The notes beneath the pieces are model-generated. The model saw only the letters and a program-made list of their open reading frames with translations. It did no database searches and was not told the origin of the DNA. A DNA stretch of 50,662 nt from Candidatus Fermentibacterota bacterium (GTDB taxonomy: Bacteria > JAFGKV01), in contig JAFGKV010000061.1 of the NCBI GenBank assembly GCA_016928395.1, forward strand, positions 1 to 50,662, written 5' to 3'. The first letter of the stretch is position 1. The number at the start of each line of letters is the position of its first letter. Positions 1 to 50,662 of the stretch are shown here, one piece after another. Position numbers and translations under genes: made by a program.

Positions 1-116
1 ACAGGAACCACGACGCGACACCCCTGGGGGTACTCGGGAGGATCGGAATCAAGACGGTAGCTGTAGGGCTTCCACGCAGGGATGGCCAGGAACACGTCGA
101 TAACCCGGGGAGGCAT
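1..116 (-). CDS. priA: primosomal protein N' (PriA), 5' end only
   Basis: An ATG at 116 opens a frame that runs off the window edge. The 38 visible residues begin MPPRVIDVFLAIP and continue through YSYRL to GCRVVVP. This matches the 3'-DNA-binding N-terminal domain of PriA, which typically reads as a hydrophobic strand, then F-x-Y, then GxRVxVPF. PriA is the helicase that reloads the replisome at stalled forks. The start lies four bases after the stop of the sensor kinase, so the two genes are probably translationally coupled at the end of the long minus-strand operon. The helicase domain is outside the window, so the assignment rests on the N-terminal pattern only. Confidence 0.6.
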   Translation of the reverse strand, partial: MPPRVIDVFLAIPAWKPYSYRLDSDPPEYPQGCRVVVP

Positions 117-120
117 GTGG

Positions 121-3100
121 TCAGGGCCCATCGGGTGCACCCGTTTCGCGGCGGGGCAATACTACCTCGACCCTGGTGCCTCCGGAAGAAGAGTTCGTGA
201 TCTCTATGCTGCCACCGTGCGCCGCGACCAATGACCGACAGATCGACAAGCCCAGCCCCGTTCCCCCGGGGCGACGGCTGAATCCCGGTTCGAACACTCT
301 GTCCTTGAGCTCGGGAGGAATCCCTGGTCCCGTGTCATCACACCGTATGACCGCAGCATCGCCCCGCCGGAGCACGGCGATCTCCACCGTTCCTCCCCCC
401 TCGACCGCCTTGACCGCATTGTCGATGATATTCACGCACACCGTCCTGAGCGCTTCAGTGTCGCCCAGAACCACCAGTTCGGGAACCCGGCATGCGAGAC
501 CCACCACGATTCCCTTGCTCTCATAGTAGCTGTAGTCGTGCACGCACTGCGCTACGATAGGGCACAGATTCACGTTCTGGAAGGTGCGACCCGTGGCCCG
601 GGTGAACGATGACAGTTCCTTGAGGATGCCCTCCATGCGCCCCGCCTGACGCTCGATCATCTCAGTCGCCCTCGAAAGCACCTCGGCGAATCCTGGCCTA
701 CCGTCCTCGAACGCGCGCCTGAGATGCTGGGCCGAGAGCTTGATGGGAGTCAGGGGGTTCTTTATCTCATGTGCAGCCTCACGAGCGAATTCGGCCCAGG
801 TAAGAAGCCGCTGCCGTTCCATCAGCTCGGTCGCCTCCTCCATTACCACGACAACGCCTGATGCATGCTCGCCGATGGGCGCAGCGCTCGCTTGCCAGAT
901 CCGACGATCCTCGGGCCGGGTCAATGTCTCCCGAACCGGTGCACCGCGCTCCATGACGCGCCGCACAATCCCCTCAAGCGGACCACCCGCCAGCGACCAT
1001 CGCGGCTGTCCAGGAGCGATCCACGGCAGTAGTGGCTGCACTGCCGAATTCGCCTCTTGCACGCTGAGGTGACGATCCGTCACCAGCACTCCGGCGGCAA
1101 TATGCTCGAGGACCGTCTCCAAATGCGCCTTCTCATGGGCCACCGCGGCAGTGGTCGTGGAGAGCCGTGCCGTCATATCGCTCAAGGCGCGGCTTAAATT
1201 CCCCAACTCACCGGAAAGCGCAGGCCACTGCGTCTCGGCATCCTCTCCCACTGAAGCTGCCCGGGCGGTCAAACGTGATATGGGTGTGCTCACCCAGCGC
1301 GCTACCATGGATGAGAGAATCACGGTACCGGTAACCAGCGGGAGCAGAATGCCCAAGGCCCACAACTCAAAGACCGCCCACTGTGACTGGAGATGCGTCG
1401 GGCGATCCAGTCGTACACCGATGATGAGACTCTCGCCCAGCAGATCATCGGCCACCGGCGCAAACGCCCACCGACGGTGCACCACCGGCATCTGCGCCGA
1501 GGATGCCAATGCGTGAAGCGCGGACGAGGGGAGCAACCGCGGTATCGCCCACGCTCGCGGTGACAGCACTGCCGCAATAGCCTCTCCCTTGCGCCATGCG
1601 ACAGCCGTCCAGTCCTGTGTAGCGCCCAAAACCGCGTGGAGCCCATGATCGATCGGCTTCCGCACCAGCAATGCGCCCTGGGCGTGGGGAACCAGCGCAT
1701 GCACCAGGGGCTGTACCCCCGCAATCCAGAACAGCGACCTGCCACCGGTTGCGACGCGCACTAGCCCGGGTGGCAGGATCTCTCCCTCAGGTGACGGTGG
1801 AAAAACCACCCCATCCAAACTGAAGAGGTCGAGCTGAAGACCGCTTGCGCGTGTCCGTTCCGTGGCAACGGGCGGCCCCACCTGCGATGCCAACTCCGCG
1901 GCCTGTCGTAACCCTTCGAGACGAAATGAACCAGCCACATCCCGCGCCTTTGCGGCCGTCTCCATTTGACGATCCCGATCCCGGGCGGCGCGTTCCAACG
2001 ATGGCGTCAGCGCGGCCAAGGAGAACACCGGCCCTACCCCCACGACCAGAAGTAATGGCAACAGACGATCCCGGTACCGGTAGAACGCATGCCGTGACGG
2101 GGTAACCCACAGCCGACCAAGGGCAATCACCCCGTTGGCGGCCAGACAGAGCATGCCCGAGAGCGCAAGAAACGATGCCGCCTGGGCCCAGAACGACGGC
2201 TTCGCCACTGACAGCTCCACCACATGGGGACCGTCAGCGAACTCCCGCTGGAAACGGAGGGTCTCTGCGGTTCCCTCCTTCCGTCCCCGCCAGCCCATCT
2301 CCGGCCCGCTTCCCTCCTGGAGGGAGAGCAGGCCTCGATCAGACAAGACAAGCGCCCCGGGCCACCGGGTACCATCAGCCAGGGTCCCGAAGTCACCCGT
2401 AGGAAGTGAGGAAAGCAGGTCGGCCATCAACGATACTGCGACGGTGCGATCGCCCTGGGTAACTGCCGCATTGATCACGGCCCGGGGGGGCGTCAGCATC
2501 TCGGTGACATCCTCCCACTCCATGACCCGCCCCTGCGCCGGCTCGATAGGCGCCACACGGTGCTGAAGACCGAACGAGAGCCGGTCGCGGACGAAACCTC
2601 GCTCATCGAGCACGGCCAGCTGACCGGTCACGGGGAACAGACGGAACGGCCCGCGCCGCCACAGCTCATAGAGATCTTCCCGTTCCGCTCTCCAGTGACG
2701 AAGGCTCTCTCTCGCCAGGAACTGAAACCAAGGTCGCTGGTCTGAGGCCAATCGATCCGCCAGCCTTTCAACCTCAATGCGATGCATCCCGGCCAGGAGC
2801 CCATGGGCCTGAGGCAGGAAGGCGAGGCATGCGACGATTACCACAGCCGTTGCCCGGGTGACCGGCCAAAGACCCTGGCGCCTGATCAGCATCACCGTTG
2901 CCAGCAGTAGGGCTGCGCTTGGTATCCAGGCCGCATCACGCATCGTGGCAAGAAGACCCACGGCCGAACCAAGACAGACCAAAGGAAGTGGCGCATGGGC
3001 CAAGAAGAATGCGAAGGCCACGAAGAGCGACACGCCCGAGGCGACAAGAGCCCACACTTCCGGCATGGTTGCTATGCGCTCCAGCGGGGCTACCGGTATG

Positions 3101-4065
3101 GTGCAATAGGGCGCGGCACTCCTCCACAGCCATAGCAGCACTGATGCGGCACTACACGCCCCGACCGTTGCTGCGCCCACGAGGGGAACGCGCCATCGGC
3201 CGAAACCCTTCCCGTCTCGCAGCAGGCTCGCCAAAAGAAGAACGCTGAGGGAGCTGGCCAGAGCATCGCCCGGGCTGTGGAACAGAAAGAGAGGCGCCGC
3301 AAACACGTCTGGCATGAACAGGGCGCCTGCGGGCTGGGCCAGGGTCAGACCAATGCGGGCCGCCAGGATGGTCAGGGAGGCCAGCGCCCAACGCTTCTGT
3401 GCGCCAAGCCCGAGAATCTCAGCCATGAGTAACAGCACCAGAGGATACAGCGCCCATGGGCCAAAGAATCGAATTCCGCGGGGGGCATAGATCGACTCGT
3501 GAGTGCTGCCCTCGCCCAGATGCATGACGGTATCGACTCTGGCGGACAGGGCCACCGGCGCCAACGCGACAAGGAGTAGGTCCTGCAGAGAGTCCGCGCG
3601 CATGAGATAGCAGCCATCGCGGGCGGCCACCGCCCATCTACCGGGGAGGGGCGTACTCCATGACCGGGGGACCTCTCCTGCCCAGGCCACCGGGCCGTCG
3701 GCCCCGAGCAGGACAGCCCCGGTTCCCGGGAACGCCGACGTCACCGAATCCAGCACACTGCGACTTGAAGCGAAGCTAGGGCTGAATTCCTTGTCTACCA
3801 AGGTCTCAAGCGCCGCCGCCACTTCATTGATCCTGTGCTCGGCCGCCGCAAGATCGTGTCTGAGTCGAGCGGATGATCCGAGCCGCTCAACCGCGTGGGT
3901 TGCGGCCAAGAGCCCCAAAAGAACACAGGCAACCCGCATTCCCCGGGAACCAGCGCAACGGGCTCCGATGAGCGACAGGATCCATGGCAGCGGCAGAAGC
4001 CACTGGTAGATGGGTTCTGTACCTGCGGTGAGAGATAGGGCGGCGGCGACGAGGAGACCTGCCAC
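121..4065 (-). CDS. large NtrY-like multi-TM sensor histidine kinase
   Basis: A 1314-residue membrane sensor kinase. The N-terminal half has two helices, a coiled extracytoplasmic sensor-like segment, then a run of about eight hydrophobic helices (about residues 200-420), a second extracytoplasmic segment and another helix. HAMP, a short PAS domain, HisKA and HATPase_c follow. The phospho-acceptor His is about residue 1099 in AREAAHEIKNPLTP, a sequence very close to NtrY. The N box is near 1212-1216, DTGPGI near 1244 and GTGLGL near 1268. It should autophosphorylate and pass phosphate to a response regulator, but none is encoded in the window. The start is a GTG at 4065, seven bases after the upstream stop. 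The length is far above the usual 450-750 residues because of the polytopic sensor half. The signal sensed is unknown; co-transcription with five membrane genes suggests an envelope cue. Confidence 0.9.
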   Translation of the reverse strand: MAGLLVAAALSLTAGTEPIYQWLLPLPWILSLIGARCAGSRGMRVACVLLGLLAATHAVERLGSSARLRHDLAAAEHRINEVAAALETLVDKEFSPSFASSRSVLDSVTSAFPGTGAVLLGADGPVAWAGEVPRSWSTPLPGRWAVAARDGCYLMRADSLQDLLLVALAPVALSARVDTVMHLGEGSTHESIYAPRGIRFFGPWALYPLVLLLMAEILGLGAQKRWALASLTILAARIGLTLAQPAGALFMPDVFAAPLFLFHSPGDALASSLSVLLLASLLRDGKGFGRWRVPLVGAATVGACSAASVLLWLWRSAAPYCTIPVAPLERIATMPEVWALVASGVSLFVAFAFFLAHAPLPLVCLGSAVGLLATMRDAAWIPSAALLLATVMLIRRQGLWPVTRATAVVIVACLAFLPQAHGLLAGMHRIEVERLADRLASDQRPWFQFLARESLRHWRAEREDLYELWRRGPFRLFPVTGQLAVLDERGFVRDRLSFGLQHRVAPIEPAQGRVMEWEDVTEMLTPPRAVINAAVTQGDRTVAVSLMADLLSSLPTGDFGTLADGTRWPGALVLSDRGLLSLQEGSGPEMGWRGRKEGTAETLRFQREFADGPHVVELSVAKPSFWAQAASFLALSGMLCLAANGVIALGRLWVTPSRHAFYRYRDRLLPLLLVVGVGPVFSLAALTPSLERAARDRDRQMETAAKARDVAGSFRLEGLRQAAELASQVGPPVATERTRASGLQLDLFSLDGVVFPPSPEGEILPPGLVRVATGGRSLFWIAGVQPLVHALVPHAQGALLVRKPIDHGLHAVLGATQDWTAVAWRKGEAIAAVLSPRAWAIPRLLPSSALHALASSAQMPVVHRRWAFAPVADDLLGESLIIGVRLDRPTHLQSQWAVFELWALGILLPLVTGTVILSSMVARWVSTPISRLTARAASVGEDAETQWPALSGELGNLSRALSDMTARLSTTTAAVAHEKAHLETVLEHIAAGVLVTDRHLSVQEANSAVQPLLPWIAPGQPRWSLAGGPLEGIVRRVMERGAPVRETLTRPEDRRIWQASAAPIGEHASGVVVVMEEATELMERQRLLTWAEFAREAAHEIKNPLTPIKLSAQHLRRAFEDGRPGFAEVLSRATEMIERQAGRMEGILKELSSFTRATGRTFQNVNLCPIVAQCVHDYSYYESKGIVVGLACRVPELVVLGDTEALRTVCVNIIDNAVKAVEGGGTVEIAVLRRGDAAVIRCDDTGPGIPPELKDRVFEPGFSRRPGGTGLGLSICRSLVAAHGGSIEITNSSSGGTRVEVVLPRRETGAPDGP

Positions 4066-4071
4066 GCCGGA

Positions 4072-4686
4072 TCAATTAACCAGGTGGAGCCAATCCCTCA
4101 GGAGGAAAAGAAACCTGCCGATAAGAAGAGTGATTCTGCTCATCGCGGCGTACCCGAAGGACGCACCAAAAGAGATCATGAGCGTATAGAGCCCTGTGAT
4201 GGCGGCCAGGCCGCGGATGCCCCGAGGCTCCCTGGTGAATGAGAAATACGCCATGGTGGAAAGCACACACACCGCAATGACCAGCGAGTCAAACCCAGCA
4301 TCGGAAGAAAGCCCGACGGGCACCATGGTCGCCCTCATCTGCTCCAGGATCAGATTCTGCACGAGGCCGGGCACCGCAAAGCCCGCCGCGATGGCTGCAG
4401 CGATGGTGACACCAAGGGTTCCCAGAGCATTCCGGCGGAGCGCCGTAAAGGCAATGCCCGCCATGAGCGGCAGAGCCAGGAGTACTGCTGCCATGTCCCC
4501 AGGATGCCTCGCGGCAGCCACGAGGCGTGGAAGCATGCCATTGAACACGATTGTCACCAGGGCATAGCCCGCAGCCATCCCGAGCCCGACATGCTCTATG
4601 CATCGGAACACAGGGTTCTCCCGATACAGGATGGAGAACACGCCTAGGGTCAGGAGAGCAGGAACCAGCAATGCGGGATCGAGCAT
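4072..4686 (-). CDS. uncharacterised polytopic membrane protein
   Basis: A 204-residue protein that is mostly hydrophobic, with about six predicted membrane helices. It begins MLDPALLVPALLTLGVFS and ends with a basic and aromatic tail (FLLRDWLHLVN). I recognise no family motif. A frame 16 codons longer exists, but the ATG at 4686 is preferred because it follows the TAG of the upstream gene (4690-4688) by one base, matching the spacing elsewhere in this operon. It is the fifth of five consecutive uncharacterised membrane genes and lies just before the sensor kinase. A shared membrane complex is likely from this packing, but no biochemical role can be read from the sequence. Confidence 0.75.
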   Translation of the reverse strand: MLDPALLVPALLTLGVFSILYRENPVFRCIEHVGLGMAAGYALVTIVFNGMLPRLVAAARHPGDMAAVLLALPLMAGIAFTALRRNALGTLGVTIAAAIAAGFAVPGLVQNLILEQMRATMVPVGLSSDAGFDSLVIAVCVLSTMAYFSFTREPRGIRGLAAITGLYTLMISFGASFGYAAMSRITLLIGRFLFLLRDWLHLVN

Positions 4687-4687
4687 C

Positions 4688-5533
4688 CTAGTAAGGTGTC
4701 CTTTCAAGCCACCGTGCCGCGAAGAACGAGGCATTGCCCACTACGATCAACAGAACAAGAAGAACATGGGCTGTGGACTGGGCAGACAGCGCCCGGAGGG
4801 CCTCCGCTGGACGCCCCGCCAACTGCTCATACTCCGCAGCGCCCCGCAACCCGGCGATGAGCCCGGTGATAGTCCGCGCATCGATGAAGCTCTGGAAGGT
4901 TGGCCCAATACCGCCTCCGAGCCCTACGATGATTGGGGCATGGAACCGCCCGGTCCCATAGATCACCCAGTCTTGGGCGGTAGTGCCGGATGCGATCACT
5001 GCAACGAGCTGATAATCCGCGTATCCCGACAGCGAGGAAGACAAAGGAAGATCGCTCAACGAGTTGCCTCTATGATCCCGCGGAAACACCGCATAGGGGG
5101 CCGTTGCCAGGGAGATGATGACTCCGGGTGCCGAGGGGCGGTACCCGAGAAACACCCAATCGGTGCCGTAGGTCTTGCCGCTGGCCGCAGCCAGTTCGGC
5201 GATAGTCTCCTCGACCAGCCCGACCCCCTGCGCATCAAAACAGCTAACCACCATCCGCGCATTGCGTGAGAACACCTCTTCCACCAAGGTCACGACCATG
5301 GGTTCCAGCTCGAAGGCCGTGCCGGCATTGTATTCCACCGCCAGGAGTACGGTCTCCCCCTCCGCCAGTTGCGCGATCGCACGGTGGAAACTCTGGCTCT
5401 CCTCGGCAGGTATGAGCCGTGTGGTGGAGGCTGCCAAAAGCGGTAGTGCCACGGCACACGCAACGAGTAGATAGATGATCCTCCGGTCGATCCGTGACAG
5501 CGATGCCAGTAGACCAAGATAGCTGATCCTCAT
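4688..5533 (-). CDS. membrane-anchored alpha/beta domain protein, DUF6754-like
   Basis: A 281-residue protein with one N-terminal helix (about residues 18-36), a globular alpha/beta domain of about 190 residues and a C-terminal helix (about 255-275) with a basic end. The ATG at 5533 overlaps the TGA of the upstream gene (ATGA), which supports this start over a longer frame. The globular part includes VAVIASGTTAQDW and GLGGGIGPTF, glycine-rich turns like those in the FN3 protein two genes upstream. The two proteins may share a domain, but this is by-eye similarity only. The enzymatic or structural role is unknown. It could be a scaffold or ligand-binding subunit of the complex encoded by this operon. 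Confidence 0.75.
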   Translation of the reverse strand: MRISYLGLLASLSRIDRRIIYLLVACAVALPLLAASTTRLIPAEESQSFHRAIAQLAEGETVLLAVEYNAGTAFELEPMVVTLVEEVFSRNARMVVSCFDAQGVGLVEETIAELAAASGKTYGTDWVFLGYRPSAPGVIISLATAPYAVFPRDHRGNSLSDLPLSSSLSGYADYQLVAVIASGTTAQDWVIYGTGRFHAPIIVGLGGGIGPTFQSFIDARTITGLIAGLRGAAEYEQLAGRPAEALRALSAQSTAHVLLVLLIVVGNASFFAARWLERTPY

Positions 5534-6153
5534 GATCGCCCTCCGCCGGATGGCCCCTGGACGCCGAGAATCACGCGAAACGCGGTAGCGACAGCAGCAA
5601 GGCCCATGCCGATCCACAAACCGCGGGTGGCGGCGACATTGGGACCGCGGATGATCCACGTGGCGAAAACTGAGATCCTTGGGATCATCTGCTCTCCCAG
5701 CGGGATCCTGGCCAGAAGCACCACAAGTGCCGATATGAGGAGTATGGTGGCCGGCGCCGAGGTGAGCCGGAAGCTACGAAACACTGCGGAGGCCATGTAG
5801 AATGCCAGCAAACTCAACATCGAGGCCTGGATCGGCTGCAAGACTGACCCGTAGAGCGCTCCAAAGGCGGTGGCTGCGGTGGTGCCAAAGAGACCCGCAA
5901 TCAGCATGGCGGCCATGCTGCCCAGCATCAGCATCGGGTAGATCCGCTGCGAGAGGGAACCGGAGCGGACACGGGCCAGCTGTCTGCGGATCAGCGCTAG
6001 TATGCCCGCCACCAGCGCCGCCGCCTGCAGGAGAACCAGCCAGTCGACCAATCTGGCCTCCACCCATTGACCTGCCTGATGGGGCACAAAGTAGACCAGA
6101 ATGGCGGCCCCACCGAGGAGGATAGCCAGCGGACGAGTCAGGGCGCGGAGCAT
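5530..6153 (-). CDS. uncharacterised polytopic membrane protein
   Basis: A 207-residue integral membrane protein with about five hydrophobic segments, a basic loop after helix 2 (RRQLARVRSG) and a Gly/Ser-rich C-terminus. Its ATG at 6153 directly follows the TAG of the FN3 gene (TAGATG), and its stop overlaps the next ATG. Production is therefore almost certainly coupled to its neighbours. No transporter or enzyme motif is visible. The absence of conserved charged residues inside helices argues weakly against a solute transporter and fits a structural subunit. No family was recognised. Confidence 0.75.
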   Translation of the reverse strand: MLRALTRPLAILLGGAAILVYFVPHQAGQWVEARLVDWLVLLQAAALVAGILALIRRQLARVRSGSLSQRIYPMLMLGSMAAMLIAGLFGTTAATAFGALYGSVLQPIQASMLSLLAFYMASAVFRSFRLTSAPATILLISALVVLLARIPLGEQMIPRISVFATWIIRGPNVAATRGLWIGMGLAAVATAFRVILGVQGPSGGGRS

Positions 6154-7326
6154 CTACTCCCCGCCCGTGGAGAAAAGCCTGACATACCAACTCACTCCCA
6201 GCTTTGCTGCTGCCACCCCCACTAGAATGAGTATCCACACCAGCAGCTTGAGCCTGTCCTGCACGAGACCCGCCGCCCGGCAGCCGCCGGGGGCGAGAAC
6301 AGGGCCGGCGAGCAAAATCTCCTCCCCGATGAGGGTTAGATCACATGTTGCCACGAGAAACGGCGTCTCCCCGATGTCCGTCGTCCCCGCCACTGCAACA
6401 CCGCCGCTTCGACTGAGTGCTTCAGAGAGCAAGAATGCCTCGGCACCCATCCCCCCCACCACCACTCCGACTCCAGGCCTCTGTCGCAAAGCCTCGCCGG
6501 TGAACGAGAGACTGAATATCAGGGGATCAGGACTGAGGAAATCCGGCGTGTGGCGAGGCAGAAGCTCCGAGGCCAGGGCGTGCGCCATGGGATCCGACGT
6601 ATAGACGATCGGGTCTCCAGTTTCACGTTCTCCGAGGCGAAGCACCTGTTCCAGAAGCGTCAGGGACGCGATCGTTCCCATGTCGCCGAACCCCGCGGTA
6701 CCGGGAATGTAGACGGTTGGGCCCTGATGGCGGCGACTCAGTATCTCAGTCAGAGTGCGCGCCGCTGGAAGCAGCCACTCCTGCTCGTCCGGGAGCCTCC
6801 TGGTAACCAAGAGCACCAGCAGGATAACCATGATGCCACCCATGACGGATAGCCGATTCGTGTCCAGCCACTGGCTCTTGCTCAGTGCAGCCTGACTCAC
6901 TCTGGAATCGGAATGAGATCCGCTCTGAGAGTTTGTGCGAACGACGTAGTAGTAAGGCGTCCCCCGAAACGCCGTACGGTCGCGAAACCGATCGGTGCCG
7001 GGACCGAGAGTCACCAAGGAAAGGAACGGACCCTCCGGCGACTCTGCACGAAGCACCTCATACCCACCGACAGTCGCTTTTCCCAACCCTTCGTCCAGTG
7101 AAGGCGTCCAGAAGAGATCAATGACGCCACCGGCATCATTGGGGGCATCGAGTACTACAAGACTCTCCACGGGGTTCGGCGCGAGCGTATCGGAGGGAAA
7201 ATCGGCGGTCGCGGCAGCGGGCATCTGGGTGGTGGCGTTGAGTGAGTCAACAGGAGACGCCATGTCGAAGGGCTGGCTGGCTATGACCGAAGGCAATAGA
7301 ACCCAGACCAGTGCGATCCGTGTCAT
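6154..7326 (-). CDS. FN3-domain membrane protein with DUF6754-like cytoplasmic domain
   Basis: A 390-residue protein. A signal peptide (first about 17 residues) is followed by a linker and a fibronectin type III domain (about 55-150; FWTPS, YEVLRAE, PYYYVVRT strands), a membrane helix (about 160-180), a cytoplasmic alpha/beta domain (about 185-355) with GTAGFGDMGT, VVVGGMGAEA and VAGTTDIGETP, and a C-terminal helix (about 362-385). From memory this resembles proteins annotated as FN3 plus DUF6754 in FCB and candidate-phylum genomes. Function is unknown. The layout, with an extracytoplasmic adhesion-type domain joined to a nucleotide-fold-like cytoplasmic domain, suggests transmembrane signalling or assembly. 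The start overlaps the upstream stop by four bases (ATGA). Confidence 0.8.
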   Translation of the reverse strand: MTRIALVWVLLPSVIASQPFDMASPVDSLNATTQMPAAATADFPSDTLAPNPVESLVVLDAPNDAGGVIDLFWTPSLDEGLGKATVGGYEVLRAESPEGPFLSLVTLGPGTDRFRDRTAFRGTPYYYVVRTNSQSGSHSDSRVSQAALSKSQWLDTNRLSVMGGIMVILLVLLVTRRLPDEQEWLLPAARTLTEILSRRHQGPTVYIPGTAGFGDMGTIASLTLLEQVLRLGERETGDPIVYTSDPMAHALASELLPRHTPDFLSPDPLIFSLSFTGEALRQRPGVGVVVGGMGAEAFLLSEALSRSGGVAVAGTTDIGETPFLVATCDLTLIGEEILLAGPVLAPGGCRAAGLVQDRLKLLVWILILVGVAAAKLGVSWYVRLFSTGGE

Positions 7327-8030
7327 GCCTCGACCCGATCCACGTGGCGTTTTGTCTTGTATACCTTCGCCATGATGCGCATCACATCCTCGTCACCGAG
7401 TGCCAGGACGGTCTGAAGCTTCCTGAAGCTCATCTTCTCCCTGTCGGTGAGCTTCTGATGACTGCTTGAGACTCGGTACCGATCGAGATAGGTCTGGCGG
7501 GCCACTGAGCGGGCAAGCCGGTCACCGATCCCGAACGCCTTGGTCAGTCGAACGACATCGTCACGAGAGACGTTGTCTATATAGGCGGAGCTGGTCATAC
7601 GATCAAGCCTGCCTGCATAATCAAAGAGCTTCTGATGCCTAGAGAGTCCCCAGTATACAGCGGCAGTGGCGGCAACACCGCACACGAGAACGAGGAGAAC
7701 ATACACCCAATCCCGCGAGGCCGATGTCGGTTCGGCGGGCTCGGTGGGCCCACCGGTGGTCGGCGGGACAACGTGCTCCAACGTCACGAGGTCTTTGAAG
7801 ATCCAGCCCATGGTCCGCTCGTCGATCCTTACGCGAACCCACTGGCCCTCCATCTCCAGCACGTCGAACGCCTCTCCTTCAAACACCCGGCGCAACACGG
7901 CGCTCGATGTGCTCGGCTCTGTACGAACATTTGCCCAGCGCCGGGCAACCAAAGCTTTCCCCGCGCCGGATTCCTGAGCCTGCATAAGGGAGGCAACGAG
8001 CAAGACCACAACGATGCAGAATCGCCGCAC
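7323..8030 (-). CDS. SH3-domain single-pass membrane protein, first gene of the operon
   Basis: A 235-residue protein. An N-terminal signal peptide ends near QAQES, then comes a bacterial SH3 domain (about 24-90; ANVRTEPS, GEAFDVLEMEGQWVRV, GWIFK), a membrane helix (about 108-128) and a basic helical cytoplasmic tail rich in RLxK and DREKMSFRKLQ. The frame is open to 8162, but the GTG at 8030 has AGGAGG upstream and gives a clean signal peptide. SH3b domains usually bind peptidoglycan stem peptides or protein ligands, so the protein may link the wall to the cytoplasmic side. It is promoter-proximal in the seven-gene operon. The exact function is unknown. Confidence 0.8.
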   Translation of the reverse strand: MRRFCIVVVLLVASLMQAQESGAGKALVARRWANVRTEPSTSSAVLRRVFEGEAFDVLEMEGQWVRVRIDERTMGWIFKDLVTLEHVVPPTTGGPTEPAEPTSASRDWVYVLLVLVCGVAATAAVYWGLSRHQKLFDYAGRLDRMTSSAYIDNVSRDDVVRLTKAFGIGDRLARSVARQTYLDRYRVSSSHQKLTDREKMSFRKLQTVLALGDEDVMRIMAKVYKTKRHVDRVEA

Positions 8031-8404
8031 GGACGGAGGTTCCTCCTCAAAAGCGAAGAAGATGCGATTCGGGAAAGGGAAGTAAGAAACCCAATCTCCC
8101 GTGGAAGGCAACCGTTTCACCGGACAACTGCCCGGGGCGCCTGATTCCCGAAGGGGAAACAAGCCGGCCCGAGAAGTGCGTCAGTCAACCGTCATCGCAG
8201 AACTACCCCCAGCGTGCGGAATGAGTCTACGTGCTCCAAGGGGAGGAGTCGCGAATAGGGGCGCACCCCCGTACCTGTTCCTTCGCACGCCGGTGTTCAC
8301 CGACGCGACCCATCGGATGGCCGCGAATGGAACTTCCCCGGACGCGCCGGCTGCCTATATTGGCTCGCTCGATCCAAAACAGGACACTATGTGTGGAGGA
8401 CATT
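8031..8404. promoter_or_regulatory. divergent intergenic region between the membrane operon and aspS
   Basis: About 370 bases separate the first minus-strand gene from aspS, so promoters for both must lie here. A TATATT hexamer at 8356-8361 is a possible -10 element for aspS, but I find no convincing -35 at the right distance. GGAGG at 8395-8399 is the aspS ribosome binding site. No confident promoter is seen for the minus strand. Confidence 0.4.
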
Positions 8405-10198
8405 GTGGGAACGTGGCGAACTCACTTCATCGGAGAACTCAGGTCAACGCACGTCGGCCAGCAGGTTCGGTTGTGCGGATGGGTCAACACGACCCGGGAG
8501 CATGGCGATCTGTTGTTTGTTCTTGTTCGTGACCGAACTGGCGTGGCCCAAGTCAGGATTCAGCAATCTCGCGACGCGGGTGGTGACTCCCGGCTGTGGG
8601 CCACAGCCGTGGAGTTGGGGCTGGAGTTCTGCGTACGAGTAACCGGAACCGTCGCCCTCCGCCCCGATGACGCTCGCAATCCTGATATGCCCACCGGAGA
8701 CATAGAGGTCACACCCGTCGAGATCGAGATTCTTAACGACTGCCCGCCACTCCCCTTCCCGATCCACCGAGAGACCGAGATCTCCGAGACGACCGCGCTG
8801 AAGTACCGGTACCTGCAGATGCGGCGTCCCAGCCTCGCCCGGGTGATCCGCCTCCGCCATGAGCTGGTCCTCTGTCTTCGAAACCTGATGAGCGGCATGG
8901 GCTTCATCGAGATCGAGACTCCACTACTCACACGGAGCACGCCAGAAGGAGCGCGGGATTTCCTTGTGCCAAGCCGAGTGTATCCCGGCCGTTTCTTCGC
9001 TTTGCCGCAGTCACCTCAGCAGTACAAGGAACTGCTGATGATCGGCGGTGTCGACCGCTACTTCCAGTTCGCGCGGTGCCTTCGGGACGAGGATGCCCGG
9101 GCCGATCGTCAGGCCGAACACACCCAACTCGACTTTGAGATGAGCTTTGTAGACCGGGAAGACATCATCGAGGTGCTCGAGGCGATCTATGGGGGGGCCG
9201 CAGAGAGGTTCAGCTCCAAACGGCTTCAGCGGATACCCATCCCGCGCATGTCGTATCATGAAGCCATGCACCGGTTCGGGTCCGACAAACCCGATCTTCG
9301 ATTCGAACTTGAACTGGTGGATCTTTCGCCGGTTTTCACCGGGTGTTCATCGCCCTCTCTCGCCAAGGCCGCAGCAGCACCAGACGAGGTCGTCCGCGGC
9401 TTCGCCGTTCCCGGCGGTGGTGGCTGGTCACGCAAGGAACTCGACGCATTGGTAGATCCTGCGACGGGCACCGGAGGCATCGCCTGGGTTGCGCTCAAAG
9501 AGGGAGCGCTGCGATCCTCCCCGCTCAAGTCCGCCCTGGACGGGGATCGCCTTGACGCGCTTCGCCGGGCAACCTCGGCGGGCCCAGACGATCTTATCAT
9601 TGTGGCCGGCGGGCTCCGCCGCAAGACCTTGGAATCTCTCGGAAGGGTTCGCGTCGCCATGGGCAGGAAACTGAGGCTCATCGACGAGGATGTGCTCGCC
9701 TTTGCCTTCATCATCGATTTCCCCATGTTCGAGTGGAACGCGGATGAGGGCAGGCTGGAACCCGTGCACCACATGTTCGTCCTTCCGAAAACCGAGCACA
9801 TCCCTCTGCTGGATACCGCCCCTCTAGAGGTGCTCACGACCCAGGTTGACGCAGTGTGTAACGGATACGAGCTATGTTCGGGCAGTTTGAGGATCTACAC
9901 ACCAGCCCTGCAGAAGAAAGTGATGGGGCTCATCGGCATCACCGATGAAGACGCCCAGCGAAAGTTCGGCCATCTTCTGACGGCCCTCCGGTTCGGGGCG
10001 CCTCCTCATGGAGGAGCTGCCCCCGGGTTGGACCGACTTCTCATGGTTCTGCTCGGTACCGACCGGATGTCTGATGTCGTGGCGTTCCCCAAGACCTACA
10101 GCGGCCGCGACCTGCTCATGGATGCACCGGCAGAGGTCGACCCCGCGCAGCTTGCAGATCTGCATCTCAGGGTCGAACCCCCAAGAGAAGGAGTGTGA
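8405..10198 (+). CDS. aspS: aspartyl-tRNA synthetase, probably non-discriminating
   Basis: A 597-residue class II synthetase that charges tRNA-Asp. It has an OB-fold anticodon domain (about 1-115; WRTHFIGEL start, LCGWVN), a catalytic domain with motif 2 RCLRDEDARADRQAEHTQLD (about 224-243), the bacterial GAD insertion (about 290-420), and motif 3 GAAPGLDRLLMVLLG near the end. The frame is open from 8231, but the GTG at 8405 with GGAGG five bases upstream gives the normal family N-terminus. His33, in REHGDLLF, is at the position where non-discriminating bacterial enzymes have His and E. coli AspRS has Leu. This hints that it also makes Asp-tRNA-Asn for GatCAB, none of which is in the window. 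The call as AspRS is firm; the discrimination call is inference. Confidence 0.96.
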   Translation: MGTWRTHFIGELRSTHVGQQVRLCGWVNTTREHGDLLFVLVRDRTGVAQVRIQQSRDAGGDSRLWATAVELGLEFCVRVTGTVALRPDDARNPDMPTGDIEVTPVEIEILNDCPPLPFPIHRETEISETTALKYRYLQMRRPSLARVIRLRHELVLCLRNLMSGMGFIEIETPLLTRSTPEGARDFLVPSRVYPGRFFALPQSPQQYKELLMIGGVDRYFQFARCLRDEDARADRQAEHTQLDFEMSFVDREDIIEVLEAIYGGAAERFSSKRLQRIPIPRMSYHEAMHRFGSDKPDLRFELELVDLSPVFTGCSSPSLAKAAAAPDEVVRGFAVPGGGGWSRKELDALVDPATGTGGIAWVALKEGALRSSPLKSALDGDRLDALRRATSAGPDDLIIVAGGLRRKTLESLGRVRVAMGRKLRLIDEDVLAFAFIIDFPMFEWNADEGRLEPVHHMFVLPKTEHIPLLDTAPLEVLTTQVDAVCNGYELCSGSLRIYTPALQKKVMGLIGITDEDAQRKFGHLLTALRFGAPPHGGAAPGLDRLLMVLLGTDRMSDVVAFPKTYSGRDLLMDAPAEVDPAQLADLHLRVEPPREGV

Positions 10199-10218
10199 GG
10201 CAGCCGGCACTTTCAGCG

Positions 10219-10257
10219 TTGACAAGATCGCAACCAGAGATTAAAATGCACTGCATT
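10219..10257 (+). promoter_or_regulatory. sigma-70-type promoter with overlapping palindrome, upstream of the M23 gene
   Basis: TTGACA (10219-10224), a 17-base spacer and TAAAAT (10242-10247) make one of the best promoter matches in the window. The perfect inverted repeat AATGCA-C-TGCATT (10245-10257) overlaps the -10 end and the likely start point. That position would suit a repressor operator, though no regulator is identified. The promoter also supports the ATG at 10300 as the start of the peptidase. Confidence 0.6.
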
Positions 10258-10299
10258 TGGTGGCAGTCTTTGATTTCTCGGAACACAAAGGGATACGGA

Positions 10300-11118
10300 A
10301 TGTCTTTGGTGCGACGCCCCGCCTTCCGAGTATGCGTGACTGCTGGTGTGTGCGCCCTCCTCACCGTGGCGGGATATTCGGCAGGAAGCCGTTTCGCCGC
10401 CACAGCCCACCGAGACAAAGAGAACTCTGGCCGGTCTTCCATTGAGACACAGGTCGATGCCTTGACTGAGAGGATAGACCGGCTCAATGAAGAGAACACC
10501 GCCCTGCGGATCGCCGTCGGCCTCACGCCCCTACCCAGCGATGTCTATGCGGTGGGCATCGGTGGGAGGGAAGCGCCATGGCCGGATGCCGTGACTCCCG
10601 AACTAGATACGTGGGCACGGCTTGATCGATTGTCTCGTGGAGTCAAGCTGCTGCACACCAGCTACCAACAGGTGGAATCTCGCATACGGGAGGATCAGGA
10701 GGTTTTGAGCAGAATCCCCTCCATCAACCCCGTACCCGATGGCGTGGTGAACAGCCGGTTTGGCGTTCGGCTCCATCCGATCTTCGGGGTCAAGGCGATG
10801 CATGAGGGAATGGATTTCGCCGCGCCGCGCGATACGCCGGTTCTGGCCACCGCGGATGGTGTAGTGAGCTTCTCCGGCAAATACGGCGGCTACGGCAACC
10901 TCATTGAGATCGATCACGGCAACGGGTTGACGACACGATACGCGCACAACAGGACCAACAGCGTGCGACTCGGCCAAAGGGTCACGCGGGGCCAGGCCAT
11001 CGCGTCCGTCGGGGCAACCGGAATCACAACCTCGCCGCATCTTCACTACGAAGTCCGCCGAGACGGCGTGGCCGTAGATCCCCAGCCTTATGTCCTTCCG
11101 GGAGTCATCGTCGACTAG
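10300..11118 (+). CDS. M23 family metallopeptidase (murein endopeptidase)
   Basis: A 272-residue exported zinc endopeptidase. It has an N-terminal signal or anchor helix (about 10-30), a coiled-coil stalk (about 47-72; IETQVDALTERIDRLNEEN), a linker and a C-terminal LytM/M23 domain (about 145-265). The zinc ligands are visible as H168xxxD172 (HEGMDFAAP) and the HLH pair at 247-249 (SPHLHYE). H216 in RYAHN is the usual catalytic His. It should cut peptide cross-bridges in peptidoglycan in the periplasm; without the metal ligands it would be an amidase activator, but here they are intact. The ATG at 10300 fits the promoter upstream and the signal peptide, so the longer frame from 10195 is rejected. 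Confidence 0.9.
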   Translation: MSLVRRPAFRVCVTAGVCALLTVAGYSAGSRFAATAHRDKENSGRSSIETQVDALTERIDRLNEENTALRIAVGLTPLPSDVYAVGIGGREAPWPDAVTPELDTWARLDRLSRGVKLLHTSYQQVESRIREDQEVLSRIPSINPVPDGVVNSRFGVRLHPIFGVKAMHEGMDFAAPRDTPVLATADGVVSFSGKYGGYGNLIEIDHGNGLTTRYAHNRTNSVRLGQRVTRGQAIASVGATGITTSPHLHYEVRRDGVAVDPQPYVLPGVIVD

Positions 11119-11267
11119 CCTCGTTCGGATACGCGGACCTTCAACTGCACGCCGTATTTCTCCTCCGAGTGTGGGGTGTATCGGTTGCCCATGGAAAGCC
11201 CTGGATCACATTCTGTTGACGAGGCGTGATCAGGCCGCCGGGACCATGTTTCTATGAGAGGTTCCCT

Positions 11268-12533
11268 GTGAACTGCGCGCTGAGACTGTGGGTTCTGCCC
11301 TTCATGGCTGCTGCGTCGCTATCCGGGGCCGATGGCTCATCGGTCCTTGTTCCCATGGACACAGCGCAGACAGATCACCTCCGCGCCTACGGGGTGGCCT
11401 ATCACGCGCTCCAGCAAGGTGTCTCCGTCGAGTGGTTGCTCAACTGCCGAAGCGGCGCATTCCTCGCACCCGCGTCCAGAGGAATAGAGCAGTACGCCAG
11501 GCTCCTCGGGGTCTCGGTCGAGATCCTGTCCTCTGCGCAGGTGGCCGCACTCCGGGCGACCATGGCGGAAGGGAATCAGGAATCGATACTGCTGGAGAAG
11601 GCGCCGCGAATCGCGGTGTACTGCCCTCCTACCGCCGAACCGTGGGACGATGCGGTCCGCCTTGCTCTGGACTACGCGAGGATTCCCTATGACACGGTCT
11701 GGGATCCCGAGGTCGTGGCGGGCACCCTGGAGCGGTACGATTGGCTTCACCTCCACCACGAGGACTTCACGGGGCAATACGGCAAGTTCTATGCATCCTT
11801 CGCTAGGGCGCCCTGGTATGTTGCAGCAAAGGAAGGCGCGGAAGCAGAAGCGAGCGCGCTGGGTTTCTCCAAGGTCTCAAGAGCCAAGAAAGCAGTGGCA
11901 CTGGCCATTCGTCACTTTGTCGAGCAGGGAGGCTTTCTGTTCGCCATGTGCAGCGCCACCGATACCATTGACATTGCGCTTTCGGCCCTGAGTACGGATG
12001 TGGTGGAGGAGGTCTTCGACGGTGATCCCGTTGACCCCGGCTGGCCCGGAAAGCTCGACTATTCCGCATCCTTCGCGTTTACCGGCTTCCGCCTCCTTAC
12101 CGATCCTCTGGTCTACGAATTCTCCGACATCGACACCACGCCCACGCGAGCCCAACTGCCACGCCACCTTGACAAGTTCAAGCTGTTCGAATTCTCCGCC
12201 CGCCTTGATCCCGTGCCCTGCATGCTCACCCAATGCCACCTCCGTACGGTAGACGGGTTCATGGGTCAAACAACCGGCTTCACCAAGAGCCGCGTCAAGG
12301 CTGACGTCATGATCCTCGGCGAGACTCCCAATATCGACGAAGCCAAGTACATCCACGGCAACGTGGGCAGAGGAACATTCACGTTTTTGGGTGGTCACGA
12401 CCCCGAAGACTACCAGCACCTGGTGGGAGACCCTCCCACCGTGTTAGATTTCACCCGGAATTCGCCCGGCTATCGGCTTATTCTGAACAATGTGCTGTTC
12501 CCGGCTGCCCGGAAACAGGAGCGAAAAACCTGA
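11268..12533 (+). CDS. secreted ThuA/'asparagine synthetase B'-like conserved protein
   Basis: A 421-residue protein with a signal peptide (NCALRLWVLPFMAAASLSGA). From memory it resembles a family common in Bacteroidetes that databases often call 'asparagine synthetase B', with matching stretches LVPMDTAQTDHLRAYG, KAPRIAVYCP, PWDDAVRLALDYARIPYD and DWLHLHHEDFTGQYG. It has none of the asparagine synthetase motifs (no N-terminal Cys amidotransferase, no PP-loop SGGxDS). The glutamine-amidotransferase-like Rossmann pattern is closer to ThuA or trehalose-utilisation folds, and the real role is unknown. The GTG at 11268 is chosen because GAGAGG lies six bases upstream and the signal peptide begins there; the frame itself is open from 11226. 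The true substrate cannot be inferred. Confidence 0.7.
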   Translation: MNCALRLWVLPFMAAASLSGADGSSVLVPMDTAQTDHLRAYGVAYHALQQGVSVEWLLNCRSGAFLAPASRGIEQYARLLGVSVEILSSAQVAALRATMAEGNQESILLEKAPRIAVYCPPTAEPWDDAVRLALDYARIPYDTVWDPEVVAGTLERYDWLHLHHEDFTGQYGKFYASFARAPWYVAAKEGAEAEASALGFSKVSRAKKAVALAIRHFVEQGGFLFAMCSATDTIDIALSALSTDVVEEVFDGDPVDPGWPGKLDYSASFAFTGFRLLTDPLVYEFSDIDTTPTRAQLPRHLDKFKLFEFSARLDPVPCMLTQCHLRTVDGFMGQTTGFTKSRVKADVMILGETPNIDEAKYIHGNVGRGTFTFLGGHDPEDYQHLVGDPPTVLDFTRNSPGYRLILNNVLFPAARKQERKT

Positions 12534-12557
12534 GGCCTGAGAAGGAGGGAGTTACCC

Positions 12558-12743
12558 ATGGTGGAAGGAAGTTTTCCGGAGTGCCTCAAGTGTCACCTCG
12601 GCGTGCTGGTTCCCTTGTCTGACTACGGTCGCGACGGGGCCGCGGTTATGTACAAGGCATGGGTGTGTACTAACCCGAGTTGCGGTTACCACATTCGCAT
12701 CGATAAGGGAGATATCAGCAAGCACGCACAGACCTTCGAGTGA
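12558..12743 (+). CDS. small zinc-ribbon protein
   Basis: A 61-residue protein with two cysteine pairs, C9-x2-C12 (ECLKCH) and C37-x4-C42 (VCTNPSCGYH), set to hold one zinc ion. A strong GGAGGG site lies seven bases before the ATG. Thirteen bases separate its stop from the NAD(P)HX repair gene, so the two are probably co-transcribed. Such ribbons act as nucleic-acid or protein interaction modules; nothing in the sequence specifies which. No homologue is recognised by name. Confidence 0.75.
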   Translation: MVEGSFPECLKCHLGVLVPLSDYGRDGAAVMYKAWVCTNPSCGYHIRIDKGDISKHAQTFE

Positions 12744-12756
12744 GGAGGGTTTCCTC

Positions 12757-14316
12757 GTGAAGTGGGCCGTCGACGCCGCGGCCATGCGGGCTATCGACGA
12801 GCGCGCGATACGCGACATGGGCATCCCCGGCCGAATCCTCATGGAGAATGCGGGGAATGCTGTGGCTGAGGTCGCCGTGGGCATGGCGGGTTCCGGATCG
12901 ATTCTCATCCTGTGCGGCCCGGGAAACAACGGGGGCGACGGGTTTGTGGCGGCCAGATTGCTGAAAGAGCGGGGATACCCGGCAGAGATTGCGCTGTTGG
13001 CGGCGAAGGTTGCGGGGGATTCGGCCCGCAACCTTGACCTGGCCCGGGCCATCGGGATCCCCATCACGGAGATCATGTCCGAGACGCATCTCGCCTCTGC
13101 CGATGGGATGTTCACCGGCGCCTCCCTGGTGATCGATGCACTCCTTGGCACGGGTTCCAGGGGACCGCCCCGGGGTCTCATAGGAGCGGCGATCCAGCGA
13201 CTGGAGACACTACGATCGCCGGTGCTGGCGGTGGACATCCCCACCGGCATGGACAGCGATACCGGCCGTGCTGACGGACCCGTGGTCAGTGCGTCGGCCA
13301 CGGTGACCATGGGGCTTCTCAAGACCGGCATGCTCTTCTTTCCCGGATGCACGCTGGCGGGCAGACTTACGGTGGCTGATATCGGGCTCCCCCGGGAGTT
13401 GCTCGATCCTCCGCAGGGAGGCGTGCAAATTCTTGAACCGGGCGACCTTGCCTCCTCCCTACCCACGGTGCCGAGCTCGGCCCACAAGGGTCTCGCCGGC
13501 AGGATCCTCGTGATCGCCGGCGCCACCGGCATGACCGGGGCTGCAGCGCTGTGCTGCGCAGCGGCGCTCAAGGCCGGAGCGGGGATGGTCTACCTGGCGA
13601 TACCCGAGCACCTGAATACCATTCTCGAGACCATGCTGCCCGAGGTGATTACCATCCCCGTGCCCGAACGGGACGGCATGCACTGCAGGGGGACCCTGGA
13701 TGCAGTCCGCAGCCTCCTTGACTCAATCGACACGGTCGTGCTCGGGCCTGGCCTCGGTCGAGGCGCCGGGCCCGCGGATCTCGTGAAAGAAGTGCTGGCG
13801 TCGTGGCGAGGCCCTCTGGTGTTAGACGCCGATGGTCTGTTTCATCTCCCCGCGGATCTGACCTTGTCGAACCAGGCGGTGCTGACGCCGCATATCGGCG
13901 AGATGGCCCGGCTTGCGGGCTGCAGCGGGGATTCGCTTCGGGCCGACCCTCGCGGTGCTGCCTGCCGCGAAGCCTGTCGACGCCAGGCTACGGTGCTTCT
14001 CAAGGGAGCCCCCACGGTGGTGGCCGACGGCAAAGGCCACACCGGCGTGAACCTTACGGGCAATGCAGGCTTGGCCACCGGCGGCAGCGGGGATGTGCTG
14101 TCCGGCGCCATCGCGGGATTCATGGCCCAGGGCGCCGAGGGCTACCGCGCAGCGATGGCAGGTGCTTTTGTCCACGGTCTTGCCGCTGATTGTGCGCTGG
14201 AGGAGATGCCCCATGCCTCCATTTTGCCAACCGATGTGGTCAGACTGTTGCCTAAAGCCCTTCGAATGGCGGGTTTCGGCGACCGCAGCGACCCACGTCC
14301 GTGGTGGAAACGGTGA
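12757..14316 (+). CDS. nnr: bifunctional NAD(P)H-hydrate epimerase/ADP-dependent dehydratase
   Basis: A 519-residue fusion that repairs hydrated NADH and NADPH. The N-terminal YjeF/NnrE epimerase domain (about 1-215) has the Rossmann loop GPGNNGGDGF at 54-63 and the IDALLGTGSRG segment. The C-terminal NnrD dehydratase (about 235-505) has the ribokinase-like anion hole GGSGDVLSG at 442-450 and KGLAGRILVIAG at its start. Epimerase and dehydratase together convert both NAD(P)HX epimers back to NAD(P)H in the cytoplasm. The start is a GTG at 12757 with a GAGGAGGG site upstream; length matches the fused family. The call is secure. The C-terminal WWKR tail is an unremarkable extension. Confidence 0.96.
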   Translation: MKWAVDAAAMRAIDERAIRDMGIPGRILMENAGNAVAEVAVGMAGSGSILILCGPGNNGGDGFVAARLLKERGYPAEIALLAAKVAGDSARNLDLARAIGIPITEIMSETHLASADGMFTGASLVIDALLGTGSRGPPRGLIGAAIQRLETLRSPVLAVDIPTGMDSDTGRADGPVVSASATVTMGLLKTGMLFFPGCTLAGRLTVADIGLPRELLDPPQGGVQILEPGDLASSLPTVPSSAHKGLAGRILVIAGATGMTGAAALCCAAALKAGAGMVYLAIPEHLNTILETMLPEVITIPVPERDGMHCRGTLDAVRSLLDSIDTVVLGPGLGRGAGPADLVKEVLASWRGPLVLDADGLFHLPADLTLSNQAVLTPHIGEMARLAGCSGDSLRADPRGAACREACRRQATVLLKGAPTVVADGKGHTGVNLTGNAGLATGGSGDVLSGAIAGFMAQGAEGYRAAMAGAFVHGLAADCALEEMPHASILPTDVVRLLPKALRMAGFGDRSDPRPWWKR

Positions 14317-14537
14317 TTCCAGCGCTTCTCCTCGCCGAGTTGCTGGGTCCGCCAGTATTCTCTTCGTGAACTGGACCTGCCATCGCACGGCGTGGCTTGG
14401 TTGCGAGGCCACTCTTCGTGTCGTGTATCCGGTCGGCCGTGAGCCGCCTTAGGATCCGGGGGCGTGATGGCGGTGTTTCAGGAGACATCACCCGCAAGGC
14501 CGGGTCGCTTCAGGCATGAACAGGAGAAAGTCACGAT

Positions 14538-15230
14538 ATGACCGGTGGTCTTCGAAAACGATCCATGGCGTTGATCGGCGCCACATGGGGTGAGCGCATT
14601 CGCCTGGCAGTCATGGTCATCGCGCTATTCGCATTTCGTTCAGCCATCGCCGACTGGAACGATGTGCCCACCGGTTCGATGCGACCCACCATTCTTGAGG
14701 GCGAGCGGATCTTCGTGAACAAACTTGCGTACGACCTCAAGGTACCCTTTACCCGCCAACGCATCGCCTGCTGGGCGGATCCCCGCCGGGGCGACATCGT
14801 GGTCTTCTACTCCCCCGCCGACGGAAAGCGTCTGGTGAAGCGGGTGATCGGAGTGCCTGGTGACACCGTTGCCCTGGAGGGAGGGCGGCTTATGGTCAAC
14901 GGTACCGTGGCTCACTACCATCGTGCGGATCCCCAGGGCCATTACACCGTGGACGGCGAAGTGCTGGCAACTGAGTGTCTCCTGGATTCAAAGCACCTCA
15001 TCACGGTAATGCCCGATCGTCCGGCCCCCCGATGGTTCGGGCCTGTGGTTGTCCCTGAGGGGCGCTACCTCATGATGGGCGACAATCGAGACAACAGCGC
15101 CGACTCCCGGTTCTTTGGTTTCGTCGAACGCCGCGCCATCGCGGGTAAGGCCCCGGCGGTCGTCGTGTCTTTGGACCCCGGACGCTTCTACCTTCCTCGC
15201 TTCCACCGGTTCCTTAGCCGCCTCGCCTGA
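14538..15230 (+). CDS. lepB: signal peptidase I
   Basis: A 230-residue S26 peptidase that removes signal peptides at the outer face of the inner membrane. It has one N-terminal helix (about 20-36), the nucleophile Ser47 in VPTGSMRPTI, the general base Lys101 in GKRLVKRVIGVPGD, and box E GDNRDNSADS at 181-190. The stretch TRQRIACWADPRRGD between boxes B and C is typical of the family. GGAGAAAG precedes the ATG. Upstream, GTGATG/CATCAC (about 14465-14490) can form a small hairpin of unknown role. Function is certain from the Ser-Lys dyad. Confidence 0.95.
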   Translation: MTGGLRKRSMALIGATWGERIRLAVMVIALFAFRSAIADWNDVPTGSMRPTILEGERIFVNKLAYDLKVPFTRQRIACWADPRRGDIVVFYSPADGKRLVKRVIGVPGDTVALEGGRLMVNGTVAHYHRADPQGHYTVDGEVLATECLLDSKHLITVMPDRPAPRWFGPVVVPEGRYLMMGDNRDNSADSRFFGFVERRAIAGKAPAVVVSLDPGRFYLPRFHRFLSRLA

Positions 15231-15283
15231 CCCCCCGGTTCGCGCTCGAGATCACCGCGTCGGTACGACGGCGGAGTCCAGGG

Positions 15284-15396
15284 CTGCAAAGAAACGATGC
15301 TGACGATGCAGTCTGAGAGCCTTTGGTGCCGGAACGGCTGCAAAGCACACTCCGCCGGTTGTGCCTCTTGACAGGAGTCGCCCGCCGGCATAACCG
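15284..15396 (+). promoter_or_regulatory. structured leader or promoter region upstream of the diguanylate cyclase
   Basis: Three stem-loops lie in tandem: CTGCA/TGCAG (15284-15311), AGCC/GGCT (15318-15339) and a ten-pair stem CGGTTGTGCC/GGCATAACCG (15356-15365 with 15387-15396, one G-U pair). GGCTGCAAAG-like text appears twice, recalling the GCAAAG core of c-di-GMP (GEMM-I) riboswitches, but the full consensus is not met. Alternatively, TTGACA at 15368-15373 with TAACCG 17 bases on is a weak promoter; in that case the third stem would not be in the transcript. Confidence 0.35.
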
Positions 15397-15436
15397 TTGA
15401 TGTCCTCTGCTCCTGGCCCACAGAGGAGGGCGCTAG

Positions 15437-16696
15437 ATGAATAGCCCCGGCCCACAGGATCTGTACCGCATGGCGTTCGATGGCGTGACCGTGGGCGTCG
15501 CTTTGGCGGATGGCTCGGGCAAGATCATCATGGCCAACAAGGCCTTCGCGACGATCGCCGGGGCAGGCCACGGTGCGGATACCGACCTGCGTGTTCTCTC
15601 CGATCGCTTCCTTCCCTGCGGGTCACTGCTGAAAGCGGTACAACAGGCAGTTCTTGATGGCTGTCCGACCGACCTCATGCTCAGCGACCCGGAGAGCGCC
15701 AGGCCGATCTCGATTCACGTGGGACCACTCCCAAAAACCACCGCCGGGGACCGGCTGCTGCTCACCGAATGGCGACACGCCGATGCGGAGGCCGCGGTGG
15801 AGAGGGCCTTGCGGGAGAGCGAGGAGAGATTCCGCACCCTCCAGCAGAACCTGCCGGTGGGAATCTATCGCACGGGTGAAGATGGGACGATCCAGACAGC
15901 CAACCCCGCCCTTCTCTCTATGATGGGCTACAGGTCCGTCGATGAACTCGACGGCGCCGCTTTGGATGATGTCTGGGTGGCCCCGCCCAGCCGCAGCGAA
16001 CTGATCCAACGGTTGAGAAAGGAGGGCGCCGTACGGGGGTACATCGTGCATCTGCGGCGCAAAGATGGCGGTGAGTTCGTCGGTTCGTTGGATGCGCGGG
16101 GCACATTCGACGGGAACGGGCGTCTGCTGCACTTCGACGCCATCGTGCAAGACATCACGGAGCGCATCCATGCGCAGAGGGAGCTGGAGCACCTGGCGCG
16201 AACCGATGGCCTCACCGGGCTCAACAACCGCCAGAGTCTCATGGCAGGGCTGGAGTCAGAACTTGCCCGGGCATCACGCTATGGCCACCTCCTGACCTTG
16301 ATGATCCTGGATCTGGATCATTTCAAGGAAGTCAACGATATCCACGGGCATCTCGTGGGAGACCGTGTGCTGGCAACGGTGGCAACCATTCTCAGGCACA
16401 CGATCCGTGCGACCGATGTCGCTGGTCGCTATGGAGGGGAAGAATTCTGCGTGGTCTTGCCCGAAACCGATGTGGCGGGAGCGTGCCTGATGGCCGAGCG
16501 AATCAGGGTGGCATTGGAGGCCATACGCGTCGAACTACCCGGGGGACAAGTCCTACGGATCACGGGTAGCATTGGCGTCGCCCAGGCGTGCTCGACGAGC
16601 ACGGATGCGCTCATCGCCCGCGCCGACGCGGCGCTGTACGAAGCCAAACGAGCGGGCCGCAACCGAGTCGTGGTCAGCCAGCCTGATCCCGACTGA
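15437..16696 (+). CDS. PAS-PAS-GGDEF diguanylate cyclase
   Basis: A 419-residue soluble protein that should make cyclic di-GMP from two GTP. The first PAS-like domain spans about 8-110, a second PAS with PAC about 125-245 (RFRTLQQNLPVGIYRTGEDG), and the GGDEF domain 255-415. The active-site motif is GGEEF at 333-337. The inhibitory I-site R324-x-x-D327 lies exactly five residues before it, so product inhibition is expected. No membrane segment is present, so the PAS domains probably read a cytoplasmic signal or cofactor. The start ATG follows GAGGAGGG. Catalytic residues are complete. Confidence 0.95.
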   Translation: MNSPGPQDLYRMAFDGVTVGVALADGSGKIIMANKAFATIAGAGHGADTDLRVLSDRFLPCGSLLKAVQQAVLDGCPTDLMLSDPESARPISIHVGPLPKTTAGDRLLLTEWRHADAEAAVERALRESEERFRTLQQNLPVGIYRTGEDGTIQTANPALLSMMGYRSVDELDGAALDDVWVAPPSRSELIQRLRKEGAVRGYIVHLRRKDGGEFVGSLDARGTFDGNGRLLHFDAIVQDITERIHAQRELEHLARTDGLTGLNNRQSLMAGLESELARASRYGHLLTLMILDLDHFKEVNDIHGHLVGDRVLATVATILRHTIRATDVAGRYGGEEFCVVLPETDVAGACLMAERIRVALEAIRVELPGGQVLRITGSIGVAQACSTSTDALIARADAALYEAKRAGRNRVVVSQPDPD

Positions 16697-16792
16697 GACG
16701 CCCACGCGAAAAAACGCGTTGGATGCTTTCGCGGATGGTGAGACGACCGCCGCAGCGGTTGTGAACCGTCAATGTCTCCGAGCCTCGAGGCT

Positions 16793-17854
16793 CTACAACC
16801 ACCGCCTCCGTCGGAAGTATGCGACCATGAACACGGCAATACCCGCCATGACCCCCCATACCGCGGGATAGGCCCACCGCCACCCCAGTTCGGGCATGTG
16901 CGCGAAGTTCATGCCGTACACGCCAGCGATGAACGTGAGCGGTATGAAGATGGTGGCAATGATGGTGAGCACCTTCATCACTTCATTCATTCTGTTGCTC
17001 ACGCTGGAGAGGTAGGTATCCAGCATGCCTGACACGAGTTCACGGTATGAGTCGATGGTGTCGACCACATGGATAACATGATCGTATACGTCGCGGAAGA
17101 ACCGTTGCGTGGCCTCCTGAATCAGAGGCGAATCCTCCCGTTCTAGACCCGACATTACCTCCCGAAGAGGCCAGACGGAGCGACGCAGGAGGATCATCTC
17201 GCTCCTGAGGCGGTAGAGGGCCCGGAGAGTCTCAATACGAGGATCGGTGACCAGAGTGTCTTCAGTCCTCTCGATATCGTCACCAAGGCTCTCCAGCACG
17301 GGGAAGTACCCGTCGACTATCGCATCCAGCAAGGCATATGCCAAGTAATCAGGGCCCATCTTCCGTATTCTCCCTGTGCCGCTGCGGATTCGATCACGCA
17401 CAGGACCGAACACATCCCCCGGAGCCTCCTGGAAGGTGACGACGAAGTTAGATCCCAGCACCAGACTGACTTGCTCCGCGGCGATACCGCCGTCGGTCCT
17501 TTGGTTGATCATTCGGGCCACAAGGAACAGGTGATGCCCCAAGTTCTCATACTTGGGCCGCTGATTCGTGTTGAGGACATCCTCCAGCGTGAGCGAGTGG
17601 ATCTCAAAAAGCGAGCCCAAAGTCGCGACAATCTCCACATCGTGGAGGCCGTCTACATTGATCCATGTCACAGAGGCCGTGTCCTTGAATGGGAGGCATT
17701 CCTCGATCCGGGAGACGGCTCGCTCTTCCAGGGTGGTCTCACTGTAGTCCGTGATGGTAATCCGCACCGCGTCCGTCCTCCGCTCGCCGACGTGAATCAA
17801 CGATCCCGGGGGGAGGCCGGCATCCTTGTGTCTTTTCGGGGCTCGCCGATGCAT
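16793..17854 (-). CDS. corA: CorA-family magnesium/cobalt transporter
   Basis: A 353-residue CorA protein. The long N-terminal cytoplasmic funnel (about 1-290) includes LTLEDVLNTNQRPKYEN, typical of the family. Two C-terminal helices flank the signature YGMNF (GMN at 314-316), followed by a basic tail RRRRWL. It forms a pentameric channel for Mg2+ and sometimes Co2+. The frame is open 24 codons further, but the ATG at 17854 has AGGAGGG upstream. It converges with the cyclase gene; a 14-base palindrome GAGCCTCGAGGCTC (16780-16793) overlaps the start of its stop codon. Confidence 0.95.
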   Translation of the reverse strand: MHRRAPKRHKDAGLPPGSLIHVGERRTDAVRITITDYSETTLEERAVSRIEECLPFKDTASVTWINVDGLHDVEIVATLGSLFEIHSLTLEDVLNTNQRPKYENLGHHLFLVARMINQRTDGGIAAEQVSLVLGSNFVVTFQEAPGDVFGPVRDRIRSGTGRIRKMGPDYLAYALLDAIVDGYFPVLESLGDDIERTEDTLVTDPRIETLRALYRLRSEMILLRRSVWPLREVMSGLEREDSPLIQEATQRFFRDVYDHVIHVVDTIDSYRELVSGMLDTYLSSVSNRMNEVMKVLTIIATIFIPLTFIAGVYGMNFAHMPELGWRWAYPAVWGVMAGIAVFMVAYFRRRRWL

Positions 17855-18768
17855 GAATACACCCTCCTGTACGATGCGCTGACCCAAGGAGTCCGCGCCC
17901 ACGTGACGGCGTGGGACCCACGGCACGCCCCCGGTCGCCTGTGAAGAACACGGCTTTATGGGCTAGTACGTGGGCCCCCTTGACCACGAAGTCAAGACTC
18001 ATTGTGCGTTCGATGTAGTTTGATCTGGCCGGGCGATACGTCTTTCTGTCGATCCCGTCCACCTGTCGCGGTGGAGGCGGGGACCATCACGCACTCCCAT
18101 TCGGCAACGCCTGCGCAGCTTCTGGGAACACCCCACACGCCTTGCAGAAGGACTATGAGGCACCCCGCACCACCTGCGTTGCAGTCTTGTTCGTCATGGC
18201 TGTCTCCTCGGATAGGGCACTGGGTACGGCCATGACATCACCGCATCCAATCTAGTGCGGCAAGACGTCGTGGCCAGGGGAATCTGCACTGCACACCCGA
18301 TGCCAAATGCCTCGCCCGGCTGCGAGGAAGGGGATGCTCGACGCGGCTGAATCGCCTGAGCTGGCGGGCTCATGTCAGGGGTGGCGGGAAGACTGGCGCC
18401 CTTGACTCCTGGCCATGACGCAACCACACTGCGGCCAGAGCAACAGAGCACCGCCTGTTGCTGCCGCAGGTTCCGGGCGAATCGCTGCTCGCCGTGACCG
18501 GAGAGTATCCGGCGGAGAGTTCGCGCGCACGGGCGGGCATGAAGCATCAGGAGGCTCGCTGATGGATGGCACAGAACCGCGATGCGCAGAGAGCTCGATC
18601 ACTGTCGAAGAAGGAACTGCTGCGGGCGACGACGCGACCTTAGGCTCTCGCCCGATTCCGATGACCGTAAGGCTGTCGAGATGCGCCTGGGTGAGATGGG
18701 AATCCGGCACGCGTCGTGACGCCGCTTGGCAATCCTGTCACCCGAGCCCCAAGGAAGGATAGGAGGCC
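17855..18768. other. intergenic region without a supported gene
   Basis: About 900 bases. The open frames here have poor codon use and no recognisable product. A minus-strand ATG at 18197-18199 with GAGGAGACAGCC upstream opens a frame of only 14 codons, which may be a decayed small gene. The promoter of corA should lie near 17900-18000 but no clear hexamers were found. Confidence 0.5.
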
Positions 18769-19230
18769 GTGGGTTCGTCACTGGTCATCCTTGGCGTCGT
18801 GGTAGTCGCCGTGCTCTGGGCGATTCTGGGACGGCGCCAACGACGTGCGGAAATCGTCCGGATGCGGCCCCAAGATGAAGACCTGAGGCCGCGAACGCCG
18901 CCTCCCCCGTTACCGGCTGAGGCCGAGGCCAGGCTCCAGAAATTCCTGGCCAGACGACGGGCCATTGACGCCATTAAGCTGGTCCGGGCCCATACGGGAT
19001 GGGGCCTGAAACAGGCCAAACAGTATGTGCAATGGCGCCTAGATCCCCGACGCCCAATCCCCGAACTACCTTCCTCGTTGCTGGCGGCTGCGCCTCAGGA
19101 CCTCGAGCACGAACTACGGCGTCTGGTGGAACGTGGGCGCACCATCGAGGCCGTCAGATATGTGGTCAGCCAGACCGGCTGGGACCTGGAGCAAGCCCTG
19201 CGCTATGTGGAGGAACTGGAACGATCGTGA
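18769..19230 (+). CDS. membrane-anchored protein with two bL12 C-terminal-like repeats
   Basis: A 153-residue protein with one N-terminal membrane helix (about 3-20), a basic and proline-rich linker (TPPPPLP), and two related helical modules. Residues 60-90 read RAIDAIKLVRAHTGWGLKQA and residues 120-150 read RTIEAVRYVVSQTGWDLEQA. Both match the L7/L12 C-terminal motif (AIKxVRExTGLGLKEAK), which in the ribosome binds translation factors. Single copies of this module occur in small soluble proteins; two copies on a membrane anchor are less usual. The start is a GTG at 18769 behind AAGGAAGGATAGGAGG. Function is unknown; recruitment of a ribosome-interacting factor to the membrane is speculation. 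Confidence 0.75.
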   Translation: MGSSLVILGVVVVAVLWAILGRRQRRAEIVRMRPQDEDLRPRTPPPPLPAEAEARLQKFLARRRAIDAIKLVRAHTGWGLKQAKQYVQWRLDPRRPIPELPSSLLAAAPQDLEHELRRLVERGRTIEAVRYVVSQTGWDLEQALRYVEELERS

Positions 19231-19362
19231 CAGGTCGGGGTTGAGAACGCTCCTCAGAGCCGTTTTCACATCGAAGACGCTCTTCAAGGTCTCCTGCTAC
19301 CGGCCCTGATCGCCGCGCGGCATGGCGGTCACCAGCGGGGTCGGCGAATGGACGCGCACCGG

Positions 19363-20100
19363 TCAAGTGTGGGCGATATGCACTGCCGCCGCTCCCGCGG
19401 ACAGCGAGGTGAACTCGACACGGCTGAACCCGGCACCCTCCAGCATCACTTTCAGCTCCCGTGCATCAGGAAACCGCAGGATGGTGCGCGAGAGATACGC
19501 ATACGGAGATGCCGTCCCTGACACGAGCTTCCCCACCGGCTTCACCACCACGCGCACATAGAGGTGAAACAGCCGGCGAACAACCGCGTTCGTGGGCTGG
19601 CTCGTTTCCACGATCATCAGCCGCCCTCCAGAACGCAGCACCCTCCGCAGCTCGACCAAAGCCACTTCGAGCGCCTCCCGGCTCAGCATCAGATTGCGCG
19701 TGGCGAAGGACACGGTCACCAGATCCACCGTGTGGGAAGCCAGAGGCAAACGTGTCACATCGCCGCTGACCCACCGGATACGACCCTCCCTGGCCTCGAT
19801 CGCCTGCCAAAGCATCGCCGGGGAGAAGTCCAACCCCATCACCGTGCATGAAGATGACACTGCCCCTCGAAGCAGGCCCGCCATTTCTCCCGTACCCGTG
19901 CATACATCAACACAGACCAGTTCGTCTCCCCTGACCGCCAGCTCCATCGCCCGGCGCCTCCACCGAACATCCAGCCCCAAGGTCAAGACATGATTGACCC
20001 GCTCATACGTGCGCGGCACGGTGTTGAACATGGCGCGCAGAGCATGCCGGGGTCCCGCCGCGGGATCAGATGCCGTTCCTGGCGTGCCCGGTCTCCTCAC
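19363..20100 (-). CDS. menG: UbiE/MenG-type demethylmenaquinone methyltransferase
   Basis: A 245-residue SAM-dependent methyltransferase. UbiE/MenG features run in order: MFNTVPRTYERVNHVLTLGLD at the N-terminus, SAM motif I VDVCTGTGEMAGLL, GLDFSPAML, SGDVTRLPLA, VSFATRNL, ELRRVLRSGGRLMIVETSQP and PYAYLSRTILRFP. It should carry out the last C-methylation of menaquinone. The frame runs further upstream, but the GTG at 20100 overlaps the TGA of the preceding gene (GTGA), which fixes the start. No other quinone gene is nearby, and the partner gene is a phospholipid-type transferase, so action on another prenylated or lipid substrate cannot be excluded. Confidence 0.85.
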   Translation of the reverse strand: MRRPGTPGTASDPAAGPRHALRAMFNTVPRTYERVNHVLTLGLDVRWRRRAMELAVRGDELVCVDVCTGTGEMAGLLRGAVSSSCTVMGLDFSPAMLWQAIEAREGRIRWVSGDVTRLPLASHTVDLVTVSFATRNLMLSREALEVALVELRRVLRSGGRLMIVETSQPTNAVVRRLFHLYVRVVVKPVGKLVSGTASPYAYLSRTILRFPDARELKVMLEGAGFSRVEFTSLSAGAAAVHIAHT

Positions 20101-20750
20101 ACGTCGTTGATATCCCGAGGCAGGTACTTGTCGAACAGGTAGGTTCGCCCATCCCACAGCACGGGGATGCCGCGGAACAGGTTGAAGGCGACCATGATCC
20201 ACACCAAGGTCACGGTGGTGGCCCGAAACACCGAGAGCGCACCCATCGAGAGCCACGGCGCCCCGTCCGCAACGGCTTGGCGGAAGGCCAGTTCAAGGCC
20301 CAACAGCACGAACACGACAACCTTGGAAACCCCGTACACCGCGCGGCTGAACCGCGAGGCCGTCAGAAACCGGGTGAGGGGCGAGCGCATCATGGTCTTA
20401 TCGCCGAAGGGTGTCTTACCCTCCTTGCTGAATGCCACGGTCCGCAGCGTATCCACGAGGAAGCTCCTGGTCACGAAGATCATGGGAACCCAGAAGGAGA
20501 CGGCTCCCACGGCCGCGTAGAAGATGAGGTAGATATGCTCGACGATGCGGTCACCCGTAATGTCGAACAGAGCCCCCACCTCGCTGGCCGCGTTAAGCTT
20601 CCGGGCCACATACCCGTCCAGCGAGTCGAGCCAGATCACGAAGATCGTCATGGCAAGGGCCGCGATGCGCAGGGTGAAACCTCCCTGAAACATGATCACA
20701 ACCACGAACACCAGCAGAATCCGGCCCAAAGTGATCATATTGGCTGCCAT
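20097..20750 (-). CDS. CDP-alcohol phosphatidyltransferase family protein
   Basis: A 217-residue integral membrane enzyme with about six helices. The full signature D-x2-DG-x2-AR-x8-G-x3-D-x3-D is present: DSLDGYVARK followed by GALFDITGD. Such enzymes move a phosphoalcohol or prenyl or lipid group from a CDP donor, as in phosphatidylglycerol-phosphate, phosphatidylserine or phosphatidylinositol-phosphate synthesis. The acceptor cannot be read from the motif. The ATG at 20750 has AAGGAGG five bases upstream, better than the longer frame. It is coupled by a four-base overlap to the methyltransferase, which is an unusual partner. Confidence 0.85.
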   Translation of the reverse strand: MAANMITLGRILLVFVVVIMFQGGFTLRIAALAMTIFVIWLDSLDGYVARKLNAASEVGALFDITGDRIVEHIYLIFYAAVGAVSFWVPMIFVTRSFLVDTLRTVAFSKEGKTPFGDKTMMRSPLTRFLTASRFSRAVYGVSKVVVFVLLGLELAFRQAVADGAPWLSMGALSVFRATTVTLVWIMVAFNLFRGIPVLWDGRTYLFDKYLPRDINDV

Positions 20751-21288
20751 GTGACCTCCTTCATGAGTCGCGGTATCGTCCACTCGCAGGGATGGAAGCC
20801 CCCCTGGCGCCCCTCTTCGCTTCGCTCCGCTCGCAGGTTCCAGAGTTCAGGCCGGCCCTCTTCACCTCCTCACCTCCTTACTTCTTCACCTCTTCGCCCC
20901 TTGACTGCCGGCCGCCGGCTCTCTCAGCTCCGCATTCCGCATTCGAAAGGCTGCCTACTACTGCCTCCGCCCGCAGGGCAGGACGTCCGTGGCGAGAGAA
21001 TCAGTGGCATAGCCCCATTCTCTCGTCACCTTCATGTCCTTCATGTTCTTCATGGTGAGATGCTTTCCTCTGTGACCTCTGTGCCTCCGTGGTGAATCTC
21101 TCCCCGGGGTCACCCCTTGACTGCCGACTGCCTCCCCTCGCAGGGCGAGGCACCCCGGAGCGGAAAGATGTGTCGCGTATGCGCCATCTTTCCGTCTCCT
21201 GCTCTTGTGCGCCTTCCTTCGTGTCCTTCGAGTCTTTGCGGTGAATCATGCCGCTCCACCTCACTCCTATCTCCTCACTCCTTCACCC
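20751..21288. repeat. mosaic intergenic repeat zone A
   Basis: About 540 bases of pyrimidine-biased, word-like repeats with no gene. Blocks: CTTCGCTCCGCTCGCAGG plus GGTTCCAGAGTTCAGG (about 20815-20850; again at 26011-26060); CTTCACCTCCT-like words (20860-20898; inverted at 50098-50135 and partly at 21270-21290); CTCCGCATTCCGCATTC (about 20929-20945; inverted at 40088-40108); CCTTCATG-TTCTTCATGGTGA words (21023-21056; again at 26304-26324); CTCTGTGACCTCTGTGCCTCCGTGGTGA (21068-21097, in parts); CCTTCGTGTCCTTCGAGTC (about 21217-21235). Each block is made of imperfectly repeated short units rather than exact tandem copies. Confidence 0.7.
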
Positions 21289-22479
21289 TCAGAACCTCCT
21301 CAGGAGGTGGACCGCCAGGCCGGTAAATGCGACCCCGTAGGCCGCCAGAATGCCCATGTAGGGCAACGTTGCGGCCACGCCACGATTGTACGCCATGATC
21401 TGGTGAAGAGCATCCATGGCCCAGGCCGTGGGAAAGACATGCCCCATGATCTGCATGAACCGCGGCACGATTTCCATGGGCCACCAACACCCCCCCAACG
21501 CAGCCATCGCCAGCGTCGCCACGATGCCCAGCCCAACCCCCGTGTCCACGGATCGCACCGATGCAGCCATGCACAGGCCCAGGCCTGCCGCGGCAAAGGC
21601 ATAGACCAGCAACACTGGGATGACCTCGACCAGGCGATACCCGATCCACACCCCGAGCCCGTGCTGCGCCACCATGGCGAGAATCCACAGGATCAGAATC
21701 TGAACCCCTCCGATCAGGAACCTACCCACCAGTTTCCCGGCGATGATCTCGCCATAGGAGGCAGGGGTTGATGACAGGTGCTGCAACAGCCCCCGTTGCC
21801 TCTCTACGACAAAGGTAGCGGTACCATGGGTGGCAAGGAGCAACAGCACCATCATGACCATAGTACCCGGCACGGTCTGCGTGAAGCCGGAAGGAGTGCC
21901 TACCACGCCCCCGACGAACGATGCCTCAACCACGACTTTCGGCGACCGATGCGTGAGTGCCTCAAAGGCGTCCAAAGGCTGTGCGGTGTCCATGCCCGCG
22001 ACCACGAACCGGGCCAGATTCTCAATGGTCGCGCGCCATGCCAGGGCCTGGGCCGCAAACCCGGCCAGTTCGCCCCCTCCGGAACCTTGGCGCAGCATGA
22101 GGCGGGCAGAGCCGTGGGAGGAGAGACTGTCCGTCAGTCCCTGAGGGATCATGAGGACCCTGGCACATCCCGCCGGCACCGTATCCGAGGATGCAACATC
22201 GCTCACGATGAACCGGTCTTTCCTCCCGTATGCAGCGGCTGCAACGCTGTCGACCATCTCATCAGACAACCGGGCAATGCTTGCCCGAATTGCACGTCCC
22301 ATGAACCCCGAATCGGCATCGGCCACACACACTCCGACCGTGGCGCCTCTGCTTCCCTCGAACTGGAGCAGAGCGAACAGCGAGGCATACACTACGGGAA
22401 ACAGCAACATCCAGAACAACGAACTGCGATCGCGCAGGACGCGCTGCGTCTCCATGATCGCGATAGCCAAGGCTCTCAA
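21289..22479 (-). CDS. ABC-2 type exporter permease (second)
   Basis: About 396 residues: an N-terminal helix (MLLFPVVYASLFALL), an extracytoplasmic domain of about 170 residues, then five to six C-terminal helices ending VAFTGLAVHLLRRF. This is the NatB/YhaP-type ABC-2 permease architecture. The start is uncertain. A TTG at 22479 overlaps the upstream TGA (TTGA) and has AAAGGTGA just before it, fitting the four-base overlaps of this operon. A GTG at 22506 and an ATG at 22455 are alternatives. It should pair with the other permease and the ATPase as a heterodimeric exporter of unknown substrate. Confidence 0.85.
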   Translation of the reverse strand: MRALAIAIMETQRVLRDRSSLFWMLLFPVVYASLFALLQFEGSRGATVGVCVADADSGFMGRAIRASIARLSDEMVDSVAAAAYGRKDRFIVSDVASSDTVPAGCARVLMIPQGLTDSLSSHGSARLMLRQGSGGGELAGFAAQALAWRATIENLARFVVAGMDTAQPLDAFEALTHRSPKVVVEASFVGGVVGTPSGFTQTVPGTMVMMVLLLLATHGTATFVVERQRGLLQHLSSTPASYGEIIAGKLVGRFLIGGVQILILWILAMVAQHGLGVWIGYRLVEVIPVLLVYAFAAAGLGLCMAASVRSVDTGVGLGIVATLAMAALGGCWWPMEIVPRFMQIMGHVFPTAWAMDALHQIMAYNRGVAATLPYMGILAAYGVAFTGLAVHLLRRF

Positions 22480-23708
22480 CGGGTCACCTTTCGCAAGAGC
22501 GCCCACCCCCCCGCGGTCATCAACACGATCCCACCGAAGAACAGCACCGCCGTCTCGCGGATGACGGCAGCGGGCCCCTCACCACCCATGATGGTCAGGA
22601 ACCCGTCTATGGCCCAGCGATTGGGCGTCAGCCCAGCGAGAATGGCCAGGGGCCCGCGCTCCGCGCGGAATGGGATCATACTCCCGCCCACCAGGCCCAT
22701 GATGAGGACGACCATGACTCCCAACGCATCAGCCTGCCGCCCGGTTCGCGAGATACCTACCAGCAGCATCATAATGCCCGCGGTGGCCACGGCAAACGAT
22801 CCCGCCACCATCATCACACCCACGGGGTTACCCCAATTGATGCCGAAGAGCAATGCCCCCGCCGGCATCAAGATGAGGAATCCGGCCCCGATGATCACCA
22901 AGAGCGCCAGCGTCTTGCCCGCGCCATATTCGATAGGATTCAGTGGCGAGGCCAACAGGGCCGACAGCATCCCGTTTTCGTGCTCCTCACTCACCTCTCG
23001 GAGCAGCTTCTGCCCGATCATCATGAGCATGAGCACCGTCAGCCCGGGAAGCACCGCGCCGAACACACCGATACTCCGCCCCGCGCTCTGCTCTCGAACG
23101 GAATCCACGTGCAGAGGCCACGGCGTGAGCGATTCCGAAAGATGATAGATCTTCCGGCTGATCCGCTCAGCCATACCCCCCACCCGGGCCTCGCCTGAAA
23201 GGCCGTCCGATGGAAACGGGTCCCCCGTGGCGCGGATGTCGTCTTCCAGAACCAGAATCAGCGCATCCAGCACAGTGGCCAACGCCCCGGCCGCATGGTG
23301 GGCGATCACCGGCATGAAGCGCTCGGCGGGGTTCTTGACGAGTTGGAGGGTAGCCTTCGAGCCGGACAGGATGGAGTCTGCAAAACCGGGAGGGATGATC
23401 AAGAGGGCCGAGGCCTTGCCCTCTCTGAGCATCTCCATTCCCTCATCGCGGACAAAGGCCGCATCCACGAAGTCAGCCGTACGCTCCTGTCCCAGCGCTG
23501 AGGTGATAAAACGGCTCACGAGACTCCCATCGCGATCCCACACCAGAAGCCTGAGTCTGGGGATCTTGCCAGGCTGGCTCGATGACCCGAACGACAGCCC
23601 CATGATGCCAGCCAGGATCAGCGGTACCGACAGCATGAGCCCGATGCCCAAGGGCGCCATGGCGGCCCGCTTCAGGTCACGCCATGCCACCGCACACACC
23701 CGGTTCAC
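22476..23708 (-). CDS. ABC-2 type exporter permease (first)
   Basis: A 410-residue permease with one N-terminal helix (about 18-38; GIGLMLSVPLILAGIMGLSF), a large extracytoplasmic domain (about 40-215) and five to six C-terminal helices ending WALLRKVTR. It is built like the next gene and probably arose by duplication. The GTG at 23708 overlaps the TGA of the ATPase gene (GTGA). Family members export Na+, drugs or peptides; the substrate here is not indicated by the sequence. Confidence 0.88.
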   Translation of the reverse strand: MNRVCAVAWRDLKRAAMAPLGIGLMLSVPLILAGIMGLSFGSSSQPGKIPRLRLLVWDRDGSLVSRFITSALGQERTADFVDAAFVRDEGMEMLREGKASALLIIPPGFADSILSGSKATLQLVKNPAERFMPVIAHHAAGALATVLDALILVLEDDIRATGDPFPSDGLSGEARVGGMAERISRKIYHLSESLTPWPLHVDSVREQSAGRSIGVFGAVLPGLTVLMLMMIGQKLLREVSEEHENGMLSALLASPLNPIEYGAGKTLALLVIIGAGFLILMPAGALLFGINWGNPVGVMMVAGSFAVATAGIMMLLVGISRTGRQADALGVMVVLIMGLVGGSMIPFRAERGPLAILAGLTPNRWAIDGFLTIMGGEGPAAVIRETAVLFFGGIVLMTAGGWALLRKVTR

Positions 23709-24643
23709 TCCCTGAGCTCCCTCCCTGTGAGTTGGATGAAGACGCTCTGGAGGGTGGGCCGTTCAACCATCACGCTGCTGACATCGGGTACCGTGTTGAG
23801 CACACTGTGCAGTAGTTCCGGCACGCCTCTGTCTCCATCCTGCTCCAGTACTGCGGTACGCGTGTCCCTCGACACCAGCCGCAGCCCGGAGAGGGCATCC
23901 AGGCGTGCCCCGTCGGCCTCGGCGAATGTGCCCTGCAGTCTGATGACCGCCCCATGCCGTACCACGCGAAGAAGCTCCTCGAGAGTGCCCTGGGCGAGCA
24001 CCCGGCCATGGTCGATGATGGCGATACGGGAGCAGATGGCTTCAGCCTCCTCGAGGTAGTGGGTTGTATAGAGCACCGCAGTACCTTCGGCCGCGATACC
24101 ACGCACCCTATCCAGCAACAGAATCCGAGCCTGCGGATCGATGCCCAAAGTTGGTTCATCCAAGACCAGAACCTTGGGGCGGTGTATCAGACCCATGCAC
24201 AGATTCAGCCGGCGCTTCATGCCACCTGAGTAAGTCGCCACCCTGTCCTTGGCCCGAGTCTCGAGGCCGACCATGGCCAGCAGCTCATCGATGCGAAGGT
24301 CGAGTGTTGCTCCGCCCATGCCGTACAGCCTACCCCAGAAACGAAGATTGTCGTGGGCGGTGAGTTCCTCATACACGGTGATCTGCTGCGGCACCACGCC
24401 CACATTGCGCCGGATGCGGGGCGTCCTGGGCGATATCTCCTCGCCGTTGATCGTGACGCGCCCCGCATCGGGGGACAGCACCCCCGTGAGCACTCGCACG
24501 GTGGTGGTCTTGCCGGCCCCGTTGGGGCCTAGAAGGCCGAATACCTCGCCCTCCTCTACGGAGAAGGCCACGTCGACCAGGGCCTCGATGGAACCGAAGC
24601 GCTTCCGGATATGATCCACCTGCACGAGCGGCACAGCCATCAT
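23705..24643 (-). CDS. ABC transporter ATP-binding protein
   Basis: A 312-residue nucleotide-binding subunit. Walker A is GPNGAGKTT at 39-47, the Q-loop is VVPQQ, the signature is YSGGMKRR at 138-145, Walker B is VLVLDEP at 158-164 and the switch His is in YTTHYLEEAE. The C-terminal 90 residues form the extra domain common in ABC-2 exporters. The frame is open further upstream, but the ATG at 24643 overlaps the stop of the MoeA-like gene (ATGA); a second ATG follows at once. It powers the two permeases encoded downstream. Confidence 0.95.
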   Translation of the reverse strand: MMAVPLVQVDHIRKRFGSIEALVDVAFSVEEGEVFGLLGPNGAGKTTTVRVLTGVLSPDAGRVTINGEEISPRTPRIRRNVGVVPQQITVYEELTAHDNLRFWGRLYGMGGATLDLRIDELLAMVGLETRAKDRVATYSGGMKRRLNLCMGLIHRPKVLVLDEPTLGIDPQARILLLDRVRGIAAEGTAVLYTTHYLEEAEAICSRIAIIDHGRVLAQGTLEELLRVVRHGAVIRLQGTFAEADGARLDALSGLRLVSRDTRTAVLEQDGDRGVPELLHSVLNTVPDVSSVMVERPTLQSVFIQLTGRELRE

Positions 24644-25782
24644 CGAAACCCCGCCCGGACGGGAATCACCTCCGCCGAGTACCCAGCGCGGACGTCCCTC
24701 CCGTCGGAAGAGATGCACAGTCCATGCACCGAGGCCGCGGAAAACACTACCCCTCCCGGCCATCCCTTGACGGGCCGCGCGATGAGAGCCCGACCCTCAG
24801 TCTTCAGTTCAATCGCCCAGACCGCACACACACCCGCCGTGCCGCGAAGCGTCTGCTCCATCATTGCCCCCACCTTGCGTGGCTCACCGACCGGCACACC
24901 CGTGAGCTTCTGGACCAGCGGAGCGATCAATAGCTCGGAGGTCACCAGCAAGTCGGCGGCCGCGGAGGATACCAGGAGCACCGGCATACCCCGGGCCATG
25001 CCGAAGAACGATGCACAGCCCGGATGCAGGGCTACTCCCAAGAACCGTTGATCGACTCCCTTCTTTGCCAAGATCTGCGCGAGATCGTCACTGTGCACGG
25101 CTCCCGAAGCGGCCACAAGGATCAGCGCATCGTCTTCGTCGAACGCCTTGCTCATGGCGAACTCGATGTCCTCCGGATTGCGCGGCACCGGTCCCAATTG
25201 AACCGGGATTCCCCCGCACGCCCCGACATAGGCCGCCAGCATGGGAGAGGCGCCGTCATACCGTTTGCCGGGTCCCAGAGTGTCATCCAGTCTGGCCAGC
25301 TCATCGCCAATCGCAACTACGGCGATGCGCGGCTTGCGATGTACAGGCACCCGCCGCGTTCCCAATTCGGCCAGGAGTCGAACATCCATCGCCGACAGGT
25401 TGGTCCCCCGCGGAATGATCACCTCGTCGGAGGTTGCCAGCATCCCCGCCTCGACGATCCCTTCACCCTCGCCCGCTGGGTAGCTCCCCGGGGCGCGCAC
25501 GATTGCCGCGGCATCGGGGGGAACTATGTCGCCGGGCGAGACCGCGAGCGGTTCAACCGCAGGATCGACTGGTGACTCCATCAGGATGCCGTGGGGAGCC
25601 ATGTCGTCTTCCCGACAGAGAAACCCCTCCACCGCCGCAATCCGCACAGGGGGCAGCGGCACGGGAGCCAGAATGTCCTCCGATGCAACGCGCCCCCCGG
25701 CATCCAACAAGGCAATCCGCTCAGGTTCGACCGGGGAAACCGACGTCAGGATGAGGTTCCGCGCATTATCAAGACTGGTCAT
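24640..25782 (-). CDS. degenerate MoeA/molybdopterin-binding family protein
   Basis: A 380-residue protein with the full MoeA domain order. Clear matches include PRIAVVAIGDELARLDDTLG (151-170) and VALHPGCASFFG (250-261). The catalytic landmarks are altered: SxMDGYA has become AAVEGF (49-54), GGVSxGDYD has become AASGAVHSDD (224-233), and the LPGNP loop has become LVSSAAAD (270-277). It is therefore unlikely to insert molybdenum and more likely binds another ligand or has a structural role. The ATG at 25782 follows GGGGGAG. It overlaps the ABC exporter ATPase gene by four bases, which suggests a shared process. No other molybdenum cofactor gene is in the window. Confidence 0.75.
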   Translation of the reverse strand: MTSLDNARNLILTSVSPVEPERIALLDAGGRVASEDILAPVPLPPVRIAAVEGFLCREDDMAPHGILMESPVDPAVEPLAVSPGDIVPPDAAAIVRAPGSYPAGEGEGIVEAGMLATSDEVIIPRGTNLSAMDVRLLAELGTRRVPVHRKPRIAVVAIGDELARLDDTLGPGKRYDGASPMLAAYVGACGGIPVQLGPVPRNPEDIEFAMSKAFDEDDALILVAASGAVHSDDLAQILAKKGVDQRFLGVALHPGCASFFGMARGMPVLLVSSAAADLLVTSELLIAPLVQKLTGVPVGEPRKVGAMMEQTLRGTAGVCAVWAIELKTEGRALIARPVKGWPGGVVFSAASVHGLCISSDGRDVRAGYSAEVIPVRAGFR

Positions 25783-25935
25783 AGGTCTCCCCCGTGTGAA
25801 TATCCAAGGAACCGCCGTGATGCGAAGAATCGACTGGGATAATACCCACACCGCCGGGTGCCGTCAATCGCTCGCCAGAAGCTCCTGGCTCGCAGTTGCG
25901 TCGCTGCCGTCCGAAACGTACCTTGCTGTCCTTCC

Positions 25936-26010
25936 GCCCCTATCGTCTAGCGGTTAGGACATCGGCTTTTCAAGCCGAGAACACGGGTTCGACTCCCGTT
26001 GGGGGTGCCA
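25936..26010 (+). tRNA. tRNA-Glu (UUC)
   Basis: A cloverleaf of 75 bases with an encoded CCA. The acceptor strand GCCCCTA pairs with TGGGGGT (with G-U pairs), the D arm contains TAGCGGTTAGGA, the anticodon stem TCGGC/GCCGA closes the loop TTTTCAA with anticodon TTC, and the T arm is ACGGG-TTCGACT-CCCGT. A repeat element starts at the very next base after CCA. Confidence 0.97.
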
Positions 26011-26350
26011 GCTTCGCTACGCTCGCAGGTTCCAGGGTTCAGGGTTCAGTGCGGCCTCTGAGGACGCCGGGCTCCCTCAGAATTCTCAGGGTTGAGAGTA
26101 CGGCCAGCAGTTGGCTCTCGGCTCTCAGCCCACTCCTTTCTCCTCACTTCTCACCCAAGGGCGCAATCGCTATTGCAATCGCTATCGCTATCGGAGCCGC
26201 AGCTCCGAGTACGAGTATGAGTACGAGGTCAGGATGTACTCTCAAACAAGCCTGGATTGCCGACTGGCCTCCAGCCCATTCTCTCATCACTCTCCCGCCT
26301 CCCTTCATGGTCTTCATGGTGAGTCCTCGCCACGCTCCGATCACTGGTAA
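26011..26350. repeat. mosaic intergenic repeat zone B, abutting tRNA-Glu
   Basis: The first block, GCTTCGCTACGCTCGCAGG followed by a doubled GGTTCAG-type word, matches 20815-20850 and begins at the base after the tRNA CCA. It is followed by CTCTCGGCTCTCAGCCC, a stretch of alternating CGCTAT/TGCAAT hexamers (about 26166-26195), GAGTACGAGTATGAGTACGAG (about 26210-26231 in parts; related inverted words at 50526-50545 and 44940-45010) and CCTTCATGGTCTTCATGGTGA (26304-26324 in parts). There is no gene, although the repeats keep long frames open. Confidence 0.7.
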
Positions 26351-26384
26351 GTTGTTCCCGAAATCAGTGGTGACTTTCACCGAA

Positions 26385-26627
26385 ATGCGCAACAATCCGG
26401 ACCTGACGGTCTTCATCGATGTTCAGGACTACTGCACCGCCCTCGATGAGTCGGGGGTAGGAGTTGCGGGCCCGACTCCGGAAGCGTTGGGCCCCGGGAT
26501 GATGCTGATGGTGAGTGACAAGGACGTCGAGGCATTCAAAGGCGCATGGGAAGGCCAAGGCGTGGTATCCGAAGGCCAGCGACAGAGCGCGCCCCCTCGT
26601 ATTCTGTCCGCGACGGTCGCGCCATGA
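26385..26627 (+). pseudogene. possible VOC-like gene fragment
   Basis: An open stretch of 80 codons from an ATG at 26385 has coding-like composition. The part PGMMLMVSDKDVEAFKGAWE resembles the strand-helix unit of vicinal-oxygen-chelate (glyoxalase-type) proteins. There is no ribosome binding site, the N-terminus is missing, and the last 20 residues look like out-of-frame sequence; the third frame nearby reads SYSVRDGRAM, like the VRDPDG end of that family. I read it as a decayed remnant. It could also be chance. Confidence 0.3.
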
Positions 26628-26670
26628 CTCACCTCTCTGGATCAATGCCAAAGTGAATCACACAACAACC

Positions 26671-26695
26671 CTGTCGCATGTCAAGGCCTGCCCCC
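26671..26695 (-). repeat. inverted copy of a CAGGCCTTGACA element, downstream of katG
   Basis: Read on the minus strand this is GGGGGCAGGCCTTGACATG followed by CGACAG. It shares CAGGCCTTGACA and the GGG lead with 29718-29744, in opposite orientation on the other side of katG. From memory, similar sequences flank Y1/REP-associated transposase genes in other genomes. No transposase is present here. Confidence 0.45.
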
Positions 26696-26802
26696 AGTGC
26701 ATTCCACTTTCAGTACCAACGCTCCTTAGGTTGCGGGTTCGCGTCTCTCCTACGTGGCAGACCTTTAGACTCACGTTGCCGCGGCTCCCCAAAGAAACGT
26801 CA

Positions 26803-26840
26803 CCGGTTCAGCGACGGCGATTGGCCGTCCGCTGAACCGG
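26803..26840 (-). terminator. strong hairpin downstream of katG
   Basis: CCGGTTCAGCG-ACGGC pairs with GCCGT-CGCTGAACCGG across a short loop, with one bulge. It lies about 60 bases past the katG stop. On the minus strand it is followed by TGACGTTTCTTTGG, which is only moderately T-rich, so it may be a terminator or a 3' stabilising hairpin. Confidence 0.55.
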
Positions 26841-26901
26841 GGGGAATTCGGCCGTCTTCGCGCAGCCCTTTTACAGGCGCTCGAAGAAATCTTGGCTTCG
26901 A

Positions 26902-29208
<2,307 letters not shown>

Positions 29209-29717
29209 TCAATTCAGTTCCACCCTGGCCGTCGCGCCGTCCAGTACGACGCGATCCGCCCGCGCGTACGCGGAATTGAACTCTGTGATGTAGCTGGTAA
29301 CACACAACGGTCAGTCGGCGCGTCCCTCCTTCTGGTCTGTCGGGAGAAGATGGCGTGATCGTGCGTCACGTGACCGCCACTCTCTGCCGGCGCCAGCGGC
29401 GCAGAATGAAAACCCGCTTATCGATATGGGCTTCGTATCTCAACCCCTTGTGCACCATGCAGACACGCATGAACACTCAGAGAACACCTCATCCCCTGCC
29501 CAACACCCGGACCAAAGTCCCTGTCAGCGGGAGCATAACGCAACTGTCTGCTACCTACCAACAGGAAGCATCTTAATGAGAACTGTATCAATAGCAAGTT
29601 CCGCAATTTCCGTACCAACCAGGCATAGCCGGTCTGGGACACGGGTATCCAGGATTGGGCGCCGCGTCCGGGACCGCCTTCCCACCGTGGTCTCTCTCGG
29701 CCAGGCCAAGCAACGCA

Positions 29718-29744
29718 TTAGGGTCAGGCCTTGACACGTGACGG
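29718..29744 (+). repeat. GGGTCAGGCCTTGACA element, upstream side of katG
   Basis: TTAGGGTCAGGCCTTGACAC followed by GTGACGG. It matches 26671-26695 in inverted orientation and so brackets katG. The sequence is the kind I recall near REP-associated tyrosine transposases; this identification is from memory and unverified. Confidence 0.45.
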
Positions 29745-29949
29745 TCGCTTCTCAATCGTGTGGTGTTGCGGGCACGTCCGTGAAATGGGGCCTCTCTGAA
29801 CAGGGGCTGGGACGCACTAGTACGTGCTTCTTCCGTACGTCCCCTCCGCCGCGCATCAGCACCGTGATGAACGCGCGCACGCCCGGTCAGCCGCGCCTGG
29901 GAGCCAGGGTCGGGAATTCCGAGCCCTCGCCCAAGCGGCCTCCGCGGCA

Positions 29950-29969
29950 CTATTCTAGTATGAGAATAG
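29950..29969. repeat. palindrome CTATTCT-N6-AGAATAG, copy 1
   Basis: CTATTCT-AGTATG-AGAATAG, followed by GCGCCCTTGCGG. A second copy at 44858-44877 has the same arms, a different six-base centre, and a similar right flank (GCGGCCCTCACGG). Confidence 0.6.
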
Positions 29970-30124
29970 CGCCCTTGCGGTACCATCCGCCAGGGTATCC
30001 TCCAGTACCGTCGGAGAGAATGCTCCCCAAGCTACGTGGCTGAGTCGCCGAGAAAGTGGCGTCTGGCATGTGTGGGCGGTGTTGGCAGGCTAGACCACGG
30101 TTGTCCGCAAGGCTATCTCCCGTT

Positions 30125-30709
30125 TCAGTCTGGCGCGGAGGTTGCGGGCGTATGTATCCCCCCTCGGATGAGTTGGGAGATGTCCGTCCCTGCCCGGTTG
30201 CTGCCGATGACGCCGCCGACCACCCCCGCGATGCAGAGACCGCCCGCAGTCACCGACAGGGTGAGTTTCGGCCTGTCCCCGCTGTCGACTGCCTGAGACA
30301 CCATCGAGCAGATGCCGTACACCACCAACGAGCTGCAGATGGCACCAATCACCGCCCCTTTCGCCATGCCACGGAGGAACCCCTCATTGCTTCTTGATGC
30401 GCCAACCACCTGGATCGATTCCGTGGGCACGCTCCGGCGCGTCGTCTTAGAGACGAGACTCGGCCCGGGCACCCAGGGTTCACATGCCAGGAAGGTGCTG
30501 GTGTCCGGCCGCATTGTGAGTTGTCTCCCCTCCGCCAGTTCACCGGTGGCAGTTCGTATCCAAACATCGCGACCGCGGACTTTCCGAGCCAGTCGGGCAA
30601 GTTCAACCTCAGAGTCTGCCATGATGGCAAAGGTGCGCGATCTGGGCACACTTACGCATCCGCTCAGTGTTGTTCCGACCAGGAGCAGGCTCACGAATCC
30701 TCGCAGCAC
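30125..30709 (-). CDS. lipoprotein with glycine-rich hydrophobic segments
   Basis: A 194-residue predicted lipoprotein. The signal peptide ends in the lipobox LSGC (TTLSGCVSVPRSR). A charged domain (about 30-105) is followed by two hydrophobic, glycine-rich segments (about 118-140 AKGAVIGAICSSLVVYG and about 155-178 VTAGGLCIAGVVGGVIG), a layout like glycine-zipper outer-membrane lipoproteins. The GTG at 30709 is preferred because AAGGAGG lies five bases upstream and it gives a standard signal peptide; an ATG at 30730 is possible. No family was recognised and it stands alone. Confidence 0.7.
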   Translation of the reverse strand: MLRGFVSLLLVGTTLSGCVSVPRSRTFAIMADSEVELARLARKVRGRDVWIRTATGELAEGRQLTMRPDTSTFLACEPWVPGPSLVSKTTRRSVPTESIQVVGASRSNEGFLRGMAKGAVIGAICSSLVVYGICSMVSQAVDSGDRPKLTLSVTAGGLCIAGVVGGVIGSNRAGTDISQLIRGGIHTPATSAPD

Positions 30710-31737
30710 AATCTCCTCCTTTGAGTTCATCTCTCGCGACCTGGGGAGGGTGCCCTTCCCCGAACGACGCGAGCAACTTGGCGAGTGATTCGACAGGTCA
30801 AGGGAGCCTCGCGGGGTCAACGGAGCCGCCCAGGGGCGGAACGTGGAATACGGAATTAGGAGTGCGAAGAACGCACATCAGTGGCGATTGGCAATCGGCA
30901 GTCACCCCGCGTCGCAGGCGGGCATCCGTCTCCGCTGAAGCTGCGACGCGAGGAGAGGGGATATTCCAGGCTCGGAGTATTATGGGCCTGGAATACTCGA
31001 TGCCTGCCACTCTCTCCCGCGAACGGACATCGAGACCGGTGTAAGCGCGTTGGTGCAGAACGTGCGTCAAGGGGAGTAGGAGGCGTTACTTCCGGGGTGG
31101 CGCTCGGGCCCCTTGAGGATCTTGCAGCAACCAACGCAGGGCGAGTTGGCGATTTGCCAACGTGCTGAAGCCGCTGAAGCGCCTATCCCAGCCGCGCTGT
31201 GTTTCGAGTTTTTCTCTCCTCGCACGCTGTCATCTTTCGTTCCGGCTTGCGGTCCGGATTCCCGGCGCGGGGATCGGTTCGGTCAGAGCATGACTGGCCC
31301 CGCCTGCGACCGTGGGCGGGCTCAGAGGCATCGTGGGACACAGGCCCCGTTCAGAAGGAGAATCTCGTGACACGCCAACGTACCCGCTTCTTTGTGTGCA
31401 GAGCCTTGGTCCCGCACCGCCGGATGCGGGATAGTGGTTCGCAGGGAGTGCTCATCCGCTTCGCTCGATCGTGGCTGAAAGCCACTTCCACCTCTTGATC
31501 TCTAGACCCTCCCGCGTTGTGCAGCAGAGCACCCACATTCAGTTCGGCGTTCTGTGCTCGGTGGTCGGATGTTCGATGTTCATTTCGCCGTCCTGTCCAT
31601 CTCGGGCCAGGAAGCACCGGCCCCATCGGGGGATGATGGCGGGCCTCGGAGCGTGTAGGTTACATTGATCGGTGAGTGATCGTGAGTGGGCAGAAAGTGC
31701 AGTCTACTTGCCCTGGGCATACATGCGAGGTGAGGGA
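30710..31737. repeat. mosaic intergenic repeat zone C
   Basis: About 1 kb without a gene. It contains GGAATACGGAATTAGGAG (30844-30862), GATTGGCAATCGGCAGTC (30885-30903), an inverted repeat TATTCCAGGC/GCCTGGAATA (30961-31005 region), a GTTGGC-gattt-GCCAAC hairpin (31145-31161) followed by CGTGCTGA and CCGCTGAAGCG, and on the minus strand a run of GAACATCGAACATC-type words (about 31540-31590). A hairpin GTGGCT-gaa-AGCCAC lies near 31470-31485. Confidence 0.6.
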
Positions 31738-32532
31738 ATGGCCGGATCCGTCAAGGGTGTGATTCTCGATGTGGATGGGGTGCTGGTGTACCAGGGGCGG
31801 GTTATGGACGGCGCGATCGAGACCATTGAAGCGCTGCGGAAGCGGGAGCTCATCCTGAGGTTCCTGACGAACAGCACCCTCAAGAGCAGACGGTCCTGCG
31901 CTCAGAAGCTTCAGCGGCAGGGATTCGACATCGATCCAGGAGAGGTGATCACGGCCTCGTACGCGACCGCGGTCTACCTGGAATCCCTGCAGCCTCTCTC
32001 ATACTGGCTCATGCTGGACGGGGAGGGGCGGGATGAGTTCCCCGACGCCACGCTGGATGCCGAGAACCCCGAGTACCTGGTCGTCGGGGATAACCGTAGT
32101 TCGTTCGACTTTGAGCATTTGAATCAGGCGGTCCGCATGCTCCTCTGTGGGGCGAAGCTCATCGGCATGCAGCCAGAACAACTGGACAGCAGCATGGGGG
32201 CGACCGAGCTCAACGTGGGCGCGTGGGTCGGCATGCTGGAACGGGCCAGCGGCGTTCCCGCCACCTATGTCGGCAAGCCGAACCGCTACGTCTTCGACCT
32301 CACCCTCCAGAGCATGGATCTCCGGCCAAATGACGTACTCATGGTGGGAGATCGTCCCTCCACCGACGTGACGGGTGCTCAGGCAACGGCAATCAGATCG
32401 GTGCTCCTGCGGACCGGGGAGTACGACAAGGGTGAGATGAGCGGAATCCCGCCACCTGACTTCGTGGTGGATTCAATCCAGGAAATCGTAGACATCATCG
32501 ATGCACTGGGCGGCCAGATGATCCTGTTCTGA
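31738..32532 (+). CDS. HAD-superfamily subfamily IIA phosphatase, NagD/HDHD2-like
   Basis: A 264-residue phosphatase. Motif I is DVDGVL (11-16), with both aspartates; motif II is in FLTNST; the motif III lysine is in VGKPNRYVF; motif IV is MVGDRPSTDV. The C2 cap lies between motifs II and III, as in NagD, phosphoglycolate phosphatase and HDHD2. The substrate is unknown; small sugar phosphates or nucleotides are usual. The ATG at 31738 follows GAGGTGAGGGA; an in-frame ATG at 31723 is an alternative. It has no obvious operon partner. Confidence 0.9.
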   Translation: MAGSVKGVILDVDGVLVYQGRVMDGAIETIEALRKRELILRFLTNSTLKSRRSCAQKLQRQGFDIDPGEVITASYATAVYLESLQPLSYWLMLDGEGRDEFPDATLDAENPEYLVVGDNRSSFDFEHLNQAVRMLLCGAKLIGMQPEQLDSSMGATELNVGAWVGMLERASGVPATYVGKPNRYVFDLTLQSMDLRPNDVLMVGDRPSTDVTGAQATAIRSVLLRTGEYDKGEMSGIPPPDFVVDSIQEIVDIIDALGGQMILF

Positions 32533-32751
32533 AGGGAGCGGTGCGCACAGGCATGAAGGACAAGCCAGCGAGGATGTGCTCCGCTTCATGCCATTTCCCC
32601 CATTGACACGAGTGCGGCCACCCGGCGCTCCTGGTGACTCGGCACAGCGTGGTCATACCGTTCGATTGTGGTGGTCGATCAGTGGTGGGAGCGGCCGGCC
32701 GCTCCTACCCGCAGCGTGCTGGATCACAAGAGCCCACGAGACTACAAGAAC

Positions 32752-33642
32752 TCAATGCACGACGATCACGCCCGTCGACGCCGCCTCGTTCCCAACGTTC
32801 ACCAGGCAGATGAAGACGCCGGAGGGAGTACCGGAGCAATCCCATCGAAGCCGGTGGATTTCCTGTGGCAATGTGCCGCGGTGTCGCGAGGTGATGAGCC
32901 GGCCGTCCCGGTAGAGGAATTGGTAGTTCTCGTAGCCCTGGCGGAAGACTGGGTCTCCCGAAAACAGCGTCACCTCGCCTGGCAGATCAATCAACTCGCC
33001 TGTCCACCCGTTGAACGACCGGAAGACAAGAGTGCTGCCCGTGATGTCGCGAATCTCACCGGCCATGTAGATGGTGTTGCCGGGGTTCGTCTCGATCATC
33101 GGCACGTAGAGGCTATTGGTTTCCCCCGCAGGCAATGGCTCTCACCAGATACCCGCTCCTATTCCGCCCTGGTCGTACTTGAAACCCACGGATGGAGGCG
33201 TAGAGCCCGAGAAGACAACCTGTGAATACCACCGCCCCGCAGAATCGGACCAGAAGGTACTCGGGCACGCATCTCGCACCGTGCCCTGCCCCCCAGCGTC
33301 GTGAACATCCTCTCTCACCCACAGGGAGGGATCATCGAAGTGGCTCTCCGGAAAGACCGCAGTCCGAACAGCGCCTTCCACGCTGCCGTAGCCGAGGAAG
33401 AACGTTGGATCGCCGTGGAGGCAGCCCGCTGAGGCGAGGACCGCCTGCTTCGGCATGAACGAGTACTGCTGGGCGGAGATCATGGTGTCCACACGCACAC
33501 GGTCGAACTCATCGGTGCATGTGAAAGGCGCCACGGAAGCCAGCATGGGGGAACGAGCGTCACCCCATCGCGAAACCGGCGGCGCAGGTGTGAATGCGGC
33601 GGCGGAAGCCGCAGCGAGGAGAATGACGATACACGTCCGCAT
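32752..33642 (-). pseudogene. secreted protein gene interrupted by an in-frame TGA
   Basis: One reading frame of 297 codons with a signal peptide (MRTCIVILLAAASAAAFTPA; ATG at 33642 after GAGGGGG). It is split by a single TGA at 33144-33142 in ...GIGAGIW-TGA-EPLPAGETNSLYV. The frame is the same on both sides and coding character continues to the stop at 32752. The codon before is TGG, so a TGG-to-TGA change in a Trp-Trp pair is a simple explanation. The product is beta-rich (FLYRDGRLITS, GSTLVFRSFNGW) with no recognised domain. It may be a recent pseudogene, a sequencing error or, least likely, recoding. No selenocysteine machinery is visible in the window. Confidence 0.7.
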
Positions 33643-34055
33643 GGCTACCCCCTCTCTCATGTGGTGCCGATGCGCAGGGATTCAGCCACAGGGCATACGC
33701 GCATGCCCTGTTACGCTCCATAAGGTCAGTTGGGCAAGACCGGAGCGCAATCCTCGTCTGAAGGAGATCGCCAGATAGCGCGGGGGGGCGTGTCTCGATC
33801 CCGGCGGACTCCGCCGCCGAGTTGCGCCTCTCGCGAGACCGTTCCATCACGGGGTCGGGGCGAAGCCCGACCCTCCAGAAGACAGACGGAACAACCCACA
33901 TGGCAGCGATGGAGGCACGACCTCCGTGCCGTCCGCAGGAGTTCTGCGAGAACCTCAGTTGTAACCTTCTGGGCGCAGATTGCGTCTATTCGGGTGGTGG
34001 ACGGCATTGATCGCGACACGCCCGTGTCTGGCGGGCCCATCCGGAGGTAGACTAC
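33643..34055. other. intergenic region
   Basis: About 410 bases with no supported gene. It contains a palindrome GGGTCGGGGCGAAGCCCGACCC (about 33854-33875 in parts) of the same style as the GC-rich hairpins in the repeat zones. GGAGGTAG at 34041-34048 is the ribosome binding site of the Spy-like gene. Confidence 0.5.
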
Positions 34056-34571
34056 ATGAACAACCAAGCTCTCCCGCCATGGCGTAAAGCCGCCATTGGT
34101 GCGATGGCCCTCATCCTCACCACTGGCCTTCTCACCAGTGTAGATGCCGCCAGAGGCCGGCACCACGATGGAGACCGGGGCCGAGGACGTCCCTTCGGTG
34201 AGTTCCTGCGGGGGATGGCGGGGCTCGATCTCTCCCGGGAGCAGAAAGAAGCGATTCGCGACATCATCAAAGACAAACGATCATCGATCCGACCGCTCAT
34301 GGAGCGGATGCGAGAGGCGCGTATGGCGATGCAGGATGCCATCACGGCGGATCCCGTCGATGAAGCATTGATCCGCCAGAAAGCCCAGGCAATGGCCGAT
34401 GCGGGAGTCGACCTGGCGGTCCTGCGCGCGCAGATCGGGGCGAAGGTCCGTGGCGTGTTGACTGAGGAGCAGCGTGAACGGGTGAAGGAACTCCGTGAAC
34501 GTCGGAAAGAGCGGGGCCGCGCACGAGCAGCGGCCGCGCGGGCCTATTTCGAAGCGATGTCGGAGGAGTAG
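34056..34571 (+). CDS. Spy/CpxP-type periplasmic protein
   Basis: A 171-residue exported protein. The N-terminal signal is WRKAAIGAMALILTTGLLTSVDA; the mature part is highly charged and helical, with LDLSREQKEAIRDIIKDKR and the LTxxQ motif LTEEQRERVKEL (about 136-147), the two repeated helical signatures of Spy, CpxP, ZraP and CnrX. These act as periplasmic chaperones or metal sensors. A His/Asp/Arg-rich stretch (RGRHHDGDRGRGR) follows the signal and could bind metal. The gene directly precedes an ECF sigma factor, the arrangement of sensor-sigma pairs, so a regulatory role over that sigma factor is plausible. Confidence 0.8.
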   Translation: MNNQALPPWRKAAIGAMALILTTGLLTSVDAARGRHHDGDRGRGRPFGEFLRGMAGLDLSREQKEAIRDIIKDKRSSIRPLMERMREARMAMQDAITADPVDEALIRQKAQAMADAGVDLAVLRAQIGAKVRGVLTEEQRERVKELRERRKERGRARAAAARAYFEAMSEE

Positions 34572-34607
34572 CCCGCGGTCCCTTGGGAGCAGTATGACAA
34601 GGGTCGA

Positions 34608-35173
34608 ATGTGGGCAATGGTGAAGCGGAACGTGCCGATCCGGAGCTGGTCAGGCGCGAACGAAGGCGATGAAGCCGCCTATGACTCGATCGTGCGCCGC
34701 GAACAGAGAGCCATCCGGTCCGCTGCCGCCCGGTTTCTCGATTCGCCCAATGATGTTGATCGTGCGCAGGACTGCTTTGTACAGGCCTATGAGAAGCTCA
34801 AAGGCTACCGCGGCAGGGGTTCTCTGGAGGGATGGCTGCGCCGCATCGCCGTCCGTCTGTGTTATGACCGGCTGCACGCCGCCGCCCGAACTCGTGTGGT
34901 CTCGAACGGGCTGCATGACGCAGAACTGGAGCATTTGGGCGCGGCGGTTGTGCCAGCCGCGGCGACCATGCGGAAGAGCTAGCCATGCGGGATCTTGCTC
35001 AGCGCTTTCTCGTCCACTTGAAACCCTCGGATCGTCTGGTCCTAACACTCCATGTGGTCGAGGGGTACTCCCTCAAGGAAATCGCTGCAATGACCGGCTG
35101 GAGCCCCAATCTGGTACGGGTCCGCGCCCATCGCGCCAGAGAACTCCGTGGGGAGCAAGTCTTGGATCTATGA
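34608..35173 (+). pseudogene. ECF sigma-70 factor with a frameshift between regions 2 and 4
   Basis: The first frame (ATG 34608, AAGGG upstream) encodes sigma region 2, with DCFVQAYEKLKGYRGRGSLE and GWLRRIAVRLCYDRL, and ends at a TAG at 34980-34982. The second frame, open from 34919 to 35173, encodes region 4: DRLVLTLHVVEGYSLKEIAA and MTGWSPNLVRVRAHRAREL. Joining them by restoring one base near 34955-34963 (GCCGCGGCG run) gives AAGDHAEELAMRDLAQRF, a normal inter-region linker. I therefore read it as a one-base deletion or a sequencing error, not two genes. An ATG at 34985 could in principle make region 4 alone. It follows a Spy-like gene; no anti-sigma gene is seen. Confidence 0.8.
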
Positions 35174-35896
35174 TCTCGGGGCGAAATCAAGCCTGCCGCT
35201 CGGGGTGCCAGAGGCCGGTCTAACCGGCGCACGGGACGTTGGGGAGCCGCCGGATAACTGGCGAGGGGGAGCGAATGGAAGAGTCGTACGGTGAAGGAGT
35301 AGCCAACGTGATGCTCGGCGCGGGGACGTGCCGGTACACGCGGCATGCGACCCACGCTGGCCCATCACTACGGTCCCCACTGGTGAACCGCCAGCCATTC
35401 CGGATTGGAGCCTTGCAGCGGAGCGACACCTTTGATCGCTCCTCAAGCACAGCGGCCGGAATCCGGTTTGAGTGCATAGGTGTAGCGGCGGCAGATCAGC
35501 CAGCGCTTGGCCACGCTCAATGCGAATGCGAGAGTGACATCCGGAGCCGAGCTATTGACGGCGAAGAACCCCCGCGTTTCTTCGTCTCCAACTACACGTC
35601 AACCGGGGCTGGCTTGAGACCGCCGCACGTCCACCCCAGGCGGTAACTGCACTGTGGTCAGAGCACATGGGCGTCCACAGCTCGCGTGTGCAGCCGGCCT
35701 TCCCGACGGCATCCCCGTCCACATTTTCGAAGTGGTTCCCACTCATCTGCTCCTACGCTCCAATCCCAGTAGCCGATTCTGCTGAAAAAGCCCCATTCGC
35801 GCCGAGGAAGGCCCCGAACGTGGTGGTCGTTTTGGTCTCCTCGACTCGAGATCGCAGGGCCCGGCCCCGCGTCGGGCCCTCGTACCTGCGTCTCCC
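35174..35896. other. intergenic region
   Basis: About 720 bases with no supported gene. Its main content is the 67-base direct repeat at 35708-35774. The rest shows no homology I recognise. Confidence 0.5.
35708..35774 (+). repeat. 67-base direct repeat, copy 1
   Basis: Nearly identical to 38810-38877, differing at about five positions including one indel near the right end. It contains a short hairpin AGTGG-ttc-CCACT. Both copies can encode IPV[H/R]IFEVVPTHLLLRSNP on the plus strand and WEPLRKCGRGCR on the other; I see no intact gene using either. Copy 2 lies directly after a PIN toxin gene, so copy 1 may mark the site of a lost module. Confidence 0.75.
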
Positions 35897-36553
35897 CTAT
35901 TCTGCCCCGCCATGAGCGAACGCCGCCCGTGCATTCCCGATAGCGTAGAGCACAGGACTGACTGCATCCCTCAGACTGTCGCCGTCCCTCACGGCTTTCT
36001 GGGCAATCGGAGTAATGGTCTCGACTCCTTTAGGCGTGAGGTCGTTCGAGAGGTACGTATGGATTTCTCTGATGTCGGACATGTAGGCGGTGAACGCGCC
36101 CTTCACTCCCACGCTTGCCTCGGGTACCTTGGCGAAGATTGCACTCAAATCGGCGCGACGCTGCTCACTGAGGGCTCGGATCTCCGGGTTCTTGTACGTG
36201 TTCCCCTCCTTCCGCCACTCCTCGAAGTAGTCCTTGCCCTGAGCGCTCATCTTGTCGGCGTGGTCGAACAACCGCTCCCCCAGGGTCTCCATCTTGTCGA
36301 CGCTGGCGGAAAATTGCTTGAAAGCCTTCTTTACATCGGCCTGGCCAGGCCTGATGAGATCTTCGAGCGCCGCCTTTGTGGCATCGACCTGTGCAATTGC
36401 TTGATTAAGGTCGCGTTCCACGGCCTTCATGCTGGCGCCGGTTCTTTCGGATCGCTGCATTCCGGTGCTTGCGCAGCCGCTCAGGCATATAACAACTCCT
36501 AGCACTAACAACGCTGAACCGATGACTGTTCCAGAGTGAACCCTGATTCTCAT
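35897..36553 (-). CDS. DUF2959-family lipoprotein
   Basis: A 218-residue lipoprotein. The signal peptide ends in the lipobox LSGC (VICLSGCASTG). The mature part is helical and coiled-coil-like, with ASTGMQRSERTGASM, AIAQVDATKAALEDLIRPGQ and DVKKAFKQFSASVDKMETLG, which I recognise as DUF2959. Function is unknown; members are periplasmic or outer-membrane-attached. AAGGAGAG lies six bases before the ATG. It is next to a CsbD-like gene on the same strand, consistent with a stress-related set. Confidence 0.85.
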   Translation of the reverse strand: MRIRVHSGTVIGSALLVLGVVICLSGCASTGMQRSERTGASMKAVERDLNQAIAQVDATKAALEDLIRPGQADVKKAFKQFSASVDKMETLGERLFDHADKMSAQGKDYFEEWRKEGNTYKNPEIRALSEQRRADLSAIFAKVPEASVGVKGAFTAYMSDIREIHTYLSNDLTPKGVETITPIAQKAVRDGDSLRDAVSPVLYAIGNARAAFAHGGAE

Positions 36554-36719
36554 TGCACTCTCCTTAATTGACTCATGATGTCATGATGCGGAAGCCGATG
36601 TACTACTGCCACATATCGCACACGCCTGACCGACGGATCGTGGCGGCAGCGGCCATCGAGCTGCTCTTCGGCTACTCGAAACGAGGCTCCTGAGCAACGC
36701 CATAGGCACACCGCAATGC

Positions 36720-36899
36720 CTACTTCCCAAACACATTCTTGACTTTCCCAACCTCTTCTTGAACCCTGCCGGTTATCTCTTCGTCTTTCCCTTCGACTTC
36801 CAGTTCAGGATTGTCGCCGAGTCTTCCGGCGACCTGCTTGAGTTTGCCTTTCACTTTGTGTAACCTTCCATTGACTTTGTCCTCTGTGCTTGACTTCAC
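36720..36899 (-). CDS. CsbD-family stress protein
   Basis: A 59-residue protein starting at a GTG (36899) with AGGAGGAG six bases upstream. The sequence MKSSTEDKVNGRLHKVKGKL followed by KQVAGRLGDNPELEVEGK and GRVQEEVGKVKNV has the paired G-x2-KxxxGxxKexxG pattern of CsbD-like proteins, which are small, highly charged and induced by general stress. The exact function of the family is unclear. It is too short for a usual length cut-off. It lies 166 bases upstream (in genome coordinates, downstream of its own stop by none) of the DUF2959 gene on the same strand. Confidence 0.8.
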   Translation of the reverse strand: MKSSTEDKVNGRLHKVKGKLKQVAGRLGDNPELEVEGKDEEITGRVQEEVGKVKNVFGK

Positions 36900-37078
36900 T
36901 GTACTCTCCTCCTATCGGTTCTTGAGTTGCTGCGTGGTCTTGCCCTCTCCGACCATCATCTGACCCTTCACGATTCCACTGCCTCCTTTCTGCGTGTACT
37001 CCGCTGCGCCTCTGCACCGGGCCTACCTGTCGACGCCGCTCCGGGCGGAACGCCCCATCGCTCTCCGGCGCCTCACGT

Positions 37079-37578
37079 CTAGTGGTGCTCCCATTTCTCC
37101 TCCCCCGTAGGGTGGGGTGTGCGGCCCTGCTGGCCGCCCATCTTCACAAGCGGGCAGTCAAACATGACCTGCGTCGCGCCTGTCGTGGTGCGCGAATTGA
37201 CGTGACGCATCGCGTGCGCCCTCATCACGGCATGCATTCCCATCATTGTGGAACGCATGTCCATGCGCTGAACGGCCAACTCGTTGATGACGGCCGCCAC
37301 TGGCTTCTCCACGGCGCCGGCTTTCTGGGTGGCCCCGGCAGTGTTCATCTCCGCGACAAGCTTGACCAAAGTAGCGCCCATGACCTGGAGCCTGGCCTTT
37401 ACTTCCTGGATCTTGGCCATCATGGCCTGACACTCCGCCCCCATGCCGCGTTCATGCTGGTCACCCATCACGCTCCTGAAGGGCTCTTGGCGGCCGAGGT
37501 AGGTGCGTGCGCAACCACGCCTACGGCCCGGAGCGCAGTAGGAAGCGCCAAGCATTCAGCGATCCTTCTCATCATCAT
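37079..37578 (-). pseudogene. exported CxxMK-type protein gene, split near the signal peptide
   Basis: A first short frame (ATG 37578, GGAAGGAG upstream) encodes a signal-peptide-like sequence, MMMRRIAECLALPTALRAVG, and stops at a TGA at 37470-37468. The stop overlaps an ATG at 37468 (TGATG) that opens a 129-residue frame: helical and Met-rich, with CQAMMAKIQEVKARL, MGATLVKLVAEMNTA, INELAVQRMDMRS and a C-terminal FDCPLVKMGG. I recall similar full-length exported proteins with one signal peptide, so a one-base frameshift at the overlap is likely. However, AGGAG lies just before the second ATG, so two coupled products are possible. Function is unknown; Met and Cys suggest metal binding. Confidence 0.55.
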
Positions 37579-38123
37579 GTGGAGCTCCTTCCATGGTTCC
37601 GTCTCCCACCTCGCATTTCGTGTGCCACTTCCTCTGCCGGCTCGGGGGACTTCTTGCCCCCACGCCTCCGCACGGCTGTGACAGCATTCCGGCCACCAAT
37701 GAGTCGTGGATACGCTCACGCCCCTGCTGCGTAGGCAGCTCCGGTCGAAGTGCGTGGTCAATCAGAATGAAAGATGATCACGTTCAATTGGAGGGAGGAG
37801 GATCGACGATGCGCGCCGATGTTCTTCATCACAAGGAGCGGCTGGAACCCGACCCGGAATGAGGGGTGATCCGCTATTGGCGTCTGCCAGAATGCCTGCG
37901 TGCCTGCCCGGCGAGGGCGAGTGTTTCAGGAATCAGGGTCCGAGACTGCCCCGCTCTTCGATTCACCTGCTGTGCGAGGAATGCTCCCTGCGGACTATGA
38001 AAGGACCCGGCAGGCCGCCTGCAGACCGTCCGCGGCTTCCGAGATGATCCCCCTCCACATGTAGGTCGGACAAACGAGTTCGGAGCGTCCTATGCGGGGT
38101 CTCTCATGATCCCGACACGATCC
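37579..38123. other. intergenic region
   Basis: About 550 bases with no confident gene. A 17-codon frame at 37809-37862 is preceded by a very strong GGAGGGAGGAGG and could encode a short peptide (MRADVLHHKERLEPDPE); there is no further support for it. Confidence 0.4.
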
Positions 38124-38160
38124 TTGACCTTGTCTGCAGTATTCTGTACACTCATGTACA
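38124..38160 (+). promoter_or_regulatory. toxin-antitoxin promoter with TGTACA operator
   Basis: TTGACC (38124-38129), a 17-base spacer and TACACT (38147-38152) form a promoter. The inverted repeat TGTACA-ctca-TGTACA (38145-38160) covers the -10 and start region. TGTACA is the known core bound by YefM/Phd-type antitoxins, and the next gene is a Phd/YefM antitoxin, so autorepression is expected. Confidence 0.75.
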
Positions 38161-38175
38161 AAAGGAGTGTGATCT

Positions 38176-38406
38176 ATGAGGAATGTCACGTTCACTGAGT
38201 TCAGGAGGAATGCGTCCGTGCTCCTCTCCGATGTCGAGGGCGGTGACGTGCTGGTCGTCATCCGGCATGGTAGGCCCATCGCCGAGGTCTCGCCGGTGAC
38301 CTCAGCCCTCCCGGCATGGAAGCAGCCCGCCTTGCGGCTTGCGACGAAGGGGGCGGGGCTGGCTGCGGCGATTCTGGGAGAGCGGGTGGATGAGAACGTT
38401 CTTTGA
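38176..38406 (+). CDS. Phd/YefM-type antitoxin
   Basis: A 76-residue protein starting MRNVTFTEFRRNASVLLSDV, the Phd/YefM N-terminal DNA-binding fold, with the strand VLVVIRHGRPIAEVSP. The C-terminal part (KQPALRLATKGAGLAAAILG) would wrap the toxin. AAAGGAG precedes the ATG. It overlaps the PIN toxin gene by 17 bases. It should neutralise the toxin and repress its own promoter through the TGTACA palindrome just upstream. The Phd-type antitoxin with a PIN toxin is a common hybrid pairing. Confidence 0.9.
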   Translation: MRNVTFTEFRRNASVLLSDVEGGDVLVVIRHGRPIAEVSPVTSALPAWKQPALRLATKGAGLAAAILGERVDENVL

Positions 38407-38803
38407 CTCCTCAGCTTTCGCGAAGAGGTATGTGAATGAGGAGGGAAGCAATCTCGTTGAGCTGCTCTGCGCCGATGCCGCGGCTCTGGCTCTCTCCGTC
38501 ATCTGTGTTCCGGAGATCATTTCTGCCCTTAATCGTCGTGTGCGCGAGGGAGTGCTTTCCAGGCGCCAGTACCGCGAGGTGAAGGTGCGGCTGTCGGCGG
38601 AAGTGACCGATGCCATTGTTGTGAACCTTGTTCCCGCCGTAGTCGCGGAGGCGGTCAGGGTTCTCGAGACCAATGCGGTACGTACCTCCGACGCACTGCA
38701 CATCGCCTGTGCACTGCAGTGGCACGCTGAGCTCTTCGTTTCGTCTGACGACCGTCAACTGCTGGCCGCGCAAGGGGTCGGACTCAGTACCAAGAAGGTG
38801 TGA
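38390..38803 (+). CDS. vapC: PIN-domain ribonuclease toxin (VapC type)
   Basis: A 137-residue PIN nuclease. The first acidic residue is in FFDSSAFAKRYV (D6), the second in VPEIISAL, and the later pair in VRTSDALHIACAL and VSSDDRQLLAA, giving the metal-binding acidic set. VapC toxins cut tRNA or rRNA when freed from the antitoxin. The ATG at 38390 has GGGAG upstream and overlaps the antitoxin gene; a longer frame from 38339 is rejected. A 67-base direct repeat starts seven bases after its stop. Confidence 0.9.
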   Translation: MRTFFDSSAFAKRYVNEEGSNLVELLCADAAALALSVICVPEIISALNRRVREGVLSRRQYREVKVRLSAEVTDAIVVNLVPAVVAEAVRVLETNAVRTSDALHIACALQWHAELFVSSDDRQLLAAQGVGLSTKKV

Positions 38804-39269
38804 GGCGACCGGCATCCCCGTCCGCATTTTCGAAGTGGTTCCCACTCATCTGCTCCTACGCTCAAATCCCAATAAGCAACGCCTGACCGCGCGACCGCCC
38901 TATCCGTCAACGCCTCCTCTGGGCCTCCCCCCCATGGCATGTCGTCGAACTGCGTGCCGCGGGTCTGGGGAGAGGGGGAGAGCTGGCGGACGGGTTGAGG
39001 GGTCATCCGCAGCCGGAGGCAATACATGAACTCAACGCCTCGATAGATCTGGGGACCCAACTAGAATCTCAACGTGTGAGGAGAGGAAGCTGTGCGCACG
39101 GACGGAGCCCGCTCTCACTGATGAGAGATAACTTGACAGTTCACCAACGTGCCGTGCGCCGTCATACTGTCGCTCCCGCAGCAACCGGTTGGCCTTCGAG
39201 GCACCGTGCGAAAGCAGCAAATCTCAGCCCCGGCGAAGGCAGAAGCACGCCGGCTCAGGAAGGAGCGTC
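38804..39269. other. intergenic region
   Basis: About 470 bases with no gene; it begins with repeat copy 2 (38810-38877). CTTGACAG at 39132-39139 looks like a -35 element but has no -10 at a normal distance. Confidence 0.5.
38810..38877 (+). repeat. 67-base direct repeat, copy 2
   Basis: Matches 35708-35774 with about five differences. Placed immediately after the PIN toxin stop codon. See copy 1 for coding potential and hairpin. Confidence 0.75.
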
Positions 39270-39869
39270 ATGATGTTCAGGCGGGTCATTATTGTCCTGG
39301 CTGTCGTGTTGGTTCTGTTCGCGGCCGTCGGCCTGATCCTGCCGAGGAACTTCCATCTCACTCGAAGCGTCAGCATCCAGGCCCACCCAATGCGGGTGAT
39401 CAATTGTCTTGTCACACTGGATCGCTGGGAAGCATGGTGGCCCTGGGATCGACTCAACGCGGGCAATCGTCTTGAGGTGAATCAACTTGAGGCGGGTGGG
39501 GAGAGGGCGCCGACCGGGGCGGCGATATCCTGGAGTGGTCGTCCCGCTCCGGGCAGCCTTGTCCTCACGCAGACATCCCTGGCCGGCATCGAATACGATC
39601 TGTACTTCAATGCCAACACTCGACCAGACAAGGGTGCATTTGACATTCGTGCGTCCGACCGGGGAACCGAGCTTACTTGGCGCGTGGACGGCCATTTCGA
39701 GACTCCGGTCGTCGGCGGCTACTTCGCACTTCTTGCCGACGCCATGCACGGAGGGGCGGTGGCATGGGGCCTACGCAACATCAAGGACTTGGCCGAAAGC
39801 GACGACTCAGAATTGATTCTCTACTACCAGGACGAGCAGGGGAAGGAGGTCACCGGGAAGATCGAATAG
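39270..39869 (+). CDS. membrane-anchored SRPBCC-family protein
   Basis: A 199-residue protein with an N-terminal membrane helix (about 5-24; IIVLAVVLVLFAAVGLIL) and a START/SRPBCC ligand-binding domain. LPRNFHLTRSVSIQAHPMRV, the paired Trp in WEAWWPWDR, TELTWRVDGHFETPVVGGYF and the C-terminal helix match polyketide_cyc2-type proteins that are anchored by one helix. They bind hydrophobic ligands; the ligand is unknown. AAGGAG lies before the ATG at 39270 and a second ATG follows directly. Not part of an obvious operon. Confidence 0.85.
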   Translation: MMFRRVIIVLAVVLVLFAAVGLILPRNFHLTRSVSIQAHPMRVINCLVTLDRWEAWWPWDRLNAGNRLEVNQLEAGGERAPTGAAISWSGRPAPGSLVLTQTSLAGIEYDLYFNANTRPDKGAFDIRASDRGTELTWRVDGHFETPVVGGYFALLADAMHGGAVAWGLRNIKDLAESDDSELILYYQDEQGKEVTGKIE

Positions 39870-40376
39870 CGCCACGGACGGTGCTTCCGACCACGATGTC
39901 TGCGGCGAAACACGGGTATTGCTGTACAGCGCGATGCCCCAGGCACCCCGCCAGAAGGCGAACCAGAAGTCACCATTGATGGGAGGCCTAGAGACGTTCA
40001 GGAAATTGGGGCTTGTCACTTCCCGGCCCGGGGGCAGCCCCATGGGGTCAGAGTACCAGGAGAGAGCCGAACGAATGCGGATCTCGGAGTGCGGAATGCG
40101 GAGTTTCGGGGCAGCGACGGAGCCTATTGCGCGTTGTGGCCAAGGATCTCCTCCGTTCCGGCGCGCGCCGGTGTTTGAACTCCATCCCGATCAGGACTTC
40201 TGCTCTCGGCGCGCGCTGTCACCGAGCCCTGATAGTGGCGGTGGCCGGCCCTCTCCGTATGCCTGACCGTGGCAACCTGGTCTGATGAGATCTCTGGGTG
40301 ATCCCAGGATCAACGTGCCCTCACGCTATCCTCCGCTCTCAGATGGGGCGTAGGAGTATTTTCATAAAGGAGTTCC
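39870..40376. repeat. mosaic intergenic repeat zone D
   Basis: About 500 bases without a gene. It includes GGGGCTTGTCACTTCCCGG (about 40008-40026), CGGAGTGCGGAATGCGGAG (40088-40106), which is the inverse of a block in zone A, and a CTGGG-tgat-CCCAG hairpin (40294-40307). AAAGGAG before 40377 is the site for the next gene. Confidence 0.55.
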
Positions 40377-42269
40377 ATGATCTCAAGAGAAGCCGCTCGT
40401 ACCGCCGGTCAATGCCGTCACTATTCCATGTGCAAGATCGACTATCTTGGAACTGGACTCTGCCCGGCGGGGGCGGAAAACCATTTCGTGTCGTATTATC
40501 CGCAGGGACGCATGGACCTTGTCAAAGCTATCGCGGCGGGAAAACTTCCAGTCACGCAAAGACTCGTGGATATTGCCAATACCTGCACCCTGTGCGGAGC
40601 CTGTGAATTGCAGTGCCATTTTATCTCTGAACTGCGGCTCATGTCGGTAATGAAAGAACTTAAAGAGCATGTCAATGAGCATCTCGCGGCGGGGAACCCT
40701 GTGCTGCCAGAATTCGATGATAAGTCGCTAAGAAGAAATGATCCTCTTCTTGTTGAGCTTCGGGAAATCACAGGCCCAAGATGGGCATCTAATGACCCGG
40801 CCATTACCACCGCCTATTTCTCGGACCCGAGCCCGGTGACCATCCCCAAGCTTCCGCGTGCCGTGGTACTTCCGAAATCAGTCGAAGAAGTCGAGGGCAT
40901 TGTTCGTGTCGCCAAAAAGCACGGAGTCCCGTTCATGGTTCGCGGCAACGGCTCCAGTGTCATGGGGTTTGTCATGACCGATGGCATCTTGGTCGACACA
41001 CAGCGGATGAAAACCATGGACTTCGACGCGGACAACTGGTGTGTCACCGTTGGTGCCGGAGTTTCCGCCTTCGATCTCCAGAAAGAAGCCTTTGCAAGGA
41101 GATACAGGGTCAACGTGGCCGAACCGGCGGCTATGGTTTGCGCCAATCTCATGTGCTCCGGGATCATGTCTCTCTTCAGCACCACCTACGGAACACTGGA
41201 TGATGGCTATGTGGATGCGGAATTCGTAAGTCCGGAAGGCAATCGATTCAGACTGAAAGATAATCGACAACCGGATCTGTACCGTTTTGCCCGTGAAGAC
41301 CACCCTCTGGCCGGCATTTGCACCTCCGTCCAGATGAAGTTGTACCCGATGACAGCGGACGAAGAAGGATTCCTGGTTCCGGTGGAGAGCCTTCAGGAAG
41401 CCCTGGTCTTTGTCCGGGAACTCTCCATCCGGAGAATCGGTTTCGGGCTCGGGGTGCTGGGAGCCGATTACATCTCCGCGTTCATGTCGCCGGCTTCCGC
41501 ACTGGCCCGCGCAGTGAAGGAGTCCACCGAAAGCACGCTTCGGGCCCCTTTCATGGTGATGGTTCTGGGAGACGCCAAGGATCGCGCAGCAGTGGAAAGC
41601 ATGAACCGGACTATCTTGTCCAATGACCTGTTCCGCACCCTGATGCTGGGGCTGCCGAACCTCTCGCCGGTGTCCGGAGAAAGCCATGACACCCTGACCG
41701 ATATTCTGCAACCCTTGGGCGACGCGGATGGACAGCCGCTCAGTCATCTTCTGGGACGCAGCGATCTACAACCCCTGATTGAGGCAGCCCTGAAGCCCTC
41801 ACCCGAGACCCATGCCAGCGCTGTTCCCGAAGACCTTCGGGCCGCCTATACTCGCCTCTATGCGCGGCCGGAGATGACCGATCTCGTCTGGCTCAACATG
41901 TTCCGAATTCTCAGCTCCCGTATGGGACGAGAGAAACACCTGCTCCCGTTGATCATGTATGTCCCTCTCGACAAACCCGAAGTGATCGACGCCCTTGTGA
42001 GCGGACTCAAGCGGATCGCCGATTCCTTGAATGTGAAGAATGATTTCGGTTTTGTCTCGCCCCTTGATCTGGGCAAGCGTGCTTTTCTGGAATATGACTT
42101 TTACCTCGATCAAAACGATCCAGACGAAATCCGGCGTTCCCGGATGGCACTCGGTGCAGCCGCAGAGTTGATTGAAAGAGCATCCGCCTCCGTGAACGGT
42201 GTTCAGTGGATCCGGTACACCCTGAACCAGGGATGCTGCCGAAAGGAATACCTCCTTTATTCACCATGA
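40377..42269 (+). CDS. Fe-S cluster and FAD-binding (FAD_binding_4) oxidoreductase
   Basis: A 630-residue oxidase. The N-terminus (1-85) has C70-x2-C73-x2-C76-x3-C80 (TCTLCGACELQC), a [4Fe-4S] pattern, plus C13, C19 and C29 (GLCPAG), possibly a second cluster. Residues about 155-335 form the PCMH-type FAD domain (PRAVVLPKSVEEVEGIVRVA, VRGNGSSVMGF). The C-terminal part resembles vanillyl-alcohol oxidase-type caps. Such enzymes oxidise 2-hydroxy acids or related alcohols, passing electrons through Fe-S. The gene overlaps the following reductase gene by four bases. Codon use is visibly less GC-rich than in the flanking genes, suggesting transfer. The substrate is unknown. Confidence 0.85.
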   Translation: MISREAARTAGQCRHYSMCKIDYLGTGLCPAGAENHFVSYYPQGRMDLVKAIAAGKLPVTQRLVDIANTCTLCGACELQCHFISELRLMSVMKELKEHVNEHLAAGNPVLPEFDDKSLRRNDPLLVELREITGPRWASNDPAITTAYFSDPSPVTIPKLPRAVVLPKSVEEVEGIVRVAKKHGVPFMVRGNGSSVMGFVMTDGILVDTQRMKTMDFDADNWCVTVGAGVSAFDLQKEAFARRYRVNVAEPAAMVCANLMCSGIMSLFSTTYGTLDDGYVDAEFVSPEGNRFRLKDNRQPDLYRFAREDHPLAGICTSVQMKLYPMTADEEGFLVPVESLQEALVFVRELSIRRIGFGLGVLGADYISAFMSPASALARAVKESTESTLRAPFMVMVLGDAKDRAAVESMNRTILSNDLFRTLMLGLPNLSPVSGESHDTLTDILQPLGDADGQPLSHLLGRSDLQPLIEAALKPSPETHASAVPEDLRAAYTRLYARPEMTDLVWLNMFRILSSRMGREKHLLPLIMYVPLDKPEVIDALVSGLKRIADSLNVKNDFGFVSPLDLGKRAFLEYDFYLDQNDPDEIRRSRMALGAAAELIERASASVNGVQWIRYTLNQGCCRKEYLLYSP

Positions 42270-43465
42270 TGCGAGTCCGCTCGAAACCGGAAAAGCGTTT
42301 CCTTGTAACCGGAGCCACGGGGTTCATCGGAAGCCATCTTGCCGGCGCACTGTCGGAAGAAGGCCACTCGGTCTGCCTGCTGATCCGCACCTTACCCACC
42401 CAAAGCACCACATCTGATGATCGCTGGAATCGGATCGCCGACTGGCTCAGGCTTTCCCCGGCCGCGCGTGCGCGCATTACAGTTTTCGCCGGTGATCTGG
42501 ATGCTCCCGACCTGAACCTGTCCGCGGATGATGCCCGCTTCTTGAAGGCCAATACAGAGGAAATCGTTCATGCGGCAGCCAGCACGTCTTTCTCTGAAAG
42601 AAAGCGCACCGAGATATTTCAGACCAACATCATCGGACTCGGGAATCTCCTTTCTTTCATGGACGGCGCTTCCTGCAGCCGCATTCACGCCATCAGTACG
42701 GCCTATGTGGGGGGAAACCCCGTGGCCCCCTGCATGGAGGTCTTCTCCCCTCCACACGGTTGTCTCAACCCTTACGAAGAATCCAAGCATCAGGCGGAAA
42801 TTCTGCTTCGGGAATTTTGCAGCCGGAAGGGCGTTCGTCTTTTCATCTATCGTCCTTCGATCGTTTATGGGAATTCCCGCACCGGCAAGACCTTCCGGTT
42901 CAATGCCCTTTATCACCCCGTTCGTTCCATTGCCTATCTCCGTGATCTATTCATGAAGGATCTCTTGGAAAACTCAGGCAACCAGGCGAGAAAGATGGGC
43001 ATCTCACTGGATCCCACCGATCACACGCTTCACATGCCCATCCATTTCCGGAAGCGGCAGGGAACAGGTGTGAACCTAGTCCCGATTGAGTATTGTACCG
43101 ATTCAATTCTTGAACTCATGAATGCGCCCGGGACGGATAGGATTTTTCACATCACCAATACGAAGAGCACCCCACTCACTGACTTGGTTTCATTTACGGG
43201 AAGACTTCTCAAGATTTCGGGGATGGTTGCTGAAGGTGTCTCAGCCCAGCAAAATCCTACGTCAAGTGCGCTAGATCATCTATTCCAGCGTTACATGGAA
43301 CCCTATCAGCCTTATATCGAAGACACTCGGGTATTTGATGACAGCCGGGCCGCACAGACCCTGTTGCCAGCAGGAATCCACTGCCCGGGATTTTCATATT
43401 CTATTTTTGAGCAGTGCATGACGTATGCGATGAAAAGCAACTGGGGCCGAACTCTGGGGCTCTGA
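42266..43465 (+). CDS. NAD_binding_4 (thioester/fatty-acyl reductase-like) SDR protein
   Basis: A 399-residue extended SDR. The nucleotide loop is GATGFIG (16-22); STAYVGG (144-150) and Y170-x3-K174 (NPYEESK) give the catalytic Ser, Tyr and Lys, in the pattern of thioester reductases and fatty-acyl-CoA reductases. No FAR_C domain or carrier protein is fused. It should reduce an acyl thioester or oxidise and isomerise a related alcohol. The ATG at 42266 overlaps the previous TGA (ATGATG), so it works with the FAD oxidase. A/T-rich third positions, most clear after 42950, differ from the flanks. A lipid or ether-lipid role is speculation. Confidence 0.85.
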   Translation: MMRVRSKPEKRFLVTGATGFIGSHLAGALSEEGHSVCLLIRTLPTQSTTSDDRWNRIADWLRLSPAARARITVFAGDLDAPDLNLSADDARFLKANTEEIVHAAASTSFSERKRTEIFQTNIIGLGNLLSFMDGASCSRIHAISTAYVGGNPVAPCMEVFSPPHGCLNPYEESKHQAEILLREFCSRKGVRLFIYRPSIVYGNSRTGKTFRFNALYHPVRSIAYLRDLFMKDLLENSGNQARKMGISLDPTDHTLHMPIHFRKRQGTGVNLVPIEYCTDSILELMNAPGTDRIFHITNTKSTPLTDLVSFTGRLLKISGMVAEGVSAQQNPTSSALDHLFQRYMEPYQPYIEDTRVFDDSRAAQTLLPAGIHCPGFSYSIFEQCMTYAMKSNWGRTLGL

Positions 43466-44030
43466 TTATCCACACCCTCCGTCCATTCTGTTCTCTCACG
43501 CACAATTGAGGGGTGCTTCCGGATTTCTTGTGAATAGGCAGCGAATGATGGGGCGCAGGAGCCCCCTCGGATACCCGCCTCCGGCGTCGACCCTGAGCGC
43601 AGTTGTCGACGCCGGCGCGAAATGTCCTGGACTCGCCGGTGAGGACATTCCTCGGAATCCCCGCGATCTCCTCCGACAAATGGAACCCGGCACGCTGTGG
43701 AGTGCCCAGGCGCGCCTGCGCCTTGGATGGCGGGAGCTTGCTCCCGCATCCAGTGGTGCGGGGGCAACCGGCGGCGAGCCGCAGCACCTTGTGTGGCTGG
43801 CGAAGTGGCGAGAGAGGCACGGTGTGCATAGTGCACCGCCGCAAGATGCTGGACCTTGCCGCCGCACTCCAAGGAGTCGGCAGTAGCCGGTGCGCAGTGG
43901 CGAAGAAGGGAAGAAGAAGTCCCTTTCAGATTGGTCGGAGAAGAGCCATTCCAAAACGGCGTTGGCAGCCAATGGAAGAGTCGGACCGGGGTCTGGCGCG
44001 GTGAGGTCCAACCAGTGGGTTGAGGCGCGG
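43466..44030. repeat. mosaic intergenic repeat zone E
   Basis: About 560 bases without a supported gene. It includes the palindrome GCGGGAGC-TT-GCTCCCGC (about 43731-43748), a GCCGCACTCCAA word (about 43860-43871) and several purine-rich tracts. Open frames on both strands have no recognisable product. Confidence 0.5.
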
Positions 44031-44058
44031 TTGACATTCCACGAAGTCCCCTTACATT
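44031..44058 (+). promoter_or_regulatory. promoter of the second toxin-antitoxin module
   Basis: TTGACA (44031-44036), a 16-base spacer and TACATT (44053-44058). It lies 36 bases before the antitoxin ATG. No clear inverted repeat is seen over it. Confidence 0.6.
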
Positions 44059-44093
44059 CGCGGAAGGAGTGCTGAATTGAGAAAGGACTACGA

Positions 44094-44339
44094 ATGCCGA
44101 CGTCGACCATCACGAGCAAGGGGCAGACGACGATTCCCAAGGAAGTGCGCGATTTCCTCGGCGTACACCCGGGCGACCAGGTAGACTTTGTTATCCAGGA
44201 TGGCGGGGTCTTGGTCAAACCAGCTACGGTGGATGCCCGAACGCTCCGTGGCGCGCTACGGCGCTACGGCGAGACATCGGTTCCCGTAGAGGCCATGACG
44301 CGGGCAGTGCGGGAGAGGTTCGCCGGAGAGCGCCCGTGA
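44094..44339 (+). CDS. vapB: AbrB/MazE-type antitoxin (VapB)
   Basis: An 81-residue protein. STITSKGQTTIPKEVRDFLG is the classic SpoVT-AbrB DNA-binding fold, and the strand DFVIQDGGVLVKPA completes the swapped hairpin. The C-terminal 35 residues, with basic and acidic helices, would bind the PIN toxin. AAAGGA precedes the ATG. The stop overlaps the toxin start by four bases (GTGA). It should neutralise the toxin and repress the operon. Confidence 0.93.
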   Translation: MPTSTITSKGQTTIPKEVRDFLGVHPGDQVDFVIQDGGVLVKPATVDARTLRGALRRYGETSVPVEAMTRAVRERFAGERP

Positions 44340-44731
44340 CCGGGATCGATACCAATGTTCTCGTACGCTTCCTCGTGGGGGACGGCGCCCACCAGGCCGC
44401 GAAGGCAGCTTCACTCGTGGAAGATGCCATCATCAACGGAGAGAGACTCTTCCTCTGCACCATCGTGCTGTGTGAGTTGGTGTGGGTTCTGGAGTCAGCC
44501 TACCGCGTTCCACGGGAGGAAGTAGCCGATACGGTGGAGCATTTGCTGATGGCGAGGCAGTTCGAGATCGAGCGCAAGGACTGCGCGTGGGCGGCCCTGG
44601 CCGACTTTCGTGGTTCACATGCCGACTTCGCCGATTGCCTCATCGGCCGGATCAACGGTTCGTTCGGCTGTCGTACGACGCACACATTCGACCGCGCGGC
44701 GCAGGATGTCGCCACCTTCTCAGTTCTATAG
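44336..44731 (+). CDS. vapC: PIN-domain ribonuclease toxin (VapC)
   Basis: A 131-residue PIN nuclease starting at a GTG. Acidic site residues appear in GIDTNVLVRFL (D5), LCELVWVLE, HADFADCLIG and THTFDRAA. The order and spacing are typical of VapC paired with AbrB-type antitoxins; the expected target is RNA. Translation is coupled to the antitoxin. A hairpin (44755-44779) lies 24 bases after the stop. Confidence 0.93.
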   Translation: MTGIDTNVLVRFLVGDGAHQAAKAASLVEDAIINGERLFLCTIVLCELVWVLESAYRVPREEVADTVEHLLMARQFEIERKDCAWAALADFRGSHADFADCLIGRINGSFGCRTTHTFDRAAQDVATFSVL

Positions 44732-44754
44732 GAGGACGGCCTCAGCCGGTCTAG

Positions 44755-44779
44755 GCACGTTGGTAAAATGCCAACGTGC
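44755..44779 (+). repeat. hairpin GCACGTTGG/CCAACGTGC after the toxin gene
   Basis: A nine-pair stem with loop TAAAATG. The right arm and following CGTGCTGA match 31156-31168, and CCGCTGAAGCG follows both, so it is a dispersed repeat that may also end transcription of the toxin operon. There is no T-tract. Confidence 0.5.
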
Positions 44780-44857
44780 TGAGCCAAAGAGCCTTCCACA
44801 TAAGGCTTCCGAACCCGCTGAAGCGTGCCAAATGCTACTCCGTGGCCGTGACGTGGA

Positions 44858-44877
44858 CTATTCTACTCTTAGAATAG
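44858..44877. repeat. palindrome CTATTCT-N6-AGAATAG, copy 2
   Basis: CTATTCT-ACTCTT-AGAATAG with right flank GCGGCCCTCACGG. Same arms as 29950-29969. It sits in a gap that also carries CGTACTCGAATTC-type words (44940-45013) shared with the end of the window. Confidence 0.6.
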
Positions 44878-45011
44878 CGGCCCTCACGGGCTGCTGCGTG
44901 GACGCTTCGCGGGCACCACGGCATAACCGTCTGCTTCGTACTCGAATTCTGGACGAGGCTCGCATTCGACCGCCGCCACAGCCCGGGGGGACCGTGTGTC
45001 GTACTCGAATG

Positions 45012-45362
45012 CTATGTGGTCTTCCTGCCCATCATCCCGAGGATATCGGCCAGAGGATTGCCGACGCCATCGAGGTCGAGGATCGATGAGAGGCCGAGAT
45101 TCCCCGGCCGTACCACTGCCTTTGAGGGGCCGGTCTTGTGGCCGAGTGAGCTCCCGAGCGGGCCGCCTCCGCCGAGTTGTCCGAGAAGGCCGCCGAAACC
45201 TGCCAACCCCGAGGGCTGCGACGGCGTATGTTTCTTGAATCCACCGAGGATCGCGGGGAGAAGCGCCTCGGCGCCACTCTTGGCCTGACTCTCGCTGATC
45301 CCGAGTTCCCGCGCCATTGACTGGAGGCCGCCCATTTGGGCGAGGATGCCGCTGATGTCCAT
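45012..45362 (-). CDS. DUF937 (YidB-like) protein
   Basis: A 116-residue protein. MDISGILAQMGGLQSMAREL followed by LGISESQAKSGAEALLPAILGG is the DUF937 helical repeat, then a glycine-rich linker (GFGGLLGQLGGGGPLG) and the family C-terminal block GNPLADILGMMG. It is somewhat shorter than typical members. Function is unknown. AAGGAGAG precedes the ATG. It is transcribed divergently from transketolase. Confidence 0.85.
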   Translation of the reverse strand: MDISGILAQMGGLQSMARELGISESQAKSGAEALLPAILGGFKKHTPSQPSGLAGFGGLLGQLGGGGPLGSSLGHKTGPSKAVVRPGNLGLSSILDLDGVGNPLADILGMMGRKTT

Positions 45363-45836
45363 CTCTGTACTCTCCTTAGGTTGGTGACTGTACCTTCAAC
45401 TCAGTCGAGAGGGTCTCTGAGCGCAGCGAAGCCGCTGTCGATATCGAGGTCTTGAGCAGGTCGACGAGAGAAGTCCGCCAGTTCAGCGTCTGCAGGCTCG
45501 TAGCCGCGCGCTGTTCATGCTGCGCGACTACGTCGGCCAGAGCGATGGCCCGGGAGCCACGCCGTTTCGCCGCTCACGAACCTCCCGATCGGGCACTGGG
45601 GAGGCGTTCTGTGTCGCCCGGTACGGTGCATACCGCGCTGTCACAGAAACCCGCGTCAGAAGGCACAGTTTCGATGTTTTGCGCTCCTGACGCACCATGG
45701 TCCACACACACGGGTACACCCCCTCTCGGTAGTCCTGCGCGGCCACAGACACTTCATGACTCCCCCTGCAAGACAGTTGACCCTTCCGCCCTCTCTCCCT
45801 AGCCTACCCGCCTTGGCTTACCCTCTGGAGGAATGC
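45363..45836. other. divergent intergenic region between DUF937 and tkt
   Basis: About 470 bases. A minus-strand frame at 45528-45752 has no recognisable product and no ribosome binding site. The tkt promoter candidate lies near its right end. Nothing else is recognised. Confidence 0.45.
45777..45805 (+). promoter_or_regulatory. candidate promoter of the tkt operon
   Basis: TTGACC (45777-45782), a 17-base spacer and TAGCCT (45800-45805), ending 31 bases before the transketolase ATG at 45837. The -10 is weak. Confidence 0.4.
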
Positions 45837-47858
45837 ATGGCAGTCAGTCCCCTTGATCGTGACGATATGGCTGTGGCGGCCCTTCGTGTACTCAGCGCCC
45901 AGCAGGTGGAACAGGCCCGCTCGGGCCATCCCGGCATGCCCCTGGGGGCTGCCGATGTGGCCTTTGTGCTGTGGACGCGATTTCTCCGCCACATGCCGGA
46001 TGACCCTCAGTGGATTGCCCGCGACCGGTTCATCCTCTCGGCCGGCCACGCCTCGGCCTTGCTCTACAGCCTGCTGCACCTCTCGGGCTACGGGCTTGAC
46101 ATGGATGACCTGATTCGCTTCAGGCAGCTGGGAAGCCGGACGCCGGGCCATCCGGAACACGCCCCCGAGTTGGGGATCGAGATGACCACCGGCCCCTTGG
46201 GCCAAGGCCTGGGCGCATCGGTGGGTATGGCTCTGGGCCTGAAGATTCTGGAGGAAAGGTTCCGTTCTCCCGCGTTCCCCGGTCTTGGGTCACGGGTCTT
46301 CGTGCTGGCATCGGACGGCGACATGATGGAAGGCATCAGCAGCGAGGCTGGATCCCTAGCCGCTCACCTGGGGCTGGACAACCTCGTAGTCATCTACGAT
46401 TCCAACCGCGTGACCATCGACGGCAGCACCGAGTTGAGCTTCACTGAAGACGTCGGGCAGCGATTCCGTGCCTTTGGGTGGCATGTCACGACCGTGAACG
46501 GGCAGGACCGGCCGGCGATAGAATCCGCCCTGCATGACGCGCTGGACGGGCCTGGTGTACCGAAGCTTCTCATCGCAGAGACCGTTTTGGCCAAACACGT
46601 CCCCGGAGGTGAAGGAGACCATAGGCTCCACGGGTCTCCGTTGGGCCCACAGCGGCTTGATGGCCTGAAGCGTGCCGTGGGCTGGCCGGAGACTAAGCCT
46701 TTCTCCATCCCCGAAATCGCCTACGAGCCCTTCATGGCGCGCGTGGGCATCGTCCGCGAGGAGTATGATTCGTGGCGCAGCCGGTACGAATCATGGCGCA
46801 GCGCGGAACCTGACCGGGCTGCGGAGTTGGATGCGATGTTCACCCAAGCGATGCCCGAGAACCTGGATACCCTTGTGGCCCAAGCCGTCGGCCAGAAGGA
46901 ACAGGCCACCAGGCTGCACTCCGCCGCAGTCTTGGGGGTGGTCATGCCTACCATGCCCTGGCTTGTTGGCGGATCGGCCGACCTCACCGAGTCCAACGGC
47001 CTGCCCAAGGAACACCTGACGAGACTGTGCAAGGGTTCATACACGGGCCAGACCGTCCATTTCGGAATCCGTGAGCACGCCATGGCAGCCGCGGCCAACG
47101 GCCTCGCCCTGCTGGGCGCGTTCCGGCCCTTCATCGCGACCTTCCTCACCTTCTCTGACTACTTGCGGCCTTCCATGAGGCTGGCGGCACTGATGAAGCT
47201 GCCGGTGATCTACCTGTTCTCCCATGACAGCATCTTCCTTGGAGAGGATGGCCCCACCCATCAACCCGTGGAGCACCTGGCCTCGCTGCGAGCATTGCCG
47301 AACCTGACGGTCATGCGGCCGGCCGACGGGCCTGAGGTTGCCGCCTCCTGGGCGTGGGCCCTTCGGAGTAGATCGGGACCCATCGCCATTATCCTGTCAC
47401 GGCAGAGGGTGCCTGTGCTGCCCCGGGCCTCAACGGCGCTTCCATCGGTGGAGCGAGGCGCCTATGTTCTTGTCGACCATCCCGAGCCCGCGGCCGTCGT
47501 GGTGGCAACCGGGTCGGAGGTCGGTCTCGCAGTGGCCGCGGCGGAAATCGCGCAGCGGCACGGAGTCTCTCTCCGGGTCGTATCCATGCCCAGCATGGAG
47601 CTGTTCATGGGTCAAGGCAGCCCTTACAGGGATACCGTGCTCCCGCCCCGGTGCCCTGTCGTCGGCATCGAGGCCGCGGGCGGGTTTGGATGGGAGCGGA
47701 TCACCGGCAAGGAAGGCCTGTTCATCGGCGTCATCGGATTCGGTGCGTCGGCCCCGGCCGACTTGCTCCGTAAGGCCTACGGGCTTGACCCTGAGCCGGT
47801 TGCCCGCCAAATCATGAACTGGCTGTCCTCTCAGCCTGACAAGGAGGACCTCCCATGA
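45837..47858 (+). CDS. tkt: transketolase
   Basis: A 673-residue full-length transketolase of the non-oxidative pentose phosphate pathway. Visible are SGHPGMPLGAA (29-39), AGHASALLYSLLHL (69-82), TGPLGQG (118-124), the thiamine diphosphate motif from DGDMMEG (160-166) to N190, FGIREHAM with the catalytic Glu, and HDSIFLGEDGPTHQP. The cytoplasmic enzyme moves two-carbon units between ketose and aldose phosphates. The ATG at 45837 follows GGAGG; a longer frame from 45756 is rejected. Its stop overlaps the start of the acyl-CoA synthetase, an unusual partner. Confidence 0.97.
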   Translation: MAVSPLDRDDMAVAALRVLSAQQVEQARSGHPGMPLGAADVAFVLWTRFLRHMPDDPQWIARDRFILSAGHASALLYSLLHLSGYGLDMDDLIRFRQLGSRTPGHPEHAPELGIEMTTGPLGQGLGASVGMALGLKILEERFRSPAFPGLGSRVFVLASDGDMMEGISSEAGSLAAHLGLDNLVVIYDSNRVTIDGSTELSFTEDVGQRFRAFGWHVTTVNGQDRPAIESALHDALDGPGVPKLLIAETVLAKHVPGGEGDHRLHGSPLGPQRLDGLKRAVGWPETKPFSIPEIAYEPFMARVGIVREEYDSWRSRYESWRSAEPDRAAELDAMFTQAMPENLDTLVAQAVGQKEQATRLHSAAVLGVVMPTMPWLVGGSADLTESNGLPKEHLTRLCKGSYTGQTVHFGIREHAMAAAANGLALLGAFRPFIATFLTFSDYLRPSMRLAALMKLPVIYLFSHDSIFLGEDGPTHQPVEHLASLRALPNLTVMRPADGPEVAASWAWALRSRSGPIAIILSRQRVPVLPRASTALPSVERGAYVLVDHPEPAAVVVATGSEVGLAVAAAEIAQRHGVSLRVVSMPSMELFMGQGSPYRDTVLPPRCPVVGIEAAGGFGWERITGKEGLFIGVIGFGASAPADLLRKAYGLDPEPVARQIMNWLSSQPDKEDLP

Positions 47859-50110
47859 ACGACCATACCCAGATTCTGGCCGAGTGTCTTGATCGCGGCG
47901 CCCGCGTGCTCTTGGAGCAGGAAGCCTACCGTCTCCTGGAGATGGAGGGGCTCCCCGTGCCGGCGACGCGCCTGGTCTGCGGCGCAGAGGACGTGACAGC
48001 CGGGATGCTGAAAGGAATTCCAGGCGAGCGGGTCATCCTCAAGCTGGCCAGCAGAGCCATCACCCATAAGACAGACGTGGGCGGCATCAAGATCGTTGCC
48101 AAGGAAACCTCCGAAGTAGCGCGCGCCGTGGGCGGTATCATCAAGACCGTAACAGATCGCCATGGTAGCGGCGTGATCGACGGCGTCATGATCGCCGAAC
48201 TGGTCGACTTCTCCCCGACCTTCGGTCACGAGCTGCTGGCCGGATTCCGCCTGGACGCAGCCTTCGGGCCGGTGGTAAGCCTGGGCCTTGGCGGCATCCA
48301 TACTGAGTTCTTCCACGAGCATCTGAAACCGGCCTCAAGCCTGCGATCGTGCTCGGCCCTGGCCGTACGCATGGAGCACCTGTTGAAAGGTTCAGCCCTG
48401 GAGCGCCCGCTTCTGGGGCAACTCCGAGGGCAACGGAAAGCGCCCATTTCCCAAGACACGTTGAGGTCGTTCATGGAGACTCTGGCCGCGATGGCGCGGG
48501 ACTCGTATGCAGCCTGTCCCGGCGAGCCAAGACTCGCGGAAATGGAGATCAACCCCGTGGTGGTCGATTCCCGGGGCAGGCTGGTTGTTCTGGACGCCGT
48601 AGCCAGGGTGGAACGGGCGCCCGAGGCCCTACCCGGCAGGCCACTGCGGAAGATCACGAAGCTGTTGAGGCCGACGAGCGCTCTGGTGGCCGGCGCCAGC
48701 ACCAAGGGCATGAACTCCGGCCGGATCATCCTGCGCAATCTGCTGGAGGGGGGCGGGGTTCCCAAAGAGCGTATCTATGGGCTTCATCCTGCGGCGACTG
48801 AGATCGACGGGGTTCGATGCTTTGCGAGACTGAGTGATCTTCCCGAGCGAGTGGATATGGCAGTCATCGCCATCCCCGCGGCCGGAGGCGCGGATCGTGT
48901 GGTGTGCGACCTGGTGGAGCACGAGGCCGTGCACAGCATTACCCTCATTCCCGGGGGATTCGCCGAAACCGAAGGCGGCAAGGAACGGGAACAGCGGCTT
49001 CGCGATGCCTTGGCCGCATCTCACGCGAAACCTGACGGCGGCGTGATCCTCAACGGCGGCAACTGCCTGGGCATCGTGTCCAACCCGGGCGGATACAACA
49101 CCTTCTTCTTGCCCAAGTACAAGCTGCCGTTCACCCCCGCGAAGGGCGACAATCTGGCTGCCATCAGCCAGAGCGGGGCCTATCTGGTAACCCAGGCCAG
49201 CACGTTCGACGGCGTGATCAATCCCCGCTATTCCATCAGCGTGGGCAATCAAGTCGATCTCACGGTCGGCGACTATCTGCTCTACCTCGTCGAAGAGGAA
49301 GGGTTGGAGGTATTCTCTGTCTACGTGGAAGGCTTCCAGCCCGGCGACGGGCTTCAGTTCCTCAACTCCACCCGGCACGCTACCGCAGCCGGCAAGGCCG
49401 TGCTGCTCTACAAAGCGGGCCGCAGCCCCGAAGGCGCCCGGGCCGCCAGTTCGCATACCGCCAGCATGGTCGGCGATTATGATACCGCGGCGGCCTTGGC
49501 AGCCCAGGCGGGTGCGGTGGTATGCGATACTCTGGATCAGTACCAGGATCTGACCCTGGCGTTTTCCCTTCTCTGGTCGAGACCTCCTGCGGGCAACAAG
49601 GTTGGCGTGATCAGCAATGCCGGCTTCGAGGCCACCGCCTCGGCCGATCGCCTGGGTTCCCTGCGTCTGGCCGATCTCTTGCCTGAGACTCTGGAGAACC
49701 TGACCAAGGCTTTGCCCGAGGATGTCATCGATGCGCACAATCCTCTGGATGTGACCCCGGTCACCAACACCGAAGGATTCGCGCGCTGCGTTGACCTGAT
49801 GCTGGATGACCCCACTGTGGATTGCGTGGTGGTCAGCCCGGTGCCCCCTACGCCCGCGCTGAACAACCTGCCGCCGTCGGAGATGCACAGGGAGAATGTC
49901 TATGATCCGGCCAGCCTGCCTTCGCGGTTGATCGACTTGTTCAAGAAGACGCAGAAGCCTATGGTTTTCTGTGTGGATTCGGGGCCGCTGTACGATCCGA
50001 TGGTGCGGATGCTTCTGGAAGCGGGTGCCCCCTGCTACCGTCATATCGACCGCGCCATGGCCGCCCTGTCCTCCTTCGTGGCTGTTCGCTCCAGAGAAGT
50101 AAGGAAGTAA
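47855..50110 (+). CDS. ADP-forming acyl-CoA (acetate-CoA) ligase, beta-alpha fusion
   Basis: A 751-residue fused NDP-forming acyl-CoA synthetase, interconverting acyl-CoA, ADP and Pi with acid, CoA and ATP. The N-terminal 255 residues are the ATP-grasp beta unit (VILKLASRAITHKTDVGG, EMEINPVVV), then the CoA-binding Rossmann domain (about 268-400; VAGASTKGMNSGR) and two succinyl-CoA-ligase-like domains. The phosphorylated His is H534 in AASSHTASMVGD. The beta-alpha order is the reverse of the Pat/AcsA-type fusion. It lets the cell make ATP from acyl-CoA. The ATG overlaps the tkt stop (ATGA). The last codons run into a purine-rich repeat (GTAAGGAAGTAAAGAAGTGA). Confidence 0.92.
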   Translation: MNDHTQILAECLDRGARVLLEQEAYRLLEMEGLPVPATRLVCGAEDVTAGMLKGIPGERVILKLASRAITHKTDVGGIKIVAKETSEVARAVGGIIKTVTDRHGSGVIDGVMIAELVDFSPTFGHELLAGFRLDAAFGPVVSLGLGGIHTEFFHEHLKPASSLRSCSALAVRMEHLLKGSALERPLLGQLRGQRKAPISQDTLRSFMETLAAMARDSYAACPGEPRLAEMEINPVVVDSRGRLVVLDAVARVERAPEALPGRPLRKITKLLRPTSALVAGASTKGMNSGRIILRNLLEGGGVPKERIYGLHPAATEIDGVRCFARLSDLPERVDMAVIAIPAAGGADRVVCDLVEHEAVHSITLIPGGFAETEGGKEREQRLRDALAASHAKPDGGVILNGGNCLGIVSNPGGYNTFFLPKYKLPFTPAKGDNLAAISQSGAYLVTQASTFDGVINPRYSISVGNQVDLTVGDYLLYLVEEEGLEVFSVYVEGFQPGDGLQFLNSTRHATAAGKAVLLYKAGRSPEGARAASSHTASMVGDYDTAAALAAQAGAVVCDTLDQYQDLTLAFSLLWSRPPAGNKVGVISNAGFEATASADRLGSLRLADLLPETLENLTKALPEDVIDAHNPLDVTPVTNTEGFARCVDLMLDDPTVDCVVVSPVPPTPALNNLPPSEMHRENVYDPASLPSRLIDLFKKTQKPMVFCVDSGPLYDPMVRMLLEAGAPCYRHIDRAMAALSSFVAVRSREVRK

Positions 50111-50662
50111 AGAAGTGAAGAGGTGAAATGGTCAACCGGTCGGGAGTTCGGGCTGAACCCTTGTGTGAGAGTCCGCGCAAAGCCCGTACACGTGCACGTA
50201 CGCGTATTCGACGGCCCCCTCGTCGATTGCGACCGCGATGGCGCCCATCAACGATGTAGGAGGGCCTTCAGGCCCGACAGGAGCGGCGTGTCGCGGCTGA
50301 AGCCGCTCCTACGAGGCAACGGCGTCGGGGACGTCTCAGGGACCTGTGCCCTCCCGCTCAGTGCGCCGTACTCTCAACCCTTGGGAGATCTGAGTGCGCC
50401 TTCGCCCTCAGAGGCTCGCCTGAACCCTGAACCCAAACCTGTAGCTCCATGCCGCCGTGCGCGGAGTTGCACCAGGTATCGTCCGGGCTGGCCCGGGGCC
50501 CCCACTTGTTCCAGAGAACATGCAAAGCTCGTACTCGTATTCGAATGCCCGACTCGTCGATTCCGATGGCGATGGCGGCCCCGAACCCCCGGCGGGCGAC
50601 GGGAGACGGTCGCCCCTACGAGGGCTGGTGCCCATCATGTCCGTAGGGGCGGGACTCTGTGC
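50111..50662. repeat. mosaic intergenic repeat zone F
   Basis: No gene to the window end. Blocks: GTGAAGAGGTGAA (50116-50128, inverse of zone A words); two related blocks CGTATTCGAC..CTCGTCGATTGCGA (50205-50231) and CGTATTCGAATG..ACTCGTCGATTCCGA (50534-50571); hairpin-forming GGAGGGCCTTCAGGCCC (50250-50267) and GGAGCGGC..GCGGCTGAAGCCGCTCC (50279-50311); CCTGAACCCTGAACCC (50419-50434); and GACGGTCGCCCCTACG / GTAGGGGCGGGAC (50604-50653). Confidence 0.65.

Follow-up and report, generated by a model that had tools for sequence, protein, structure and literature searches.

Word-like intergenic repeats of a Candidatus Fermentibacterota genome as probable terminal arms of two kinds of small one-gene elements

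The chains of short, near-repeated words that crowd certain intergenic gaps of this genome probably represent terminal arms of one-gene elements, of which there are two analogous kinds; those in the window are mostly orphan, ORF-less arms. The window, i.e. the whole stretch of 50,662 nucleotides that was analyzed, is an entire contig (C91) of a draft genome of 4.79 Mb; its lineage has been sampled sparsely, and the available relatives include only one genus mate and one family mate. A complete element has one small ORF with an inverted arm of ~30 bases on either side and approximately three tandem units per arm: the unit is 7 bases long if the ORF codes for a PF05635 protein and ~9 (9-11) bases long if it codes for a GxxExxY protein (PF13366). 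Much more than their sequence, it is the period and the mutual complementarity of the arms that are kept. That the words of the window are arms of this element kind is very likely, with the octamer TTCACCTC and the CTTCATG nonamer being classed as arms by their form, as no gene-bearing copy with them was found in this genome.

The gap under study extends from approximately 20784 to 21288, with 20751-20783 being the beginning of a minus-strand gene; ten arrays or hairpins fall in 20816-21288, and the arrays of the gap share a single orientation. The original prediction had the blocks of this gap recur in distant gaps, several of them inverted. The words are indeed also found at 26012-26325, 30842-30903, 40073-40103, 50096-50131 and 50419-50434, and the last three blocks are inverted relative to the first. 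The features are as follows:

20784-21288, no strand: gap between two minus-strand genes, crammed with orphan word arrays and two hairpins
20816-20851, plus: TTCGCTTCGCTCCGCTCGCAGGTTCCAGAGTTCAGG, GTTCAGG heptamers in degenerate form; also at 26012-26049 and in other places of the genome
20860-20900, plus: TTCACCTC-type array of period 8; 50/Mb here versus 0.7/Mb in the loci of other genomes
20928-20944, plus: CGCATTC heptamer array
20989-21029, no strand: hairpin GTGGCGAGAGAAT..ATTCTCTCGTCAC; belongs to a hairpin family spread over the genome and is not an arm
21029-21059, plus: CTTCATGNN nonamer array with GGTGAG end; solo arm type
21067-21098, plus: CTCTGTGNC nonamer array with GGTGAATC end; GxxExxY-type solo arm, its word common to many phyla
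21116-21132, plus: GACTGCC heptamer pair
21157-21199, no strand: hairpin GGAAAGATG..CATCTTTCC; of the same hairpin family, with a variant stem
21212-21247, plus: CTTCGTGTC / CTTTGCGG nonamer array with GGTGAATC end; solo arm
21259-21288, plus: CTCACTC / CTATCTC heptamer array
26012-26049, plus: TTCGCT...GTTCAGGGTTCAG array immediately after tRNA-Glu; the word of the C231 PF05635 arms
26111-26129, plus: GGCTCTC heptamer pair; the word of the C206 PF05635 arms
26131-26155, plus: CTCACTTC-type array
26162-26194, plus: ATCGCT hexamer array; no protein partner found
26207-26227, plus: GAGTAC hexamer array; no protein partner found
26255-26269, plus: GATTGCCGACTGGCC, heptamer word
26302-26325, plus: CTTCATGGT nonamer pair with GGTGAGTC end
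30842-30903, minus: decayed GCATTC-like and GACTGCC-like words, in inverse orientation
40073-40103, minus: CGCATTC heptamer array, in inverse orientation
50096-50131, minus: TTCACCTC-type array, inverse; starts within the last codons of the gene at 47855-50110
50419-50434, minus: GTTCAGG heptamer array, in inverse orientation

As originally described, the units are tandem and degenerate. Their main lengths are 7 and ~9 bases. The heptamers are GTTCAGG, GGCTCTC, GACTGCC/GATTGCC, CTCACTC and CGCATTC; the nonamers are CTTCATGNN, CTCTGTGNC and CTTCGTG/CTTTGCG, with GGTGAATC or GGTGAG terminating most of them; and there is further the octamer TTCACCTC and the hexamers ATCGCT and GAGTAC. Tandem Repeats Finder places 7 of its 28 rows for the window in or across 20857-21291. 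The blocks share 57 distinct 9-mers, 42 10-mers and 20 12-mers with each other, as against means of 8.0, 2.1 and 0.16 (maxima 22, 11 and 5) in 500 dinucleotide-preserving shuffles, and the score for tandem-identity runs (lags 6-9) is 46 versus a shuffle mean of 2.4 and maximum of 12. The words are also in excess in 233 kb of the same genome: CTCYGTGNNCTCYGTG, GTTCAGGGTTCAG and CTTCACCYCYTCAC, for instance, occur 8, 9 and 7 times, respectively, and not once in a first-order Markov resample. The shuffle and Markov counts thus exclude that the words are no more frequent than in a shuffled background. The window itself is without a PF13366 or PF05635 gene; therefore, its arrays are orphans, mostly ORF-less arms piled up in gaps. 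No rRNA was detected in it with Rfam.

Certain repeats of the window are not arms or have no assigned partner. The two hairpins of the gap (20989-21029 and 21157-21199) belong to a family GTGRCGAGAGAATG-N-CATTCTCTCGYCAC that is also found in loci L020, L027, L251, L252 and L257; its loops vary, its stems are variant and still complementary, CCCGCAGGGC(G)AGGCA often adjoins it, and it is the arm of neither element kind. Arrays of the ATCGCT and GAGTAC/CGTACA hexamers occur in the window at 26162-26227, 50185-50206 and 50525-50580, and recur in L012, L019, L022 and L250, with no partner protein found. In the window the GAGAGAATG hairpins are likewise without a protein partner, as are the ATCGCT and GAGTAC words.

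Complete elements are present elsewhere in the same genome, which has one GxxExxY gene and four PF05635 matches, every one of them lying between word arms. The sole GxxExxY gene (on C126) is bounded by the arms ATCCCGCAGAGACGCAGAGGCGCAGAG and CTCTGCGTCTCTGCGTCTCTGCGGGAT, and the PF05635 matches come with arms of GGCTNTC (C206), GTTCAGG (C231), TGGAATG (C153) and the GACCGATC type (C10, where the match is weak, sub-threshold and within a longer frame). Two of these arm words are words of the window: GTTCAGG from the C231 arms at 26012-26049 and 50419-50434, and GGCTCTC from the C206 arms at 26111-26129. Dimers of GTTCAGG and GGCTNTC reach 64/Mb and 47/Mb here versus 0 and 1.5/Mb in the loci of other genomes, these rates being upper estimates because the genome was sampled in part for its word content. 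At the C10 locus (L293 of G000) the PF05635 match and its GACCGATC-type arms seem to be read through in one 286-codon frame, and the element appears as if absorbed into a host gene. Word arrays are also frequent at contig ends (C6, C24, C56, C69 and C187 of G000, and the end of the window); hence, they interrupt the draft assembly, and the copy numbers are probably too low. In the relative G001 there are no words beside the orthologous gene; the other neighbour differs, and hence this is not a clean empty site.

The link between words and genes extends to other genomes. Among 131 CTCTGTG words, an inverted partner is found in convergent arrangement for 79 and in divergent arrangement for 6; the partner of the nonamer array lies upstream, mostly less than 200 bp away, and every 400-500 bp loop between paired CTCTGTG words is a GxxExxY ORF. 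PF13366 is present in 26 of 29 genomes picked by the CTCTGTG word versus 70 of 290 others, a domain-wide genome sample in which PF13366 genes were taken regardless of words (OR 27, p 3e-12), and it co-occurs with PF05635 (OR 7.2, p 2e-11). Most of the GxxExxY genes collected in this word-blind manner are flanked by inverted word arrays with few spare bases. The heptamers were predicted, and then found, to flank genes of PF05635, the four-helix-bundle protein of 23S rRNA intervening sequences.

To score the arms, we took the best match between the upstream 140 bp and the reverse-complemented downstream 140 bp in enlarged word-blind sets of 69 GxxExxY and 73 PF05635 genes, in which a few loci come from the same genome and, therefore, not all are independent. 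The median score is 17.0 for GxxExxY and 18.0 for PF05635; exchanging arms between loci lowers it to 8.0 and 7.5, and the controls, 188 neighbouring genes of the same loci, have 8.0 (own-arm excess: p 4e-21 and 4e-20, respectively). By the 95% cut-off of these neighbours, clear arms are found in 42/69 GxxExxY and 45/73 PF05635 loci, leaving ~40% of the ORFs without them. Against a base level of ~0.25, lags 7 and 14 give an autocorrelation of 0.69 and 0.68 in the PF05635 arms; in the GxxExxY arms it is highest at lag 9, with 0.48, followed by 0.35 at lags 10 and 11. The upstream neighbour is on the strand of the ORF in 137/148 cases and the downstream one in 120/148, compared to 83/113 for ordinary adjacent genes, the figures being approximate because genes were called as greedy longest ORFs. 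Clear left arms follow shortly on the stop codon of the upstream gene, the median distance to their start being 3 bp for PF05635 and 17 bp for GxxExxY. Taken together, these loci display a family-specific period, locus-specific arm pairing and sense placement close after a stop codon. Among arm mismatches, G.U exceeds A.C in PF05635 (54:31, p 0.017), and the ratio of 59:49 in GxxExxY is not significant. Direct repeats in the flanks of 44 pairs are at chance level, i.e. no target-site duplication was found; inverted complementarity reaches beyond the arms into the flanks to a small, significant extent, which is suggestive of palindromic target sites. Our literature searches, by sequence words and family names and with thin coverage of subscription papers, returned no publication tying either protein to these repeats.

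The site between radA and the gene for a FAD-dependent protein in Bacteroides shows filled and unfilled states side by side: 9 of 60 genomes have a GxxExxY element of 454-500 bp there, and others have spacers of 24, 31 or 65 bp. In still others the site has a decayed solo arm, an insert of ORF size lacking clear arms, or an ORF-less inverted heptamer pair. The arms are of the CACAGAG or the CACAGATT type and are usually matched within a site (L261 is mixed); even at these orthologous sites an element's own arms pair better (29.3) than swapped ones (21.7). The heptamer pair, in L278 of Bacteroides G350, sits where other species have their GxxExxY elements, in the radA-side gap, which hints at a hot spot of insertion common to both element kinds. 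Two ORF-less copies at different loci of one genome (L381 and L383) have 80 bp of end sequence in common, and the elements in L387 and B. fragilis L047 align end to end with differing immediate flanks, at loci that may be orthologous. No insertion was caught between near-identical strains; the comparable ORF-less locus of G327 and G377 is filled in both.

The exact nonamer array CTCTGTGNCCTCTGTGN{1,2}CTCTGTGGTGA, used as a pattern to scan species-representative genomes, has at least 117 matching stretches. The matches listed include Planctomycetota, Chloroflexota, Bacteroidota, Acidobacteriota, Myxococcales and other Deltaproteobacteria, Pseudomonadota, Cyanobacteria, Verrucomicrobiota, Sumerlaeota, Hydrogenedentota, Cloacimonadota and others, and isolates such as Bacteroides fragilis Q1F2, Methylobacter luteus and Baaleninema simplex. 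Therefore, the nonamer is neither the property of one genome nor a binning artefact. Similar words had been anticipated in unrelated bacteria: this holds for the CTCTGTG nonamer array, which is exact in many phyla, cultured isolates included, and is the one nonamer that the exact cross-phylum identity covers, whereas the heptamers are mostly lineage-restricted. For instance, there are 16 occurrences of GGTTCAGGx3 in this genome and 10 in the family mate, and one other genome has it as well, i.e. 3 of 290 genomes, two of them from this family; GATTGCCGx3 is found in 2 of 290 (this genome and one other), and reversed control patterns of the heptamer triplets gave zero matches in the 290. Plasmids are nearly devoid of the elements (8 of 72,556), phages gave no element matches, and a single 32-base word query for polymorphism in E. 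coli returned no match.

The ORFs of complete copies belong to TIGR04256/PF13366 or PF05635, with no known transposase among them. For the GxxExxY protein a PD-(D/E)XK nuclease fold is predicted with high confidence (pLDDT 93.8), with Cas4 SSO0001 (4ic1) as the nearest structure (VIA Z 10.0, 101 residues, rmsd 4.5) and weaker matches to lambda exonuclease and Hjc; no solved structure was recovered for it by sequence. Five diverse GxxExxY proteins have the E of GxxExxY, D66, E76, K78, Q90 and Y94 as invariant residues. The modeled fold and the D..ExK motif place the family in the PD-(D/E)XK nuclease superfamily. PF05635, with the solved relatives 2gsc and 2rld, is the protein of rRNA intervening sequences (PMC4990558) and resembles Avd of the diversity-generating retroelements (PMC10053308). 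Its genes have been recorded within cas operons (PMC3936711), which fits insertion between operon genes.

Several known systems share features with the elements. In the intervening sequences of the 23S rRNA of Coxiella, Leptospira and Salmonella a small ORF, often PF05635 (S23), likewise lies between complementary stem-forming ends, as in our heptamer kind, and their scattered distribution is thought to reflect horizontal transfer (PMC4990558). However, they reside in an rRNA gene, whereas ours lie between protein genes, such as radA and the gene for the FAD-dependent protein in Bacteroides; moreover, our arms consist of 7-base words in tandem and vary from copy to copy, GxxExxY takes the place of PF05635 in a second kind, and ORF-less copies and solo arms are abundant. 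Few gene copies flanked by inverted repeats and ORF-less relatives dispersed between genes recall the REPIN-RAYT and MITE systems (PMC3116915); unlike those, our arms are tandem word arrays without a fixed sequence, and the proteins have a PD-(D/E)XK fold or a four-helix bundle rather than being the Y1 transposase of REPIN-RAYT. Terminal inverted repeats are shared with classical insertion sequences and MITEs, but neither a target-site duplication nor a known transposase was found. Some insertion sequences produce no target-site duplication. The cyanobacterial STRR repeats and the TAACTGA repeats of Beggiatoaceae, Cyanobacteria and Bacteroidetes are also intergenic tandem heptamers, of horizontal-looking distribution and with no mechanism known (PMC4679880); here, the heptamer arrays are the inverted arms of PF05635 genes. 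No locus in the flanks of the PF05635 sample has two or more copies of TAACTGA. With the diversity-generating retroelements the likeness is that of Avd to PF05635 (PMC10053308), the association with reverse transcriptases being weak here.

The original prediction denied exact-copy transposition. The arrays are indeed not simple exact-copy insertions; however, as the words are the arms of two small gene-bearing element kinds, mobile elements are probably involved after all, and we think it fairly probable that the elements are or were mobile. The constant unit length, the arm complementarity and the sense placement after a stop codon point to a hairpin as the functional form. It could act as RNA, with RNase III excising or insulating the element in the operon mRNA, as in the rRNA intervening sequences; the weak G.U excess of the PF05635 arms leans to an RNA stem, whereas the GxxExxY set does not. 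It could also act as a DNA cruciform cut by the nuclease, which would be a natural substrate for a Hjc- or Cas4-like enzyme. That the RNA stem is the working state is possible, at somewhat below even chances. Either form would agree with elements that seldom move and often decay to solo arms, as seen in the window: loss of the ORF and decay of the arms might leave the solo arms, and slippage with template switching at the palindrome might keep units and arms alike within a copy as they drift between copies.

Slippage could instead be the entire explanation, the words being ordinary degenerate microsatellites, palindromic via template switching, with no gene-bearing element behind them. The short, tandem, degenerate units and the absent target duplications agree with this, and slippage with template switching would account for arms changing together, but two gene families that lie, in lineage after lineage, between matching inverted arrays with a family-specific period, an identical long array in many phyla, and filled and empty states at one site are not predicted by it; we consider it improbable. 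As for the arms being regulatory sites, i.e. translation or termination signals of neighbouring operon genes, which has been proposed for the TAACTGA heptamers in Beggiatoaceae (PMC4679880), their location close after stop codons and often just 5' of start codons would be in order; yet some orthologous Bacteroides sites are wholly without arms, and the arms follow the family of the enclosed ORF rather than the neighbour genes, making this very improbable.

The elements might also operate solely at the RNA level, as intergenic relatives of the rRNA intervening sequences: their arms would fold in the mRNA of the operon, RNase III would cut them, and insertion via RNA or cDNA would give rise to the sense bias. 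The GxxExxY set runs counter to this in its DNA-nuclease-like fold and the lack of a significant G.U excess, as does the presence of reverse transcriptases without a clear association to either family; hence we take it as unlikely, even though PF05635 is the protein of intervening sequences whose complementary ends are cut by RNase III (PMC4990558), resembles Avd (PMC10053308) and has the G.U excess, and though sense orientation after stop codons is prevalent (the above 137/148). A DNA element in the style of REPIN-RAYT or MITEs, in which the small ORF is the mobilising enzyme that recognizes the arm hairpin or cruciform and moves ORF-less copies in trans, is a possible if rather doubtful alternative. 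It is consistent with genomes having one or few copies with the ORF but many similar-armed pairs without it, with the arms in the genome under study being its dispersed words, and with the GxxExxY fold resembling Cas4, lambda exonuclease and Hjc and keeping D..ExK..QxxxY. But neither protein is known as a transposase, no catalytic site is known for PF05635, target duplications were not found, and the sense bias demands an extra reason; this bias could come from selection for expression instead of from insertion itself.

Returning to arms of one-gene elements as the source of the words, we tentatively propose, at close to even chances, an unnamed class of minimal mobile elements with at least two parallel kinds, arms set by unit length and complementarity, and sense insertion after stop codons, whose ORF-less and solo-arm derivatives make up much of the word-like intergenic DNA of bacteria, the published heptamer repeats included. 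Such a class would give a concrete origin to a large unexplained share of the repetitive intergenic DNA of uncultured and cultured bacteria, and tie two widespread proteins of unexplained function, GxxExxY and the four-helix bundle, to a common genetic architecture. It would imply an unusual rule for element ends, in which period and pairing are kept while the sequence drifts, with arms being locus-specific and yet self-complementary. The problem that "no mechanism is evident" for the horizontally spread heptamers (PMC4679880) would thereby become directly testable.

The original prediction had also proposed a reverse transcriptase or a HUH nuclease as the copying enzyme, and neither is borne out. 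This genome has three reverse transcriptase matches, but across the 290 genomes RVT_1 is present in 87 and its association with the two families reaches p values of only 0.05 and 0.15. None of the five Y1 genes in the genome is flanked by the words. Two of these five are near GTAG repeats, and it seems that an ordinary REP/RAYT-like system coexists with the words. GTAG-tagged REP-like palindromes (GTAGGAG..CTCCTAC, GTAGGGG..) occur in the window at 50255-50318 and 50640-50662, and also in L405 and L406.
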